Origin: Myxococcales bacterium
GTDB taxonomy: Bacteria; Myxococcota; UBA727; VGSZ01
Assembly: GCA_023248635.1 (NCBI GenBank)
Contig: JAHFED010000054.1
Span: 1-43,946, forward strand
Length of the DNA: 43,946 bases
Reading direction: 5' to 3'
Part shown: positions 1 through 43,946 of the stretch, piece after piece
Layout of the letters: each line of letters opens with the position of its first letter
Numbering within the stretch: position 1 is the stretch's first letter
Notes under the pieces: generated by a model
Databases searched by the model: none
What the model was told of the DNA's origin: nothing
Seen by the model: only the letters and a program-made list of their open reading frames with translations
Made by a program: the position numbers and the translations under genes

Positions 1-116
1 CCCCGCGTCCGGCTCCGCCGGCGCGGGGGGAGGTCTGCACCAGACCTCCCAGAAGAGCATCCCCGACGGAGCTGAACGAGACCGCTCCGCGGTCGAAGTT
101 CAGCGAGATCGGGGAT
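1..116 (-). repeat. Interspersed ~210-bp hairpin repeat, copy A (cut by window start)
   Basis: Reverse-complement copy of the element also found at 15408, 20711, 42917 and 43818. Read on the minus strand it starts ATCCCCGATCTCG and holds three nested stem-loops: GACCGC/GCGGTC around GGA, GGGAGGTCTG/CAGACCTCCC around GTG, and CCGGC/GCCGG around GGA. The final A of the TGA stop of the upstream minus-strand gene (116-118) is the first base of the repeat. The far half is missing because the window begins here. Confidence 0.9.
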
Positions 117-2854
117 CAGATGCCACACACCCAGACGCCACTGGGTTCGACGCAATGCGCCCCGGCCCCGCAACAGCAACAAGCCCCCGGGCAGGAGTAG
201 AGCTCCTCGGAGGGGCAGCCGTTGGTGTCGACGCAGCACTGCACCTGTGGGCAGTCCTGGGGGCAGTAGGAGGCAGACGTGGAGTCGCCTTCGACGCTGT
301 TGCACACCCCGTCGCCGCAGCTCAGCGGGCAGTCCTGGGGGCACGCCTGCTCACTCTCGCCAGCGGGGCGGTCGCAGATGCCGTCTCCGCACGGAGCCGA
401 CGGCGCCGGTGGGGGCGGAGGCGGTGGTGCGCTGCAGCTCTCCAAGCCCCCGGTGGTGACGGCGACGTCGGGTCGGCCGCAGCTCCCGCAGGTCTCGCCC
501 GTACCTGCCGTCGTCGGCGACACCGAGGCGCTGGCCCGCTCCACCAGGGCTTCCGAGACGGACGCGCGGCTCGGATCGGGAACGGGAGAGTGGGGGCCGC
601 AGGCATCGTCGTGCGCCCCCGAGCCCGGCATCGCCACACGTCGATTCGCTCCCAGTTGATCGAGGCCGAACTCGCGCAAGTAGTCCCGGGGATACTCCCG
701 CACGTAGTGCTCGATGTTCTCGCGACTGGTGGGGTCGGTGGTGCGGTTGAGACCCCATCCGTCAACGACGAAGACGTGCCTCGCTTCGTCTTCGGTCAAA
801 AAGTGAGGAGGTGAGTCCGCGGTGGGACCCGGCACGAACATGGCGCCGGTGTCGCTTGCGACGTTGACCCTGGAAAGATCAATCGCAGTGTCCGGCAGGT
901 CCGACACCAGTGTGAACGCGTGCCCCTTCCAATATCGCCCGTCCAACACGGCGTTCGCATTGCCGCGCACCATCGAAATTTGTTGGGCTCCCTTTCCTCG
1001 ACAATTGTCAAAGACGTGCAGGGCCGTGAACTCTGCGAACTCTCGACAGTTGGCGATGCCGGCCCGGCGATTGGCTGCGTTGGCGATGCGCATCTGCTGA
1101 TCACATGAGGTGCCGCTTTCCAGGGTCCCGATGAGCTCAGCAGCATCCCCGGTCGCCGACGCGCGGAGAATTCGCGTCCCGAAGCTCCCGATGAAGACGC
1201 TGACGGCGGTGATGGTTCCCCCCGCCGTCTCCCCGACCACCCCCCAGGTGCTCTCGGGTGCCGGCCCCTGGTGCGACTCGGCGCTGCCGGAGTTCCCGGC
1301 GCGAAAGGTCCCAGCGGCGCGGACCGCCGCCTGCTCCAGGCACTCGCGAAGGCCTCCCGGGGCCGGGCTGGCGAACCCCGTCAGCTCCGTGGGCGGTGGA
1401 AAGAGGTGCACGGCCCGCGTACCGGCAGATACGAGCGCCGTGGCGAGATCGAGCTCGCTGCCGAGGGCGACGTCGACGAACTCGGCCCGCATCTCAGCGA
1501 AGGCTGCGGCGGGCGTCAGCTGTTCGTCCCACACCGGGAACGCCGCCGATGCCAGCGTGGTGAGCGGCGACAGGTCGATGCGGGGGCCCCCAGAGTTCGT
1601 TGTGAGCGAAGGGGGAAACGCATCGACGAGGCCTCCGGGGGCCGCACGGGCCATTGTCAGGAAAGCGAGGCGACCCGCTGGATCTTCGGGGTCGAGGGCG
1701 GCGAGGTAGACGAGGTCACCGGAGGCAGGACTGGGATCCAGCTCCATCACGAATGCACCAGACCCGTCGGCGATGACCCCTGGGTAGCCTCGACCGTCGC
1801 CGAGGGCCTGGGCGCCGACGAGCGCGCCAGCCATCGGCGTCCCGTCGTAGTTCACGACGACGCCGCTGACCGTGATCGGGTCGTTTTCCGCCGTGAGGGT
1901 GAGCTCGAAGTCGCCGCTCGCGCTCCCGTAGCCGTCGACGACGACGAAATAGGTCTGGCCAGCATCGGCGTGAAAGGAAAGCGCGGAGCGGGTGCCGACG
2001 GCGCTGTCGTCGTTGCAGGCTTGCTCGATTCCGCCGCCCTCGCAGGCGGATTGGGCGTAGAGAACCGTGTCGTAGTTGGTGCCGGTGTGGGCCAGGCTGA
2101 CCGCCAGCGTCCCGCTCGTCGTCGGCCTCACGACGTAGGCCACATCGGGCGCACCGCCGCCGCCGCAGCCGCCGCTGTGCTCACTCCCTGTCCCCACGGT
2201 ACTGCCGAACAGAGACGGGCCGTTGATGAACGCCGTGATGTCCTCCGGATCGGAGCACTCGCTCTCGGTCTGGGTGTCAGGGTCCAACGTCGCTCGCAGC
2301 TCCTGGGTGATGCGCAGCTCGAAGCTGCCCGCGTCGCTGGCGAAGCCGTCGACGACGACGTAGTAGGTCGTGTTGGCCACGGCCTCGATGTCGACGACCG
2401 AGGTGGACCCGACGCTGTCATCGTTGCAGGAGAGCTCGAGGCCACCGCAGCTCGACTGGACGTAAAGGACCGTGTCGAACGCCGTGCCGGTGTTGGCGAG
2501 GCTGAGGGTCATCGGCCCGCTCGTCGTTGGCGTCAGCGCGTAGATCAGGTCGGGGGCCGCGTCACCGCCGCAAGAGCCACCATGCCCATTGGCGGCGTCG
2601 GCCGTGCTGCCGACGAAGGGGTCGCCGTTGACGAAGGCCGAGAGATCGCCTTCGACATCACAGGGCGGGTCGATGCCATCGACGTCATCATCATCGACGT
2701 CATCGACGTCGTCGACGCCGTCAAGGTCGTCATCACGATCGCCGCGGCTGCCGCGGCCCTCGCCGCCCCCACGCGAGAGCGTCAGGCTGCACCCGGGCCC
2801 CAAGACACCAGCGATGAGGAGAGATTGAAAGAGCCGGCTGCGGCAGAACGTCAT
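116..2854 (-). CDS. Large surface (lipo)protein with two PPC-type domains and a possible Cys-His-Asp protease-like module
   Basis: Predicted 912-residue exported protein, probably envelope-attached. The N-terminus is a signal peptide ending GVLGPGC, an imperfect lipobox, followed by an Asp-rich acidic tract. Two related beta-sandwich domains of about 120 residues follow (each with a CNDDS motif and a (Y/F)VVVDG(F/Y) strand), typical of pre-peptidase C-terminal (PPC) domains. Next comes a carboxypeptidase-regulatory-like segment (VSGVVVNYDGTPMAGA). A later region has Cys603 (NCREF), His645 (KGHAF) and Asp698 (VVDGWG), the order of a papain/transglutaminase-like triad; this is inference. The C-terminus has CGDGxC...CPQDC cysteine-rich repeats. 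The ATG at 2854 is preferred over an upstream in-frame TTG because a GGGGGG purine run lies about 7 bases upstream. The gene is divergent from the lipoprotein at 3084. Substrate and function are unknown. Confidence 0.72.
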   Translation of the reverse strand: MTFCRSRLFQSLLIAGVLGPGCSLTLSRGGGEGRGSRGDRDDDLDGVDDVDDVDDDDVDGIDPPCDVEGDLSAFVNGDPFVGSTADAANGHGGSCGGDAAPDLIYALTPTTSGPMTLSLANTGTAFDTVLYVQSSCGGLELSCNDDSVGSTSVVDIEAVANTTYYVVVDGFASDAGSFELRITQELRATLDPDTQTESECSDPEDITAFINGPSLFGSTVGTGSEHSGGCGGGGAPDVAYVVRPTTSGTLAVSLAHTGTNYDTVLYAQSACEGGGIEQACNDDSAVGTRSALSFHADAGQTYFVVVDGYGSASGDFELTLTAENDPITVSGVVVNYDGTPMAGALVGAQALGDGRGYPGVIADGSGAFVMELDPSPASGDLVYLAALDPEDPAGRLAFLTMARAAPGGLVDAFPPSLTTNSGGPRIDLSPLTTLASAAFPVWDEQLTPAAAFAEMRAEFVDVALGSELDLATALVSAGTRAVHLFPPPTELTGFASPAPGGLRECLEQAAVRAAGTFRAGNSGSAESHQGPAPESTWGVVGETAGGTITAVSVFIGSFGTRILRASATGDAAELIGTLESGTSCDQQMRIANAANRRAGIANCREFAEFTALHVFDNCRGKGAQQISMVRGNANAVLDGRYWKGHAFTLVSDLPDTAIDLSRVNVASDTGAMFVPGPTADSPPHFLTEDEARHVFVVDGWGLNRTTDPTSRENIEHYVREYPRDYLREFGLDQLGANRRVAMPGSGAHDDACGPHSPVPDPSRASVSEALVERASASVSPTTAGTGETCGSCGRPDVAVTTGGLESCSAPPPPPPPAPSAPCGDGICDRPAGESEQACPQDCPLSCGDGVCNSVEGDSTSASYCPQDCPQVQCCVDTNGCPSEELYSCPGACCCCGAGAHCVEPSGVWVCGI

Positions 2855-3083
2855 AAGCAAGCCCCCTAGCCGCAGGATCGTTCAGTTGGGGGCGTCACGA
2901 TCAGAACGCGGCCCGCTGTCTCGTCGCGGGCCACCTGGCATCGGCACAGCCGTGCGGAGTCGACCGGCACTGCGTTGACCTTCGTCGGCAACGCCTCGGT
3001 CCTGTTTTCGTCAGCAGGGGGCGTGAGAATCGTTGTTGGCTATCCTGGATCCGGACGTGTGCGCCTGCGCTGCGGAGGAAGAG
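2855..3083. promoter_or_regulatory. Divergent intergenic region between two lipoprotein genes
   Basis: This 229-base gap lies between the start of the minus-strand gene (2854) and the plus-strand gene (3084), so it must hold both promoters. A GGAGG ribosome-binding site sits at 3074-3078. I could not identify convincing -35/-10 boxes. Confidence 0.5.
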
Positions 3084-5768
3084 ATGCGTACCTGGCCCGG
3101 ACTCCTGGTGCTCGCGGCCTCCGCGTCGCTCGCGGGTTGCCGAGGTTGCCTGGAGCCTGCCGTGCGAGCGGTGGCCGCCGAAGGGGAAGGTGAGGATGTC
3201 GACAGCGACAACGACGGGATTCCCGACGCCATCGAGGACAGCGACAGCGACGGCTTCGTCGACGCCGACGAGACCGACCCCCTCGACCCCGACTCCGACG
3301 ACGATGGCATCGAAGACGGCGTCGAGGATCGCGATCAGGATGGTGTCGTCGACGCCGACGAAAGCGATCCGCGCGATCCCGACAGCGACGACGACGGCCT
3401 CGAAGATGGCGTGGAAGACAGCGACCACGACGGCGTCGTCGACCTCGAGGAGACGGATCCGCTGAAGCCCGACAGCGACGGCGACGGCGTTTACGACGGC
3501 ATCGAGGACAAAGACCGCGACGGCGACGTCGACCCCGATGAGTCGGACCCAAACGATGCCGATAGCGACGACGACGGCACCCCCGATGGCGAGGAGAAGC
3601 TCGACTGCGGGGCCGCGAGGGTCGCGTCCCTGGGCGCCAACAACGGCGACACCACTGGCGGCGCTGCGATCCGTGACGACGTCTTCGACGCCGCCTCGGG
3701 TTTGCCCTGCGTGTCGCTCGCCGCGCCGGTGGAGCTGTGGACCTACACCCCCACGCAGCCAGGTACGGTGATGTTCACCGTCGCTCCCACCAACGGCGAC
3801 CGTCTCGGGGTGCTGATCCGTGGCCCCGACTGCAACACGGACATCAACCAGACCTGCACCTATGACGACAGCGAGGACGATCAGGGCAGCATCGCGGTCG
3901 GCGCGGAGCCAGGGGAGGCGATCAGCCTCATCATCGGCGGCTTGGAGAGCGTCGACGTCGGCGCCTACGTGCTCACGGTGGAAGAGTCCTCGCGCACCTG
4001 CGCCAGTGGAAGGCCGATGTCCTTCACCCAGGACACGGCGACGGCCATCACCGACAGCGGGACGGCCGGCAGCACCATCTCCGTCGGCAAGGTCGCCACC
4101 GTGAACGACGTCGGAGCCACCCTCAACTCCCTGACCTACAGCTCCACCGGGGATCTGACGGTGAGCCTTCTCTCCCCCGCCGGCACGGTGGTGAACCTGT
4201 CCAGCGGCAACGGCGATGGCGGAGACAACATGCTCGCCACGGAATTCAGCGACGCCTGCCTCGAGCCCTTCGCCTCGCAGGGGGAGGGCGATGCACCGTT
4301 CACTGGGTGCTTCACACCGGAAACGCCCTTGGCGGCCTTGGCCGGCGAAGAGGCCAACGGCGACTGGACCCTGGGCGTGGACGGCGCCGCCGCCGCCGGC
4401 TCCCTCGACAGCTGGACCCTCGACCTTTGCGTCGCGAACGAGCGACGGCTCGCGGGCTGTGGCTTCGGCGTCCCCGCCTGCTCCGAGGAAGGGCAATGCC
4501 AGGCCTACGCCAACCAGAACCTGCCTGTCGGAACCGGAGGCAGCTGCGTGACGGGCTGTTGTGTGTTCGCCGCCGAGGGCGAGGGCGAAGGTGAGGGTGG
4601 AGGCGAAGGCGAGGGAGGCGAAGGCGAGGGGGGAGGCGAAGGCGAGGGCGGCGGCGAAGGCGAGGGTGGAGGCGAAGGCGAGGGCGGCGGCGAAGGCGAG
4701 GGTGGAGGCGAAGGCGAAGGCGAAAGCGTGGGCTGCCAGGACGGCGTCGAAGTGGTCGACGGCGAGGAAACGGGCTCCTTCAATTCCCTTGCCCTAGATG
4801 CGGAGGGGAGGCTGCACGTCGCCTACGCGGATGCGTCGGCGCCCCTGGGCTACGCGCGCCAGGGTGTCGACGGGAGGTGGACCCTGGAGACGGTGGACGG
4901 GGCGAGCGTCAATGGGCACCCAGCGATCGCCGTTGGTGGGGGGGCCAGCCCAGAGGTGCACGTGGTCTATCCCGGCCCGGGCGGCGGTCTCGCCCATCGG
5001 GTGCGCAACCCGGTGACCGGGATCTGGACGGAGCCCGAGGGCGCTCTACCAGAGGTCTCGCTGACCCGGGTGCGCGCCCTGGCGATCGACAACGACGGCG
5101 GCTTGCATCTGCTCTACACCGACTCGGAGGTCGACGTCGGCATCGTGTCGACCTACGCGTTCAAGCCGCGCGGAGGCGACTGGGCCAGCAGCGAGCGGGT
5201 GGCGGTGTTGGCGCAACCCGGCGTGTTCTACACGGGCGAAGAGTCGATGGCCCTCGACCGCTTCGGCGCGCCCCACGTCGCCTACCAGGACGACCTCGAC
5301 GGCAACCTCGACGATTTGGGCTACGCCTTCCGCGACGACGGCATCTGGATCAGAGAGATCGTGGCCAGCGAGGGGTCCGTCGGTGGCCACAACGCGATCG
5401 CCGTGGATCAAGGCGGCACAGTGCACATCGCCTATACCGACGACGCGGTCTTCGGTCTTCGGCACGCGCGCCTCAACCCCGACTCTGCTGTTTGGATCAC
5501 GCTGCCGCTGGACAGCGCCGGCAACCCCGACGTGGTGGCGCTGACGGTGGGCGCGAACAACGTCGTCCGGGCGGCGTATCGCACCCGGGAATTCTGCCGT
5601 CTGCGCACCGCGACGTTCACCGGCACGGCTTGGGCCCCCGAGCTGGTCGACGATGACCACTGTGCCGTGGGCGAGGTCTCCGTCGTCGTCGACGCCGCCT
5701 TTGCGGCCCACATCGTGTTCCACGGTTTGAATGGCGGCGACCTGCTGCATGCGACGGTCTGCCCCTGA
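3084..5768 (+). CDS. Lipoprotein with TSP3 calcium-binding repeats, P-domain, Gly-Glu linker and beta-propeller
   Basis: Predicted 894-residue lipoprotein. The start is chosen at MRTWPG, six bases after GGAGG, giving a signal peptide with a good lipobox (SLAGC). Directly after it come about five thrombospondin type-3-like repeats (DSDxDGxxDxxE pattern), which in known families bind calcium. A PPC-like beta-sandwich and a proprotein-convertase P-domain-like segment follow (TSLTY-type strand, NGDWTL, GSLDSWTLDLC). A Cys-rich patch leads into a roughly 50-residue (GEGE/GGGEGE) stretch, then a C-terminal beta-propeller with repeated LHVAY/VHIAYTD strands resembling BNR/Kelch-like repeats. No catalytic residues are recognised, so an adhesive or scaffolding surface role is inferred. 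The TGA stop lies in the first bases of a short hairpin repeat. Confidence 0.85.
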   Translation: MRTWPGLLVLAASASLAGCRGCLEPAVRAVAAEGEGEDVDSDNDGIPDAIEDSDSDGFVDADETDPLDPDSDDDGIEDGVEDRDQDGVVDADESDPRDPDSDDDGLEDGVEDSDHDGVVDLEETDPLKPDSDGDGVYDGIEDKDRDGDVDPDESDPNDADSDDDGTPDGEEKLDCGAARVASLGANNGDTTGGAAIRDDVFDAASGLPCVSLAAPVELWTYTPTQPGTVMFTVAPTNGDRLGVLIRGPDCNTDINQTCTYDDSEDDQGSIAVGAEPGEAISLIIGGLESVDVGAYVLTVEESSRTCASGRPMSFTQDTATAITDSGTAGSTISVGKVATVNDVGATLNSLTYSSTGDLTVSLLSPAGTVVNLSSGNGDGGDNMLATEFSDACLEPFASQGEGDAPFTGCFTPETPLAALAGEEANGDWTLGVDGAAAAGSLDSWTLDLCVANERRLAGCGFGVPACSEEGQCQAYANQNLPVGTGGSCVTGCCVFAAEGEGEGEGGGEGEGGEGEGGGEGEGGGEGEGGGEGEGGGEGEGGGEGEGESVGCQDGVEVVDGEETGSFNSLALDAEGRLHVAYADASAPLGYARQGVDGRWTLETVDGASVNGHPAIAVGGGASPEVHVVYPGPGGGLAHRVRNPVTGIWTEPEGALPEVSLTRVRALAIDNDGGLHLLYTDSEVDVGIVSTYAFKPRGGDWASSERVAVLAQPGVFYTGEESMALDRFGAPHVAYQDDLDGNLDDLGYAFRDDGIWIREIVASEGSVGGHNAIAVDQGGTVHIAYTDDAVFGLRHARLNPDSAVWITLPLDSAGNPDVVALTVGANNVVRAAYRTREFCRLRTATFTGTAWAPELVDDDHCAVGEVSVVVDAAFAAHIVFHGLNGGDLLHATVCP
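4573..4728 (+). repeat. In-gene low-complexity tract encoding (Gly-Glu)n
   Basis: Imperfect hexa/dodecanucleotide repeats of the GGCGAGGGCGAA type encode the Gly-Glu linker of the TSP3 lipoprotein. Similar tracts lie in two other lipoproteins of the window (32229-32485 and 35722-35988). The tract length is likely to vary by slippage. Confidence 0.85.
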
Positions 5769-5780
5769 ACGTCAAAACTC

Positions 5781-5850
5781 CAAGACGCGCCAGCGTCTTG
5801 AACATCCAAACTTCAAGACGCGCCAGCGTCTTGAACATCCAAACTTCAAG
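5781..5850. repeat. 33-bp-period GCCA-loop hairpin repeat, two perfect units
   Basis: Two perfect 20-base hairpins, stem CAAGACGC/GCGTCTTG and loop GCCA, lie at 5781-5800 and 5814-5833. Each is followed by the spacer AACATCCAAACTT. The stop codon of the upstream gene (5766-5768) occupies the TGA of a degenerate TTGAAC spacer. A third imperfect unit with the loop in reverse (TGGC) lies at 5961-5980. The array sits between the 3' ends of two convergent genes, so it may act as a bidirectional terminator, but there is no T-tract. Confidence 0.85.
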
Positions 5851-5960
5851 CTCGACCCGAGGGCAAGGGGGTGGGAGGGGCAGCAGCGACGTGCGCACCA
5901 CCCTTCTCTGTGACCCCGCTTCCGCCTCAGGCGAAGCGACCGCTTGCAGCATCGGAACTT

Positions 5961-5980
5961 CAAGCCGCTGGCGTGTCTTG
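5961..5980. repeat. Degenerate GCCA-loop hairpin next to the kinase 3' end
   Basis: CAAGCCGC and GTGTCTTG pair imperfectly around a TGGC loop, preceded by AACTT as in the neighbouring units. It lies 8 bases beyond the stop codon of the kinase gene (5988) and is probably its 3' hairpin. Confidence 0.55.
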
Positions 5981-5987
5981 ATGCGGC

Positions 5988-7883
5988 TCAGGGGGACAGG
6001 ATGCGCGCCAGGTTGCCAGTGGCCCACAAGATCACCGCCAGCACGACGAGCCCACAGAGACCGCCGAAGACGAGCATGGCCAACTTGAGCCCGAGGCCGG
6101 GACCCGTCGGAGCAGGCAGCGGCGGCAGATCGGCGGGCTGCAGCGGCGTCAGGACGAAGGCGGGCGGAGCTTCCATGGGCTCCAGCACGAGGTCCGGGGG
6201 CGCTGGCGCAGGTGGTGCTGGCTCTGGTGGACGGGTGGGGCGCGGAAAGCGGGGCACCGACTCCAGCGGCGGGGGCGGCATGTCGCTTCCGCCGAGCGTG
6301 CGGGTGTCGAAGGCGGCGGCGGCGGCGTCCATGCTGGCTTGGAAGCGCCGGGCCTCGGTGGGTTGGGGAGCAGGCAGCGGCGGCAACACCGCAGCGGGAG
6401 CCGCCGCCGGCGCCGTGATGACGGCCGAGTCGAGGTCGTCGCCTTCAGAGACTGCAGCCACGATGGCGTCGAGCCCAGCAAGGGAGGGGACGCTGGTGCC
6501 TGGCGCGGCGGATTGCAGGGTGGCGACGTTGTCGGAGTCGGGACGCGGGGCCAGGGTGCGCAGGTCCATGTCTTCGTTGGTCAAATCGCCAGAGTCGCTG
6601 GACGGACCCGACCCCGACATCGGCAGCGCCATGGACCGCAGGTGGGCGGGACCCGCCGACGGCTTCGGCCGCGCGTTCTGCATGGTGATGGGCTCAGGGG
6701 AGTCCAAGGGGGCGACGATGTTTGTGCGGTCTTCGTCTTCGACGTCGACCTCGATGGGGGCTGGGGCTGGGGCCGGCACGAGGCCGGCGGGTCGCGCAGA
6801 CGCCGGCGGCCGCGCCCAACTGTCGGTCCCCGCCCTCGACGTCGACGCCACCGGGGCCGGGGCTTCCGCCAGCATCTTGTCGATGCGGTGGCGCACCGGG
6901 TCTTTGTCGGCGGGGAACAAGATGCGCATGAACTGCGACAGCTGCACGCCGCCGAGGGGGCGTCCCGTCGACTGCAGGTAAGCCTCGAGGGCGATGCGCA
7001 CCTCGCCGGCGGAGCGGTAGCGCTTGTCGCGATCCTGGGCGAGGGCCTTGAGACAGATGGCATCGAGGGGTTCGGGCACCCGCGGGTTCACTTCGCGAGG
7101 CGGGATGGGGGGCTTCAGGCTGCGCTCGAAGATCTCCATGGGGTTGGTCCCCGAAAACGCGGGCCGCCCAGACAAAAACAGGTAGAGGGTGGCGCCGACG
7201 GCGAAGACGTCGGCGCGGGCGTCGACGGGCTTGCCCAAGATGGCCTCGGGGGCCACATACCCAAGCTTGCCTTTGATCTGCCCGGCCTGGGTCTTGATCA
7301 AGTTGTCAGAGGCCTTGGCGATGCCGAAGTCGACGACCTTCACCTGCCCTTCAAAGGTGATGAGGATGTTCTCCGGGGACATGTCGCGGTGCACGAGGTC
7401 GAGGCTCTTGTTGCCCTCGCCCTTGAGGTTGTGGGCGTGGTCGAGGCCGGCGCAGGCGTCGGCGATGATGCGGGCGGTGACGTCGAAGGGCACGGCCTTG
7501 TTGTGCGACCGGCAGGCGCGACCCACCTGCAGCATGTCGCGGCCGTCGAGGTACTCCATGGCCAGAAACCAGTCGCGCCCGCCCCCCTGCGCCACAGGCC
7601 TGGGCTCGTCGCCGAGGTCGAAGATCTGCACCACGTTGGGGTGGTTGATCATGGCCGCGAGGCGCGCCTCGTTGACGAACATGCCGACGAAGTCGCTGTC
7701 GTTGGCGAGGTGGGGGCGCACGCGTTTGATGACGACGAGCTTCTGGTAGCCCGCGGGTCCGACCTGGCGCGCCAGATAGACCTCCGCCATGCCCCCCTGG
7801 GCGAGCTTGCCCACGACGGAATAGCGGCGCAGCACTTGCGTGCCTGCCGGTAATTCCCCATCCGTCGACTCGGCCGCCACCAT
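5988..7883 (-). CDS. Transmembrane serine/threonine protein kinase
   Basis: Hanks-type kinase of about 631 residues. The kinase domain is N-terminal: glycine loop GKLAQGGMAEVY, ATP-binding Lys53 (VVIKR), catalytic Asp167 (HRDMSPEN), metal-binding DFG at 185 and an APE-type end (VAPEAI). A long Pro/Ala-rich linker leads to one hydrophobic segment near the C-terminus (AMLVFGGLCGLVVLAVILWA), leaving only a short tail outside, so the kinase domain is cytoplasmic. The start at 7883 puts the kinase fold at the N-terminus; an upstream ATG at 7991 is possible but would overlap the divergent gene's start codon. An FHA protein, the usual reader of phosphothreonine, is encoded 1.6 kb away at 9461. Confidence 0.88.
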   Translation of the reverse strand: MVAAESTDGELPAGTQVLRRYSVVGKLAQGGMAEVYLARQVGPAGYQKLVVIKRVRPHLANDSDFVGMFVNEARLAAMINHPNVVQIFDLGDEPRPVAQGGGRDWFLAMEYLDGRDMLQVGRACRSHNKAVPFDVTARIIADACAGLDHAHNLKGEGNKSLDLVHRDMSPENILITFEGQVKVVDFGIAKASDNLIKTQAGQIKGKLGYVAPEAILGKPVDARADVFAVGATLYLFLSGRPAFSGTNPMEIFERSLKPPIPPREVNPRVPEPLDAICLKALAQDRDKRYRSAGEVRIALEAYLQSTGRPLGGVQLSQFMRILFPADKDPVRHRIDKMLAEAPAPVASTSRAGTDSWARPPASARPAGLVPAPAPAPIEVDVEDEDRTNIVAPLDSPEPITMQNARPKPSAGPAHLRSMALPMSGSGPSSDSGDLTNEDMDLRTLAPRPDSDNVATLQSAAPGTSVPSLAGLDAIVAAVSEGDDLDSAVITAPAAAPAAVLPPLPAPQPTEARRFQASMDAAAAAFDTRTLGGSDMPPPPLESVPRFPRPTRPPEPAPPAPAPPDLVLEPMEAPPAFVLTPLQPADLPPLPAPTGPGLGLKLAMLVFGGLCGLVVLAVILWATGNLARILSP

Positions 7884-7989
7884 TCCAGCGCACACTAGCC
7901 CCTCGAGGTCCCCAGGTTCAAAAAGCGCGACCGGGGCCACTCCCTGGGGCGCCTTGTCTTTTGCGCTCGGCTTGGCCACAGCAGGCGTC

Positions 7990-9345
7990 ATGCCTCTTCC
8001 CACCAAGCTCTTGATTGCGAACCGCGGTGAGATCGCCCGGCGGATCAACCGCACCGCGCGCCGCCTCGACATCGCCACCGTCGCCGTCTTCTCCGACGCC
8101 GACGCCACCGCGCCTTTCGTGGGGGAAGCGAGCGAGGCGCTGCGCATCGGCCCGGCCCCCCCGCGGGACAGCTACGCCAACGTCGACGCCATCGTCGCCG
8201 CGCTCAAGGCCTCGGGGGCGACCGCGCTGCATCCTGGCTACGGCTTCTTGTCTGAGAGCGAGAGCCTGGTCGCTGCCTGCGAGGCGCAGGGGGTGGCCTT
8301 CGTCGGTCCCAGCGTCGCCGCCATGCGGGCGATGGCCGGCAAGATCGAGAGCAAGATCACCATGGTCGCCGCGGGGGTACCGGTGGTGCCCGGCCCGATC
8401 ACGGCGCTGGCGACCGCAGACGACGCCGTCGCTGCTGCTGAGGCTGCGGGCTGGCCGGTGATGCTCAAGGCTTCGGCGGGCGGCGGCGGCATCGGCATGG
8501 CCAAGTGCCGAAACGAAAAACAGCTGCGCGGGGCCTTCGACGACGCCCGCAAGAAAGGGGAGCTGTTTTTCGGCTCCTCCCGGGTCTTTGTCGAGAAGTG
8601 CATCGAGAAACCTCACCACATCGAGGTGCAAATCCTCGCCGACCACCACGGCAACGTGCACCACCTCTTCGAGCGCGAATGCTCGGTGCAGCGGCGCAAC
8701 CAAAAGGTCCTCGAGGAGACGCCGTCGCCGCTGGTGGAGCGCTTTCCCGGCATGCGTGAGCGCTTGTGCGAGGCCGCCGTGCGCGCCGCCAAGGCCGTCG
8801 GCTACACCAACGCCGGCACCGTCGAATTCGTCGGCGCGCAAGACGGCAGCTTCTTCTTTCTCGAGATGAACACGCGCTTGCAGGTGGAGCATCCGATCAC
8901 CGAGATGACCACCGGCGTCGACCTCGTCGAGCTCCAGCTCCGGGTGGCCGCTGGGGAGCGCCTCGACACCCTGCCCCTGCACAGACAGGGGCACGCCATC
9001 GAGCTGCGGGTGTGCGCCGAAGACCCCGACAAGCGCTTCTTTCCCTCGCCCGGGAGCATCACCGAGGCCTCGTGGCCCGCAGGCCCCGGAATCCGCGTCG
9101 ACGCCGGCGTCGAAACCGGATCGGTGGTGCCGCCCTTCTACGATTCCCTGCTGGCCAAGATGATCGGGCATGGGTCGTCGCGTTCCGAGGCTATCTCTCG
9201 CCTGCTGGGGGCTCTGGAGCAGACCCGCATCACCGGCGTCAAAACCAACCTCGAGATGCACAAGAAAGTGCTCGCCAACGCAGCCTTCGGCGCCGGCGAC
9301 ACCGACACGGGCTTCCTGGAGACCCAGCTCGGGCTGAAGAGCTGA
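7990..9345 (+). CDS. accC: Biotin carboxylase subunit of an acyl-CoA carboxylase
   Basis: A 451-residue ATP-grasp enzyme that carboxylates biotin on its carrier protein using ATP and bicarbonate, as in acetyl-, propionyl- or methylcrotonyl-CoA carboxylase. Visible hallmarks are the N-terminal KLLIANRGEIARR, ATP-binding KASAGGGGIGM, EVQILAD and the catalytic loop EMNTRLQVEHPITEMTTG. The length equals that of single-domain AccC, and no biotinyl-carrier domain (AMKM) is fused. No carrier or carboxyltransferase gene lies nearby, so the partner and acyl substrate are unknown and the symbol is by family only. The ATG at 7990 fits the conserved N-terminus exactly. Confidence 0.92.
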   Translation: MPLPTKLLIANRGEIARRINRTARRLDIATVAVFSDADATAPFVGEASEALRIGPAPPRDSYANVDAIVAALKASGATALHPGYGFLSESESLVAACEAQGVAFVGPSVAAMRAMAGKIESKITMVAAGVPVVPGPITALATADDAVAAAEAAGWPVMLKASAGGGGIGMAKCRNEKQLRGAFDDARKKGELFFGSSRVFVEKCIEKPHHIEVQILADHHGNVHHLFERECSVQRRNQKVLEETPSPLVERFPGMRERLCEAAVRAAKAVGYTNAGTVEFVGAQDGSFFFLEMNTRLQVEHPITEMTTGVDLVELQLRVAAGERLDTLPLHRQGHAIELRVCAEDPDKRFFPSPGSITEASWPAGPGIRVDAGVETGSVVPPFYDSLLAKMIGHGSSRSEAISRLLGALEQTRITGVKTNLEMHKKVLANAAFGAGDTDTGFLETQLGLKS

Positions 9346-9370
9346 CCCGGATGAGGTGCGGCGGCCGCAA

Positions 9371-9397
9371 CGCAGCGCGGAATCCAGGGGCGCTGCG
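9371..9397 (+). terminator. Hairpin after the biotin carboxylase gene
   Basis: CGCAGCGC (9371-9378) pairs with GCGCTGCG (9390-9397), extended by flanking GGCCGC/GGCC sequence. It sits 25 bases after the accC stop and before the FHA gene. There is no T-run, so termination is uncertain. Confidence 0.4.
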
Positions 9398-9460
9398 GCC
9401 TGCGGCCCCGCGCGCCGAATCCGCCACAAACCGTTCGCAGGGGGACTAGAGTCGGTGAGC

Positions 9461-10021
9461 ATGAGCGGCGGGCACAAAACGGTTCACGACTACGTCACGA
9501 CGGTGAAGTCGATGACGCCGGAGGCCTTTGCCAGCCGCTACCCTCATCCCTTCCTCTTTGGCCGCGAGGTGCTCGAGGAGGAATTCCGCTTCAGCACCGT
9601 GGTGACCGACGAGAAATTCCTCAGCGAGATCCGCGAAGGCAGCGCGCCCTCGTCGCCGGACGAGATTTTTCGCATTCGCCAGTGGGTCATCTCGGTGCGC
9701 AAAGCCGCCGAGGCGCCGTCGCAGGATCGGGTCTTTCTGGGTCGCAGCGAGACCAACGACATCTGCGTGCCCCACAAGACCGTGTCCAAGCTCCACGCCT
9801 ACTTTCAGCGCGATCCGCAGCCGCTGAAGTGGTCCATCGTCGACACCGGCTCGGCCAATGGCACCAAGCACAACGGCAACCGTGCTCCGCCGCGGGCCAA
9901 GGTGGAAATCCTCGACGGCGACACCCTGGTGTTTGGTCGCTGCGTCTTTCAATGGATGAGCGCGCGCAGCCTCTATGAGCGGGTGCTCGTGCTGAATCCG
10001 GACGCCGCCGGCCGCGCCTGA
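9461..10021 (+). CDS. FHA-domain phosphothreonine-binding protein
   Basis: A 186-residue soluble protein. The C-terminal half is a forkhead-associated domain with the three binding motifs in order: LGRS (about residue 90), SKLHA and SANGT. FHA domains bind phosphothreonine peptides. The N-terminal ~75 residues are not recognised. The start is ATG 9461; GTG at 9455 is also possible and has an AGGGGG run 10 bases upstream. The stop is 9 bases before the next gene, so the two are probably co-transcribed. With two Hanks kinases in the window (5988, 36360), a role in their signalling is likely but inferred. Confidence 0.85.
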   Translation: MSGGHKTVHDYVTTVKSMTPEAFASRYPHPFLFGREVLEEEFRFSTVVTDEKFLSEIREGSAPSSPDEIFRIRQWVISVRKAAEAPSQDRVFLGRSETNDICVPHKTVSKLHAYFQRDPQPLKWSIVDTGSANGTKHNGNRAPPRAKVEILDGDTLVFGRCVFQWMSARSLYERVLVLNPDAAGRA

Positions 10022-10030
10022 GCTCTGAGC

Positions 10031-10978
10031 GTGGCCCCATGGCTCGCCTGGCTCCTGATCGCTGCCCCCGTGCCGCCGGCGACGACGAGCGCTTTGCCCG
10101 CACCAGCTCCGACGACGGTTTTGCCAGCCCCCCCGACCACAATGATCCGCGTGCCGGCGGGATCTTTCTGGCGCGGCAGCGACGACGCCCGCCGGCCTGA
10201 TGAAGCTCCCCGTCATCGCGTGCAGCTGAGCGCTTTCGAGCTCGACGAAACGCTGGTGACCATCGCCGACTACCGCGCCTTCGTCGACGCCACCGGCCAC
10301 CGCACCTCGGCCGAGCGCTTCGGCTACGCCCTGGTCGCGGTCGAGGGGATGAAGGATTGGGCCTGGCAACGCGCAGCGCACGCGAGCTGGCGACGTCCTT
10401 TTGGCGACCTCATGGAGTACGCCGTCAGCGACGATCTGCCCGCCACCGCCGTGGGCCACGACGACGCCAACGCCTACTGCCACTTCTTGGGCAAGCGCCT
10501 GCCCACGGAGGCCGAGTGGGAATACGCCATGCGCGCTGGCAGCAGCGATCGCTACCCCTGGGGACCGACGCCGCGCCGCCCCGACGGCCGCTACGGCCTC
10601 AACCACTGGCAGGGCCCCGCCGAGGGTGAGGAGCACAGCAAGAACCTTCTCGACGACGGCTTTGCGTATTTGTCCCCCGTGCGCGCGTTTCCGCCCAACG
10701 CCTGGGGCTTTTACGACCCCGTGGGCAACGTCTGGCAGCTGGTGGCCGACTGGTACGCCCCCGACACCTACAAGAGAGCCGCAGCCGCCGGCGTCGTCGT
10801 CGACCCCCAGGGTCCCCGCTTCGGAAAAAAGAGGGTCACCCGCGGTGGCTCCTGGTGGTGCAGCGCGCGCACCTGCTCCGGCTTTGGGCTGCAGTACCGT
10901 GGCAAGAACGTGCCCGACGCGCCCTTCAACAACGTCGGCTTCCGCTGCGCCCGCAGCATCGCCCACGACAAACCATGA
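10031..10978 (+). CDS. Formylglycine-generating-enzyme (SUMF1) family exported protein
   Basis: A 315-residue protein with a GTG start and signal-peptide-like N-terminus (MAPWLAWLLIAAPVPPATTSA), then an FGE-sulfatase domain: IRVPAGSFWRGSD, DETLVTIADYRAFVDATG, RLPTEAEWEYA, NVWQLVADWY and RGGSWWC. Known FGEs oxidise a sulfatase cysteine to formylglycine using two cysteines spaced C-x4-C; here RGGSWWCSARTC keeps that pair. The later NVGFRCAR ends the domain normally. It lies 9 bases after the FHA gene. The alkaline-phosphatase-superfamily enzymes in this window lack the CxPxR substrate motif, so its target is unknown. FGE-like domains also occur as non-enzymatic binding modules. Confidence 0.85.
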   Translation: MAPWLAWLLIAAPVPPATTSALPAPAPTTVLPAPPTTMIRVPAGSFWRGSDDARRPDEAPRHRVQLSAFELDETLVTIADYRAFVDATGHRTSAERFGYALVAVEGMKDWAWQRAAHASWRRPFGDLMEYAVSDDLPATAVGHDDANAYCHFLGKRLPTEAEWEYAMRAGSSDRYPWGPTPRRPDGRYGLNHWQGPAEGEEHSKNLLDDGFAYLSPVRAFPPNAWGFYDPVGNVWQLVADWYAPDTYKRAAAAGVVVDPQGPRFGKKRVTRGGSWWCSARTCSGFGLQYRGKNVPDAPFNNVGFRCARSIAHDKP

Positions 10979-11090
10979 GGGAGGCGCCCGCGCCTTGAAC
11001 CATCGCGCTTCAAGACGCGCCAGCGTCTTGAACAACCAAACCTCAAGATGGGCCGGCGTCCGAACGATCAGCACTTCACGACGCGGGCGC
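10979..11090. repeat. Degenerate 33-bp-period hairpin array after the FGE gene
   Basis: One perfect unit lies at 11011-11030 (CAAGACGC, GCCA loop, GCGTCTTG). Diverged units are at 10980-10995 (AGGCGC/GCGCCT), 11044-11063 (GCCG loop) and about 11077. The unit starts at 11011, 11044 and 11077 keep the 33-base period seen at 5781. The array begins 2-3 bases beyond the TGA stop of the FGE gene. Confidence 0.75.
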
Positions 11091-11175
11091 CCGGTGCTCC
11101 GGCGTCGCCGCTGTGTCGCCGGGGAGCGTCAAGCACTTTGCGTAGCCAGGTTCGCTGGGGCATCGACGTCGCCCC

Positions 11176-14100
11176 ATGAGCACCACGCCCACTCCCGATG
11201 GTGAACGCCGACCTTGGGCGTGGTCGCTGGGCGACATCGCAGCGCGCGCCACCGGCTTGCCCCGAATCGTCGCAGGGGCGGCGGCGTCGGCCACCCTCTT
11301 TCACGTGCTCTTCGTCGCCGGCGTCACCATCATCAAGTCGAGCACCAACGCGCTCTTTCTCTCGCGCGCTGATCCCACGCGGCTGCCGCTCCTCTACGCC
11401 GCCGTCGCCGTCGTTGTCACCTTGGCCACCACCGTGCTCGCGCGGCTGCTGTCCACGCGCCCCCTGCGCCAGCTGCAGATCGAGGCGACCAGCGGTGGAG
11501 CCGTGTTGGTGTTGCTGGCTTGTGTGTGGGTGCAGCTCGGCGGTGCGTCGGCGACGGCGGCGGCCTACGTGATCGGCGAGGCCACCGCCACCTGCGCCTC
11601 GGTGCTCTTTTGGTCGAGGATCATGGCCGGCTTCACCAGCCGCGATCAGAAGCGCGTCGTCGGGCTCGTGGCAGGCGGCGGCATGCTGGGGGCTGCCTTG
11701 GGTGGGGTGTTGGTGCGCGTCGTCGTCGGCAGCACCGGCGTCGTTGCTCCCCTGGTCTTTGCTGCCTTGCTGTGGATCGTGGCGCTGCCCCTGCTGAACA
11801 ACGTGCGGGAGCGCTCGAGCCCCGCCGACGTCGACCTCAGCGATGCCCACCGCAGCGGCGGCATGCGAAATGCGCTGCGCTATCTGCTGGCCCGCGGCTA
11901 TCCGCGCGTGGTGGCGCTCTTGGTCGTGCTCTTGGCCGCCACTGGGGCTGCCTCGGACTTCGTCTTTCGCGCGGCCGCCGCCCGCTCAGCGTCTGAGACC
12001 GACATGGCCGGGCTCTTTGGCATGCTCAACGCCGTCGTCGGCGTCGTCGTCGTCGTGCTGCAGGTCGGACTTACTGCGCGTTTTCTGCAACGGCTCGGTG
12101 TGTTCGTCTTTGCTGCCGTGGTGCCGGGGCTGCTGCTGCTGCTGGCCCTGGCCCATGCGGTCCTTGAGCACGTCGACGTCGCGGTCGCTTTCTGGCTGTT
12201 GGTGACGCTGAAAGGCGTCGAGATGGCCGGGGCCTACTCCCTGCATCCCGCCGTCGTCGCGCTGCTCTACAACCCCATGCCCCCCGAGGTGCGCGCCCAG
12301 GCCCGCACCCTCATCGATGGCGCGATCAAGAAAAGCGGCGCCGCCGTCGCCGGCCTGGTGCTGGGACTGCTCGCGGTGCAGGGTGCAGTGAGTGTGTGGA
12401 CCGTCGTCGTCGCCGCAGGCCTCACGCTCTTGCTGCTGCCCGTGTTGCGCTCTCACTATGTGGCTGCGTTGGGGGTGCGCTTGAGCGCGCCGCGGGCGAA
12501 GAAGCGACCGCTGGGCATCGATCCGGCCGATCGAACCACGCGCGAGGCCCTGGAAAAGGGTCTGATCTCCGACGACGCCGACGACGTCTTGCGGGCCCTG
12601 GAGGCCTTGGGGGCCCACTACGCGCTGCAGGATGCGTTGCTGCTGCGGCTGCTCGAGCACCCCGCTGAACGTGTGCGCACTGCTGCTCTGGCGCGGGTGC
12701 CGGCCCGCCCAGACCGGGTGCTTGCTGCGCGCTTGCTCGTCATCGCCCTCACTCCGGGCGCCCGTCGACCGCGCGCTGAGGCAGTGCGCGCCCTGGCCCG
12801 CGTGCAACCCGATCGTGCCGCCGACGTCGTGCTGGGTTTTCTCGAGGACGACGAGCCTGGCGTCGTCTGCGCGGCCCTCGAGGTGGTCCTGCGTTCCCGC
12901 GGTGGGGACCCGCGCGCGCGCGCGCGCCTCGAAGCGCTGCTCTCGCAGGTCGCCGGCTTGCCCTTGCCTTGGCGTCGGGAGCTGGCGCGCTTGCTTGGCG
13001 CCTTGCAGAAGTCCCGCTACCAGCCGGCCCTGGCGCTGTTGATCGACGACGTCGACGACACCGTGCGCACCCTCGCCATCGATGCCGCCGCCAAAGACGG
13101 CGATCCAGCTCACGTCGAGCACCTGGTGCGCCGCCTCGACGACCGCCGCACCCGCGCGGCAGTGGCCCAGGCTTTGGAACGCTTTGGCGACAAAGCCGTG
13201 CCCGCCCTGTCTCGCGCCCTCGACGACGTCACTCTGCCCCTCGGTGTCAGGGTGCATGTGCCGCGTCTGCTCCAGCGCGTGGGCAGTGAGAGCGCGGCCC
13301 ACGCGCTGCTCTTCTCGAACACCAAGGACAACGCGTTCTTGCAGGCCCGCATCGCCGGAGCGCTGTCGGCCATCGTCGCCACCAGCGCGGCTCCCGGTCG
13401 CACGGTCATCGTCGTCGACAAGAAGCGCACCGACGAAGCCATCGGCCGCCGCTTGATCGGCTACGCCGCCTACGACGACGCCCTCAAGGATCTCACGGCC
13501 GGCGGTGGCAGCATGGGTGGCATCTCCTTGGACGACGACGACGGCCGCGCGCTGCGGACCCTGTGTCATGTGGTCGATGTGCGTCGACGTCAGAACCTCG
13601 GCATCGCTCTGGATTTGCTCGGCTTGCACCGCGGTCAGGAGCCGATGGCCCGCGTGCGCCAGGGGCTCTTTCACGGCGGGCGCCAGGCGCGCCTCGACGC
13701 CATCGAGCTGCTCGACGCTGCCTTGACCGCCGACCCGCTGCGCTCGGACTTTCTCTCGCTGCTCGACGTCAGCGAGTCCGAGCGGCCGGTGACCCGCGTG
13801 CATGCCCGCGCCTTTCGCTTGACGGCGTCGAAGGACCCCCTCATTCGGGGCGTCGCTCGGGTCGTGATGCGCCGATTGGGCGGGCCTGCTCAGGCCACCA
13901 GCCCTGGATTGCCGGGGACCGTCGAGCTGCAAGGGGAAGACATGGCCGACGACCTCGTGGAACGCCTGTTCATACTCGAAGACGTCGACCTCTTCGCCGG
14001 TCTCATCTTCGACGACCTGCTCGCCATCGCTGCCATCTCTTCGGAGCGCACCGTCGAACGCGGCGGGCTGCTCTACCAAGAGGGCGACGCCGGCACGGAG

Positions 14101-14376
14101 CTCTTCGTCATCGTCGACGGCGTGGTCGAGCTCACGCGCCAGGGCGCCCTGGTGATGACCTTGAGGGCCGGCGAGAGCGCGGGGCAGGTGAGCTTCCTCG
14201 ACAAGGGGCCACGGCCCGTCACCGCGCGCGTGTCGGACAAGAGCGCCGCGCGCTTTCTCGTCGTCGAACGCGACGCCTTCGTCGATCTCATGTCCGATCG
14301 CGCCAGCCTGATGCACGCCTTTCTCGACGTCCTGGCCAGCCGCCTGCGCACCCTGATTGAAAAGACGGGTGGCTGA
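11176..14376 (+). CDS. Fused Npt/MFS-like transporter, HEAT repeats and cyclic-nucleotide-binding domain
   Basis: A 1066-residue membrane protein. Residues ~25-430 are a multi-span transporter domain resembling the ATP/ADP-translocase-like (Npt) branch of MFS proteins (VTIIKSSTNALFLSR near the first helix, FWSRIMAGF, GAALGGVLVRVVVG). Residues ~440-900 are Ala/Leu/Arg-rich helical repeats of HEAT type (VRTAALARV, VRTLAIDAAAKDGD). Residues ~935-1066 form a cNMP-binding domain (VERGGLLYQEGDAGTELFVIVDGVVEL, then PRPVTARVSDKSAARFLVV). This order implies transport gated by a cyclic nucleotide or by protein contacts; that is inference. The transported substrate is unknown. The TGA stop is 120 bases before an MshEN gene. 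Confidence 0.8.
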   Translation: MSTTPTPDGERRPWAWSLGDIAARATGLPRIVAGAAASATLFHVLFVAGVTIIKSSTNALFLSRADPTRLPLLYAAVAVVVTLATTVLARLLSTRPLRQLQIEATSGGAVLVLLACVWVQLGGASATAAAYVIGEATATCASVLFWSRIMAGFTSRDQKRVVGLVAGGGMLGAALGGVLVRVVVGSTGVVAPLVFAALLWIVALPLLNNVRERSSPADVDLSDAHRSGGMRNALRYLLARGYPRVVALLVVLLAATGAASDFVFRAAAARSASETDMAGLFGMLNAVVGVVVVVLQVGLTARFLQRLGVFVFAAVVPGLLLLLALAHAVLEHVDVAVAFWLLVTLKGVEMAGAYSLHPAVVALLYNPMPPEVRAQARTLIDGAIKKSGAAVAGLVLGLLAVQGAVSVWTVVVAAGLTLLLLPVLRSHYVAALGVRLSAPRAKKRPLGIDPADRTTREALEKGLISDDADDVLRALEALGAHYALQDALLLRLLEHPAERVRTAALARVPARPDRVLAARLLVIALTPGARRPRAEAVRALARVQPDRAADVVLGFLEDDEPGVVCAALEVVLRSRGGDPRARARLEALLSQVAGLPLPWRRELARLLGALQKSRYQPALALLIDDVDDTVRTLAIDAAAKDGDPAHVEHLVRRLDDRRTRAAVAQALERFGDKAVPALSRALDDVTLPLGVRVHVPRLLQRVGSESAAHALLFSNTKDNAFLQARIAGALSAIVATSAAPGRTVIVVDKKRTDEAIGRRLIGYAAYDDALKDLTAGGGSMGGISLDDDDGRALRTLCHVVDVRRRQNLGIALDLLGLHRGQEPMARVRQGLFHGGRQARLDAIELLDAALTADPLRSDFLSLLDVSESERPVTRVHARAFRLTASKDPLIRGVARVVMRRLGGPAQATSPGLPGTVELQGEDMADDLVERLFILEDVDLFAGLIFDDLLAIAAISSERTVERGGLLYQEGDAGTELFVIVDGVVELTRQGALVMTLRAGESAGQVSFLDKGPRPVTARVSDKSAARFLVVERDAFVDLMSDRASLMHAFLDVLASRLRTLIEKTGG

Positions 14377-14496
14377 GCATCCCGTTCCTGGTCGCTTTGG
14401 GTGCCCGCTCGCTGACGCGGAAGCGAGCTGGCACAGACAGGCCACCCGCGCGAGCAGTGGGTTTCCTCCGGCTGGCGTTTCTCGGTAGGAGCAGGG

Positions 14497-15408
14497 ATGT
14501 TGAAGAAGCGACTGGGCGAGCTCCTGATAGAGCGCAACCTCATCGATGCAGACCAGCTGAACGCTGCGCTGGCCCACCAACGACAGTGGGGCATGCGCCT
14601 GGGAACGGCCTTGGTGGCCAAGGGCTTCGTCGCCGAAGGAACCCTCACCCGCGTGCTCTCGGAGTCGCTGGGCTTTCCCATGGTCGATCTGGCCAAGGTC
14701 GTCGTCGATCAAAAGGCCCTGGCCCTCGTACCCCGCCGCACCTGCGAGGCCCACGCCGTGCTGCCACTGGCCGTCAAGGAGCAAGAGAAGGGGCGCAAGG
14801 TCTTGCTGCTGGCCATGGCCGATCCGCTCAACGCCGCCGTCGTCGACGAGATCAGCTTCACCACCGACAGCATCGTCAAGCCCGCCATCGCGCAGATTTC
14901 CTCGCTCGAGCAAGCAGTTCGCCGCTACTACCTGGGGCAACGCGTCGACATCGCACCACTGAACTTTGACTCCAAGGGTGCGCCCTCCTTCCTCTCTGAT
15001 GGCGACGAGCCGATGACCATCACGGGCCGCGGAGCCGACGGCGATCGCGTCGTCGTCGGGCGGGAGGCCGTCGGCGCTGTCGAAGCCCGGGGCATCGATC
15101 TCGGACCCCCCGAAGACACCGAGCCATCGCTGGCCCTGGCTCCGCACCCCCTGCCCATCGATTTTCTCGGGCAGGGGACCGGCGTCTTCGCCATGCCGGC
15201 AAGCAGCGCGCCCCTGGAGATCGTGCGCGCCACCCACACCGCCGAAGGAGCTGCCGTCGACGACCTGCTCTCGATCTCCCGCGCCGCCGACACCGAGCAA
15301 ATCGAAGCGCTGGAGAAGAAATTCTGGGCGCTCATTCGGGTGCTCGCGCGCCGCGGCCTGGTCACCAAAGAGGAATTTCTCGCCGAGCTTCGCGCCGGCG
15401 ACGACTGA
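14497..15408 (+). CDS. Stand-alone MshEN (GspE/PilB N-terminal) domain protein
   Basis: A 303-residue protein with AGGAG upstream of the ATG. Residues 1-155 match the N-terminal domain of type II secretion/type IV pilus ATPases (LGELLIERNLIDADQLNAAL, RLGTALVAKGFV, LLLAMADPLNAAVVDEI, SLEQAVRRYY). In MshE/PilB relatives this domain can bind cyclic di-GMP. No Walker A/B ATPase domain follows; the remaining 150 residues are acidic and of low complexity, ending in a short helix (FWALIRVLARRGLVTKEEFLAEL). It probably acts as a regulator or receptor rather than a motor. It follows the cNMP-domain transporter in the same direction. Its stop codon's last base begins repeat copy B. Confidence 0.82.
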   Translation: MLKKRLGELLIERNLIDADQLNAALAHQRQWGMRLGTALVAKGFVAEGTLTRVLSESLGFPMVDLAKVVVDQKALALVPRRTCEAHAVLPLAVKEQEKGRKVLLLAMADPLNAAVVDEISFTTDSIVKPAIAQISSLEQAVRRYYLGQRVDIAPLNFDSKGAPSFLSDGDEPMTITGRGADGDRVVVGREAVGAVEARGIDLGPPEDTEPSLALAPHPLPIDFLGQGTGVFAMPASSAPLEIVRATHTAEGAAVDDLLSISRAADTEQIEALEKKFWALIRVLARRGLVTKEEFLAELRAGDD

Positions 15409-15615
15409 TCCCCGATCTCGCTGAACTTCGACCGCGGAGCGGTCTCGTTCATCGCCGTCGGGGATGCTCTTCTGGGAGGTCTGGTGCAGACCTCCCCCCG
15501 CGCCGGCGGAGCCGGACGCGGGGCCCAACTCCGCGTTCCGCGGGCGCGCTTCACGCGCATCATCCCCCGTCTTTCCCATCTCGGAACGCGGTCGAACATC
15601 AAGCGGACGCGGGAT
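15408..15615 (+). repeat. Interspersed ~210-bp hairpin repeat, copy B
   Basis: Complete 208-base copy, bounded by ATCCC at the start and GGGAT at the end. It carries the GACCGC/GCGGTC, GGGAGGTCTG/CAGACCTCCC and CCGGC/GCCGG hairpins, then CCGCGTTCC paired at distance with GGAACGCGG. It lacks six bases (CCCACC-type) present in copies C and D. The first A is the last base of the preceding TGA (15406-15408). Confidence 0.92.
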
Positions 15616-15692
15616 GACAAAAAACGCAGGGCTACTTGAAGCGGTTGGGCTCAGAGATCGTAAACGCGCACCGGTCCCCCGCCATTGATGAT

Positions 15693-17993
15693 CTACGTCG
15701 TGAGCGCCGTTGAAGGCGTCAGGGTCACGATCACCGACTTCGAGGTTGGTGTGTGGCTCTCGCGGGCGCGGCTCTCGAGGGGCACGAGCGGGTTGAGCTC
15801 GGGGAAATAGCCAGCGACGCAGCCAGGCGGGATGTCGTAGGCGACGACGGCGAAGTTTTTCACCGTGCGGACCTGGCCAAGATGATGGCTGTTGACGTCG
15901 ACGCGCTCGCCTTCTTTCAGTGCTCGGTTTTGCAGATCCTGGGCACTGACGAGCAGGATGTCGCGCCGGTCGTAGATACCGCGGTAGCGATCGCTCCCCT
16001 CGTAGATGGTGGTGTTGAACTGATCGTGAGAGCGCATGGTCATCAGCAGGAGCTCACCTGGGCGCAGCTGCCAGCGGGGGATGTCGACGACGCTGAGCTC
16101 GGCCTTGCCCGACGACGTTTTCCACTGGCGCTCGCGGGCGCTGTTGCGCAAGACGAAGCCGTCGACGTTCTCCTTCAGGCGCTGGTTGAAGGCCGTGAAG
16201 CCGGGGACGACGTCGGCGATGAGGTCGCGGATGCGGTCGTAATTCGCGGGCAGATCATCGAAGCGCACTTTGGCAAGGGCGCCGACGGTGGCGTGGGCCA
16301 TGCCGCAGACGATGGCGACCTCGGAAAGCAGGGTCGACGACGACGGCGGCAGCTTGCCTTCGCTCTTGTGCACCACACCCATGGAGTTTTCGACGGTGAC
16401 GAACTGGGGGTGCGCGCCCTGCAGATCGACCTCGCTGCGCCCGAGGCAGGGCAGAATCAGCGCATGCTCGCCGCAGGCCAGCTGGGTGCGGTTGAGCTTG
16501 GTGGCGATTTGCACCGTGAGCTTGGCCTTGCGCAGCGCCGCATCGACGCGGGGCGTGTCGGGCGCCGCCGCCACCAGGTTGCCGCCGAGGCCGACGAAGA
16601 CGCTGGCGTTGCCGGCTTCGAGGGCTTCGATGGCGTGCACCACGTCGAGCCCGTGCGGCCGGGGGCTGCAGATGCCGGTGGCGTCGTCGAGCGCGCGCAA
16701 GAAGGGTTCGGTCGGGAGCTCGACGATGCCCATGGTGCGGTCACCCTGCACGTTGCTGTGGCCGCGCACCGGACAAGCGCCCGCGCCAGGCCGTCCGATG
16801 TTCCCCCGCAGCAGCAGCAGGTTCACGATCTCTTTGACGTTGTCGACGCCGTTTTCGTGCTGGGTGATCCCCATGGCCCAGCAGGCGATCACGCGTTGGC
16901 TGCGGGCGTAAAGACGACCGAGCACCTCGATGTCGACGCGCGCAACGCCGCTTTGCTCGACGATGAGATCCCAGGACACCGCCTCGAGCGCCTGCAGGAA
17001 GCTCTCGAGCCCGAGGGTGTGCTCGGCGAGAAAAGCGCGGTCGAGGACCAAGCCACGGCTGCGGTCTTCGTCGACGACGACCTTCATGATCCCCTTGAGC
17101 AGGGCAACGTCGCCGTTGATCTTCACCTGTGCGTAGTGCGTGGCGATCTTGCTGCCGATGCCGATGACGCCGAGCCCGTGCTGGGGGTGAGCAAATTGCT
17201 CCAGAGCGCGCTCGCGCAGCGGATTGATGGCGACGATGGCGCACCCGCGGGCCGCCGCCTGCTGCAACGTCGACAACATGCGCGGATGATTGGTGCCCGG
17301 GTTCTGGCCGATGAGGAGGATGCAGTCGGCCTGCTCGAAGTCCTCGAGTGAAACGGTGCCCTTGCCCACGCCCAGGGTCGGCATCATGCCGCGGCCGCTC
17401 GATTCGTGGCACATGTTCGAGCAATCAGGGAGATTGTTTGTGCCGTAAGATCGCGCGAAAAGCTGATATAAGAATGCGGCCTCGTTGGAGGTGCGCCCCG
17501 ACGTGTAGAAGACGGCGTCGTCGGGTCTCGGGAGACTTTTCAGTGTATTTCCGATCAGCGAGAAGGCCTCGTTCCACGAGATGGGCTCGTAGTGCGCCTT
17601 TCCGGGTCGTCGCACCATCGGCTCGGTGAGGCGGCCCTGTTGCTCCAGCCAGTGATCCGATCGCAACCGCAGCTCCTCGACCGAGAAGCGGGCGAAGAAG
17701 GCGGCGTCGGCTTTGCGGGTGTCGGCTTCGTGGGCGATGGCCCGAGCGCCATTTTCGCAGAACTCGAAGACGGCCCGGGGACCGCTGGGATCGGGCCAGG
17801 CACAGCCGGGGCAGTCGAAGCCCTGGGCCTGGTTGACGTTGAGAAACACATGCAGGCCGCGCCTCAGGCCGCTGGTCTTGAGCGCATAGCGCAACGAGGA
17901 CACCACCGCCGCCGGTCCTGCCGCTGCCGGCGCGTAGGGGGGCTTCACCAGCCGAATCGGTGCGCTCAGGGCTCGGTCGTCGTCCGTGGCCAT
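15693..17993 (-). CDS. FdhF/YdeP-family molybdopterin oxidoreductase
   Basis: A 766-residue cytoplasmic protein of the formate-dehydrogenase-alpha/YdeP branch of molybdopterin enzymes. Its signature is GFDCPGCAWP (Cys61, Cys64), followed by the molybdopterin fold: YTSGRTSNEAAFLYQLFAR, NLPDCSNMCHESSG, GQNPGTNHPRML, VIACWAMGITQHENGVDNV, RGNIGRPGAGACPVRGHSNVQGDRTMG. The C-terminal cofactor domain has LLMTMRSHDQFNTTIYE. In E. coli the YdeP relative is linked to acid resistance, but its substrate is not established. The start at 17993 (MATDDDR) is preceded by AAAGG. It lies 61 bases downstream of the LtaS-like gene on the same strand. Confidence 0.88.
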   Translation of the reverse strand: MATDDDRALSAPIRLVKPPYAPAAAGPAAVVSSLRYALKTSGLRRGLHVFLNVNQAQGFDCPGCAWPDPSGPRAVFEFCENGARAIAHEADTRKADAAFFARFSVEELRLRSDHWLEQQGRLTEPMVRRPGKAHYEPISWNEAFSLIGNTLKSLPRPDDAVFYTSGRTSNEAAFLYQLFARSYGTNNLPDCSNMCHESSGRGMMPTLGVGKGTVSLEDFEQADCILLIGQNPGTNHPRMLSTLQQAAARGCAIVAINPLRERALEQFAHPQHGLGVIGIGSKIATHYAQVKINGDVALLKGIMKVVVDEDRSRGLVLDRAFLAEHTLGLESFLQALEAVSWDLIVEQSGVARVDIEVLGRLYARSQRVIACWAMGITQHENGVDNVKEIVNLLLLRGNIGRPGAGACPVRGHSNVQGDRTMGIVELPTEPFLRALDDATGICSPRPHGLDVVHAIEALEAGNASVFVGLGGNLVAAAPDTPRVDAALRKAKLTVQIATKLNRTQLACGEHALILPCLGRSEVDLQGAHPQFVTVENSMGVVHKSEGKLPPSSSTLLSEVAIVCGMAHATVGALAKVRFDDLPANYDRIRDLIADVVPGFTAFNQRLKENVDGFVLRNSARERQWKTSSGKAELSVVDIPRWQLRPGELLLMTMRSHDQFNTTIYEGSDRYRGIYDRRDILLVSAQDLQNRALKEGERVDVNSHHLGQVRTVKNFAVVAYDIPPGCVAGYFPELNPLVPLESRARESHTPTSKSVIVTLTPSTALTT

Positions 17994-18027
17994 GCCGCCT
18001 TTGTCGTCGAGGACGCCCCCTTCGGCA

Positions 18028-18062
18028 AGGGCCGCGTCTTGAACCATCACAACGTCAAGGTG
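18028..18062. repeat. Degenerate GCGTCTTGAAC-type unit at the LtaS-like gene's stop
   Basis: GCGTCTTGAACCATCACAAC followed by GTCAAGG matches the spacer of the 33-bp repeat family (TTGAAC-ATC-AAA-TTCAAG). The stop TGA of the minus-strand gene (18055-18057) is formed by the TTGA part of this unit. The hairpin itself is eroded. Confidence 0.55.
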
Positions 18063-20634
18063 GGGCGGGCGGCGCGTCTTTGTCCTTGCCCTCATCCCGC
18101 TCGTCGTCGGGATTGGCCTCCGCGGCGTCGCCGCCGTCGTCGACGACGGCAGCCAGCTCGGGGTGTTGTGCCCACCAGGTCCTGAGGACCGAAGCCCGCG
18201 GACGCCACGAGGCCTCGTCGAAGAAGAGGCACAGAGGCGACGACATGGCTGCGTTGGCCGTCACCGTGACTTTCAGCGAGCGGGTCGGAGCAGCGAACAA
18301 GAAGCGTCGGTCCTTGACGGCTCGGGTCGTGCTCAGCGAGCGGGGGGCTTCGTCGTCGACGGCGAGGGTGACCGTGGTGGGCACCATGGTGGCGCCAGTG
18401 GGCCAGCTGAAGCGCAGCGAGGTCACATAATGCCACCAATCGATGCCCGCGACAGCGAGCTCGGCGCTGGCGCCGGCCTCCGGGAGGCGCACGGGCAGGC
18501 AGAAGCGCTCGCGCCGGGCGACCTTGGCGGCGGCGACGCCGGTGAGGAGATCGCTTGGGAGTCCGTCGCAATGACGAGCGCCGGGCAGGCCCTTGTCTTC
18601 GGGCACACAGGCCACCGGCGGGCCAGCAGCAGGGCGGACGACGACGTCGGCGGCACGGGCGATGCCGGTCTGAACGTCGATGTCTTTGTCGATGGTCGGC
18701 GCGTCGCGGATGCGGGCAAATTGCCATTTCGACCAAGTTAGCGCCGTAATTATATCACGTTGTATGTTAGCAGGATCTGTCGAAGACAGGTTTTCCATTT
18801 CGTCTGGGTCGGCGACCAAATCATAAAGCTCTGTCTTACCAGTTCCGAGATCAAACATAAATTTCTTGGTGCCGTCGACGAAGCCAACCTGCCGAACATT
18901 GCTGCGCATGGTGCCGAGGAACACGCGCTTTTCATGCCAATCCTCGGCGAGGAATGAAGTGCCCTGACGTTGGTGGGGATCGGGGATATCCATGACGTCG
19001 AGGATGGTGGGCAGCAGGTCAGGAATCGAGGCCAGGCGGTCGCTGACCTGGCGCGTCGGGAAGAGGCCGCGGTGGAAGAGCACCATGGGCACGTGCACGT
19101 CGTGTTCGTACATCGCTCGATCCACGTTGGTCTCGCGGGGCGGCTCGAGGGGGCTCTCGCCATGGTCGGCCAGGAAGATGACGAGAGTGTCGTCGAGCAA
19201 GCCGCGCTGCTCGAGCCCCGCCATCAGTTCGTCGAAAGCGATGTCGAGAAAATGCACGGCGTTCCAGAAGCGATCGAGCTTGCGCCCATCGCCAAAGGGT
19301 CGCTCGATGTCCGAGGGCACGGCAAAGGGATAGTGCGCGGTGATGGGGATGGTCACGGCGGCAAAGCGGGCGTCGGCGGACTTGGCCCGCACCTCGTCGA
19401 TCCACTGCAGCAGTGCTCGTACCGTTGCCCGGTCATCGATGCCCCAGCCATCTTCTTCCCACGGCTGACCGTCGTCGCGGTAGGGACCTTGTCGTTGCAT
19501 CGTCGGCGCATCAACCATGCGTTCAAAGCCACGGTCGGCGACGAAAGCGGTCTTGTCAAAGTAGCTGAAATAGCCACCATGAAATAGGCCGGCGTGCACG
19601 CCATTCTTGGCCAGAACTTGCGACATCTCGCCACAGTCGATGCGCGGATTCAGATCGGAGATGCTCATGCCGTTTGGTGTCGGAAACTCCCCGCACAGAA
19701 GAGAGAAAATCGCCTGGATGCTGCGGTGGTAGGGGGAGTAGAAGCGGGTCAGCTCGAGGCCCTCCCGACTGGCGCGGGCCTTCAGGCGCGGCGTCGTGGC
19801 CGGCCCCTTGTCGTCGAGGCTGGTGTGCTTGCGGGCAACGCCCTCGGAGAAGAACACGATGACGTTCTTCACGGGTGAGGTCGTGGCCAGCACGGGTGCT
19901 CTCGACGTCGGGCTCGGCTGGTCGGGGGTGAGGATGCGGGCGAAACCCGCTGGCGTCGCTGGCGGCGCAACGAAGGCCTTCACGATCTCTGGACGTCGTC
20001 GCGTGTAGTCCTCCCACCAACTGTCGGCGAGGACCGCGACCACATGACGGCCGGCGCCGTGGTCCTTGCCCGCCAGAAACAGCTCGTAGGCTCCGAGGCA
20101 CAGCGCGCTCGTCACCAACGTTGCGGCGAGGACGCGGCGACGCAGTCCCTCGGGGATGCGCTCAAGGCGGTGGGCGCAAGAGAGGAGGAGTGCGAGGGAG
20201 ACAAGGCCGCCGCCGAGCAGCACCAGGGCCGGCCACGCTTCGGTCCAAGCGATGAGCTTCATGTCGCGAGCGGTGGCGCCGTCGTCGCCCCGCAGGCGGT
20301 GCCAGGTCAGGGCGGTACCGCTGACGCGAAACGAGAGAGCATTGGCCGCGCCAAAGACGGCGACGCCGACGAGCAACGCCCCGGAGGCGATGCGGCCGAC
20401 GAGGCGCCAGCGGCCGTGCTCGGTGGGCCAGACCGCGAGGCCGCAGAGGAGCCAGAGCAGCGCGGCGAAGCTGAGGTCGACGCCGATGGCAGCCAGGGCC
20501 CAACCTGCAGCGCCGACGTCGCCGGCAGCGTCTACGACGCACCAAGCACGCAAGACGATGCCGAAGAGGGCGGTCCAGACGAAGACCGCGAGAGTCCATC
20601 CGTGGACGGGCAAGGACCTGCGAAGCGCCAGCAT
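18055..20634 (-). CDS. LtaS-like membrane enzyme of the alkaline-phosphatase/sulfatase superfamily
   Basis: About 859 residues. Five hydrophobic N-terminal segments are followed by an extracytoplasmic sulfatase-fold domain, the layout of lipoteichoic-acid-synthase-like and phosphoglycerol-transferase proteins. Metal-site motifs are visible: VIVFFSEG (Glu), HRSIQAIFSLLCGEFP (Ser at the nucleophile position), FHGGYFSYFDK and VIFLADHGESP (Asp-His). The CxPxR motif of formylglycine sulfatases is absent, so transfer or hydrolysis of a phospho-head-group is more likely than sulfate hydrolysis. A C-terminal extension of ~200 residues looks beta-rich and ends in a charged tail. The start at 20634 is the first ATG before the hydrophobic segment; longer frames run into repeat copy C. 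An AT-richer, rare-codon stretch covers ~18740-18900. Confidence 0.82.
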   Translation of the reverse strand: MLALRRSLPVHGWTLAVFVWTALFGIVLRAWCVVDAAGDVGAAGWALAAIGVDLSFAALLWLLCGLAVWPTEHGRWRLVGRIASGALLVGVAVFGAANALSFRVSGTALTWHRLRGDDGATARDMKLIAWTEAWPALVLLGGGLVSLALLLSCAHRLERIPEGLRRRVLAATLVTSALCLGAYELFLAGKDHGAGRHVVAVLADSWWEDYTRRRPEIVKAFVAPPATPAGFARILTPDQPSPTSRAPVLATTSPVKNVIVFFSEGVARKHTSLDDKGPATTPRLKARASREGLELTRFYSPYHRSIQAIFSLLCGEFPTPNGMSISDLNPRIDCGEMSQVLAKNGVHAGLFHGGYFSYFDKTAFVADRGFERMVDAPTMQRQGPYRDDGQPWEEDGWGIDDRATVRALLQWIDEVRAKSADARFAAVTIPITAHYPFAVPSDIERPFGDGRKLDRFWNAVHFLDIAFDELMAGLEQRGLLDDTLVIFLADHGESPLEPPRETNVDRAMYEHDVHVPMVLFHRGLFPTRQVSDRLASIPDLLPTILDVMDIPDPHQRQGTSFLAEDWHEKRVFLGTMRSNVRQVGFVDGTKKFMFDLGTGKTELYDLVADPDEMENLSSTDPANIQRDIITALTWSKWQFARIRDAPTIDKDIDVQTGIARAADVVVRPAAGPPVACVPEDKGLPGARHCDGLPSDLLTGVAAAKVARRERFCLPVRLPEAGASAELAVAGIDWWHYVTSLRFSWPTGATMVPTTVTLAVDDEAPRSLSTTRAVKDRRFLFAAPTRSLKVTVTANAAMSSPLCLFFDEASWRPRASVLRTWWAQHPELAAVVDDGGDAAEANPDDERDEGKDKDAPPAPP

Positions 20635-20710
20635 CGAGGGATTGCTAGCAGAGCGTCGATCCCCAGCAAGAGCAGCTGTCTGCGGGTTGAGTGTTCGTCT
20701 CGCGGTGCTA

Positions 20711-20924
20711 ATCCCGCGTCCGATTGATGTTCGACCACGTTCTGAGATGGGAAAGACGCGGGATGATGCGCGTGGAGCGCGCACGCGGAACGCGGAGTTG
20801 GTGGGGGGCCCCGCGTCCGGCTCCGCCGGCGCGGGGGGAGGTCTGCACCAGACCTCCCAGAAGAGCATCCCCGACGGCTCTGAACGAGACCGCTCCGCGG
20901 TCGAAGTTCAGAGAGATCGGGGAT
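20711..20924 (-). repeat. Interspersed ~210-bp hairpin repeat, copy C
   Basis: Complete 214-base copy in reverse orientation, with the same hairpins as copy B. Its outer arm next to TGAAC reads CTC, pairing with GAG after GTTCA, unlike other copies. It is the only copy not at the 3' end of a gene: on its strand no gene ends to its right, and the neighbouring gene on each side starts here. Confidence 0.9.
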
Positions 20925-20970
20925 AACAGGGGTGAGGAAAACTCGCGATGCTCGCTTTTCTCACCCTGTT
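20925..20970. repeat. Stem-loop, AACAGGG...CCCTGTT
   Basis: AACAGGGGTGAGGAAAA pairs with TTTTCTCACCCTGTT around about 14 bases, with two bulged Gs. It starts at the last bases of repeat copy C. Confidence 0.75.
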
Positions 20971-20975
20971 GTCTT

Positions 20976-21003
20976 GGGGAGGGGCTGTTTCCAGCCCCTC
21001 CCC
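20976..21003. repeat. Perfect 12-bp stem-loop GGGGAGGGGCTG
   Basis: GGGGAGGGGCTG (20976-20987) pairs fully with CAGCCCCTCCCC (20992-21003) around a TTTC loop. The stem is very stable. It is not followed by a T-run on either strand. Confidence 0.85.
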
Positions 21004-21027
21004 CTCGTCGGACAAGTCGACGAGGGG
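21001..21027. repeat. Stem-loop CCCCTCGTCG
   Basis: CCCCTCGTCG pairs with CGACGAGGGG around GACAAGT. It shares its first three bases with the preceding stem, so the two hairpins compete slightly. Confidence 0.8.
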
Positions 21028-21051
21028 CCCCCACCCGAGAACGCGTCTGCG

Positions 21052-21071
21052 CGAAGAAGAACTTCGTTTTT
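21052..21071 (+). terminator. Terminator-like hairpin with T5 before the hydroxylase gene
   Basis: CGAAG (21052-21056) pairs with CTTCG (21062-21066) around AAGAA, followed directly by TTTTT. This is the only hairpin in the window with an intrinsic-terminator-like T-run. It lies 24 bases upstream of the GTG start at 21095, so it could attenuate that gene or end a short leader RNA. The five-base stem is weak. Confidence 0.45.
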
Positions 21072-21094
21072 CCGCAGCCTGCTAAGCCAGCGAC

Positions 21095-22025
21095 GTGGCC
21101 CTGCAACGCTTTCCCCGTCCGGTCGCCGTCGTCGCGGTGCTCGCGCTCTTGAGCGGGGCGCTGTGGGCCAGCGGCCATGCCGACGATGTTCTCGTCTTAT
21201 TCCCGAAAAAGCTGATCCGGCGCATGGGCGATCGCACCGAAGCGATGTTCCCGGTGCTGCTCATCGCCGTCGCTCTGCAAATCGTGTGGCCGGCCATTCG
21301 CCGAAGTCCCAAAGCGTTCACGACGGAGTATTGGCTCGACGTTTATTATTGGTACCAGAGCGCGATTTTCAAGGCACTGGGTCTGTTCGTCATGTGCTTC
21401 TGGATCAACAATAAATTGTGGGATGGCGCCGGTCCCTGGATCCCCGCGCTGCGCGAGCTTCCTTTTGCGGCGCAGGTGCTGCTCGCCCTTTGGCTCAAAG
21501 ACTTCGTCGTCTACTGGCGGCACCGCTTCGAGCACACCTTCACGCCGCTCTGGTCCTTCCACGCTGTGCACCACTGCGCGACCCAGGTCGACATCCTCAC
21601 CACCCACCGGCTGCACCCGGCCGAGCTCGCCTTCGGCATCTTGCTCAATGCGCCCATCGCCTGCGTCGGCTTCTCGCCGGCGGCCACGGCCCTCGCGTTT
21701 ACGATCTATGGTGAGTACAATCACTTCATTCATCTGAACGTAAAAATTCGCATGCCTGGAGTTCTGCGCTACATTTTTGTGACGCCATTCATGCACCAAT
21801 GGCACCACGCCGTCGACGAAGCAGCCATCGCCAAGAACGTCGGCGTCGTCTTTGCCTGGAACGATTGGATCTTCGGCAGCGCCTACCATCCCGATCACTG
21901 GCCCGAGAAGTTTGGCTTCACGGGGCCACCGCAAGAGGCGCTGCCGCCAGAGAACCTGCTGCGCCACTGGCTCTACCCGCTGCAGCTGCTGGTCGCACGC
22001 GTGCGCGCTCGTTTCACTTCTCATC

Positions 22026-22048
<23 letters not shown>
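21095..22048 (+). CDS. Fatty acid hydroxylase / sterol desaturase family membrane protein
   Basis: A 317-residue integral membrane protein with the di-iron histidine boxes of the family: HRFEH, HAVHH, then HRLHP, and HQWHHAVD with a later NDWIFGSAYHP. Such enzymes hydroxylate or desaturate lipid chains, sterols or head groups at the membrane. Three or four hydrophobic stretches precede and separate the boxes. The GTG start at 21095 follows an in-frame TAA by 12 bases; no clear ribosome-binding site is seen. The 3' end overlaps that of the convergent LtaS-like gene by 23 bases. Flanking envelope enzymes suggest a membrane-lipid role. The exact substrate cannot be told. Confidence 0.88.
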
Positions 22049-23960
<1,912 letters not shown>

Positions 23961-23963
23961 CGT

Positions 23964-26468
23964 TCAGTTGCGTTTCTTCTTGGAGCGCGTCTCCATCACC
24001 GGCTCCAACGCCTCGAGGCGCCGCTGCCCGACCTCTTTGGGCAAAAGCTGCGTGAGCTTCTTCACCGACCCCGAGGCCGTGATTTTGCCGAGGTTGTTTC
24101 GCGGTGTGGCGTACTCGAGGTAGCGGTTGAGGTCCGTGTTGATGACGACATCGCCCGCCTTCATCGCTTTTCCGTAGATGACATCGATCTCGGGCGCGCT
24201 GAGCAGCTGCCAGGCAGCGACGTCGTCGACAGAGCCATAACCCCATTCCGCCAACACGTCGTAGTGCTTCTTCATCGTCGCCGTGGCCTTGAGTGCTGCG
24301 ACCCGCTCGGGCGAGATGTGCAGAGGTTGCTTCGACGCCAGGATCACGCCCTGGCCACCGCCGAAGAAGAGGGCGACATGGGGAAAGACCGCCCGGGCCG
24401 TCAACAACGTCGACAACACCTCGGCGCGCGTGATGTGGTGCAGTTGCACCCACTGCTGCAGCACGCCGTCGTCTTGCAAGCGCCGGCTCGCGCTCTCGTA
24501 GAATTCCTTCGAGTAGACGTTGGTGGCGCCGGCAAACCAGATGGAAGAAATTTCCATGCTGATCAGGTCGTAACGGTCGGTGGAACGCAGCACGAAGTTG
24601 CGGCCGTCGTCGAGGATCAGCCGCACCTGCGGTCGATCGAGCACGCCGCCATTGATGTCGCTCAGCTGGGTGCGGGCGGCTTCGACGATGCCCGGCGAGA
24701 GCTCGGCGATGTCGACATGGGCAAAGCCAGCGTCGGCGATGACTTCGGCGGAGTGGCCGGTGCCGAGACCGATGACCAGCGCGCGGTCGAGACCGTTCAA
24801 GTGCACCAAGGGCACGAGGGCGAAGCTGATCTGCGGCGGCATCTCCCAGGCGTCGTTGCCCTGGAACTTGCCGTTGGTGAGCAACGTGCGGATGGGTGGA
24901 TCACCATCTTTTCCTGGATTGCGGACGATCGAAGTGATGCCGCCTTCAGTGTCCTCATGAAAGTACAAAAGCTTGCTGTTGGGCTTGGTGTTGCCCATGC
25001 GGAAATACACGTTGGCGGCGCACAGCAGTGAGTTGTAATTCCATCCCGGCGCCAACAGAGCAGCGAGAGCGACGCCGACGACGACGGCCCCACGACCCGC
25101 CCAGGGCAAGCGGAGCCCATCGGGCTCGTGGCGGGTCAGCACCAAAATCACCGCCGCTGACGTCAACACCAGGCCGATGACGACGAGGAGAGCGGCATGG
25201 CTGCCCACCGCCGGCAGCAGCCAAAAGCCAGTGACCATCGAGCCCAAGAAGGAGCCCATGGCGTTCACCGCGCTCACGTAGCCAGCGAGAGACTCGCGCT
25301 GCTCGACCTGGAAGAGGCGTACCTGAAAGAGCAGCGGATACACGAGCCCCAGCGCGCACGCCGGCGCGAACAACAGCAGCGCCGCCACGAGGAAGCGATA
25401 CAATTCTCCGACGGCGAAGTAGTGGGGTCGGGGCAGCCATAAAAATAGCTTGGGAGCGTCATCCCAGAACACAGTGGAAATCAAGATCGCGACGGCGGCC
25501 ATGATCAGCGCGAGGGCAAGAAAGGCCGAAGGCAGCACCAGCTGGCCACGACGTCGGCTGCGTTCACCGGCCCGCGTGACGATGGTCGAGGCCACCAACA
25601 TGGCGCCGAGGATGACGGCCAGCATGTTGGCAAAGGCGTAGGTCGAGGTGCCAATGGTGGCGCCGACGAGGTGCACGGCGATGATCTCGAAAGCGAAAAA
25701 CACGAAGCCCGACACGAAGGCCAACAACAAGACCGCCGCCGACGCCGACAACGAGGCCGGCGACGATGGCAACGACGACGACGTCGTCGTGTTCTCTGGG
25801 GCTGGGCTGCGCTCGGGGATGCGGCGGGCGATCAACATCACCCCGGCGAGCACGGCGCTCTCAACGACGACGACGACGACCAGGGCTCCAGACAGTCCTA
25901 CCGCGGGGAGGATGCCGTAGGCGCCCAGCGTGGTGCCGAGCAGCGCACCAACGAGATTGGCGCCGTAGAGCGTGGTGATGATCGAGCGCATGGGTACGCC
26001 TGGAATGCGCGTTGCCGCCGACAGCATGGCGGGAAAGGACGCGCCCATGGCGATGGCAGGCGGGAGAATCCACAACGCCGAGGCCACGCCCCGCACCAAG
26101 AGCAAGGTCGCCCGGCTCTCCTCGACCCCGGGCATCAGCGCGCCCGTGCCGCGCTGTAGAGCTGCAAAAGCAAAGAGCACCAGCAAGGCCCAGGCGCCGA
26201 CGAAGGTCTCCAGCACGCCGTACAGCAGCAGAGGTCGACGGCTGCCGGCCAGCACTTTGCCGTAGGCCGCTGCACCGATGGCCATGCCCGAGAAATAGAC
26301 GGCCAAGACGACCGCGGCGGCGGGGGTCGATCCGCCCACCACGGTCGAGAGCAGGCGCTCGAGCACATTCTCGAAGAGCAGCCCCACGAACCCGGTGGCG
26401 ATGAACAACGCGCTCACGGCGAGCGGCAAGCCACCCACCAGGCGCTGCGGTGGAGCAGGCGACGTCAT
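23964..26468 (-). CDS. Membrane-fused spermidine-synthase-like protein
   Basis: About 834 residues. The N-terminal ~530 residues contain many hydrophobic helices (LFIATGFVGLLFENVLERLL, AVYFSGMAIGAAAYGKV), like the MFS-type part of fused spermidine synthases. The C-terminal ~300 residues have the SpeE methyltransferase-like fold: LLTNGKFQGND, VIGLGTGHSAEV, DIAELSPGIVEAA, LILDDGRNFVLRS. The aminopropyl-donor site cannot be confirmed; the usual catalytic-Asp segment reads MEISSIWFAGATNVYS. It may therefore modify something other than putrescine. The start at 26468 is chosen because sequence upstream of it is repeat-like and low in coding character. It is the first gene of an operon with the LtaS-like gene. 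Confidence 0.8.
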   Translation of the reverse strand: MTSPAPPQRLVGGLPLAVSALFIATGFVGLLFENVLERLLSTVVGGSTPAAAVVLAVYFSGMAIGAAAYGKVLAGSRRPLLLYGVLETFVGAWALLVLFAFAALQRGTGALMPGVEESRATLLLVRGVASALWILPPAIAMGASFPAMLSAATRIPGVPMRSIITTLYGANLVGALLGTTLGAYGILPAVGLSGALVVVVVVESAVLAGVMLIARRIPERSPAPENTTTSSSLPSSPASLSASAAVLLLAFVSGFVFFAFEIIAVHLVGATIGTSTYAFANMLAVILGAMLVASTIVTRAGERSRRRGQLVLPSAFLALALIMAAVAILISTVFWDDAPKLFLWLPRPHYFAVGELYRFLVAALLLFAPACALGLVYPLLFQVRLFQVEQRESLAGYVSAVNAMGSFLGSMVTGFWLLPAVGSHAALLVVIGLVLTSAAVILVLTRHEPDGLRLPWAGRGAVVVGVALAALLAPGWNYNSLLCAANVYFRMGNTKPNSKLLYFHEDTEGGITSIVRNPGKDGDPPIRTLLTNGKFQGNDAWEMPPQISFALVPLVHLNGLDRALVIGLGTGHSAEVIADAGFAHVDIAELSPGIVEAARTQLSDINGGVLDRPQVRLILDDGRNFVLRSTDRYDLISMEISSIWFAGATNVYSKEFYESASRRLQDDGVLQQWVQLHHITRAEVLSTLLTARAVFPHVALFFGGGQGVILASKQPLHISPERVAALKATATMKKHYDVLAEWGYGSVDDVAAWQLLSAPEIDVIYGKAMKAGDVVINTDLNRYLEYATPRNNLGKITASGSVKKLTQLLPKEVGQRRLEALEPVMETRSKKKRN

Positions 26469-26635
26469 CCCCAGGCTTTCCCAGCCACACAACACCTTGG
26501 CAAGGCCGTCGTCGTCGGCGTCGCCCCCCCGGCTCGTTGCGAGCGAAGCGCCGCGGCCGTTCGGCCGCTGCAAGGCAGGAATCAATTGCGATTTGGACGA
26601 CGCAGCCGGCAAATCGTCCGGACTGGATATCTGCA

Positions 26636-26691
26636 GGTTCATCGCCTGGCGGCGATGAACCCGTAGACAAGTCATCGCCGCCAGGCGATGA
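26636..26691. repeat. Two-unit TCATCGCC hairpin array with TGGC/GCCA loops
   Basis: GGTTCATCGCC/GGCGATGAACC around TGGC (26636-26661) is followed, 33 bases on, by TCATCGCC/GGCGATGA around GCCA (26672-26691). The spacer is CSTGTAGACAA-like after each. The stem differs from the other arrays but the loop is the same. Confidence 0.82.
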
Positions 26692-26701
26692 ACGTGTAGA
26701 C

Positions 26702-26734
26702 AATTCACCGACACGCAAAGCGTGTCGGTGAATT
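26702..26734 (-). terminator. 15-bp hairpin directly after the flotillin stop codon
   Basis: AATTCACCGACACGC pairs perfectly with GCGTGTCGGTGAATT around AAA. On the minus strand it begins one base beyond the TAA stop, in a TAATAATT context. It is the strongest candidate for a transcription end of the yqiJ-yqiK unit, though no T-run follows. Confidence 0.65.
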
Positions 26735-26735
26735 A

Positions 26736-28982
26736 TTACTTGACGCCGAGCTTCTTGGCGGCTTCAGCGAGGCCCATCAGCTTGGTCTTTTCGTCGCCGT
26801 TGGCCTCCCCTGCGAGCTTCACGATCAGGGCTGCGAGGGAGAGGTCTTTGAGCTCTCCCGCATTGACCGCCGGTCGGTGCAAGACATCTTTGATGTCGCC
26901 CGCGAGGCTGCGCACACCCGTGAGGTAGTCGTCGGCGACGGCGTGCACCGTGCTCGACTTCTGCACCACGGCATCGATGGACTTGCCCAAAGAGATGGCG
27001 TTCACGAAGCGGTCGAAGAAGGCGCCGTCGCCACCGACGATGTCGATCTTGGCGTTCTTGAAGGCCTCGCCGAGTACCCGCGACTGTTCGGCGGCGATCT
27101 TGGCTTGGATCTCCAGCCCCTGCATCTGAATGAGGCGGTGGTTCTCGAGCTTGAGGCGGAACTCCTCGTGCTCGCGCGCGGTGCCCTCCATGGACTTCAT
27201 GGCCACCAGTTTCTCGGACAGGCCCTTGGCCTCGGCCGACATCTTGTTGTGCAGGGCTCCGGCTTCGGCGGCCCCCTTCTCGCGAATGTTGCTGGCGTCG
27301 GCGAGGCCGGTCTTTTCGACGGCGGCGGCGCGGGCTTCGGCGACGCGGGCCTGGGCCATGCCGATCTTCTCATTGGCGCTGCCGTCGGCCTCTTTGCCGC
27401 GGGCTTCGGCGAGCAGGCGGGTCTCGATGACGTTGGCGTCGGCGGCGCCGCGGGCTTGCACTGCGTGAGCCTGGGCCTCTTGCACCTCGACCAGGGCCAG
27501 TCCCTTTTGTTTCTCGCCCTCGGCCTGGGCCAGGAGCTTCTCCTTTTCGACGCGGGCTTCGATCATGCCGCGCTTCTCGTAGGCGCCGGCGTCGGCCTCT
27601 TTGACCTTGACGGCGGCCAGGCCAGGAGCTGCGGCTTCGGCTTGGATGCCTTCGGCGCGCCGCACCTTGGCGCGGGACTCGCGGTCGGCGGCCTCGAGGT
27701 CGGCTTCGGCCATGATCAGCCGCTCCTTGGCGAGGTGGGTGGCGGCCTTCTCCTGGGCTTCGGCGCCCTTGATGTCTTTGACCAGCTTCTCTTGGGCCTG
27801 GGTCTCAGCGACCATCAGGGCCGAGTCGCGGTTGCGCTTGGCCTCTTCCATCACTCGCACACCTTTGATGCGCTCTTCTTCTTCGGCGACGGTGCGGTCG
27901 ACGGCGATGCGGGCGCGCACGGTGTCTGCGATCTCCTTCTTCTGCACCTCGAGGAGCTTCTCTTTCTCGATGCGCGAGAGCTCGACCTCTCGCTCGCGCG
28001 AGATGGCCTCGAGCTGGCGATCCTTGGTGACGCGCTCGGTTTCGACGCCGACGACGCGCTCGCGGTTCTTGCCCGCGACCTCAACCTGCCGCAGCTTGTT
28101 CTGTTCGGCGATCTGCAGCTCCTCCTCGGTGCGGATGCGGGCGGTGTTGCTGTCGAGCACGGCCTTCTGCACCTCTTTTTCGGTCTCTGCGCGCTCCCGG
28201 GCCTGGGCGACGACGGCTTCGCGCTCGCGGGCCGCAAGGGTGGCCTTTCGGCTGGCCTCCTGCTTGGTGATGACCTCTTGAGCGGCGGTGTTCTGCTGCT
28301 CGATCTGCATCTGGGCTTCATTGCGCAGGCGGTTGGTCTCGACCTCTTTCTCCTTCGTGATCTTGGTGATGGCGCGGATGCCCTCGGAGTCGAGGGTGTT
28401 TTCGGGATCGAGAGCCTCAAGAGGCGTCTGCTCGAGGTAGTCGATGACGACGTCGGTCAGCTCGTAGCCATCGAGGTCGGTGGTGATGTGCGTGAAGATC
28501 TTCTTCCGGAATTCGGCACGATCAGAATACAGCTGAAGGAAGTTCATCTGGTAGCCCACCGTCTTGAGGGCCTCCGAGAATTTCGCCGAAAAAAGTGTAT
28601 GCAGGGTTTCGACGTGGCTGGCGCGAGCGGTGCCGATGCGGGCCGCCACCTGCTTGACCTTCATGGCGTCGTGGCTCACCTGAACGAAGAAGGCGACCTT
28701 GATGTCGGCGCGCATGTTGTCCATGCAGGTGAGGCCTTCACGACCGCGGCGCTCGATCTCGATCATCTTCACACTGAGATCCATCACCTCGGCGCGGTGG
28801 ATGATCGGCAGCACCAACCCACCTGTGAAACTCACTGAGATCTCTTCACCCGTCTTGTTGTTGATCAGGGCCTGACCCGGCGAAACCTTGATGTAGAATT
28901 TCTTCACCATGACGGCAACGCCGGCAATGAAGATGAAGAAAGCGCCGGTGCCGCCGAGAATGGTGATGACGATCGGGTTCAT
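26736..28982 (-). CDS. yqiK: Flotillin-like SPFH protein (YqiK type)
   Basis: A 748-residue membrane-anchored scaffold protein. One N-terminal hydrophobic helix (IVITILGGTGAFFIFIAGVAVMV) is followed by an SPFH domain (FYIKVSPGQALINNKTGEE, MDLSVKMIEIERRG, NMRADIKVAFFVQV). Then comes a very long Ala/Glu/Lys/Arg coiled coil, residues ~220-640, with many AEA.EK-type repeats, and a short C-terminal domain. Flotillins organise membrane microdomains. GAGGA lies six bases before the ATG. The coiled coil is longer than in E. coli YqiK, which has about 550 residues. It follows the YqiJ-like gene by 43 bases, matching the known yqiJ-yqiK pairing. Confidence 0.9.
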   Translation of the reverse strand: MNPIVITILGGTGAFFIFIAGVAVMVKKFYIKVSPGQALINNKTGEEISVSFTGGLVLPIIHRAEVMDLSVKMIEIERRGREGLTCMDNMRADIKVAFFVQVSHDAMKVKQVAARIGTARASHVETLHTLFSAKFSEALKTVGYQMNFLQLYSDRAEFRKKIFTHITTDLDGYELTDVVIDYLEQTPLEALDPENTLDSEGIRAITKITKEKEVETNRLRNEAQMQIEQQNTAAQEVITKQEASRKATLAAREREAVVAQARERAETEKEVQKAVLDSNTARIRTEEELQIAEQNKLRQVEVAGKNRERVVGVETERVTKDRQLEAISREREVELSRIEKEKLLEVQKKEIADTVRARIAVDRTVAEEEERIKGVRVMEEAKRNRDSALMVAETQAQEKLVKDIKGAEAQEKAATHLAKERLIMAEADLEAADRESRAKVRRAEGIQAEAAAPGLAAVKVKEADAGAYEKRGMIEARVEKEKLLAQAEGEKQKGLALVEVQEAQAHAVQARGAADANVIETRLLAEARGKEADGSANEKIGMAQARVAEARAAAVEKTGLADASNIREKGAAEAGALHNKMSAEAKGLSEKLVAMKSMEGTAREHEEFRLKLENHRLIQMQGLEIQAKIAAEQSRVLGEAFKNAKIDIVGGDGAFFDRFVNAISLGKSIDAVVQKSSTVHAVADDYLTGVRSLAGDIKDVLHRPAVNAGELKDLSLAALIVKLAGEANGDEKTKLMGLAEAAKKLGVK

Positions 28983-28994
28983 GCAGGTCCTCTT

Positions 28995-29029
28995 CGAGAC
29001 GCGCCGGCGTCTCGATGGTCAAACTTCAG
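28995..29029. repeat. CGAGACGC hairpin unit between yqiJ and yqiK
   Basis: CGAGACGC pairs with GCGTCTCG around GCCG (28995-29014), followed by ATGGTCAAACTTCAG. It is the 33-bp family unit with paired substitutions relative to 5781 (AA to GA on one arm, TT to TC on the other), so the stem is kept. The stop TGA of the YqiJ-like gene (29026-29028) lies in the TTCA of this unit. Confidence 0.75.
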
Positions 29030-29772
29030 TCGTGCCGCGGCGACGGTGCCATCGCTGCCTGGGTCTCTATTGCCTCTGCGTTTTCTTGGAGCTGAGCGAA
29101 GGCATCCTGTTCCGAGGGGAGGTGCGCCTTCAAGGCTTCGACGACGAAGACGCCGTCGGCTTGGCGGTCGAGGATGATGGCTTCTTCGCCGGCCGCCAGG
29201 CGCCCGGCGAGGACCCGCACGGTGACGATGATGCTGTCGTCGAATTGGGCCTGCCCGCCGCTGTGGTCGGCGTCGATGGTGATGCGGCAGGTCTTGCCGA
29301 TGAGCGTGTCGCCACCCTGGGGCGAGAGCTTGTCGTCAAAGACCGATGCCAACGGACGGGTCAGCAGCGTCGTCGCGCCGAAGGCACCGACCGTCGCCAC
29401 CACCGTGGCCACGAGGGCGCTGACGAAGCCGGGCACCGAGCCATCGAGCAGATGTCGCGTCGACGCCGACAAGAGGAAGCCGAGCAGCGAGAAGGACGAG
29501 AGCGAGATGGTCACCGGCACCTTGGTCAGCCCGAGCGCGGACAGGGCTTCGGCGATGGCGGAAGCGCCCCCTTTGGCGCCGCCAGCCACAGCATCGGCAA
29601 CGCCCTCGATGGCCCCCTTCACGGCTCCTTCGGCTTTGCCGCTGACGCCGTCGAAGGCGTCGAGGTCGGCAGCTCCTACGAGCACCAAGAGCCAGTAGCA
29701 GAGCGACAGCGCGGAGAGGGCGGCGAAGACCACCGTCGGAAAGGCGCCCAGCATCGTGAGAAGTTCGTCCAC
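29026..29772 (-). CDS. yqiJ: YqiJ/NfeD-like membrane protein with OB-fold tail
   Basis: A 248-residue protein: an N-terminal hydrophobic helix (VVFAALSALSLCYWLLVLVG), an Ala/Gly-rich region, two further helices (~90-140) and a C-terminal OB-fold-like segment (DTLIGKTCRITIDADHSGGQAQFDDSIIVTVRV) with a hydrophobic strand after it. YqiJ/NfeD proteins pair with flotillins, and the flotillin gene follows directly. The GTG at 29772 gives the best signal-anchor; ATG at 29754 is an alternative. No good ribosome-binding site is visible for either. The assignment rests on the order of genes as well as on the fold. Confidence 0.8.
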   Translation of the reverse strand: MDELLTMLGAFPTVVFAALSALSLCYWLLVLVGAADLDAFDGVSGKAEGAVKGAIEGVADAVAGGAKGGASAIAEALSALGLTKVPVTISLSSFSLLGFLLSASTRHLLDGSVPGFVSALVATVVATVGAFGATTLLTRPLASVFDDKLSPQGGDTLIGKTCRITIDADHSGGQAQFDDSIIVTVRVLAGRLAAGEEAIILDRQADGVFVVEALKAHLPSEQDAFAQLQENAEAIETQAAMAPSPRHD

Positions 29773-30127
29773 GCCGTCGACGATCTACGACAGGTCCCGG
29801 CGCGACGGAAGCACGCGTTTGGGCCGTGCCAACGGCCCAAACCATCGGCACTTTGAGCCGTGCCAACGGCGCAAAGCCGGAAGCACTTTGAGCCGTGCCA
29901 ACGGCGCAAAGCAGGAAGCACTTTGAGCCGTGCCAACGGCGCAAAGCAGGAAGCACTTTGAGCCGTGCCAACGGCGCAAAGCAGGAAGCACTTTGAGCCG
30001 TGCCAACGCGCAAAGCAGGAAGCACGTTGAGGCGGGGCCCGCGACGCAAAACGATTCAGTACGTTGCTCGCAAAGCTCAGGATCTGCCAACGAGCAGAGT
30101 TGTGCTGCGGCGAGGTACACCCAGCGG
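29773..30127. other. Divergent intergenic region filled by a 35-bp hairpin array
   Basis: The roughly 355 bases between the YqiJ-like start (minus) and the L-domain protein start (plus) are dominated by the tandem hairpin array at 29818-30045. GAGG at 30112-30115 may serve as ribosome-binding site for the plus-strand gene. Promoter boxes were not recognised. Confidence 0.55.
29818..30045 (+). repeat. Tandem 35-bp GCCA-loop hairpin array, six units plus a remnant
   Basis: Hairpins start at 29818, 29852, 29887, 29922, 29957 and 29992. The first has a perfect stem (TTTGGGCCGT/ACGGCCCAAA). The next five read TTTGAGCCGT/ACGGCGCAAA with one A-G mismatch, and the last has lost one G. All loops are GCCA. 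The spacer is GCAGGAAGCAC. A decayed seventh unit ends near 30045. The same unit appears reverse-complemented at 38570. Confidence 0.92.
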
Positions 30128-30832
30128 GTGCGCTGCCTTATGCTCGTCCTGCTCGCATCTGGGGGCTGCGCCGGCGTCGGCGAAGCGCTGGTGGGCAGCT
30201 GTTTGGCCGCCACCCTGCAAGTCGGCGTTGAGGTCGCCTGCCAGGCCTGCAGCACAGCGATCTGCAGCAGCGATGAAGCAAAGGGCAGCAGCGAGGTCGC
30301 CGTCGTCGAAGGGCGCAGCGAGGTGGCTCCAGGACCCGCCGCGCTCGAAGAGGGTGCCAGCACCTGCCGGCTGCAGGTCGACGAGGGGCAAGCGCTGCGC
30401 TTGGGCTGCGTCGACGGCACCAGTGCCTTGGTGTTGGGCGAAGGCTCCGAGGCGCCGCGCCAGTTCGGCGACAACGCGCACACCCGCGCCGGCGACGTCG
30501 TGGTGTCTTCGGCTGCCGACGTCGCTGCTCTCGCTGGTGTCATGGCCATCACCGGATCGCTCCGGGTCGAGGGACCCCGCTTGCTGCGCCTGCACTTGCC
30601 AGCGTTGCGCAGCGTCGGCGGCGACGTCGTCGTGACAGGAAATCCGCGGCTGCTGCGGCTGGAGCTGAGCGCTCTGGTCGACGTCGGCGGCGCCTTGGTG
30701 GTGAAGCAAAACGCGGCGCTCTCGGCCGATCCCGTGCCGGCGCTGGGCCGTGCCGCTCGCGTCGACGTCATCGACAACGAAACGCTGCCGACCTCGGTGG
30801 TCGATCGCCTGCTCGCGCTGCCGCCCTACTGA
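30128..30832 (+). CDS. Exported receptor-L-domain-like repeat protein
   Basis: About 234 residues. With the GTG at 30128 the N-terminus is MRCLMLVLLASGGCAG, a short signal peptide with an Arg and a possible but imperfect lipobox; the ATG at 30140 is an alternative that loses the Arg. After a Cys-rich stretch (SCLAATLQVGVEVACQACSTAIC), residues ~130-220 carry repeating strands (AGDVVVSSAADVAALAGV, ITGSLRVEGPRLLRL, VGGDVVVTGNPRLLRLEL) like receptor L-domain or beta-helix repeats. Function is unknown; binding at the cell surface is plausible. It ends overlapping the 3' end of the convergent FG-GAP lipoprotein gene by 7 bases. Confidence 0.72.
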   Translation: MRCLMLVLLASGGCAGVGEALVGSCLAATLQVGVEVACQACSTAICSSDEAKGSSEVAVVEGRSEVAPGPAALEEGASTCRLQVDEGQALRLGCVDGTSALVLGEGSEAPRQFGDNAHTRAGDVVVSSAADVAALAGVMAITGSLRVEGPRLLRLHLPALRSVGGDVVVTGNPRLLRLELSALVDVGGALVVKQNAALSADPVPALGRAARVDVIDNETLPTSVVDRLLALPPY

Positions 30833-32778
30833 CCAAGCACCGAGCCGAAGCCGTCGCCGCTGACGCCGCCCGTGAGCGGGGTGATTTGGGAGATCACGCA
30901 GTTGGCGCCGATGTCGAAGACGGCGACGGAGTTGTTTCCGGGGGCACCAGCGGCGAGGCGAGCGACGTTGGCACTGCCCACGCGTGGGCCCAACCCTCTC
31001 AACGCGGTGCCGAGCTTGGACAAGGCGGCGCCGCCGCGGACACAGGTGGGCGACATGTTCCCCGTCGCTGGGATCTCGGCGGCGTAGAGCACGGCCACCG
31101 AGCCTTGACCGCCGTGATCCAGAGGTGCCCCAATGGCCAAGCCGCGGTTGGTGCCCGCCGCGAAGGGTGCGAGGGCGCTGCCCCACAGTGCGTCCGCCGT
31201 GATGGCGGGGGGCCGCGTGACCTGCCGGAGTGCATCGTAGTTGGGCGAGAGCGCCAGCAGCACCAGATCGGCGGCCCCCAAGGCCACGTCGTCGATGCCG
31301 TCGTTGTTGAGATCCCCAGCCGTCACGATGGCGACGCCCAGGTTGGGCAGCGCGGGCGGCACCGGGACCCAGTCGAAAATGGGCGCCGGTGATGGGCCGC
31401 TGAAGGGGCTGATGCTGCTGAAGACGACGACCCCCAGCACGGAACCGCTGCCGGTGACGTTGCCTGCGATCTGGATGGCGACGTCTTCGAAGCCGTCGTT
31501 GTCGAGGTCGGGGACCCGGGCCGCGCTCCCGAGTCCCAGCGCGGGCCCCTGGGTGCCAGCGATGCCAGCGTTGGCGGGAAAAATGATGCCCCGACGCACG
31601 ACCAGCTCGCTGACACAGCCATCGGGGGCGCAGGTTCCATCGCCGCAGAAGTCGGCAGGCAGGCAGCCGTCGTCGTCGACGCAACTGCCCGGCCGGTGGG
31701 GGACGCAGCTGGGGTCGGGCATCATCGCAGCCTCCGCGCCGTCGCCGACCCCCGGCATGCCCGCGAAGACGACGCTCTGGGCAGCGCCCCCGGCGAAGCT
31801 GGAGCGTGTGGCGACCAAATTCTCACCGATGAGACCAATGCCAACGACGGCGGAGGCGCACTGCGGATCGCAGTCCGGGTTCAGCCACCACAGGAGCCCC
31901 CCGGGGGCCGATGTCGAGGCCGAGAACGCGATGTGCTCCGTGGGGCTGGGCTCGCCCACAAAGATGCTGCGCCCCGACACCGTCGGCACCGGATCGAGCG
32001 CAATGGCCGCGCCGAAGCGTCCGCGCACATTCTCCAGTCCCGAGCCGTTGCCAACCAAGACGTCGCCGACGTCGAAGGTTCCAGCTGCGTTGCCCAAGAA
32101 CAGAGTCACGCTCGGCACCGGCACTGTGTGGGGAAAGGTGCTGGGACTCTCGAAGCTCGACGGAGCGCCCACCACCAGATCGGGCAAACAGTCGCCGTTG
32201 ATGTCGGCGCCGAAGGGATCATAGCACTCGCCCTCTCCTTCTCCTTCTCCTTCTCCTTCTCCTTCTCCTTCTCCTTCTCCTTCTCCCGCTTCGCCCTCGC
32301 CTTCGCCTTCGCCTTCGCCCTCGCCCTCGCCCTCTTCGCCTTCGCCCTCGCCCTCGCCCTCTTCGCCTTCGCCCTCGCCCGCTTCGCCTTCACCCTCACC
32401 CGCTTCTCCTTCGCCCTCACCCGCATCGCCTTCGCCCTCGCCCGCTTCTCCCTCTCCTTCGCCTTCGCCCTCGCCTTCGCCTTCCGTGGCCAGCACACAC
32501 CCGAAGGCGCCGACGTCGGGATCCAGGCTGCAAACACGACCCAGAGGGCACGCAACCCCATCGACGGCGCAGCGGAGCACGCAGCGCTGAAACACACAGA
32601 CTTGTTCGTCGACGACGCAGGGGTGATCCGCTTCGTTGCACTGGGCGTCGTCGAGATCCGTTTCGTGAAGCACGCACGCCGGCAGGCAGCAGGCGAGAAG
32701 CAGCAGCACGACCGGGGCGTGGTGAGCGCGATCCCGGCGTTCATCCGCATCGAACGACGGACAAACACCGAGCGTCAT
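30826..32778 (-). CDS. Lipoprotein with nine-Cys module, Gly-Glu stalk and FG-GAP repeats
   Basis: A 650-residue lipoprotein with lipobox CCLPAC. After the lipidated Cys comes a roughly 55-residue module with eight further cysteines (DHPCVVDEQVCVFQRCV...FGCV), homologous to that at 36232. About 85 residues of Gly-Glu repeat follow, then FG-GAP/integrin-alpha-like repeats (DINGDCLPDLVVGAP, DLDNDGFEDVAI, DLNNDGIDDVAL), which form calcium-binding beta-propellers. No catalytic motif is seen, so adhesion or ligand binding is inferred. Its ATG overlaps the TGA stop of the upstream TPR/TSP3 gene (ATGA), indicating translational coupling. Confidence 0.88.
   Translation of the reverse strand: MTLGVCPSFDADERRDRAHHAPVVLLLLACCLPACVLHETDLDDAQCNEADHPCVVDEQVCVFQRCVLRCAVDGVACPLGRVCSLDPDVGAFGCVLATEGEGEGEGEGEGEAGEGEGDAGEGEGEAGEGEGEAGEGEGEEGEGEGEGEEGEGEGEGEGEGEGEAGEGEGEGEGEGEGEGEGEGECYDPFGADINGDCLPDLVVGAPSSFESPSTFPHTVPVPSVTLFLGNAAGTFDVGDVLVGNGSGLENVRGRFGAAIALDPVPTVSGRSIFVGEPSPTEHIAFSASTSAPGGLLWWLNPDCDPQCASAVVGIGLIGENLVATRSSFAGGAAQSVVFAGMPGVGDGAEAAMMPDPSCVPHRPGSCVDDDGCLPADFCGDGTCAPDGCVSELVVRRGIIFPANAGIAGTQGPALGLGSAARVPDLDNDGFEDVAIQIAGNVTGSGSVLGVVVFSSISPFSGPSPAPIFDWVPVPPALPNLGVAIVTAGDLNNDGIDDVALGAADLVLLALSPNYDALRQVTRPPAITADALWGSALAPFAAGTNRGLAIGAPLDHGGQGSVAVLYAAEIPATGNMSPTCVRGGAALSKLGTALRGLGPRVGSANVARLAAGAPGNNSVAVFDIGANCVISQITPLTGGVSGDGFGSVLGQ
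32229..32485 (-). repeat. In-gene low-complexity tract encoding (Gly-Glu)n
   Basis: On the minus strand, GAAGGAGAAGG- and GAGGGCGAAGG-type hexamers encode an uninterrupted Gly-Glu stalk with occasional Ala or Asp. The left part is homogeneous (GAAGGA), suggesting recent expansion. Confidence 0.88.
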
Positions 32779-33620
32779 GCGTCGTCGCCGGCGAAGGCGA
32801 GGCCCACAAGCACAGCACCCGTCGTCACCAGGGATCCGCCGACGGCGTAGCCAACGTTTGCGCTTAGAGCGAAGTTGTCGGCGCTGGCTTTGAATTGTTG
32901 GCGGTCGTCCTGGAAGGGCGCGGCCTCGGCCTGCTGCTGTTGCTGCTGGGCAAAGAGCGCGCACATGACGCCAGCGCCGATGCCGACGGTGCCAAGCCCG
33001 AGCGCGATGCCGCCACCGATCACCAATCCAGACAGCCCCTTCGGCGCCGGCGCTGGAGCCGGGCAACCCTGGAGCTTCGCCTCCCCAGCGATCGCCGGAC
33101 ACCCATCGGCGACGTCGGGGACGCCATCGCCGTCGCCGTCCACCACTGGGGCGACCACGGCGATCGGGGTGCTGGGCTTGCTGTCAGGGCAGCCGTCGGA
33201 GTCGTCGACGCCGTTTGCGGTCTCCTTGAGCGCTGGACACTTGTCGATGGCGTCGGGAACGCCGTCGTTGTCGGTGTCGGTGCGGAGCTCGTCGCGCACG
33301 ATCTTCCGCGCCTGCTCGAAGATCTGAGCGACCTTGGGTGAAGAGAGCGGCAACGCCACCAGTGGATCGAGCTTGATGGCGACGACGAAGGTTTTCACGG
33401 CTTCGCGTTCATCTCCGAGGTTCGCGTAGGTGAGGCCGAGCCAGGCGTTGACGACAGCGCGTTGTTCGGCGGGCCGGTCGCTCTTGCTCAGCTTCTGGAA
33501 CCGGTAGACGGCCCGCTCGTAGTCGAGCTCATCCACCAGGCGCGCGCCTTCCCGGAAGTCGTTGTCTTCTTCGAGTGGCGGGGCGCCACACAACACGAGG
33601 GCGACCAGGGGCCAGAACAT
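32775..33620 (-). CDS. TPR-like protein with TSP3 repeats and C-terminal membrane segments
   Basis: A 281-residue envelope protein. A signal-peptide-like start (MFWPLVALVLCGAPP) is followed by two TPR-like helix pairs (residues ~25-100: ERAVYRFQKLSK, AVVNAWLGLTYANLGDEREAVKTF), then TSP3-like calcium-binding motifs (DTDNDGVPDAIDKCP, DGDGDGVPDVADGCP). Two hydrophobic segments end the protein (GLVIGGGIALGLGTVGIGAGVM; YAVGGSLVTTGAVLVGLAF), separated by a Gln-rich loop. It lies directly upstream of, and overlaps by 4 bases, the FG-GAP lipoprotein gene, so the products probably act together. Function unknown. Confidence 0.8.
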   Translation of the reverse strand: MFWPLVALVLCGAPPLEEDNDFREGARLVDELDYERAVYRFQKLSKSDRPAEQRAVVNAWLGLTYANLGDEREAVKTFVVAIKLDPLVALPLSSPKVAQIFEQARKIVRDELRTDTDNDGVPDAIDKCPALKETANGVDDSDGCPDSKPSTPIAVVAPVVDGDGDGVPDVADGCPAIAGEAKLQGCPAPAPAPKGLSGLVIGGGIALGLGTVGIGAGVMCALFAQQQQQQAEAAPFQDDRQQFKASADNFALSANVGYAVGGSLVTTGAVLVGLAFAGDDA

Positions 33621-33656
33621 TCAGGCAGGGTAGCGGATGACGGGGGCCGGCTCCAC

Positions 33657-33710
33657 TTCGAGACGCGCCGCCTTGAACATCAGAACGTCGAGCGCCCCCG
33701 CCAGGAGGTC
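33657..33710. repeat. Degenerate hairpin-family unit
   Basis: CGAGACGCGCCGCCTTGAAC followed by ATCAGAACGTCGAG is a decayed unit of the 33-bp family (compare 28995 and 5781). The hairpin is mostly lost. It lies downstream of the minus-strand lipoprotein gene. Confidence 0.5.
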
Positions 33711-33822
33711 TCATTCGATGCGCGAAACCGACACCGGCGCGTGGCTGTTCATCAGAGCGTGAGCGCCGCCGCCAGGACGTCTCATTCGATGCGCGATACC
33801 GACACCGGCGCGTCGCTGTTCA
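33680..33822 (-). repeat. 71-bp tandem duplication at the lipoprotein 3' end
   Basis: Two copies, offset 71 bases, run from AGCGCC(C/G)CCGCCAGGA through CATTCGATGCGCGA to CTGTTCA. The upstream-strand copy encodes the true C-terminus of the lipoprotein (ending SVSRIE, stop at 33782-33784). The other, at about 33711-33750, would encode NSHAPVSVSRIE and its own TGA, but lies outside the gene. Confidence 0.85.
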
Positions 33823-36232
33823 CCTCGACGGAGTAGCCAAACAGGCTGCCACTTGATTGGGGCCACACCACGAGCTCCGCGGTCGATTGCGGGGGCAGGG
33901 CGAGCTGCACCAAGGTGGCGCCGCCGACGCTGAAGTCTGCCGACTGCACGCAGTCCTCCTGGGTGCTGTTGCGATCAAACGAGGGGGCGTAGGCAGCGAC
34001 GACAGTGCCGGTTCCGGGGAGAGTCGGCGTGCCGGCGACGACGTTGGCGGTGCCGGCGCCGGCGTTGGTGATCGAATACCTGTGGAACGCCACATCGACC
34101 ACCGAACCGCTCTGGCAGTTGCTGCTGACCCGTCCGTGCGACTGCGGGGACCCGGCTGCAAAACTGTCGGCGACGGAAAAGTCGGTGGCGGTCAGGAGGG
34201 GCTCGCAGAGATTGTCGTTGGCGCACCCCAACCCCAGCGCACAGATCTGATCGCTGGCGTTCACGAGACACGCTTCGCCGTCATCGCCAACGGTGGCAGT
34301 GGTGCACTGGAAGGCGCGAGGCGTCGGTCCACCCAGGCAGGCGAGGTCTCTGGGACACACCGCGCTGAGGCTGTTCGGCACGCACGAGTCATTGGGAGCC
34401 AGCAGCGTGACGGGGTCCTCGCCGACGTCGAGGGCATAGGTGCTCCCGTTGCTCGCCGAGACGATGATCGTGACCCGGTCCCCCGAGAAGAGCAGCTGCG
34501 ACGCCTGCGTGTCGCTGGTATTGCGAGAGCAGGTCAGTTCGTCGTCGCTGCTGCCACAGGCCCCCAAGCGAAGACTGACGGCGACGTCCCCGGACATCTC
34601 ATGGGCTCGCGCGTGGAACACGGCGGCCGGGGCGGCGACGACGTATTCGAACACCTGATCGCGGGTGTTGGTGGTGAAGCTGCAGCTCTCGTCAAAGGCG
34701 TTGTTGGCGCTTTGCGCATTGGCGGCCGTGGACCCGATCGAGAGGGTGGGGGCGGCGGCGCACAGCGGCGTGACGACGTCAGTGCAGACCTCGAAGCCGG
34801 CGGTGCCGACGCAGCGTGTCCCAGCCTCGCAGATCTGGTCGAAGCCGAAGGGCTGGCAGCGCTGGCCCTCGGCGACGAGGATCCGCTCAGTGATGCTCAC
34901 CCCGACGGACGCTGACGACGGCGGGGGCGGACCCGCCGGGCCGACGGCGGCGACGAAGGGGATCTCAAAGAGCGCAAGGCGGACGTCGTCGCCGGCGTGG
35001 AGACTGGGCAGGACGAGACTGCTCGAGCTGCTGATCTGACAGCGGCCCGCCACGAAGTCGCGGCAGTCGGACCTTTGCTCGATGACGAAGCTCCCTGACG
35101 TCGTCACCACCAGATCACCGTCGCGGGTCATCGTGTGCACGACGGCGTAGCCCTCGCTCAGGTTTGCGCAGGCCGGCGGCGTGGTCTCTCCGATCGTCGT
35201 GGTGGGGAGGAAGGTGAAGCCCGTGTTCAGCCGCAACTCCGCCAGGCAGAAGGCCTCGAGGGGGTCGGCGCAGACGCCGTTGACGCAGGTGTTGCCGCCG
35301 CCACAGGCGAGGAAGCTGCCGCAGGTGTCGCCGAGGCCCACCTCCACCGGCTCGACGATGGCCAAGGTGTAGGTCCCGCTCGAGCCAAAAGCAGCGGAGT
35401 CGACCACCAGTGTGACGGTGTCGTCGTCGTCGGGGAGATCGAACAGCATCGTGTCCACGCCCACATTGGCGCTGCACCCCTGCTCGAGGGGCGACACACA
35501 AGATGCGATCGCGAAGAACCCCACCTCCAGCGGCGATGAGGTCGAGCGGACCACGGCCGCGATCAGTGCGCCGGGACGGCTGGCCGTATAGCTCCACACC
35601 TCCTCGCCGCCGGAGCCGGCCGTGTCACAGCTCCCGTGCAGCGCCGTGCCGACGCCGAGAATGCGGCCCTGGTTGTCGCCGGACCGCGCGATCCGGGGCG
35701 CCGCACAGGTGCCGAGAGGGGGCTCACCTTCTCCTTCTCCTTCTCCCTCGCCTTCACCTTCACCTTCTCCTTCTCCTTCTCCTTCACCTTCACCTTCACC
35801 TTCACCTTCACCTTCACCTTCACCTTCACCTTCACCTTCTCCTTCACCTTCACCTTCACCTTCTCCCTCTCCTCCTTCTCCTTCTCCTTCTCCTCCTTCG
35901 CCTTCGCCTTCGCCTTCGCCTTCGCCTTCGCCTTCGCCTTCGCCTTCGCCTTCGCCTTCGCCTTCGCCCTCTCCTTCGCCTTCACCCTGGGGAAGAGGCA
36001 CGACGCAACCAAACCTCTCGGTGTCGAGGTCGATGGTGCAAATGCGACCAGCAGGACAGGGCGCGCCCTCGCCTTCGCACTCCGCCACACAACGACCCAA
36101 GACGCAGACGTCGCCGCTGACGACGCAGGGGTCGCCATCGTTGTTGCAGGCGGCGTCGTTGAAAGAGATCTCCGGCAGCAGGCAGGCCGGCAACACGCAC
36201 GCAAGGAGCAACAAGGCGCGGTGCACGATCAC
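33782..36232 (-). CDS. Lipoprotein with nine-Cys module, long Gly-Glu stalk and PPC-like domains
   Basis: An 816-residue lipoprotein with lipobox VLPAC, from a GTG start preceded by GGGGGTGA. The N-terminal module aligns with that of the lipoprotein at 32778, with all nine cysteines in register (DPCVVSGDVCVLGRCV...FGCV). A Gly-Glu stalk of nearly 90 residues follows, then at least two PPC-like beta-sandwich domains separated by small Cys-rich knots (GSFLACGGGNTCVNGVC; RCQPFGFDQICEAGTRC). No enzyme motif is recognised. It lies upstream of the TPR/TSP3-FG-GAP pair on the same strand, separated by 161 bases of repeat. Confidence 0.85.
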   Translation of the reverse strand: MIVHRALLLLACVLPACLLPEISFNDAACNNDGDPCVVSGDVCVLGRCVAECEGEGAPCPAGRICTIDLDTERFGCVVPLPQGEGEGEGEGEGEGEGEGEGEGEGEGEGEGEGGEGEGEGGEGEGEGEGEGEGEGEGEGEGEGEGEGEGEGEGEGEGEGEGEGEGEGEGEPPLGTCAAPRIARSGDNQGRILGVGTALHGSCDTAGSGGEEVWSYTASRPGALIAAVVRSTSSPLEVGFFAIASCVSPLEQGCSANVGVDTMLFDLPDDDDTVTLVVDSAAFGSSGTYTLAIVEPVEVGLGDTCGSFLACGGGNTCVNGVCADPLEAFCLAELRLNTGFTFLPTTTIGETTPPACANLSEGYAVVHTMTRDGDLVVTTSGSFVIEQRSDCRDFVAGRCQISSSSSLVLPSLHAGDDVRLALFEIPFVAAVGPAGPPPPSSASVGVSITERILVAEGQRCQPFGFDQICEAGTRCVGTAGFEVCTDVVTPLCAAAPTLSIGSTAANAQSANNAFDESCSFTTNTRDQVFEYVVAAPAAVFHARAHEMSGDVAVSLRLGACGSSDDELTCSRNTSDTQASQLLFSGDRVTIIVSASNGSTYALDVGEDPVTLLAPNDSCVPNSLSAVCPRDLACLGGPTPRAFQCTTATVGDDGEACLVNASDQICALGLGCANDNLCEPLLTATDFSVADSFAAGSPQSHGRVSSNCQSGSVVDVAFHRYSITNAGAGTANVVAGTPTLPGTGTVVAAYAPSFDRNSTQEDCVQSADFSVGGATLVQLALPPQSTAELVVWPQSSGSLFGYSVEVNSDAPVSVSRIE
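35722..35988 (-). repeat. In-gene low-complexity tract encoding (Gly-Glu)n
   Basis: Blocks of GAAGGT, GAAGGA and GAAGGC hexamers (minus strand) lie in homogeneous runs, each run apparently amplified separately. The tract encodes the stalk of the lipoprotein at 33782. Confidence 0.88.
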
Positions 36233-36359
36233 GCATCACCCCCGATGACGCTGGCCAGTTCGATCGACTGCTCGAAGAGCACGCCGCAGCAGCAAGGGTA
36301 CAGGACGAGCGGGGAACGCTGTCTTGGCCGTCTCAAAAGCAGTCAGGCTGCGTGCCGGA

Positions 36360-38468
36360 TCATTTCAGCATGTTGACGGCGACGAGGGTCTCTTTGCCGC
36401 TGGTGATGGTGAACTCTTTGCGCACGGTCTTGTCCTCGTAGCGAAAGATGGCGACGTACGCGCCAGCGGGCAGGGACTGGGGGTCAAAAGGCGTGGTCCC
36501 GAGGTTCTTCGCACCCACCTTCACGTCGGCGTAGGGCTGGGCACGCACGGACAGACGCCCAGTGCCGGCGGCCGCGTAGCTGATGGGTTGGTGCGGGGTG
36601 ACCGAGATGGTGGTGCGTCCCCCCGTGAAGGAATCGACGGCGACGACGGCGCTGCTGCCGTCGGGCACGATGACGCCCCCGCTTCCTTTGCCCAGGGGCT
36701 TGCCGCTGAGGCTCTCCCAGCGCACCGACTCCGGCGCCGACGTCGGCGTCTTCGGCTTGCGGGGGAGCGCCGCGGGGTTCGGGGCCTCAACGGCCTTCGC
36801 CACCGGCTGCGTTTTTTCCACGGAAGCGGGCGGGGGCGGGGCAATGGGAGCCAGCGGGGGCGCCACGGGGGGCGGGATCACCGGCGCCACGACGGGCGCC
36901 ACCACCGGCGCGACGACGACGACGGGGGGCGGGGGCACAGCGGCGGCGGGCGGCTGGGTGCGAACGAAGGCGACGATGAGGGCCGCCAGCGACAGGGCCC
37001 CCGCACCCGCCATCAGCCATCGACCCCGGGCGGGAGCGAAGGCCTCAGCGTAGCCATCGGTGCTCAGGGAGCTCACGTCGTCGTCGGGATGCTCGACGAC
37101 GGCGACGCGGTGCTTGCCGGAGTTGCTGGCGCGCTTCAAGGGTCCGGAGGGTTCGCCCCGCGAGTTGAAGACGGGGCGCAGGGCCCCTGGCGTGTTGACG
37201 CCGCGGAAGCCCTCGCCCCAGGCGCGTTGTTGGGCGGCTGTGTCTTCGCCGACGGGACCCATGCGTTGCAGCCAGTCGCTTTGTGGTTTGGCAGCGATGA
37301 CGGTCTGCAGGGAGTGACTGCCCGACGCCGCGCGGTCGCTGTGCTCGATGGCCAGCATGCGCTGGGCAAACTCGGCGCAGACGTTTGACGACCAGCTCGG
37401 ACCCAGCAAGGTCATCAGGGCGTCGGCGACCTCCTGGCCCGTGTCGAAGCGGCGGTCGCGGTCTTTCTCCAAGAGGCGCAGCGTGAGGCGCTCCAGCGAC
37501 ACCGGGACCAAGGGATTCACGCTCCGCGGCGTCGGCGGGACCTCGTGAAGCACGGCCTGCAGGGTCGCGAACTCGTTGCCGCCGACGAAGGGTCGGGAGC
37601 CGGTGAGCATCCAGTAGAGGGTGACGCCGAGGGACCAGAGGTCGGCGCGGCCGTCGAGAGTCTGCCCTTTCAGCTGTTCAGGCGACATGTAGGGAATCTT
37701 CCCTTTGAGCTCTCCCATCTTGGTGATGGGTTCGCCGTCGTCGACCGCCATCTTGGCGATGCCGAAGTCGAGCACCTTGGTGACGCCGTCTTTGGTTAGC
37801 ATCAGGTTGTCTGGTGAGATGTCTCTGTGCACGAACCCCTGCGGCTTGCCGGCGGCGTCGGCCCAGTGGTGGGCGTAGTGCAGGCCGCGGGCGGCGTCGG
37901 CGACGCACTTGACGATGACCTCCATGGGGATCGACTCACCCATCGCCCAGGCCTGGCGTGCGGCCCGATGCAGCGAGATGCCGTCGATGTGCTCCATGGC
38001 GATGAAGTAGGTCTCGCCCTCTTGGCCCAGCTCGAAGACCTGCACGATGTTGTTGTGGTTGAGCAGGGCCGCGATCTTGGCCTCGCGCAAGAACATGTCG
38101 ACGAAGCGCTGGTTCTTGGCCAGCTCCGGATCGCTCCGCTTGATGACGACTTTTTTCTGGAAGCCAGCAGGCCCGTCCTGCGTCGCCAGGAAGACCTCGG
38201 CCATGCCGCCCTTGCCGAGGCGGGACACGAGGGAGTAGCGGCCGAGCTTGCCCAGGGGCTTGTTGGGGGGCGCCGGCGTGCTGTTGAGGATCTGGGACTC
38301 GACGACGACGATGCCGGTCTGATCGAGCATCACCGCCGACGCTGTGCGCGGAGTCGCGGCCATGCCCGCCGGCTCGACGGAAGAACGCTCGGCGGCAACT
38401 CTGGGACCGCTCACCTCGTTCTTGGTCGAGGGCTCGTCGATGCCGACGGCGCCGCCTTTTTCCCGCAT
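36360..38468 (-). CDS. Transmembrane serine/threonine protein kinase with PEGA-like C-terminus
   Basis: A 702-residue Hanks-type kinase. The kinase domain begins near residue 77 (GRYSLVSRLGKGGMAEVFLA), with Lys in VVIKR, HRDISPDNLML, DFGIAK and YMSPEQLKG. A charged linker leads to one membrane helix (LMAGAGALSLAALIVAFV). Outside lies a Val/Pro repeat (VVAPVVAPVIPPPVAPP) and a C-terminal domain of PEGA type (LSVRAQPYADVKVGAKNLGTTPF, PAGAYVAIFRYEDKTVRKEF), a small beta-domain often found at surface parts of such kinases. It resembles the kinase at 5988 in its catalytic part but has a different sensor end. It starts 284 bases from the divergent HugZ-like gene, across a hairpin array. Confidence 0.9.
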   Translation of the reverse strand: MREKGGAVGIDEPSTKNEVSGPRVAAERSSVEPAGMAATPRTASAVMLDQTGIVVVESQILNSTPAPPNKPLGKLGRYSLVSRLGKGGMAEVFLATQDGPAGFQKKVVIKRSDPELAKNQRFVDMFLREAKIAALLNHNNIVQVFELGQEGETYFIAMEHIDGISLHRAARQAWAMGESIPMEVIVKCVADAARGLHYAHHWADAAGKPQGFVHRDISPDNLMLTKDGVTKVLDFGIAKMAVDDGEPITKMGELKGKIPYMSPEQLKGQTLDGRADLWSLGVTLYWMLTGSRPFVGGNEFATLQAVLHEVPPTPRSVNPLVPVSLERLTLRLLEKDRDRRFDTGQEVADALMTLLGPSWSSNVCAEFAQRMLAIEHSDRAASGSHSLQTVIAAKPQSDWLQRMGPVGEDTAAQQRAWGEGFRGVNTPGALRPVFNSRGEPSGPLKRASNSGKHRVAVVEHPDDDVSSLSTDGYAEAFAPARGRWLMAGAGALSLAALIVAFVRTQPPAAAVPPPPVVVVAPVVAPVVAPVIPPPVAPPLAPIAPPPPASVEKTQPVAKAVEAPNPAALPRKPKTPTSAPESVRWESLSGKPLGKGSGGVIVPDGSSAVVAVDSFTGGRTTISVTPHQPISYAAAGTGRLSVRAQPYADVKVGAKNLGTTPFDPQSLPAGAYVAIFRYEDKTVRKEFTITSGKETLVAVNMLK

Positions 38469-38569
38469 GACTTCGGGATATCACGGTCGTGCCAGCGTGC
38501 GCCGCGGTTGGCCTGCAATGGCATGTCCTGTCCCTCCGGAAGTGGGCGCCCGGCGCCGCAGTGCCGATG

Positions 38570-38733
38570 TTTGAGCCCTTGGCCCGGCTCAAAGGGCTTC
38601 CTGCTTTGCGCCGTTGGCACGGCGCAAAGGGCTTCCTGCTTTGCGCCGTTGGCACGGCGCAAAGGGCTTCCTGCTTTGCGCCGTTGGCACGGCGCAAAGG
38701 GCCTCCTGCTTTGCGCCGTTGGCACGGCGCAAA
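38570..38733 (-). repeat. Tandem 35-bp GCCA-loop hairpin array, five units (reverse orientation)
   Basis: Hairpins start at 38570, 38605, 38640, 38675 and 38710. The last four have a perfect 10-bp stem (TTTGCGCCGT/ACGGCGCAAA) around TGGC on the plus strand (GCCA on the minus strand). The first differs but is still paired at its outer end (TTTGAGCC/GGCTCAAA). Spacers read GGGCTTCCTGC. The array fills most of the divergent gap between the kinase (38468) and the HugZ-like gene (38753). Confidence 0.92.
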
Positions 38734-38752
38734 TGCTGATAACCACTGAGGC

Positions 38753-39583
38753 ATGAGCGACGACGACTTGACGACGAGCGCAGCGTCATTGCCGGCGACG
38801 GCGGATCCTGCGGCCTTGGCGCGCCAATGGCTGTTGCAGACGTCGACGGCGACCTTGTGCACCCTGTCTCGCGCCGTCGGTCTCGAGGGCTGGCCTTTCG
38901 GATCCGTCGTGCCCTTCGCCCTCGACGGCAGAGGAGCGCCGCTGGTGCTCATCGCCGAGATCGCCGAGCACACCAAAAACGCCGAAGCCGACGGCCGCGT
39001 CTCGCTCTTTGTCTCCGAGCGGCGCGACGATGGTGATCCCCAAGCCGGCTGGCGCCTCAACCTCGCGGGCCACCTCACGCGCTTGCGCGCTGCCGCCGAC
39101 AGCCCCCGACGGCCGTCCCAACGCGAGGAGATCGTCGACGACGTCGTGCTCGAGACCTTGAGGGCGCGCTACATCGAACGAGTGCCGTCGTCGTCGTCGT
39201 ACGCCGCCCAGCACGATTTTTTTCTGTGGCGCCTCGACATGGAGCGGGTTCGCAACATCGCCGGCTTCGGGCGCATCCATTGGATCGAAGGCAAAGAACT
39301 GCTGCGCGATCCAGCAGGTGGCGGCGTCGGCGCTGCCAAGGCTGGGGCCATTGCTCACATGAATGCCGACCACGCCGCCAACATGATTGAGATGGTCGGC
39401 GGGCTCTGCGGTTTTGCGCCTGCGTCGGCGACCATGGTGGATCTCGATCGCAGCGGCATGATGGTGCGCACCGCTGGTCCCGAGCGCCTGCTGCATTTCT
39501 CCTTCGGTCGAGAGATCGAGGCCAAGGACATCCGCCACGCCGTCATCGACGTGCTGCAGCGCGCCCGGCACCATCTCGCTTGA
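38753..39583 (+). CDS. HugZ-type haem-utilisation protein (PNPOx-like plus DUF2470)
   Basis: A 276-residue soluble protein. The N-terminal split-barrel resembles pyridoxamine-phosphate oxidases (LLQTSTATLCTLS, GWPFGSVVPFALD, PLVLIAEIAEHTKNAEADGRVSLFV). FGRIHWI leads into a C-terminal DUF2470 domain (AGAIAHMNADHAANMIEMV). HugZ proteins of this build bind and degrade haem, and histidines of the C-terminal domain contribute. No flavin-specific residues can be confirmed. The ATG at 38753 is the first in frame after the hairpin array; no haem-uptake genes are near. It converges on the thiolase gene, with 10 bases between the stops. Confidence 0.85.
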   Translation: MSDDDLTTSAASLPATADPAALARQWLLQTSTATLCTLSRAVGLEGWPFGSVVPFALDGRGAPLVLIAEIAEHTKNAEADGRVSLFVSERRDDGDPQAGWRLNLAGHLTRLRAAADSPRRPSQREEIVDDVVLETLRARYIERVPSSSSYAAQHDFFLWRLDMERVRNIAGFGRIHWIEGKELLRDPAGGGVGAAKAGAIAHMNADHAANMIEMVGGLCGFAPASATMVDLDRSGMMVRTAGPERLLHFSFGREIEAKDIRHAVIDVLQRARHHLA

Positions 39584-39593
39584 GGCGCTCCGC

Positions 39594-40850
39594 CTACACT
39601 TCAACGAGGACCGCGAGCCCCTGGCCGACGCCGACGCACAGGGTGAGCAGCCCGAGGCCGCCGCCTTCGTCTCTCAAGGTGGACAACATCGTCGCCGCGA
39701 TGCGCGCTCCCGAGCAGCCCAGCGGATGCCCCAGCGCGATGGCGCCGCCGCGGACGTTCACCTTGGCTTCGACGTCGCTGTCGCTGAGACCGAGCTTGCG
39801 CACCACCGCCAGGGTCTGGGCGGCAAAGGCCTCGTTGACCTCGAGAAAACGCACATCGGCCAGGCTGAGCTCGAGGCGCGTCAGCAGCTTTTCGACGGCG
39901 GGGACCGGACCGATGCCCATGGTGCGCGGGTTCACCCCGGCGGATTGCGCGCCGCGGATGGTGCCGAGGATGGGCAGGCCGTGAGCGCGGGCAAAGGAGC
40001 GGGCGACGACGACGACGGCGGCGGCTCCGTCGTTGAGCGTGGAGCTGTTGCCGGCGGTGACGCTGCCGCCGTCTTTGCGAAAGGCGGGCTTGAGCTTTTG
40101 CAAGGCCGCAAAGGAGGTGTCGCTGCGCGGTTGTTCGTCGACGTCGACGACGACATCGGGGGCTTTTTTCGCAGGGATCGACACCGGCACGATCTCGCGG
40201 GCAAAGAGCTTCGACGTCGTCGCAGCCACGGCGCGTTGGTGGGAACGCACGGCGAAGGCGTCTTGATCGGCCCGCGAGATGTGCAGCTCGTCGACGAGGT
40301 TTTCGGCGGTCTCGCCCATGGCCTCGAGGGGAAAGAGCTTCTCCATGTTGGGGTTGGGAAAGCGCCAGCCCAAGGAAGAATCGAAGATCGCCGGCGCCCC
40401 CGTCGGATAGGGGCTGTCGGGCTTGCCCATCACCCAGGGGGCCCGCGACATGGACTCCACGCCCCCAGCGACGACGACGTCGGCGTCGGCCAGGCGGATC
40501 TGTCGGCTGGCCTGCACGATGGCCTCGAGGCCCGAGGCGCAGAGACGGTTGACCGTGACGGCGGGGACAGACTGGGGCAGCCCGGCGAGCAGGCTGGCCA
40601 TGCGGGCCACACAGCGGTTGTCCTCGCCGGCCTGGTTGGCGCATCCCGCGATCACCTCGTCGACGAGGGCGCCATCGACGTCGGCCCGCCTGACTGCTTC
40701 TTGCAGCGCGAGGGCCAAGAGGTCGTCGGGGCGTACGCCAGCCAGGGCTCCGCGCAGCTTGCCGATGGGGGTGCGGCAGGCGGCGACGACGACGGCGTCC
40801 CGATCGGTGTCGGCGAGGGCTTTTCGGTGGGCTTTCTGGGAGGTCACCAT
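39594..40850 (-). CDS. Acetyl-CoA acetyltransferase (thiolase)
   Basis: A 418-residue thiolase, degrading or forming 3-ketoacyl-CoA in fatty-acid beta-oxidation or acetoacetyl-CoA synthesis. Hallmarks are [21 protein letters not shown], the acyl-accepting Cys in [34 protein letters not shown], the active His in [16 protein letters not shown] and the second Cys in [11 protein letters not shown] at 40850 starts close to the conserved N-terminus; ATG at 40865 is possible. Whether it is biosynthetic or degradative cannot be told, and no beta-oxidation partner gene lies nearby. Confidence 0.93.
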
Positions 40851-40932
40851 GGGCGCTGTTAGCATCTCGGCGGTGCTCTCTCCTTGCTTGTCGACGCCCC
40901 GCGGCGTGCCCACCGTGCCCCAGAGGTCCACC

Positions 40933-42006
40933 GTGAATCCCTGGCTGCAGCGCTTGTTGATCTCGCTCGGAGCCGGCGTCGCGACGTCGGCGGCCGTGAT
41001 CGGCACGGCCAAGAACAAGCACAAGAAGTCCAAGAGACGTCGTCGCAAAAAGAGCGATCCCCCGGTGGTCATCGGCACCGTGGCCAAGCGCGACGCCGCC
41101 ACCGACTTCGAGCCCGGCATCACCGGTCAGCAGTGGTTGCAAGGCATCAAAGACAGCGGGCAGCGCTTCGTCGACTTCATCGCCCGCCGCAAGAAGCCCG
41201 TCGTCGACGAGGGTGGCGGCCTCGAGCCCGACGAGGTCCGCGCCGCCGACGGCACCCGGCTCAAGGTCTCAAGCAAGACGCCGGCGAAGAAGAAGCTGAC
41301 GCCCTCGCAGCTGCGCCGCCAACGTCGACGGGAGGCCGGTCGACGCAAGCAAGCCACGCTTTTCGAAAGCGCGCGCGAGTCCTTTCGCCAGGTCGTCAAA
41401 GAAGAGGCCGGCAAGGCCATCGACGAAAAGGTCGAGGCCACCGGTTTGAAGAAAGCCGCCGATGCCTTGAAGAGCGCCGGCGAGAAGGTCGGCGTCGCGG
41501 TCAAAGATGCCGCCACCAAGGTCAAAGACGGCATCCCCGAAGACGCGCAGGACCAGGTCGTCGTCGGCCTGCAGAGCGCGGGAAAGTCCTTCCTCGCGGG
41601 GGCGAAAAAGCTCGGCCACAGCGTGAGCCAGGCCGTGCAGCAGCTGCAGCAGGAGTCGTCGTCGTCGTCACCAGCAGCGGAAACGCCGCCGCCACCCACC
41701 GCCGATGAGGCGCCGGACGCGAGCCTCAGCACCGCGCAGGCATCAGGGTCGGTGCAAGTGCAGGAGCCCCAAGAGTCGTCGTCGTCGTCGTCGTCGTTGC
41801 TGCCGTCCGCACCCATCGAGGGCATCACGGCCGAGCAGGTGGGTGAGAAGGTGCAAGACGGGGTGCAGAAGATCGGGGCCTTCCTCTCGGGGCCTGGCAA
41901 CCCGGGCTATAAAAAGAGCGCGCGTCTGGGAAACAGCAACGGTGCCGACGTCGTCGAAGCCAAAGACGCCCCGCCCTCGCCGCCCAAAGACCCACCCTCG
42001 GCGTGA
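40933..42006 (+). CDS. Unknown basic, Ser/Ala/Lys-rich protein with N-terminal membrane anchor
   Basis: A 357-residue protein from a GTG start with AGAGG six bases upstream. One hydrophobic helix ([22 protein letters not shown]) is followed by a very basic stretch ([14 protein letters not shown]). The middle has amphipathic Ala/Lys/Glu helices ([22 protein letters not shown]) of the kind seen in stress- or apolipoprotein-like proteins. Two poly-Ser runs come from TCG microsatellites near 41658 and 41776. I recognise no family. It ends overlapping the longest frame of the next gene (TGATG) but 38 bases before that gene's preferred start. The composition may mean peripheral binding to membrane or DNA; this is a guess. 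Confidence 0.72.
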
Positions 42007-42044
42007 TGCGCGCACCTGGAGCCGTCGGAGTAGGGTCCGCTCCC

Positions 42045-42893
42045 ATGGACCGCCTCACGTTGCTCAAGAACATCCCCCTCTTCGATGACCTCGCCGACGA
42101 CGAGCTCCAGGCCTTGCTGAGCCGCTTTCAGGAGCAGCGAGCGAGCACCGGCAACAACGTCTTCGCCGCCGGCGACGCAGGCGACACCCTCTTCCTCATC
42201 CAGGAGGGGGCGGTCGAGATCCACACCGGCGAAGGCAAGGCGAAGACCACCTTCGCTACTTTGTTCCCGGGGCAGATCTTCGGCGAGCTCTCGCTCTTCG
42301 ACGGTTCCCCGCGTTCGGCGACGGCGACGGCGACCAAGGACTGCTTGCTTTTGCTGCTCGAGCGTGAGGAATTTACACAGTATTTGAAGACCCGACCTGA
42401 AGCGGGTATCAAGATCATGTCCGAGCTGGCCCAGCGCATCCGGGCCACCAACGAGCTCTTCGCCAACCAAGTCTCGCGCGATGTGCTCGAGGAAGCCGAA
42501 GAGAACCTCAGCATCGGCCAACGCATCGCCGACGCCGTCGCCGCCTTCGGCGGATCCTGGACCTTCATCATCGTTTTCGTCGCCGCCATGTCGGCCTGGA
42601 TGATCGGCAACACCCTGATGGGAGAAAAGGACGCCGTCGACTGGTTCCCCTTCATCCTGCTGAACCTGGCGCTTTCGACGACGGCGGCGTTGCAGGCTCC
42701 GGTGATCATGATGAGCCAAAACCGGCAATCGACGAAGGACAAGTTGTTGGCGCAGAATGACTACCTTGTAAATCTCAAAGCAGAGCTCGGAATTCAACAG
42801 ATGCTAAAAGCCCAGGCGGAGGTGCTGCAGCGCTTGGCCCTCGTGGAGCGCCACCTCGGTCACAAACCCCACCGCGGGCACGAAGGCAGCTGA
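42045..42893 (+). CDS. cNMP-binding plus DUF1003 membrane protein
   Basis: A 282-residue protein. Residues 1-125 are a cyclic-nucleotide-binding domain (LLKNIPLFDDLADDELQALL, AGDAGDTLFLIQEGAVEI, IFGELSLFDGSPRSATATAT). Residues ~155-270 form a DUF1003 domain with two membrane helices (WTFIIVFVAAMSAWMIGNTL, FPFILLNLALSTTAALQAPVIMMSQNRQ) and a helical tail. The function of DUF1003 is not known; the pairing suggests a membrane process switched by cAMP or c-di-GMP. The phosphate-binding Arg is probably in SPRSA. It is preceded by the unknown basic protein on the same strand. A second cNMP domain occurs in the transporter at 11176. Confidence 0.87.
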   Translation: MDRLTLLKNIPLFDDLADDELQALLSRFQEQRASTGNNVFAAGDAGDTLFLIQEGAVEIHTGEGKAKTTFATLFPGQIFGELSLFDGSPRSATATATKDCLLLLLEREEFTQYLKTRPEAGIKIMSELAQRIRATNELFANQVSRDVLEEAEENLSIGQRIADAVAAFGGSWTFIIVFVAAMSAWMIGNTLMGEKDAVDWFPFILLNLALSTTAALQAPVIMMSQNRQSTKDKLLAQNDYLVNLKAELGIQQMLKAQAEVLQRLALVERHLGHKPHRGHEGS

Positions 42894-42916
42894 TCGCCGC
42901 GGGATGACTCGTTCTG

Positions 42917-43130
42917 ATCCCCGACGGCGATGAACTTCGACCGCGGAGCGGTCTCGTTCATCGCCGTCGGGCATGCTCTTCTGGGAGGTCTGGTGCAGAC
43001 CTCCCCCCGCGCCGGCGGAGCCGGACGCGGGGCCCCCCACCAACTCCGCGTTCCGCGGGCGCGCTTCACGCGCATCATCCCGCGTCTTTCCCATCTCGGA
43101 ACGCGGTCGAACATCAAGCGGACGCGGGAT
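42917..43130 (+). repeat. Interspersed ~210-bp hairpin repeat, copy D
   Basis: Complete 214-base copy. Its first hairpin is nearly a perfect palindrome: GACGGCGATGAAC on the left pairs with GTTCATCGCCGTC on the right, whereas the other copies are only partly paired there. It lies 23 bases after the DUF1003 gene's stop. The string CGCGGGATGA just before it (42898-42907) looks like the tail of a further copy. Confidence 0.92.
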
Positions 43131-43173
43131 GAGCTCATGAGCAGGCTGTGACATCGAGTTCCTAGCCTCAGGT

Positions 43174-43818
43174 ATGGATCCTCAGCGCACCAAGCCCAAG
43201 CTCCGCGGGCACTCGCACCAGGCCGCATTTTTTGCGGCCTTGGGAGCGGGCGTGGTCTTGATCGCCGCTGCCCCGACGCCGCGGACGACGCTGGCCGCCG
43301 CCGTCTACGTCGTCACCCTGGTCTTGCTCTTTGGCATCAGCGCCCTGTACCACCGGCCCTATTGGCCAGCCCGCCCGCGCGAGGTCTTGGCCCGCCTCGA
43401 CCACGCGATGATCTTCATCTTCATCGCCGGTAGCTACACGCCCTTCTGCTTGCTTGGGCTCTCGCCAGAGACCGGGAAGTTCGTCCTCGTCACCATGTGG
43501 ATCACGGCCCTGGTGCTGGCGTCCACCAAAGCAGTGGGGCTGCGCATGCCGCGCTGGCTGATGGCGAGCAGCTATGTCGCCATGGGGTGGTTTGCGGCGT
43601 GGTCGATGCCCGAAGCGGCCACCATCATCGGCGTCGCTGGCACCGTGCTCCTCTTCGTCGGCGGCGTGCTCTATACGATTGGTGCCGTCATCTTCTGGCG
43701 CAAAGCCCCCAACCCGTTGCCGGGATTGTTCGGCTATCATGAGGTTTTTCACCTGCTCGTGATTGCCGCCGGGATCGCGCATTTCATTGCAGTAGCCCGC
43801 TTGGTCTTCGCGGGCTAA
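43174..43818 (+). CDS. Hemolysin-III / PAQR family membrane protein
   Basis: A 214-residue protein with seven predicted hydrophobic helices and the family residues: SALYHRPYW (Ser, His), ARLDHAMIFIFIAGSYTP (Asp, His) and GYHEVFHLLVIAAGIAHF (two His near the end). In adiponectin-receptor relatives these His/Asp bind zinc and support lipid-amide hydrolysis; bacterial members (YqfA, Hly-III) are linked to membrane fluidity, and haemolysis is not a general property. It is flanked by repeat copies D and E in the same orientation. Its TAA stop is the start of copy E. Start ATG 43174 follows a CAGG. Confidence 0.88.
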   Translation: MDPQRTKPKLRGHSHQAAFFAALGAGVVLIAAAPTPRTTLAAAVYVVTLVLLFGISALYHRPYWPARPREVLARLDHAMIFIFIAGSYTPFCLLGLSPETGKFVLVTMWITALVLASTKAVGLRMPRWLMASSYVAMGWFAAWSMPEAATIIGVAGTVLLFVGGVLYTIGAVIFWRKAPNPLPGLFGYHEVFHLLVIAAGIAHFIAVARLVFAG

Positions 43819-43946
43819 TCCCCGATCTCGCTGAACTTCGACCGCGGAGCGGTCTCGTTCATCTCCGTCGGGGATGCTCCTCTGGGAGGTCTGGTGCAGA
43901 CCTCCCCCCGCGCCGGCGGAGCCGGACGCGGGGCCCCCCACCAACT
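43818..43946 (+). repeat. Interspersed ~210-bp hairpin repeat, copy E (cut by window end)
   Basis: First 129 bases of the element, starting at the last A of the TAA stop of the PAQR gene (43816-43818). The three main hairpins are present. The outer arms of the first are less paired than in A, C and D. Confidence 0.92.

Follow-up and report, generated by a model that had tools for sequence, protein, structure and literature searches.

The window analysed here is the whole of contig C93 (43,946 nucleotides), which belongs to the 6.53-Mb draft genome (135 contigs, 96.7% complete) of a Myxococcales bacterium and carries short hairpins of three stem families, A, B and C (Table 1). The earlier note had described three such families with a period of 33-35 bases and a GCCA loop, or its complement TGGC, in every unit. 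All three stems are present at the sites that it listed, although the first C stem begins at 26638-26639 rather than at 26636. The loop is as described in the A, B and C hairpins of the window (the TGGC of the B hairpins at 38570-38733 being GCCA read on the other strand), except in the unit at 28992-29017, where the paired stem substitutions that had been pointed out were confirmed but the loop is GCCG. Likewise, the period holds for A (33) and B (34-35), but C units elsewhere form a C-D composite with a period of about 63. The two C units near 26638-26659 (TGGC) and 26672-26691 (GCCA) lie in mutually opposite orientation, the stems of the B units at 29851-29981 contain an A/G mismatch, and one base is missing from the sixth B unit (about 29991-30014). 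The window also holds low-complexity arrays of 6-bp units, mostly within long open frames.

Table 1 Hairpin units and other repeats in the window.
Feature	Position	Strand	Remarks
Family A, two head-to-tail units TYCAAGACGC-GCCA-GCGTCTTGAA	5779..5835	+	Hairpins 5779-5802 and 5812-5835; period 33; linker AACATCCAA; right end ACTTCA; convergent genes either side
Degenerate family A unit	5960..5981	-	
Lone family A unit	11009..11032	+	Loop GCCA; 31 bp past the stop of gene 10142-10978
Family C hairpin TTCATCGCC-TGGC-GGCGATGAA	26636..26661	-	GCCA loop on - strand
Family C hairpin	26670..26693	+	Loop GCCA, then linker AACGTGTAGAC and AATT
D-type hairpin of C-D composite (AATTCACCGACACGC / GCGTGTCGGTGAATT)	26700..26736	.	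GTAG two bases before foot
Family A unit, compensated stem (CGAGACGC/GCGTCTCG)	28992..29017	+	Loop GCCG
Family B array of six units (five full, the last damaged)	29817..30031	+	Hairpins 29817-29981; loop GCCA; period 34-35; divergent genes either side
Family B array, five units	38570..38733	-	Loop TGGC; period 35; divergent genes either side
Low-complexity arrays (CGAAGG, TCGCCT, TCACCT)	4574-4728, 32228-32484, 35724-35986		6-bp units
Dispersed repeat of about 215 bp	1-119, 15405-15617, 20711-20924, 42914-43132, 43815-43936		Hairpin GGGAGGTCTG-CAC-CAGACCTCCC

The three families share a common layout, TT-stem-GCCA-stem-AA, followed by a linker of about 7-10 nt and then by ACTT (A and B) or AATT (C). 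Units are usually spaced at 33-34 (A), 34-35 (B) or 63 (C); the wider spacing of C comes from a second hairpin, D, with which it alternates. Different families also share clusters in a single register (e.g. BBBAAAAAAA, AABBA), and the same linkers occur in A and in B (e.g. AACCATCAGA|ACTT and AACCATCGGC|ACTT). The left flank of an array is unique as far as the TT, and the right end retains the linker and ACTT, with CA nearly always next in the case of A units. In one case D and C modules flank a B array at a junction that is found uninterrupted elsewhere. A CRISPR array, with identical repeats and unique spacers, was considered and rejected, as the linkers are themselves repeated. Elsewhere in the genome, AATT-bounded C, D and E modules make mosaics (L145:10357-10597 and others), and a B-variant array of about ten copies with a shortened stem (TTTGCGCCGTTGGCAGGCGCAAAG) and a period of 34 occupies L139:17360-17710. 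The D hairpin has a GAA loop inside GCGAAGC, a sequence described as an extra-stable DNA mini-hairpin (PMC4686876).

Statistics were collected on fetched stretches of the genome, 1.86 Mb in the largest unit count. In these 1.86 Mb, 207 clusters together contained 443 units, of which 203 were A, 152 B and 88 C; 122 clusters were single units, and the longest comprised 19; neighbouring units had the same orientation in 219 of 236 cases and the opposite orientation in 17. By a home-made gene call, the majority of units were intergenic. Genome-wide, the exact 16-base A core occurs 290 times, the exact 14-base B core 280 times, and A 24-mers with at most two mismatches 398 times. Extrapolated to the whole genome, there would be well over a thousand copies of this 33-35 base palindromic repeat, the figure of roughly 1,500 units being only approximate because the fetched sample was partly picked from contigs with matches. 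A, B and C thus fit the general description of REPs as palindromes of 20-40 bp that are present in more than 100 copies and are mostly intergenic. No match to Rfam was found in the window, and the viral contigs searched contained no copies.

Among relatives the repeat is confined to this genome. A pattern allowing any stem (AAGT, gap, TT, 8 free bases, TGGC, 8 free bases, AA) gave 362 matches here, against one for its reversed control and 0-5 per genome in 194 other genomes of the phylum, those of the same genus included. Units were absent from 540-550 kb sampled from two same-genus genomes, and a near-exact A pattern had no match anywhere in these two. Orthologous sites in same-genus genomes lacked units, including that of the 28992-29017 unit in both genomes, the flanks being too diverged for base resolution. 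We therefore read A, B and C as a new, lineage-specific set of REP-like repeats, the expansion of which is real, recent and restricted to the species.

Insertion could be followed to the base by means of a paralogous control, the dispersed repeat of about 215 bp that has five copies or parts in the window. This repeat is itself present in at least 40 copies at 93-98% identity in the genome and in essentially none in same-genus genomes, and has no match in Rfam. Nearly all copies carry the site GGTCGAACATCAAGCGGAC or a close variant, and a filled copy in L139 reads GGTCGAACATCAAGACGCGCCAGCGTCTTGAACATCCAAACATCAAGCGGAC, in which a 33-nt A unit has been inserted. A variant repeat has GAGCGAACTTCAACTGGAC in two empty copies inspected individually, and BLAST listed further copies that match, whereas its filled copies in L228 and L138 have the site plus a 33-nt A unit; these two may descend from one event. 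At both site types exactly one 33-bp unit was inserted at W-TCA with zero bases lost, and single-unit A insertion is therefore precise. Filled sites show a direct repeat of 8-9 nt around TTCA or ATCA. At the L139 site, both copies of this direct repeat have the A of the target where a T is usual, a hint that target sequence may come to lie on both sides of the unit, while a comparison of left and right flanks over all arrays against permutation gave no target-duplication signal. Both base-resolved A site types agree with an IS200/IS605-type rule, that is, insertion 3' of a short target that is repeated at the right end with no duplication beyond this; for B the agreement is less clear, and the W-TCA rule is not cleanly seen. 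An A unit in a retron cassette was tried as a further empty-site test and gave an ambiguous boundary. These single-unit insertions, resolved by empty paralogous copies, together with hundreds of intergenic copies and covarying stems, bear out the REP-like dispersal that the earlier note had suggested.

The same note had proposed a RAYT transposase acting on the hairpins, and this was not supported. A PF01797 profile search of the genome gave no match (an E. coli control matched), and a search with NF047646 gave one, at 43 bits against a cut-off of 80. The match is a 317-aa protein (L151:961-1914; G000:C9:359456-360406) with a Y1-like domain and a DnaA-type C-terminal helix-turn-helix. Active class 2 proteins have a HUH motif and Y---NP (PMC6006769); in this protein SEVR takes the place of HUH and WVHLWP that of Y---NP, so that HUH, Tyr and Asn are lost, and its aligned relatives show comparable losses. 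Most genomes of the order have one close homologue of it, and these include some that lack the repeats. A subgroup with a DnaA_C-type C-terminal domain has been described, for which REPs were not found nearby (PMC6006769). A C unit lies 17 bp past the gene, about what the density of C predicts by estimate. The protein is a candidate domesticated RAYT. An intact RAYT flanked by its own REPs, the arrangement expected of RAYT-mobilised REPs, was not found in the genome, nor did a self-BLAST of 884 kb for multi-copy insertion sequences reveal an autonomous element; in a draft that is 97% complete in 135 contigs, an intact Y1 transposase could be missing from the assembly. The genome also encodes a type XIII retron (L028:14497-19016, in G000:C11; PADLOC RT_XIII 477 bits, SWIM_XIII 479 bits). 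It includes three non-coding cassettes; their long hairpins differ in the stem while the surroundings are conserved, and an A unit is present in one cassette. The retron's reverse transcriptase was rejected as a mobiliser, since it belongs to the retron and no link to the units was shown. It is possible, though we hold it doubtful, that the 33-bp units enter W-TCA sites through an activity that is neither RAYT nor known Y1, the sole RAYT homologue being a vertically inherited and putatively dead Y1-DnaA_C fusion.

Because the insertion targets share 8-9 nt with the unit junction, homology-driven insertion is an alternative to transposition after TTCA. Such spread would occur during replication, through template switching driven by microhomology or through single-strand annealing, without a dedicated enzyme. 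It would account for base-resolved insertions at these 8-9 nt matches in a draft genome where the PF01797 and NF047646 searches found no intact Y1 gene, and quasipalindromes have been described as hot spots of template switching (PMC7202029, PMC8794818). However, most single copies share just about 4-6 nt with their site, and restriction to one species, when the replication machinery of the relatives is ordinary, suggests a species-specific factor. On balance we regard enzyme-free spread as rather unlikely.

To examine the shared loop, tetraloop hairpins with a perfect stem of at least 8 were collected from a 444-kb sample; GCCA formed the loop in 57 of 92, versus none of 20 in a second-order Markov-shuffled control, which puts GCCA loops far above chance. 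In a larger sample of this genome the count was 132 of 213, and 540 kb of the two same-genus genomes contained no repeated hairpin family with GCCA. Loops that were random in sequence across the genome would have counted against the idea; instead, GCCA is carried by 84% of the 443 units. A constant loop combined with drifting stems is, however, what a comparison between families shows; inside A, B or C the loop columns are conserved no better than those of the stem. Comparison of the stems of A (TTCAAGACGC/GCGTCTTGAA) and B (TTTGAGCCGT/ACGGCTCAAA) shows six of ten pairs to be identical and the other four compensated. Across 48 distinct A and B sequences the covariation score was 0.459, compared with 0.191 when shuffled and at most 0.193 when slid, and 90.6% of cells were paired, with both-side changes in 98 cells versus 39 in shuffles; these pair counts include inherited changes and show that pairing is kept, not the reason for it. 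Given the compensated pairs and the shared linkers, the common GCCA loop of A and B is best read as common descent, which does without loop recognition. The stability of GNNA loops was also considered as the cause of GCCA and rejected, since the GCCA strand is just 0.3-0.4 kcal/mol better in a DNA model and the variants do not favour GNNA.

Recognition of the loop by a protein or RNA, as the earlier note had argued, is thus not borne out: besides the even conservation of loop and stem columns, a tally of the loop-variant table gave 29 single substitutions in the two middle bases and 27 in the end bases. The same data weigh on the idea that the units are binding sites of a dedicated protein that recognises the GCCA loop or hairpin, whether for the nucleoid, for segregation or as a DNA uptake signal. 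Although high copy number, a fixed 33-35 bp period and the shared loop are what such sites might show, the number of units per site ranges from 1 to 19, orientation shows no bias relative to GC skew (p = 0.74) and the units are species-restricted, which leaves this role very improbable.

RNA signals selected at gene ends (terminators, stabilisers of mRNA 3' ends or processing sites) are just as hard to credit, for although copies are mostly intergenic and convergent gaps are slightly over- and divergent gaps under-represented (21 convergent, 40 codirectional and 13 divergent, where these gaps make up 16, 54 and 30% of intergenic bases), this tilt is weak and changes with the grouping of units (17, 43 and 15 when regrouped), divergent genes flank large arrays (the two B arrays of the window among them), units in codirectional gaps run with the genes in 17 cases and against them in 26, no T tract follows the hairpins, and same-genus orthologous sites lack the units. 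Effects of the units on neighbouring genes are probably incidental.

Among known systems, IS200/IS605 elements insert following a short fixed sequence that recurs at the element's own end, have a hairpin near the end and make no ordinary target duplication. At the two base-resolved site types A units may follow a similar rule, with a hairpin and without ordinary target duplication, but the A, B or C unit is just 33-35 bp with one hairpin and no transposase gene. GTAG REPs with RAYTs (Di Nocera et al. 2013, PMC3733652; Bertels & Rainey 2011, PMC3116915) resemble A, B and C as short intergenic palindromes in hundreds of copies, with several compensated stem families per genome, short loops and lineage-restricted expansions; by contrast, A, B and C have ACTT or AATT flanks with no GTAG at the hairpin foot, and no intact RAYT was found. 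Of the companion D hairpin, 54 copies do carry GTAG two bases ahead of the foot, which gives the C-D composite at least one hairpin of the GTAG type. CGTC REPs (PMC3733652) likewise have 8-9 bp stems whose first two pairs are A/T and loops of 4-5, and no dedicated transposase is known for them. Flank tables for A, B and C show no unpaired CGTC beside the stem, and in CGTC families head-to-head dimers predominate and head-to-tail ones are negligible (PMC3733652), whereas A, B and C are head-to-tail. That orientation also separates them from REPINs, which are inverted REP doublets, and from BIMEs, which alternate in orientation but likewise assemble palindromic modules of different kinds into mosaic clusters that keep a single register.

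We consider it likely that A, B and C make up a single superfamily of REP-like mobile DNA, spreading as 33-35 bp units and building head-to-tail arrays. The spreading unit would be the GCCA-loop hairpin with its short linker and ACTT or AATT. A lone A unit enters a W-TCA site with nothing deleted, the repeated bases being confined to the W-TCA surroundings at both unit ends, and units stack head to tail at the 33-35 bp period. By analogy with Y1 (IS200/IS605/RAYT) elements, insertion may proceed via single-stranded DNA folded into the hairpin. Arrays could then grow by slippage, by unequal exchange or by renewed insertion beside an existing end; correction through template switching, selection acting on the folded strand, or both may keep the stem paired, and new stem families would arise from paired changes while loop and linker are inherited.

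How REPs spread without a RAYT is an open question, as has been said of CGTC REPs (PMC3733652). Here, a single genome combines several hundred copies of recent origin with arrays in head-to-tail order, clusters of mixed stem family and empty sites resolved to the base, which together make the insertion rule directly readable. Compensated stem families with a constant loop and linker also provide a test case for the maintenance of palindromes by template switching.

Follow-up and report, generated by a model that had tools for sequence, protein, structure and literature searches.

The repeat that occurs five times in the window (the whole of contig C93, 43,946 nucleotides long, from a 6.53-Mb assembly in 135 contigs) turned out to be a MITE: its copies are short, non-coding, numerous and similar to one another, carry terminal inverted repeats and are flanked by a target-site duplication. 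It is very probably a non-autonomous, DDE-type element that depends, or depended, on a transposase acting in trans at TNA sites, which would explain the exact register of copies with stop codons. The repeat is a new family of an already known kind, for which the stop-codon register has a neat explanation.

All five copies were found where the initial annotation had placed them, with the lengths and matching ends it described, and its claim that the first base of the element is also the final A of a stop codon was confirmed for copies A, B and E. Copy A (1-116, minus strand), truncated by the contig end, has a TGA duplication that doubles as the stop codon of a minus-strand gene whose end lies at 116. 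Copy B (15408-15615, plus strand, terminal A and T included) is flanked by TGA at 15406-15408 and TGA at 15615-15617, the first of which is the stop of its host gene (14497-15408, plus strand), and in copy E (43818-43946, plus strand, also truncated by the contig end) the TAA duplication serves as the stop codon for the gene at 43174-43818. Copy D (42917-43130, plus strand) does start 23 bases past a stop, and it also lies on a TGA that is duplicated on either side, while copy C (20711-20924, minus strand) has TTA on either side and lies in a divergent intergenic region without a stop codon. Both ends of the contig (positions 1 and 43946) fall within element copies and further contigs likewise terminate in the element, i.e. 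the repeat breaks the assembly.

Genome-wide, the near-palindromic core hairpin pattern gave 144 matches on the forward strand and 143 on the other strand, corresponding to ~144 copies, compared to 0 matches for a reversed control pattern. The copies are about 160-225 bp long, mostly near 214 bp (mostly 200-223 bp), and show 70-100% identity to copy D. Their terminal inverted repeats are imperfect and consist of ATCCC/GGGAT and an internal, inverted TTCGACCGCG. Copy B shows this organisation: a left terminal palindrome of 58 nt (15408-15465, plus strand; ATCCCCGA..TTCGACCGCG..GGGGAT), a core hairpin (15475-15495, plus strand; GGAGGTCTGGTGCAGACCTCC), the CTGAT variant of which is a self-nested insertion site, and a right terminal palindrome of ~54 nt (15562-15615, plus strand; ATCCC..GGTCGAACATC..GACGCGGGAT), with TTCGACCGCG common to both ends and inverted in the right palindrome. 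A second subfamily was seen on contig C76 (locus L133, 11646-11810), where the left palindrome is shorter, the right end is CTTCAACTGGACTTGGGAT, and TCA is duplicated on both sides. Genus relatives gave weak, partial matches to the element only, and neither a plasmid collection searched with the element nor an exact-core scan of a genome contig collection returned a match.

The flanks of the copies define the target. About 100 stretches yielded 77 full copies, 76 of them with usable flanks; this set represents about half of the ~144 copies and leaves out those on contig ends as well as unlisted ones. The left flank reads T-N and then ATCCC, and the right flank GGGAT and then N-A: T was found at position -2 in 75 of 76 copies and A at position +2 in all 76, while the base between T and A was identical on the left and right in 72. 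The clean duplications fall into the classes TGA/TGA (47), TCA/TCA (16), TAA/TAA (6), and TTA/TTA (3), and beyond them C occupies position -3 in 55/76 and G position +3 in 42/76 copies. The element is TCCC...GGGA within a 3-bp TNA duplication, with C|TNA|G as the preferred target. The last A of the stop codon belongs to the duplicated target and a TGA or TAA stop is therefore kept by the insertion, not made by it. Several copies have inserted into another copy's core hairpin, where they split GGTCTGATGCAGACC and duplicate TGA; five uninterrupted occurrences of GGTCTGATGCAGACC were found in the DNA stretches examined. Apparent nesting at CTGG had suggested an insertion that generates a stop, which was rejected as the outer copies carry CTGAT and the A is part of the target.

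The gene in front of copy B offers a separate look at the age of its stop. Orthologues in G001 (67% identity) and G003 (61% identity) both end within a codon of the copy B gene stop, with the C-terminal ends VTKEEFLTELRATE and VTKEEFLAELRQGD, respectively, compared to VTKEEFLAELRAGDD in the copy B gene, and G003 has GGCGACTGAAG where the copy B locus has GACGACTGA followed by the element. Judged by this comparison, the stop is ancestral to within a codon and was not gained through insertion.

Genes were called with a home-made codon-usage caller trained on the same genome, by which 26 of the 76 copies coincide with the stop of a co-oriented gene and 9 with that of a gene running the opposite way; a further 40 are intergenic and 1 falls within a predicted CDS. 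Gene interiors are strongly avoided, given that CDS make up ~66-79% of the motif-weighted sites. Among the copies with a clean duplication, 34 of 72 (47%) lie on a predicted stop. A null model, in which every TNA site was weighted by the target motif and CDS interiors were forbidden, predicted a stop share of 20-32%, or 25-38% with divergent regions also excluded; the observed share was higher, with p-values between 3e-7 and 0.07 depending on the model, and stop use was ~1.5 to 2.3-fold of what motif plus tolerance predict. Most of the stop register consequently follows from the TNA target and tolerance, and most copies can be explained without any attraction to stops that is independent of the target, while the residual excess at stops could reflect further selection or a mild preference.

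The ratio of TGA to TCA, which sets the orientation of the element, was 47:16 overall (p=1e-4) and similar for copies on stops (23:6) and off stops (24:10; Fisher p=0.56), i.e. the orientation is tied to the strand of the target TGA and not to the gene. The initial annotation had described an orientation that always follows the gene; this held for the stop-associated copies of the window (copy C has no stop to follow), but not genome-wide, where the 26 same-orientation copies stand against 9 opposite ones. The proposed homing to gene ends found no support. TNA duplication, strong avoidance of coding sequence, and orientation by the TGA strand give the register.

In the mechanism proposed here, a transposase supplied in trans, now or formerly, would make cuts staggered by 3 bp at TNA, preferably in the context C|TNA|G, and repair would copy TNA to each side of TCCC...GGGA. 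Where the target is TGA or TAA, the left duplicate would hold the stop in frame, rendering the insertion harmless to the gene, while nearly all insertions within genes would be lost. Selection would then be the probable cause of the gene-end distribution, and the element probably relies, or relied, on a DDE mechanism and an IS5/IS1031-like mobilising transposase.

The alternatives differ in what they make of the stops. If the element were a functional 3' end, as the initial annotation had also considered, its hairpins would end or stabilise transcripts and copies would be kept after stops. The stop share of the clean copies above null and the strong hairpins would fit such a role, but the orientation bias is equal off stops, about half of the copies lie off stops, divergent regions included, a T-run terminator was sought at copy B and not found, and an Rfam search with the element gave no match. 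Furthermore, the left 58 nt fold as a hairpin, but most copies are mismatched at four pairs, at varying positions and without clear compensatory change. A structured or functional 3' UTR is thus very improbable. Active targeting of stop codons on top of the TNA motif, e.g. by coupling to transcript ends, could account for the excess over motif-trained nulls (p between 3e-7 and 0.005 among non-coding sites), but this excess weakened to p ~0.07 once the model used the full motif, with every copy in the training set, and left out divergent regions, and selection against insertions in promoters and operon spacers would yield an equal stop excess, which leaves active targeting a decidedly unlikely addition. 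A REP/BIME element, another parallel named at the outset, with a Y1 (RAYT) transposase as its mover, would likewise be short, extragenic, palindromic, and present in >100 copies. However, the clean duplication in 72/76 copies contradicts movement by Y1, as Y1 HUH transposition is not known to duplicate its target, and this element is a ~214-bp composite with distinct ends; a REP/BIME origin is hence extremely improbable. The suggestion of a MITE, by comparison, was borne out by the duplication, the copy number, and the inverted ends.

The TNA-cutting MITE has parallels among known systems. Elements of the IS1031 group (IS5 family) favour 5'-TNA-3' targets and generate 3-bp repeats exclusively, with one documented insertion in TGA (PMC12016507). 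The 3-bp TNA duplication resembles that of this group and its derived MITEs, whereas the ends ATCCC..GGGAT differ from the ISLrh ends GAACCTGTCTAGTATCT and no IS5-type transposase was found in the genome. The eukaryotic, IS5-related NuwaII group of PIF-Harbinger (PHIS) elements shares the preferred C|TNA|G target and the 3-bp duplication (PMC4482050), unlike which the present element is bacterial and non-coding, in a genome with no DDE_Tnp_4 gene. In searches of open-access literature, no title or abstract described TNA elements in stop-codon register, an absence that is weak evidence.

Searches for an IS5/PIF-type transposase with PF13359, PF13340, PF13586, and PF05598 were all without a match in the assembly, and the mobilising enzyme is therefore missing or misidentified. 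PF01609 (DDE_Tnp_1) matched twice, in both cases an IS4/Tn5-like transposase adjoining a left end of the element (typed by NF033590, E=1e-67, and PF14706): an intact-looking ORF on contig C5 (locus L134, 3319-4750) and an 801-bp fragment with 98.9% identity (locus L112, 1431-2231), which meet the element at an identical internal point. A third transposase fragment lies in the element on C76, so that the IS adjoins element sequence at all three of its occurrences in the genome. On C5, positions 1-97 of the element are followed by CTCATGATCCGTCACATCTT and then the 462-aa ORF, the C-terminus of which looks replaced. On C76, the order is left end, CTCATGATTGATCACATCTT, antisense transposase C-terminus, and MITE right end, and a TCA stands at either side of the whole. 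A supposed third IS end on C49 was rejected as a chance match within a gene. Homologues of the transposase occur mainly in Myxococcota records (Polyangiaceae, Sandaracinaceae), suggesting that the genome itself is from Myxococcota; homologues at 35-44% identity gave no usable target-site duplications.

These junctions could mean that the C5 transposase moves the MITE, with the MITE left end serving as a long terminal repeat of the IS and an IS4-type enzyme making 3-bp TNA duplications. The only DDE_Tnp_1 matches of the genome adjoin left ends, the intact 462-aa ORF follows directly on C5, and on C76 the C-terminal end of the transposase runs into an inverted left end. Nevertheless, the IS has its own inverted 20-bp ends, CTCATGATNNNTCACATCTT, directly beside the transposase gene, and C5 and C76 do not have the same side of the transposase facing the left end, so that insertion of the IS into MITEs, at one point of the GC hairpin and in either orientation, is favoured. 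The MITE right end with its TCA duplication that closes the other side on C76 fits an IS that inserted into a MITE and was then deleted, and the transposase carries the YREK signature of IS4-family elements, which duplicate about 10 bp (PMC2266710) whereas the MITE duplicates 3 bp; this also points to insertion into MITEs. Mobilisation by the C5 enzyme is accordingly quite unlikely; that either an IS4/Tn5-type (YREK) transposase makes 3-bp TNA duplications against the ~10-bp rule of its family or a transposon actively favours stops as safe sites beyond the TNA motif is, taken together, an unlikely prospect.

The TNA-cutting MITE suggests a simple, testable rule for mobile repeats in stop register: where the duplicated target is itself the stop codon, the gene is left unharmed. 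This register is to be expected of every element that targets TNA, and gene-end repeats of such a type therefore need not be regulatory. The single copy in CDS, set against the share of motif-weighted sites there, also provides a natural count of selection against genic insertions.

Two other palindromic repeats were observed in the window. Tandem 33-bp repeats (TTCAAGACGCGCCAGCGTCTTGAA) lie near gene ends at 5751-5857 and 10981-11087, with 17 units in the ~400 kb examined and none in CDS, and tandem 35-bp repeats (TTTG[A/C]GCCGTGCCAACGGCGCAAA) lie at 29813-30057 and 38570-38740, with 19 of the 21 units in the DNA examined outside CDS.
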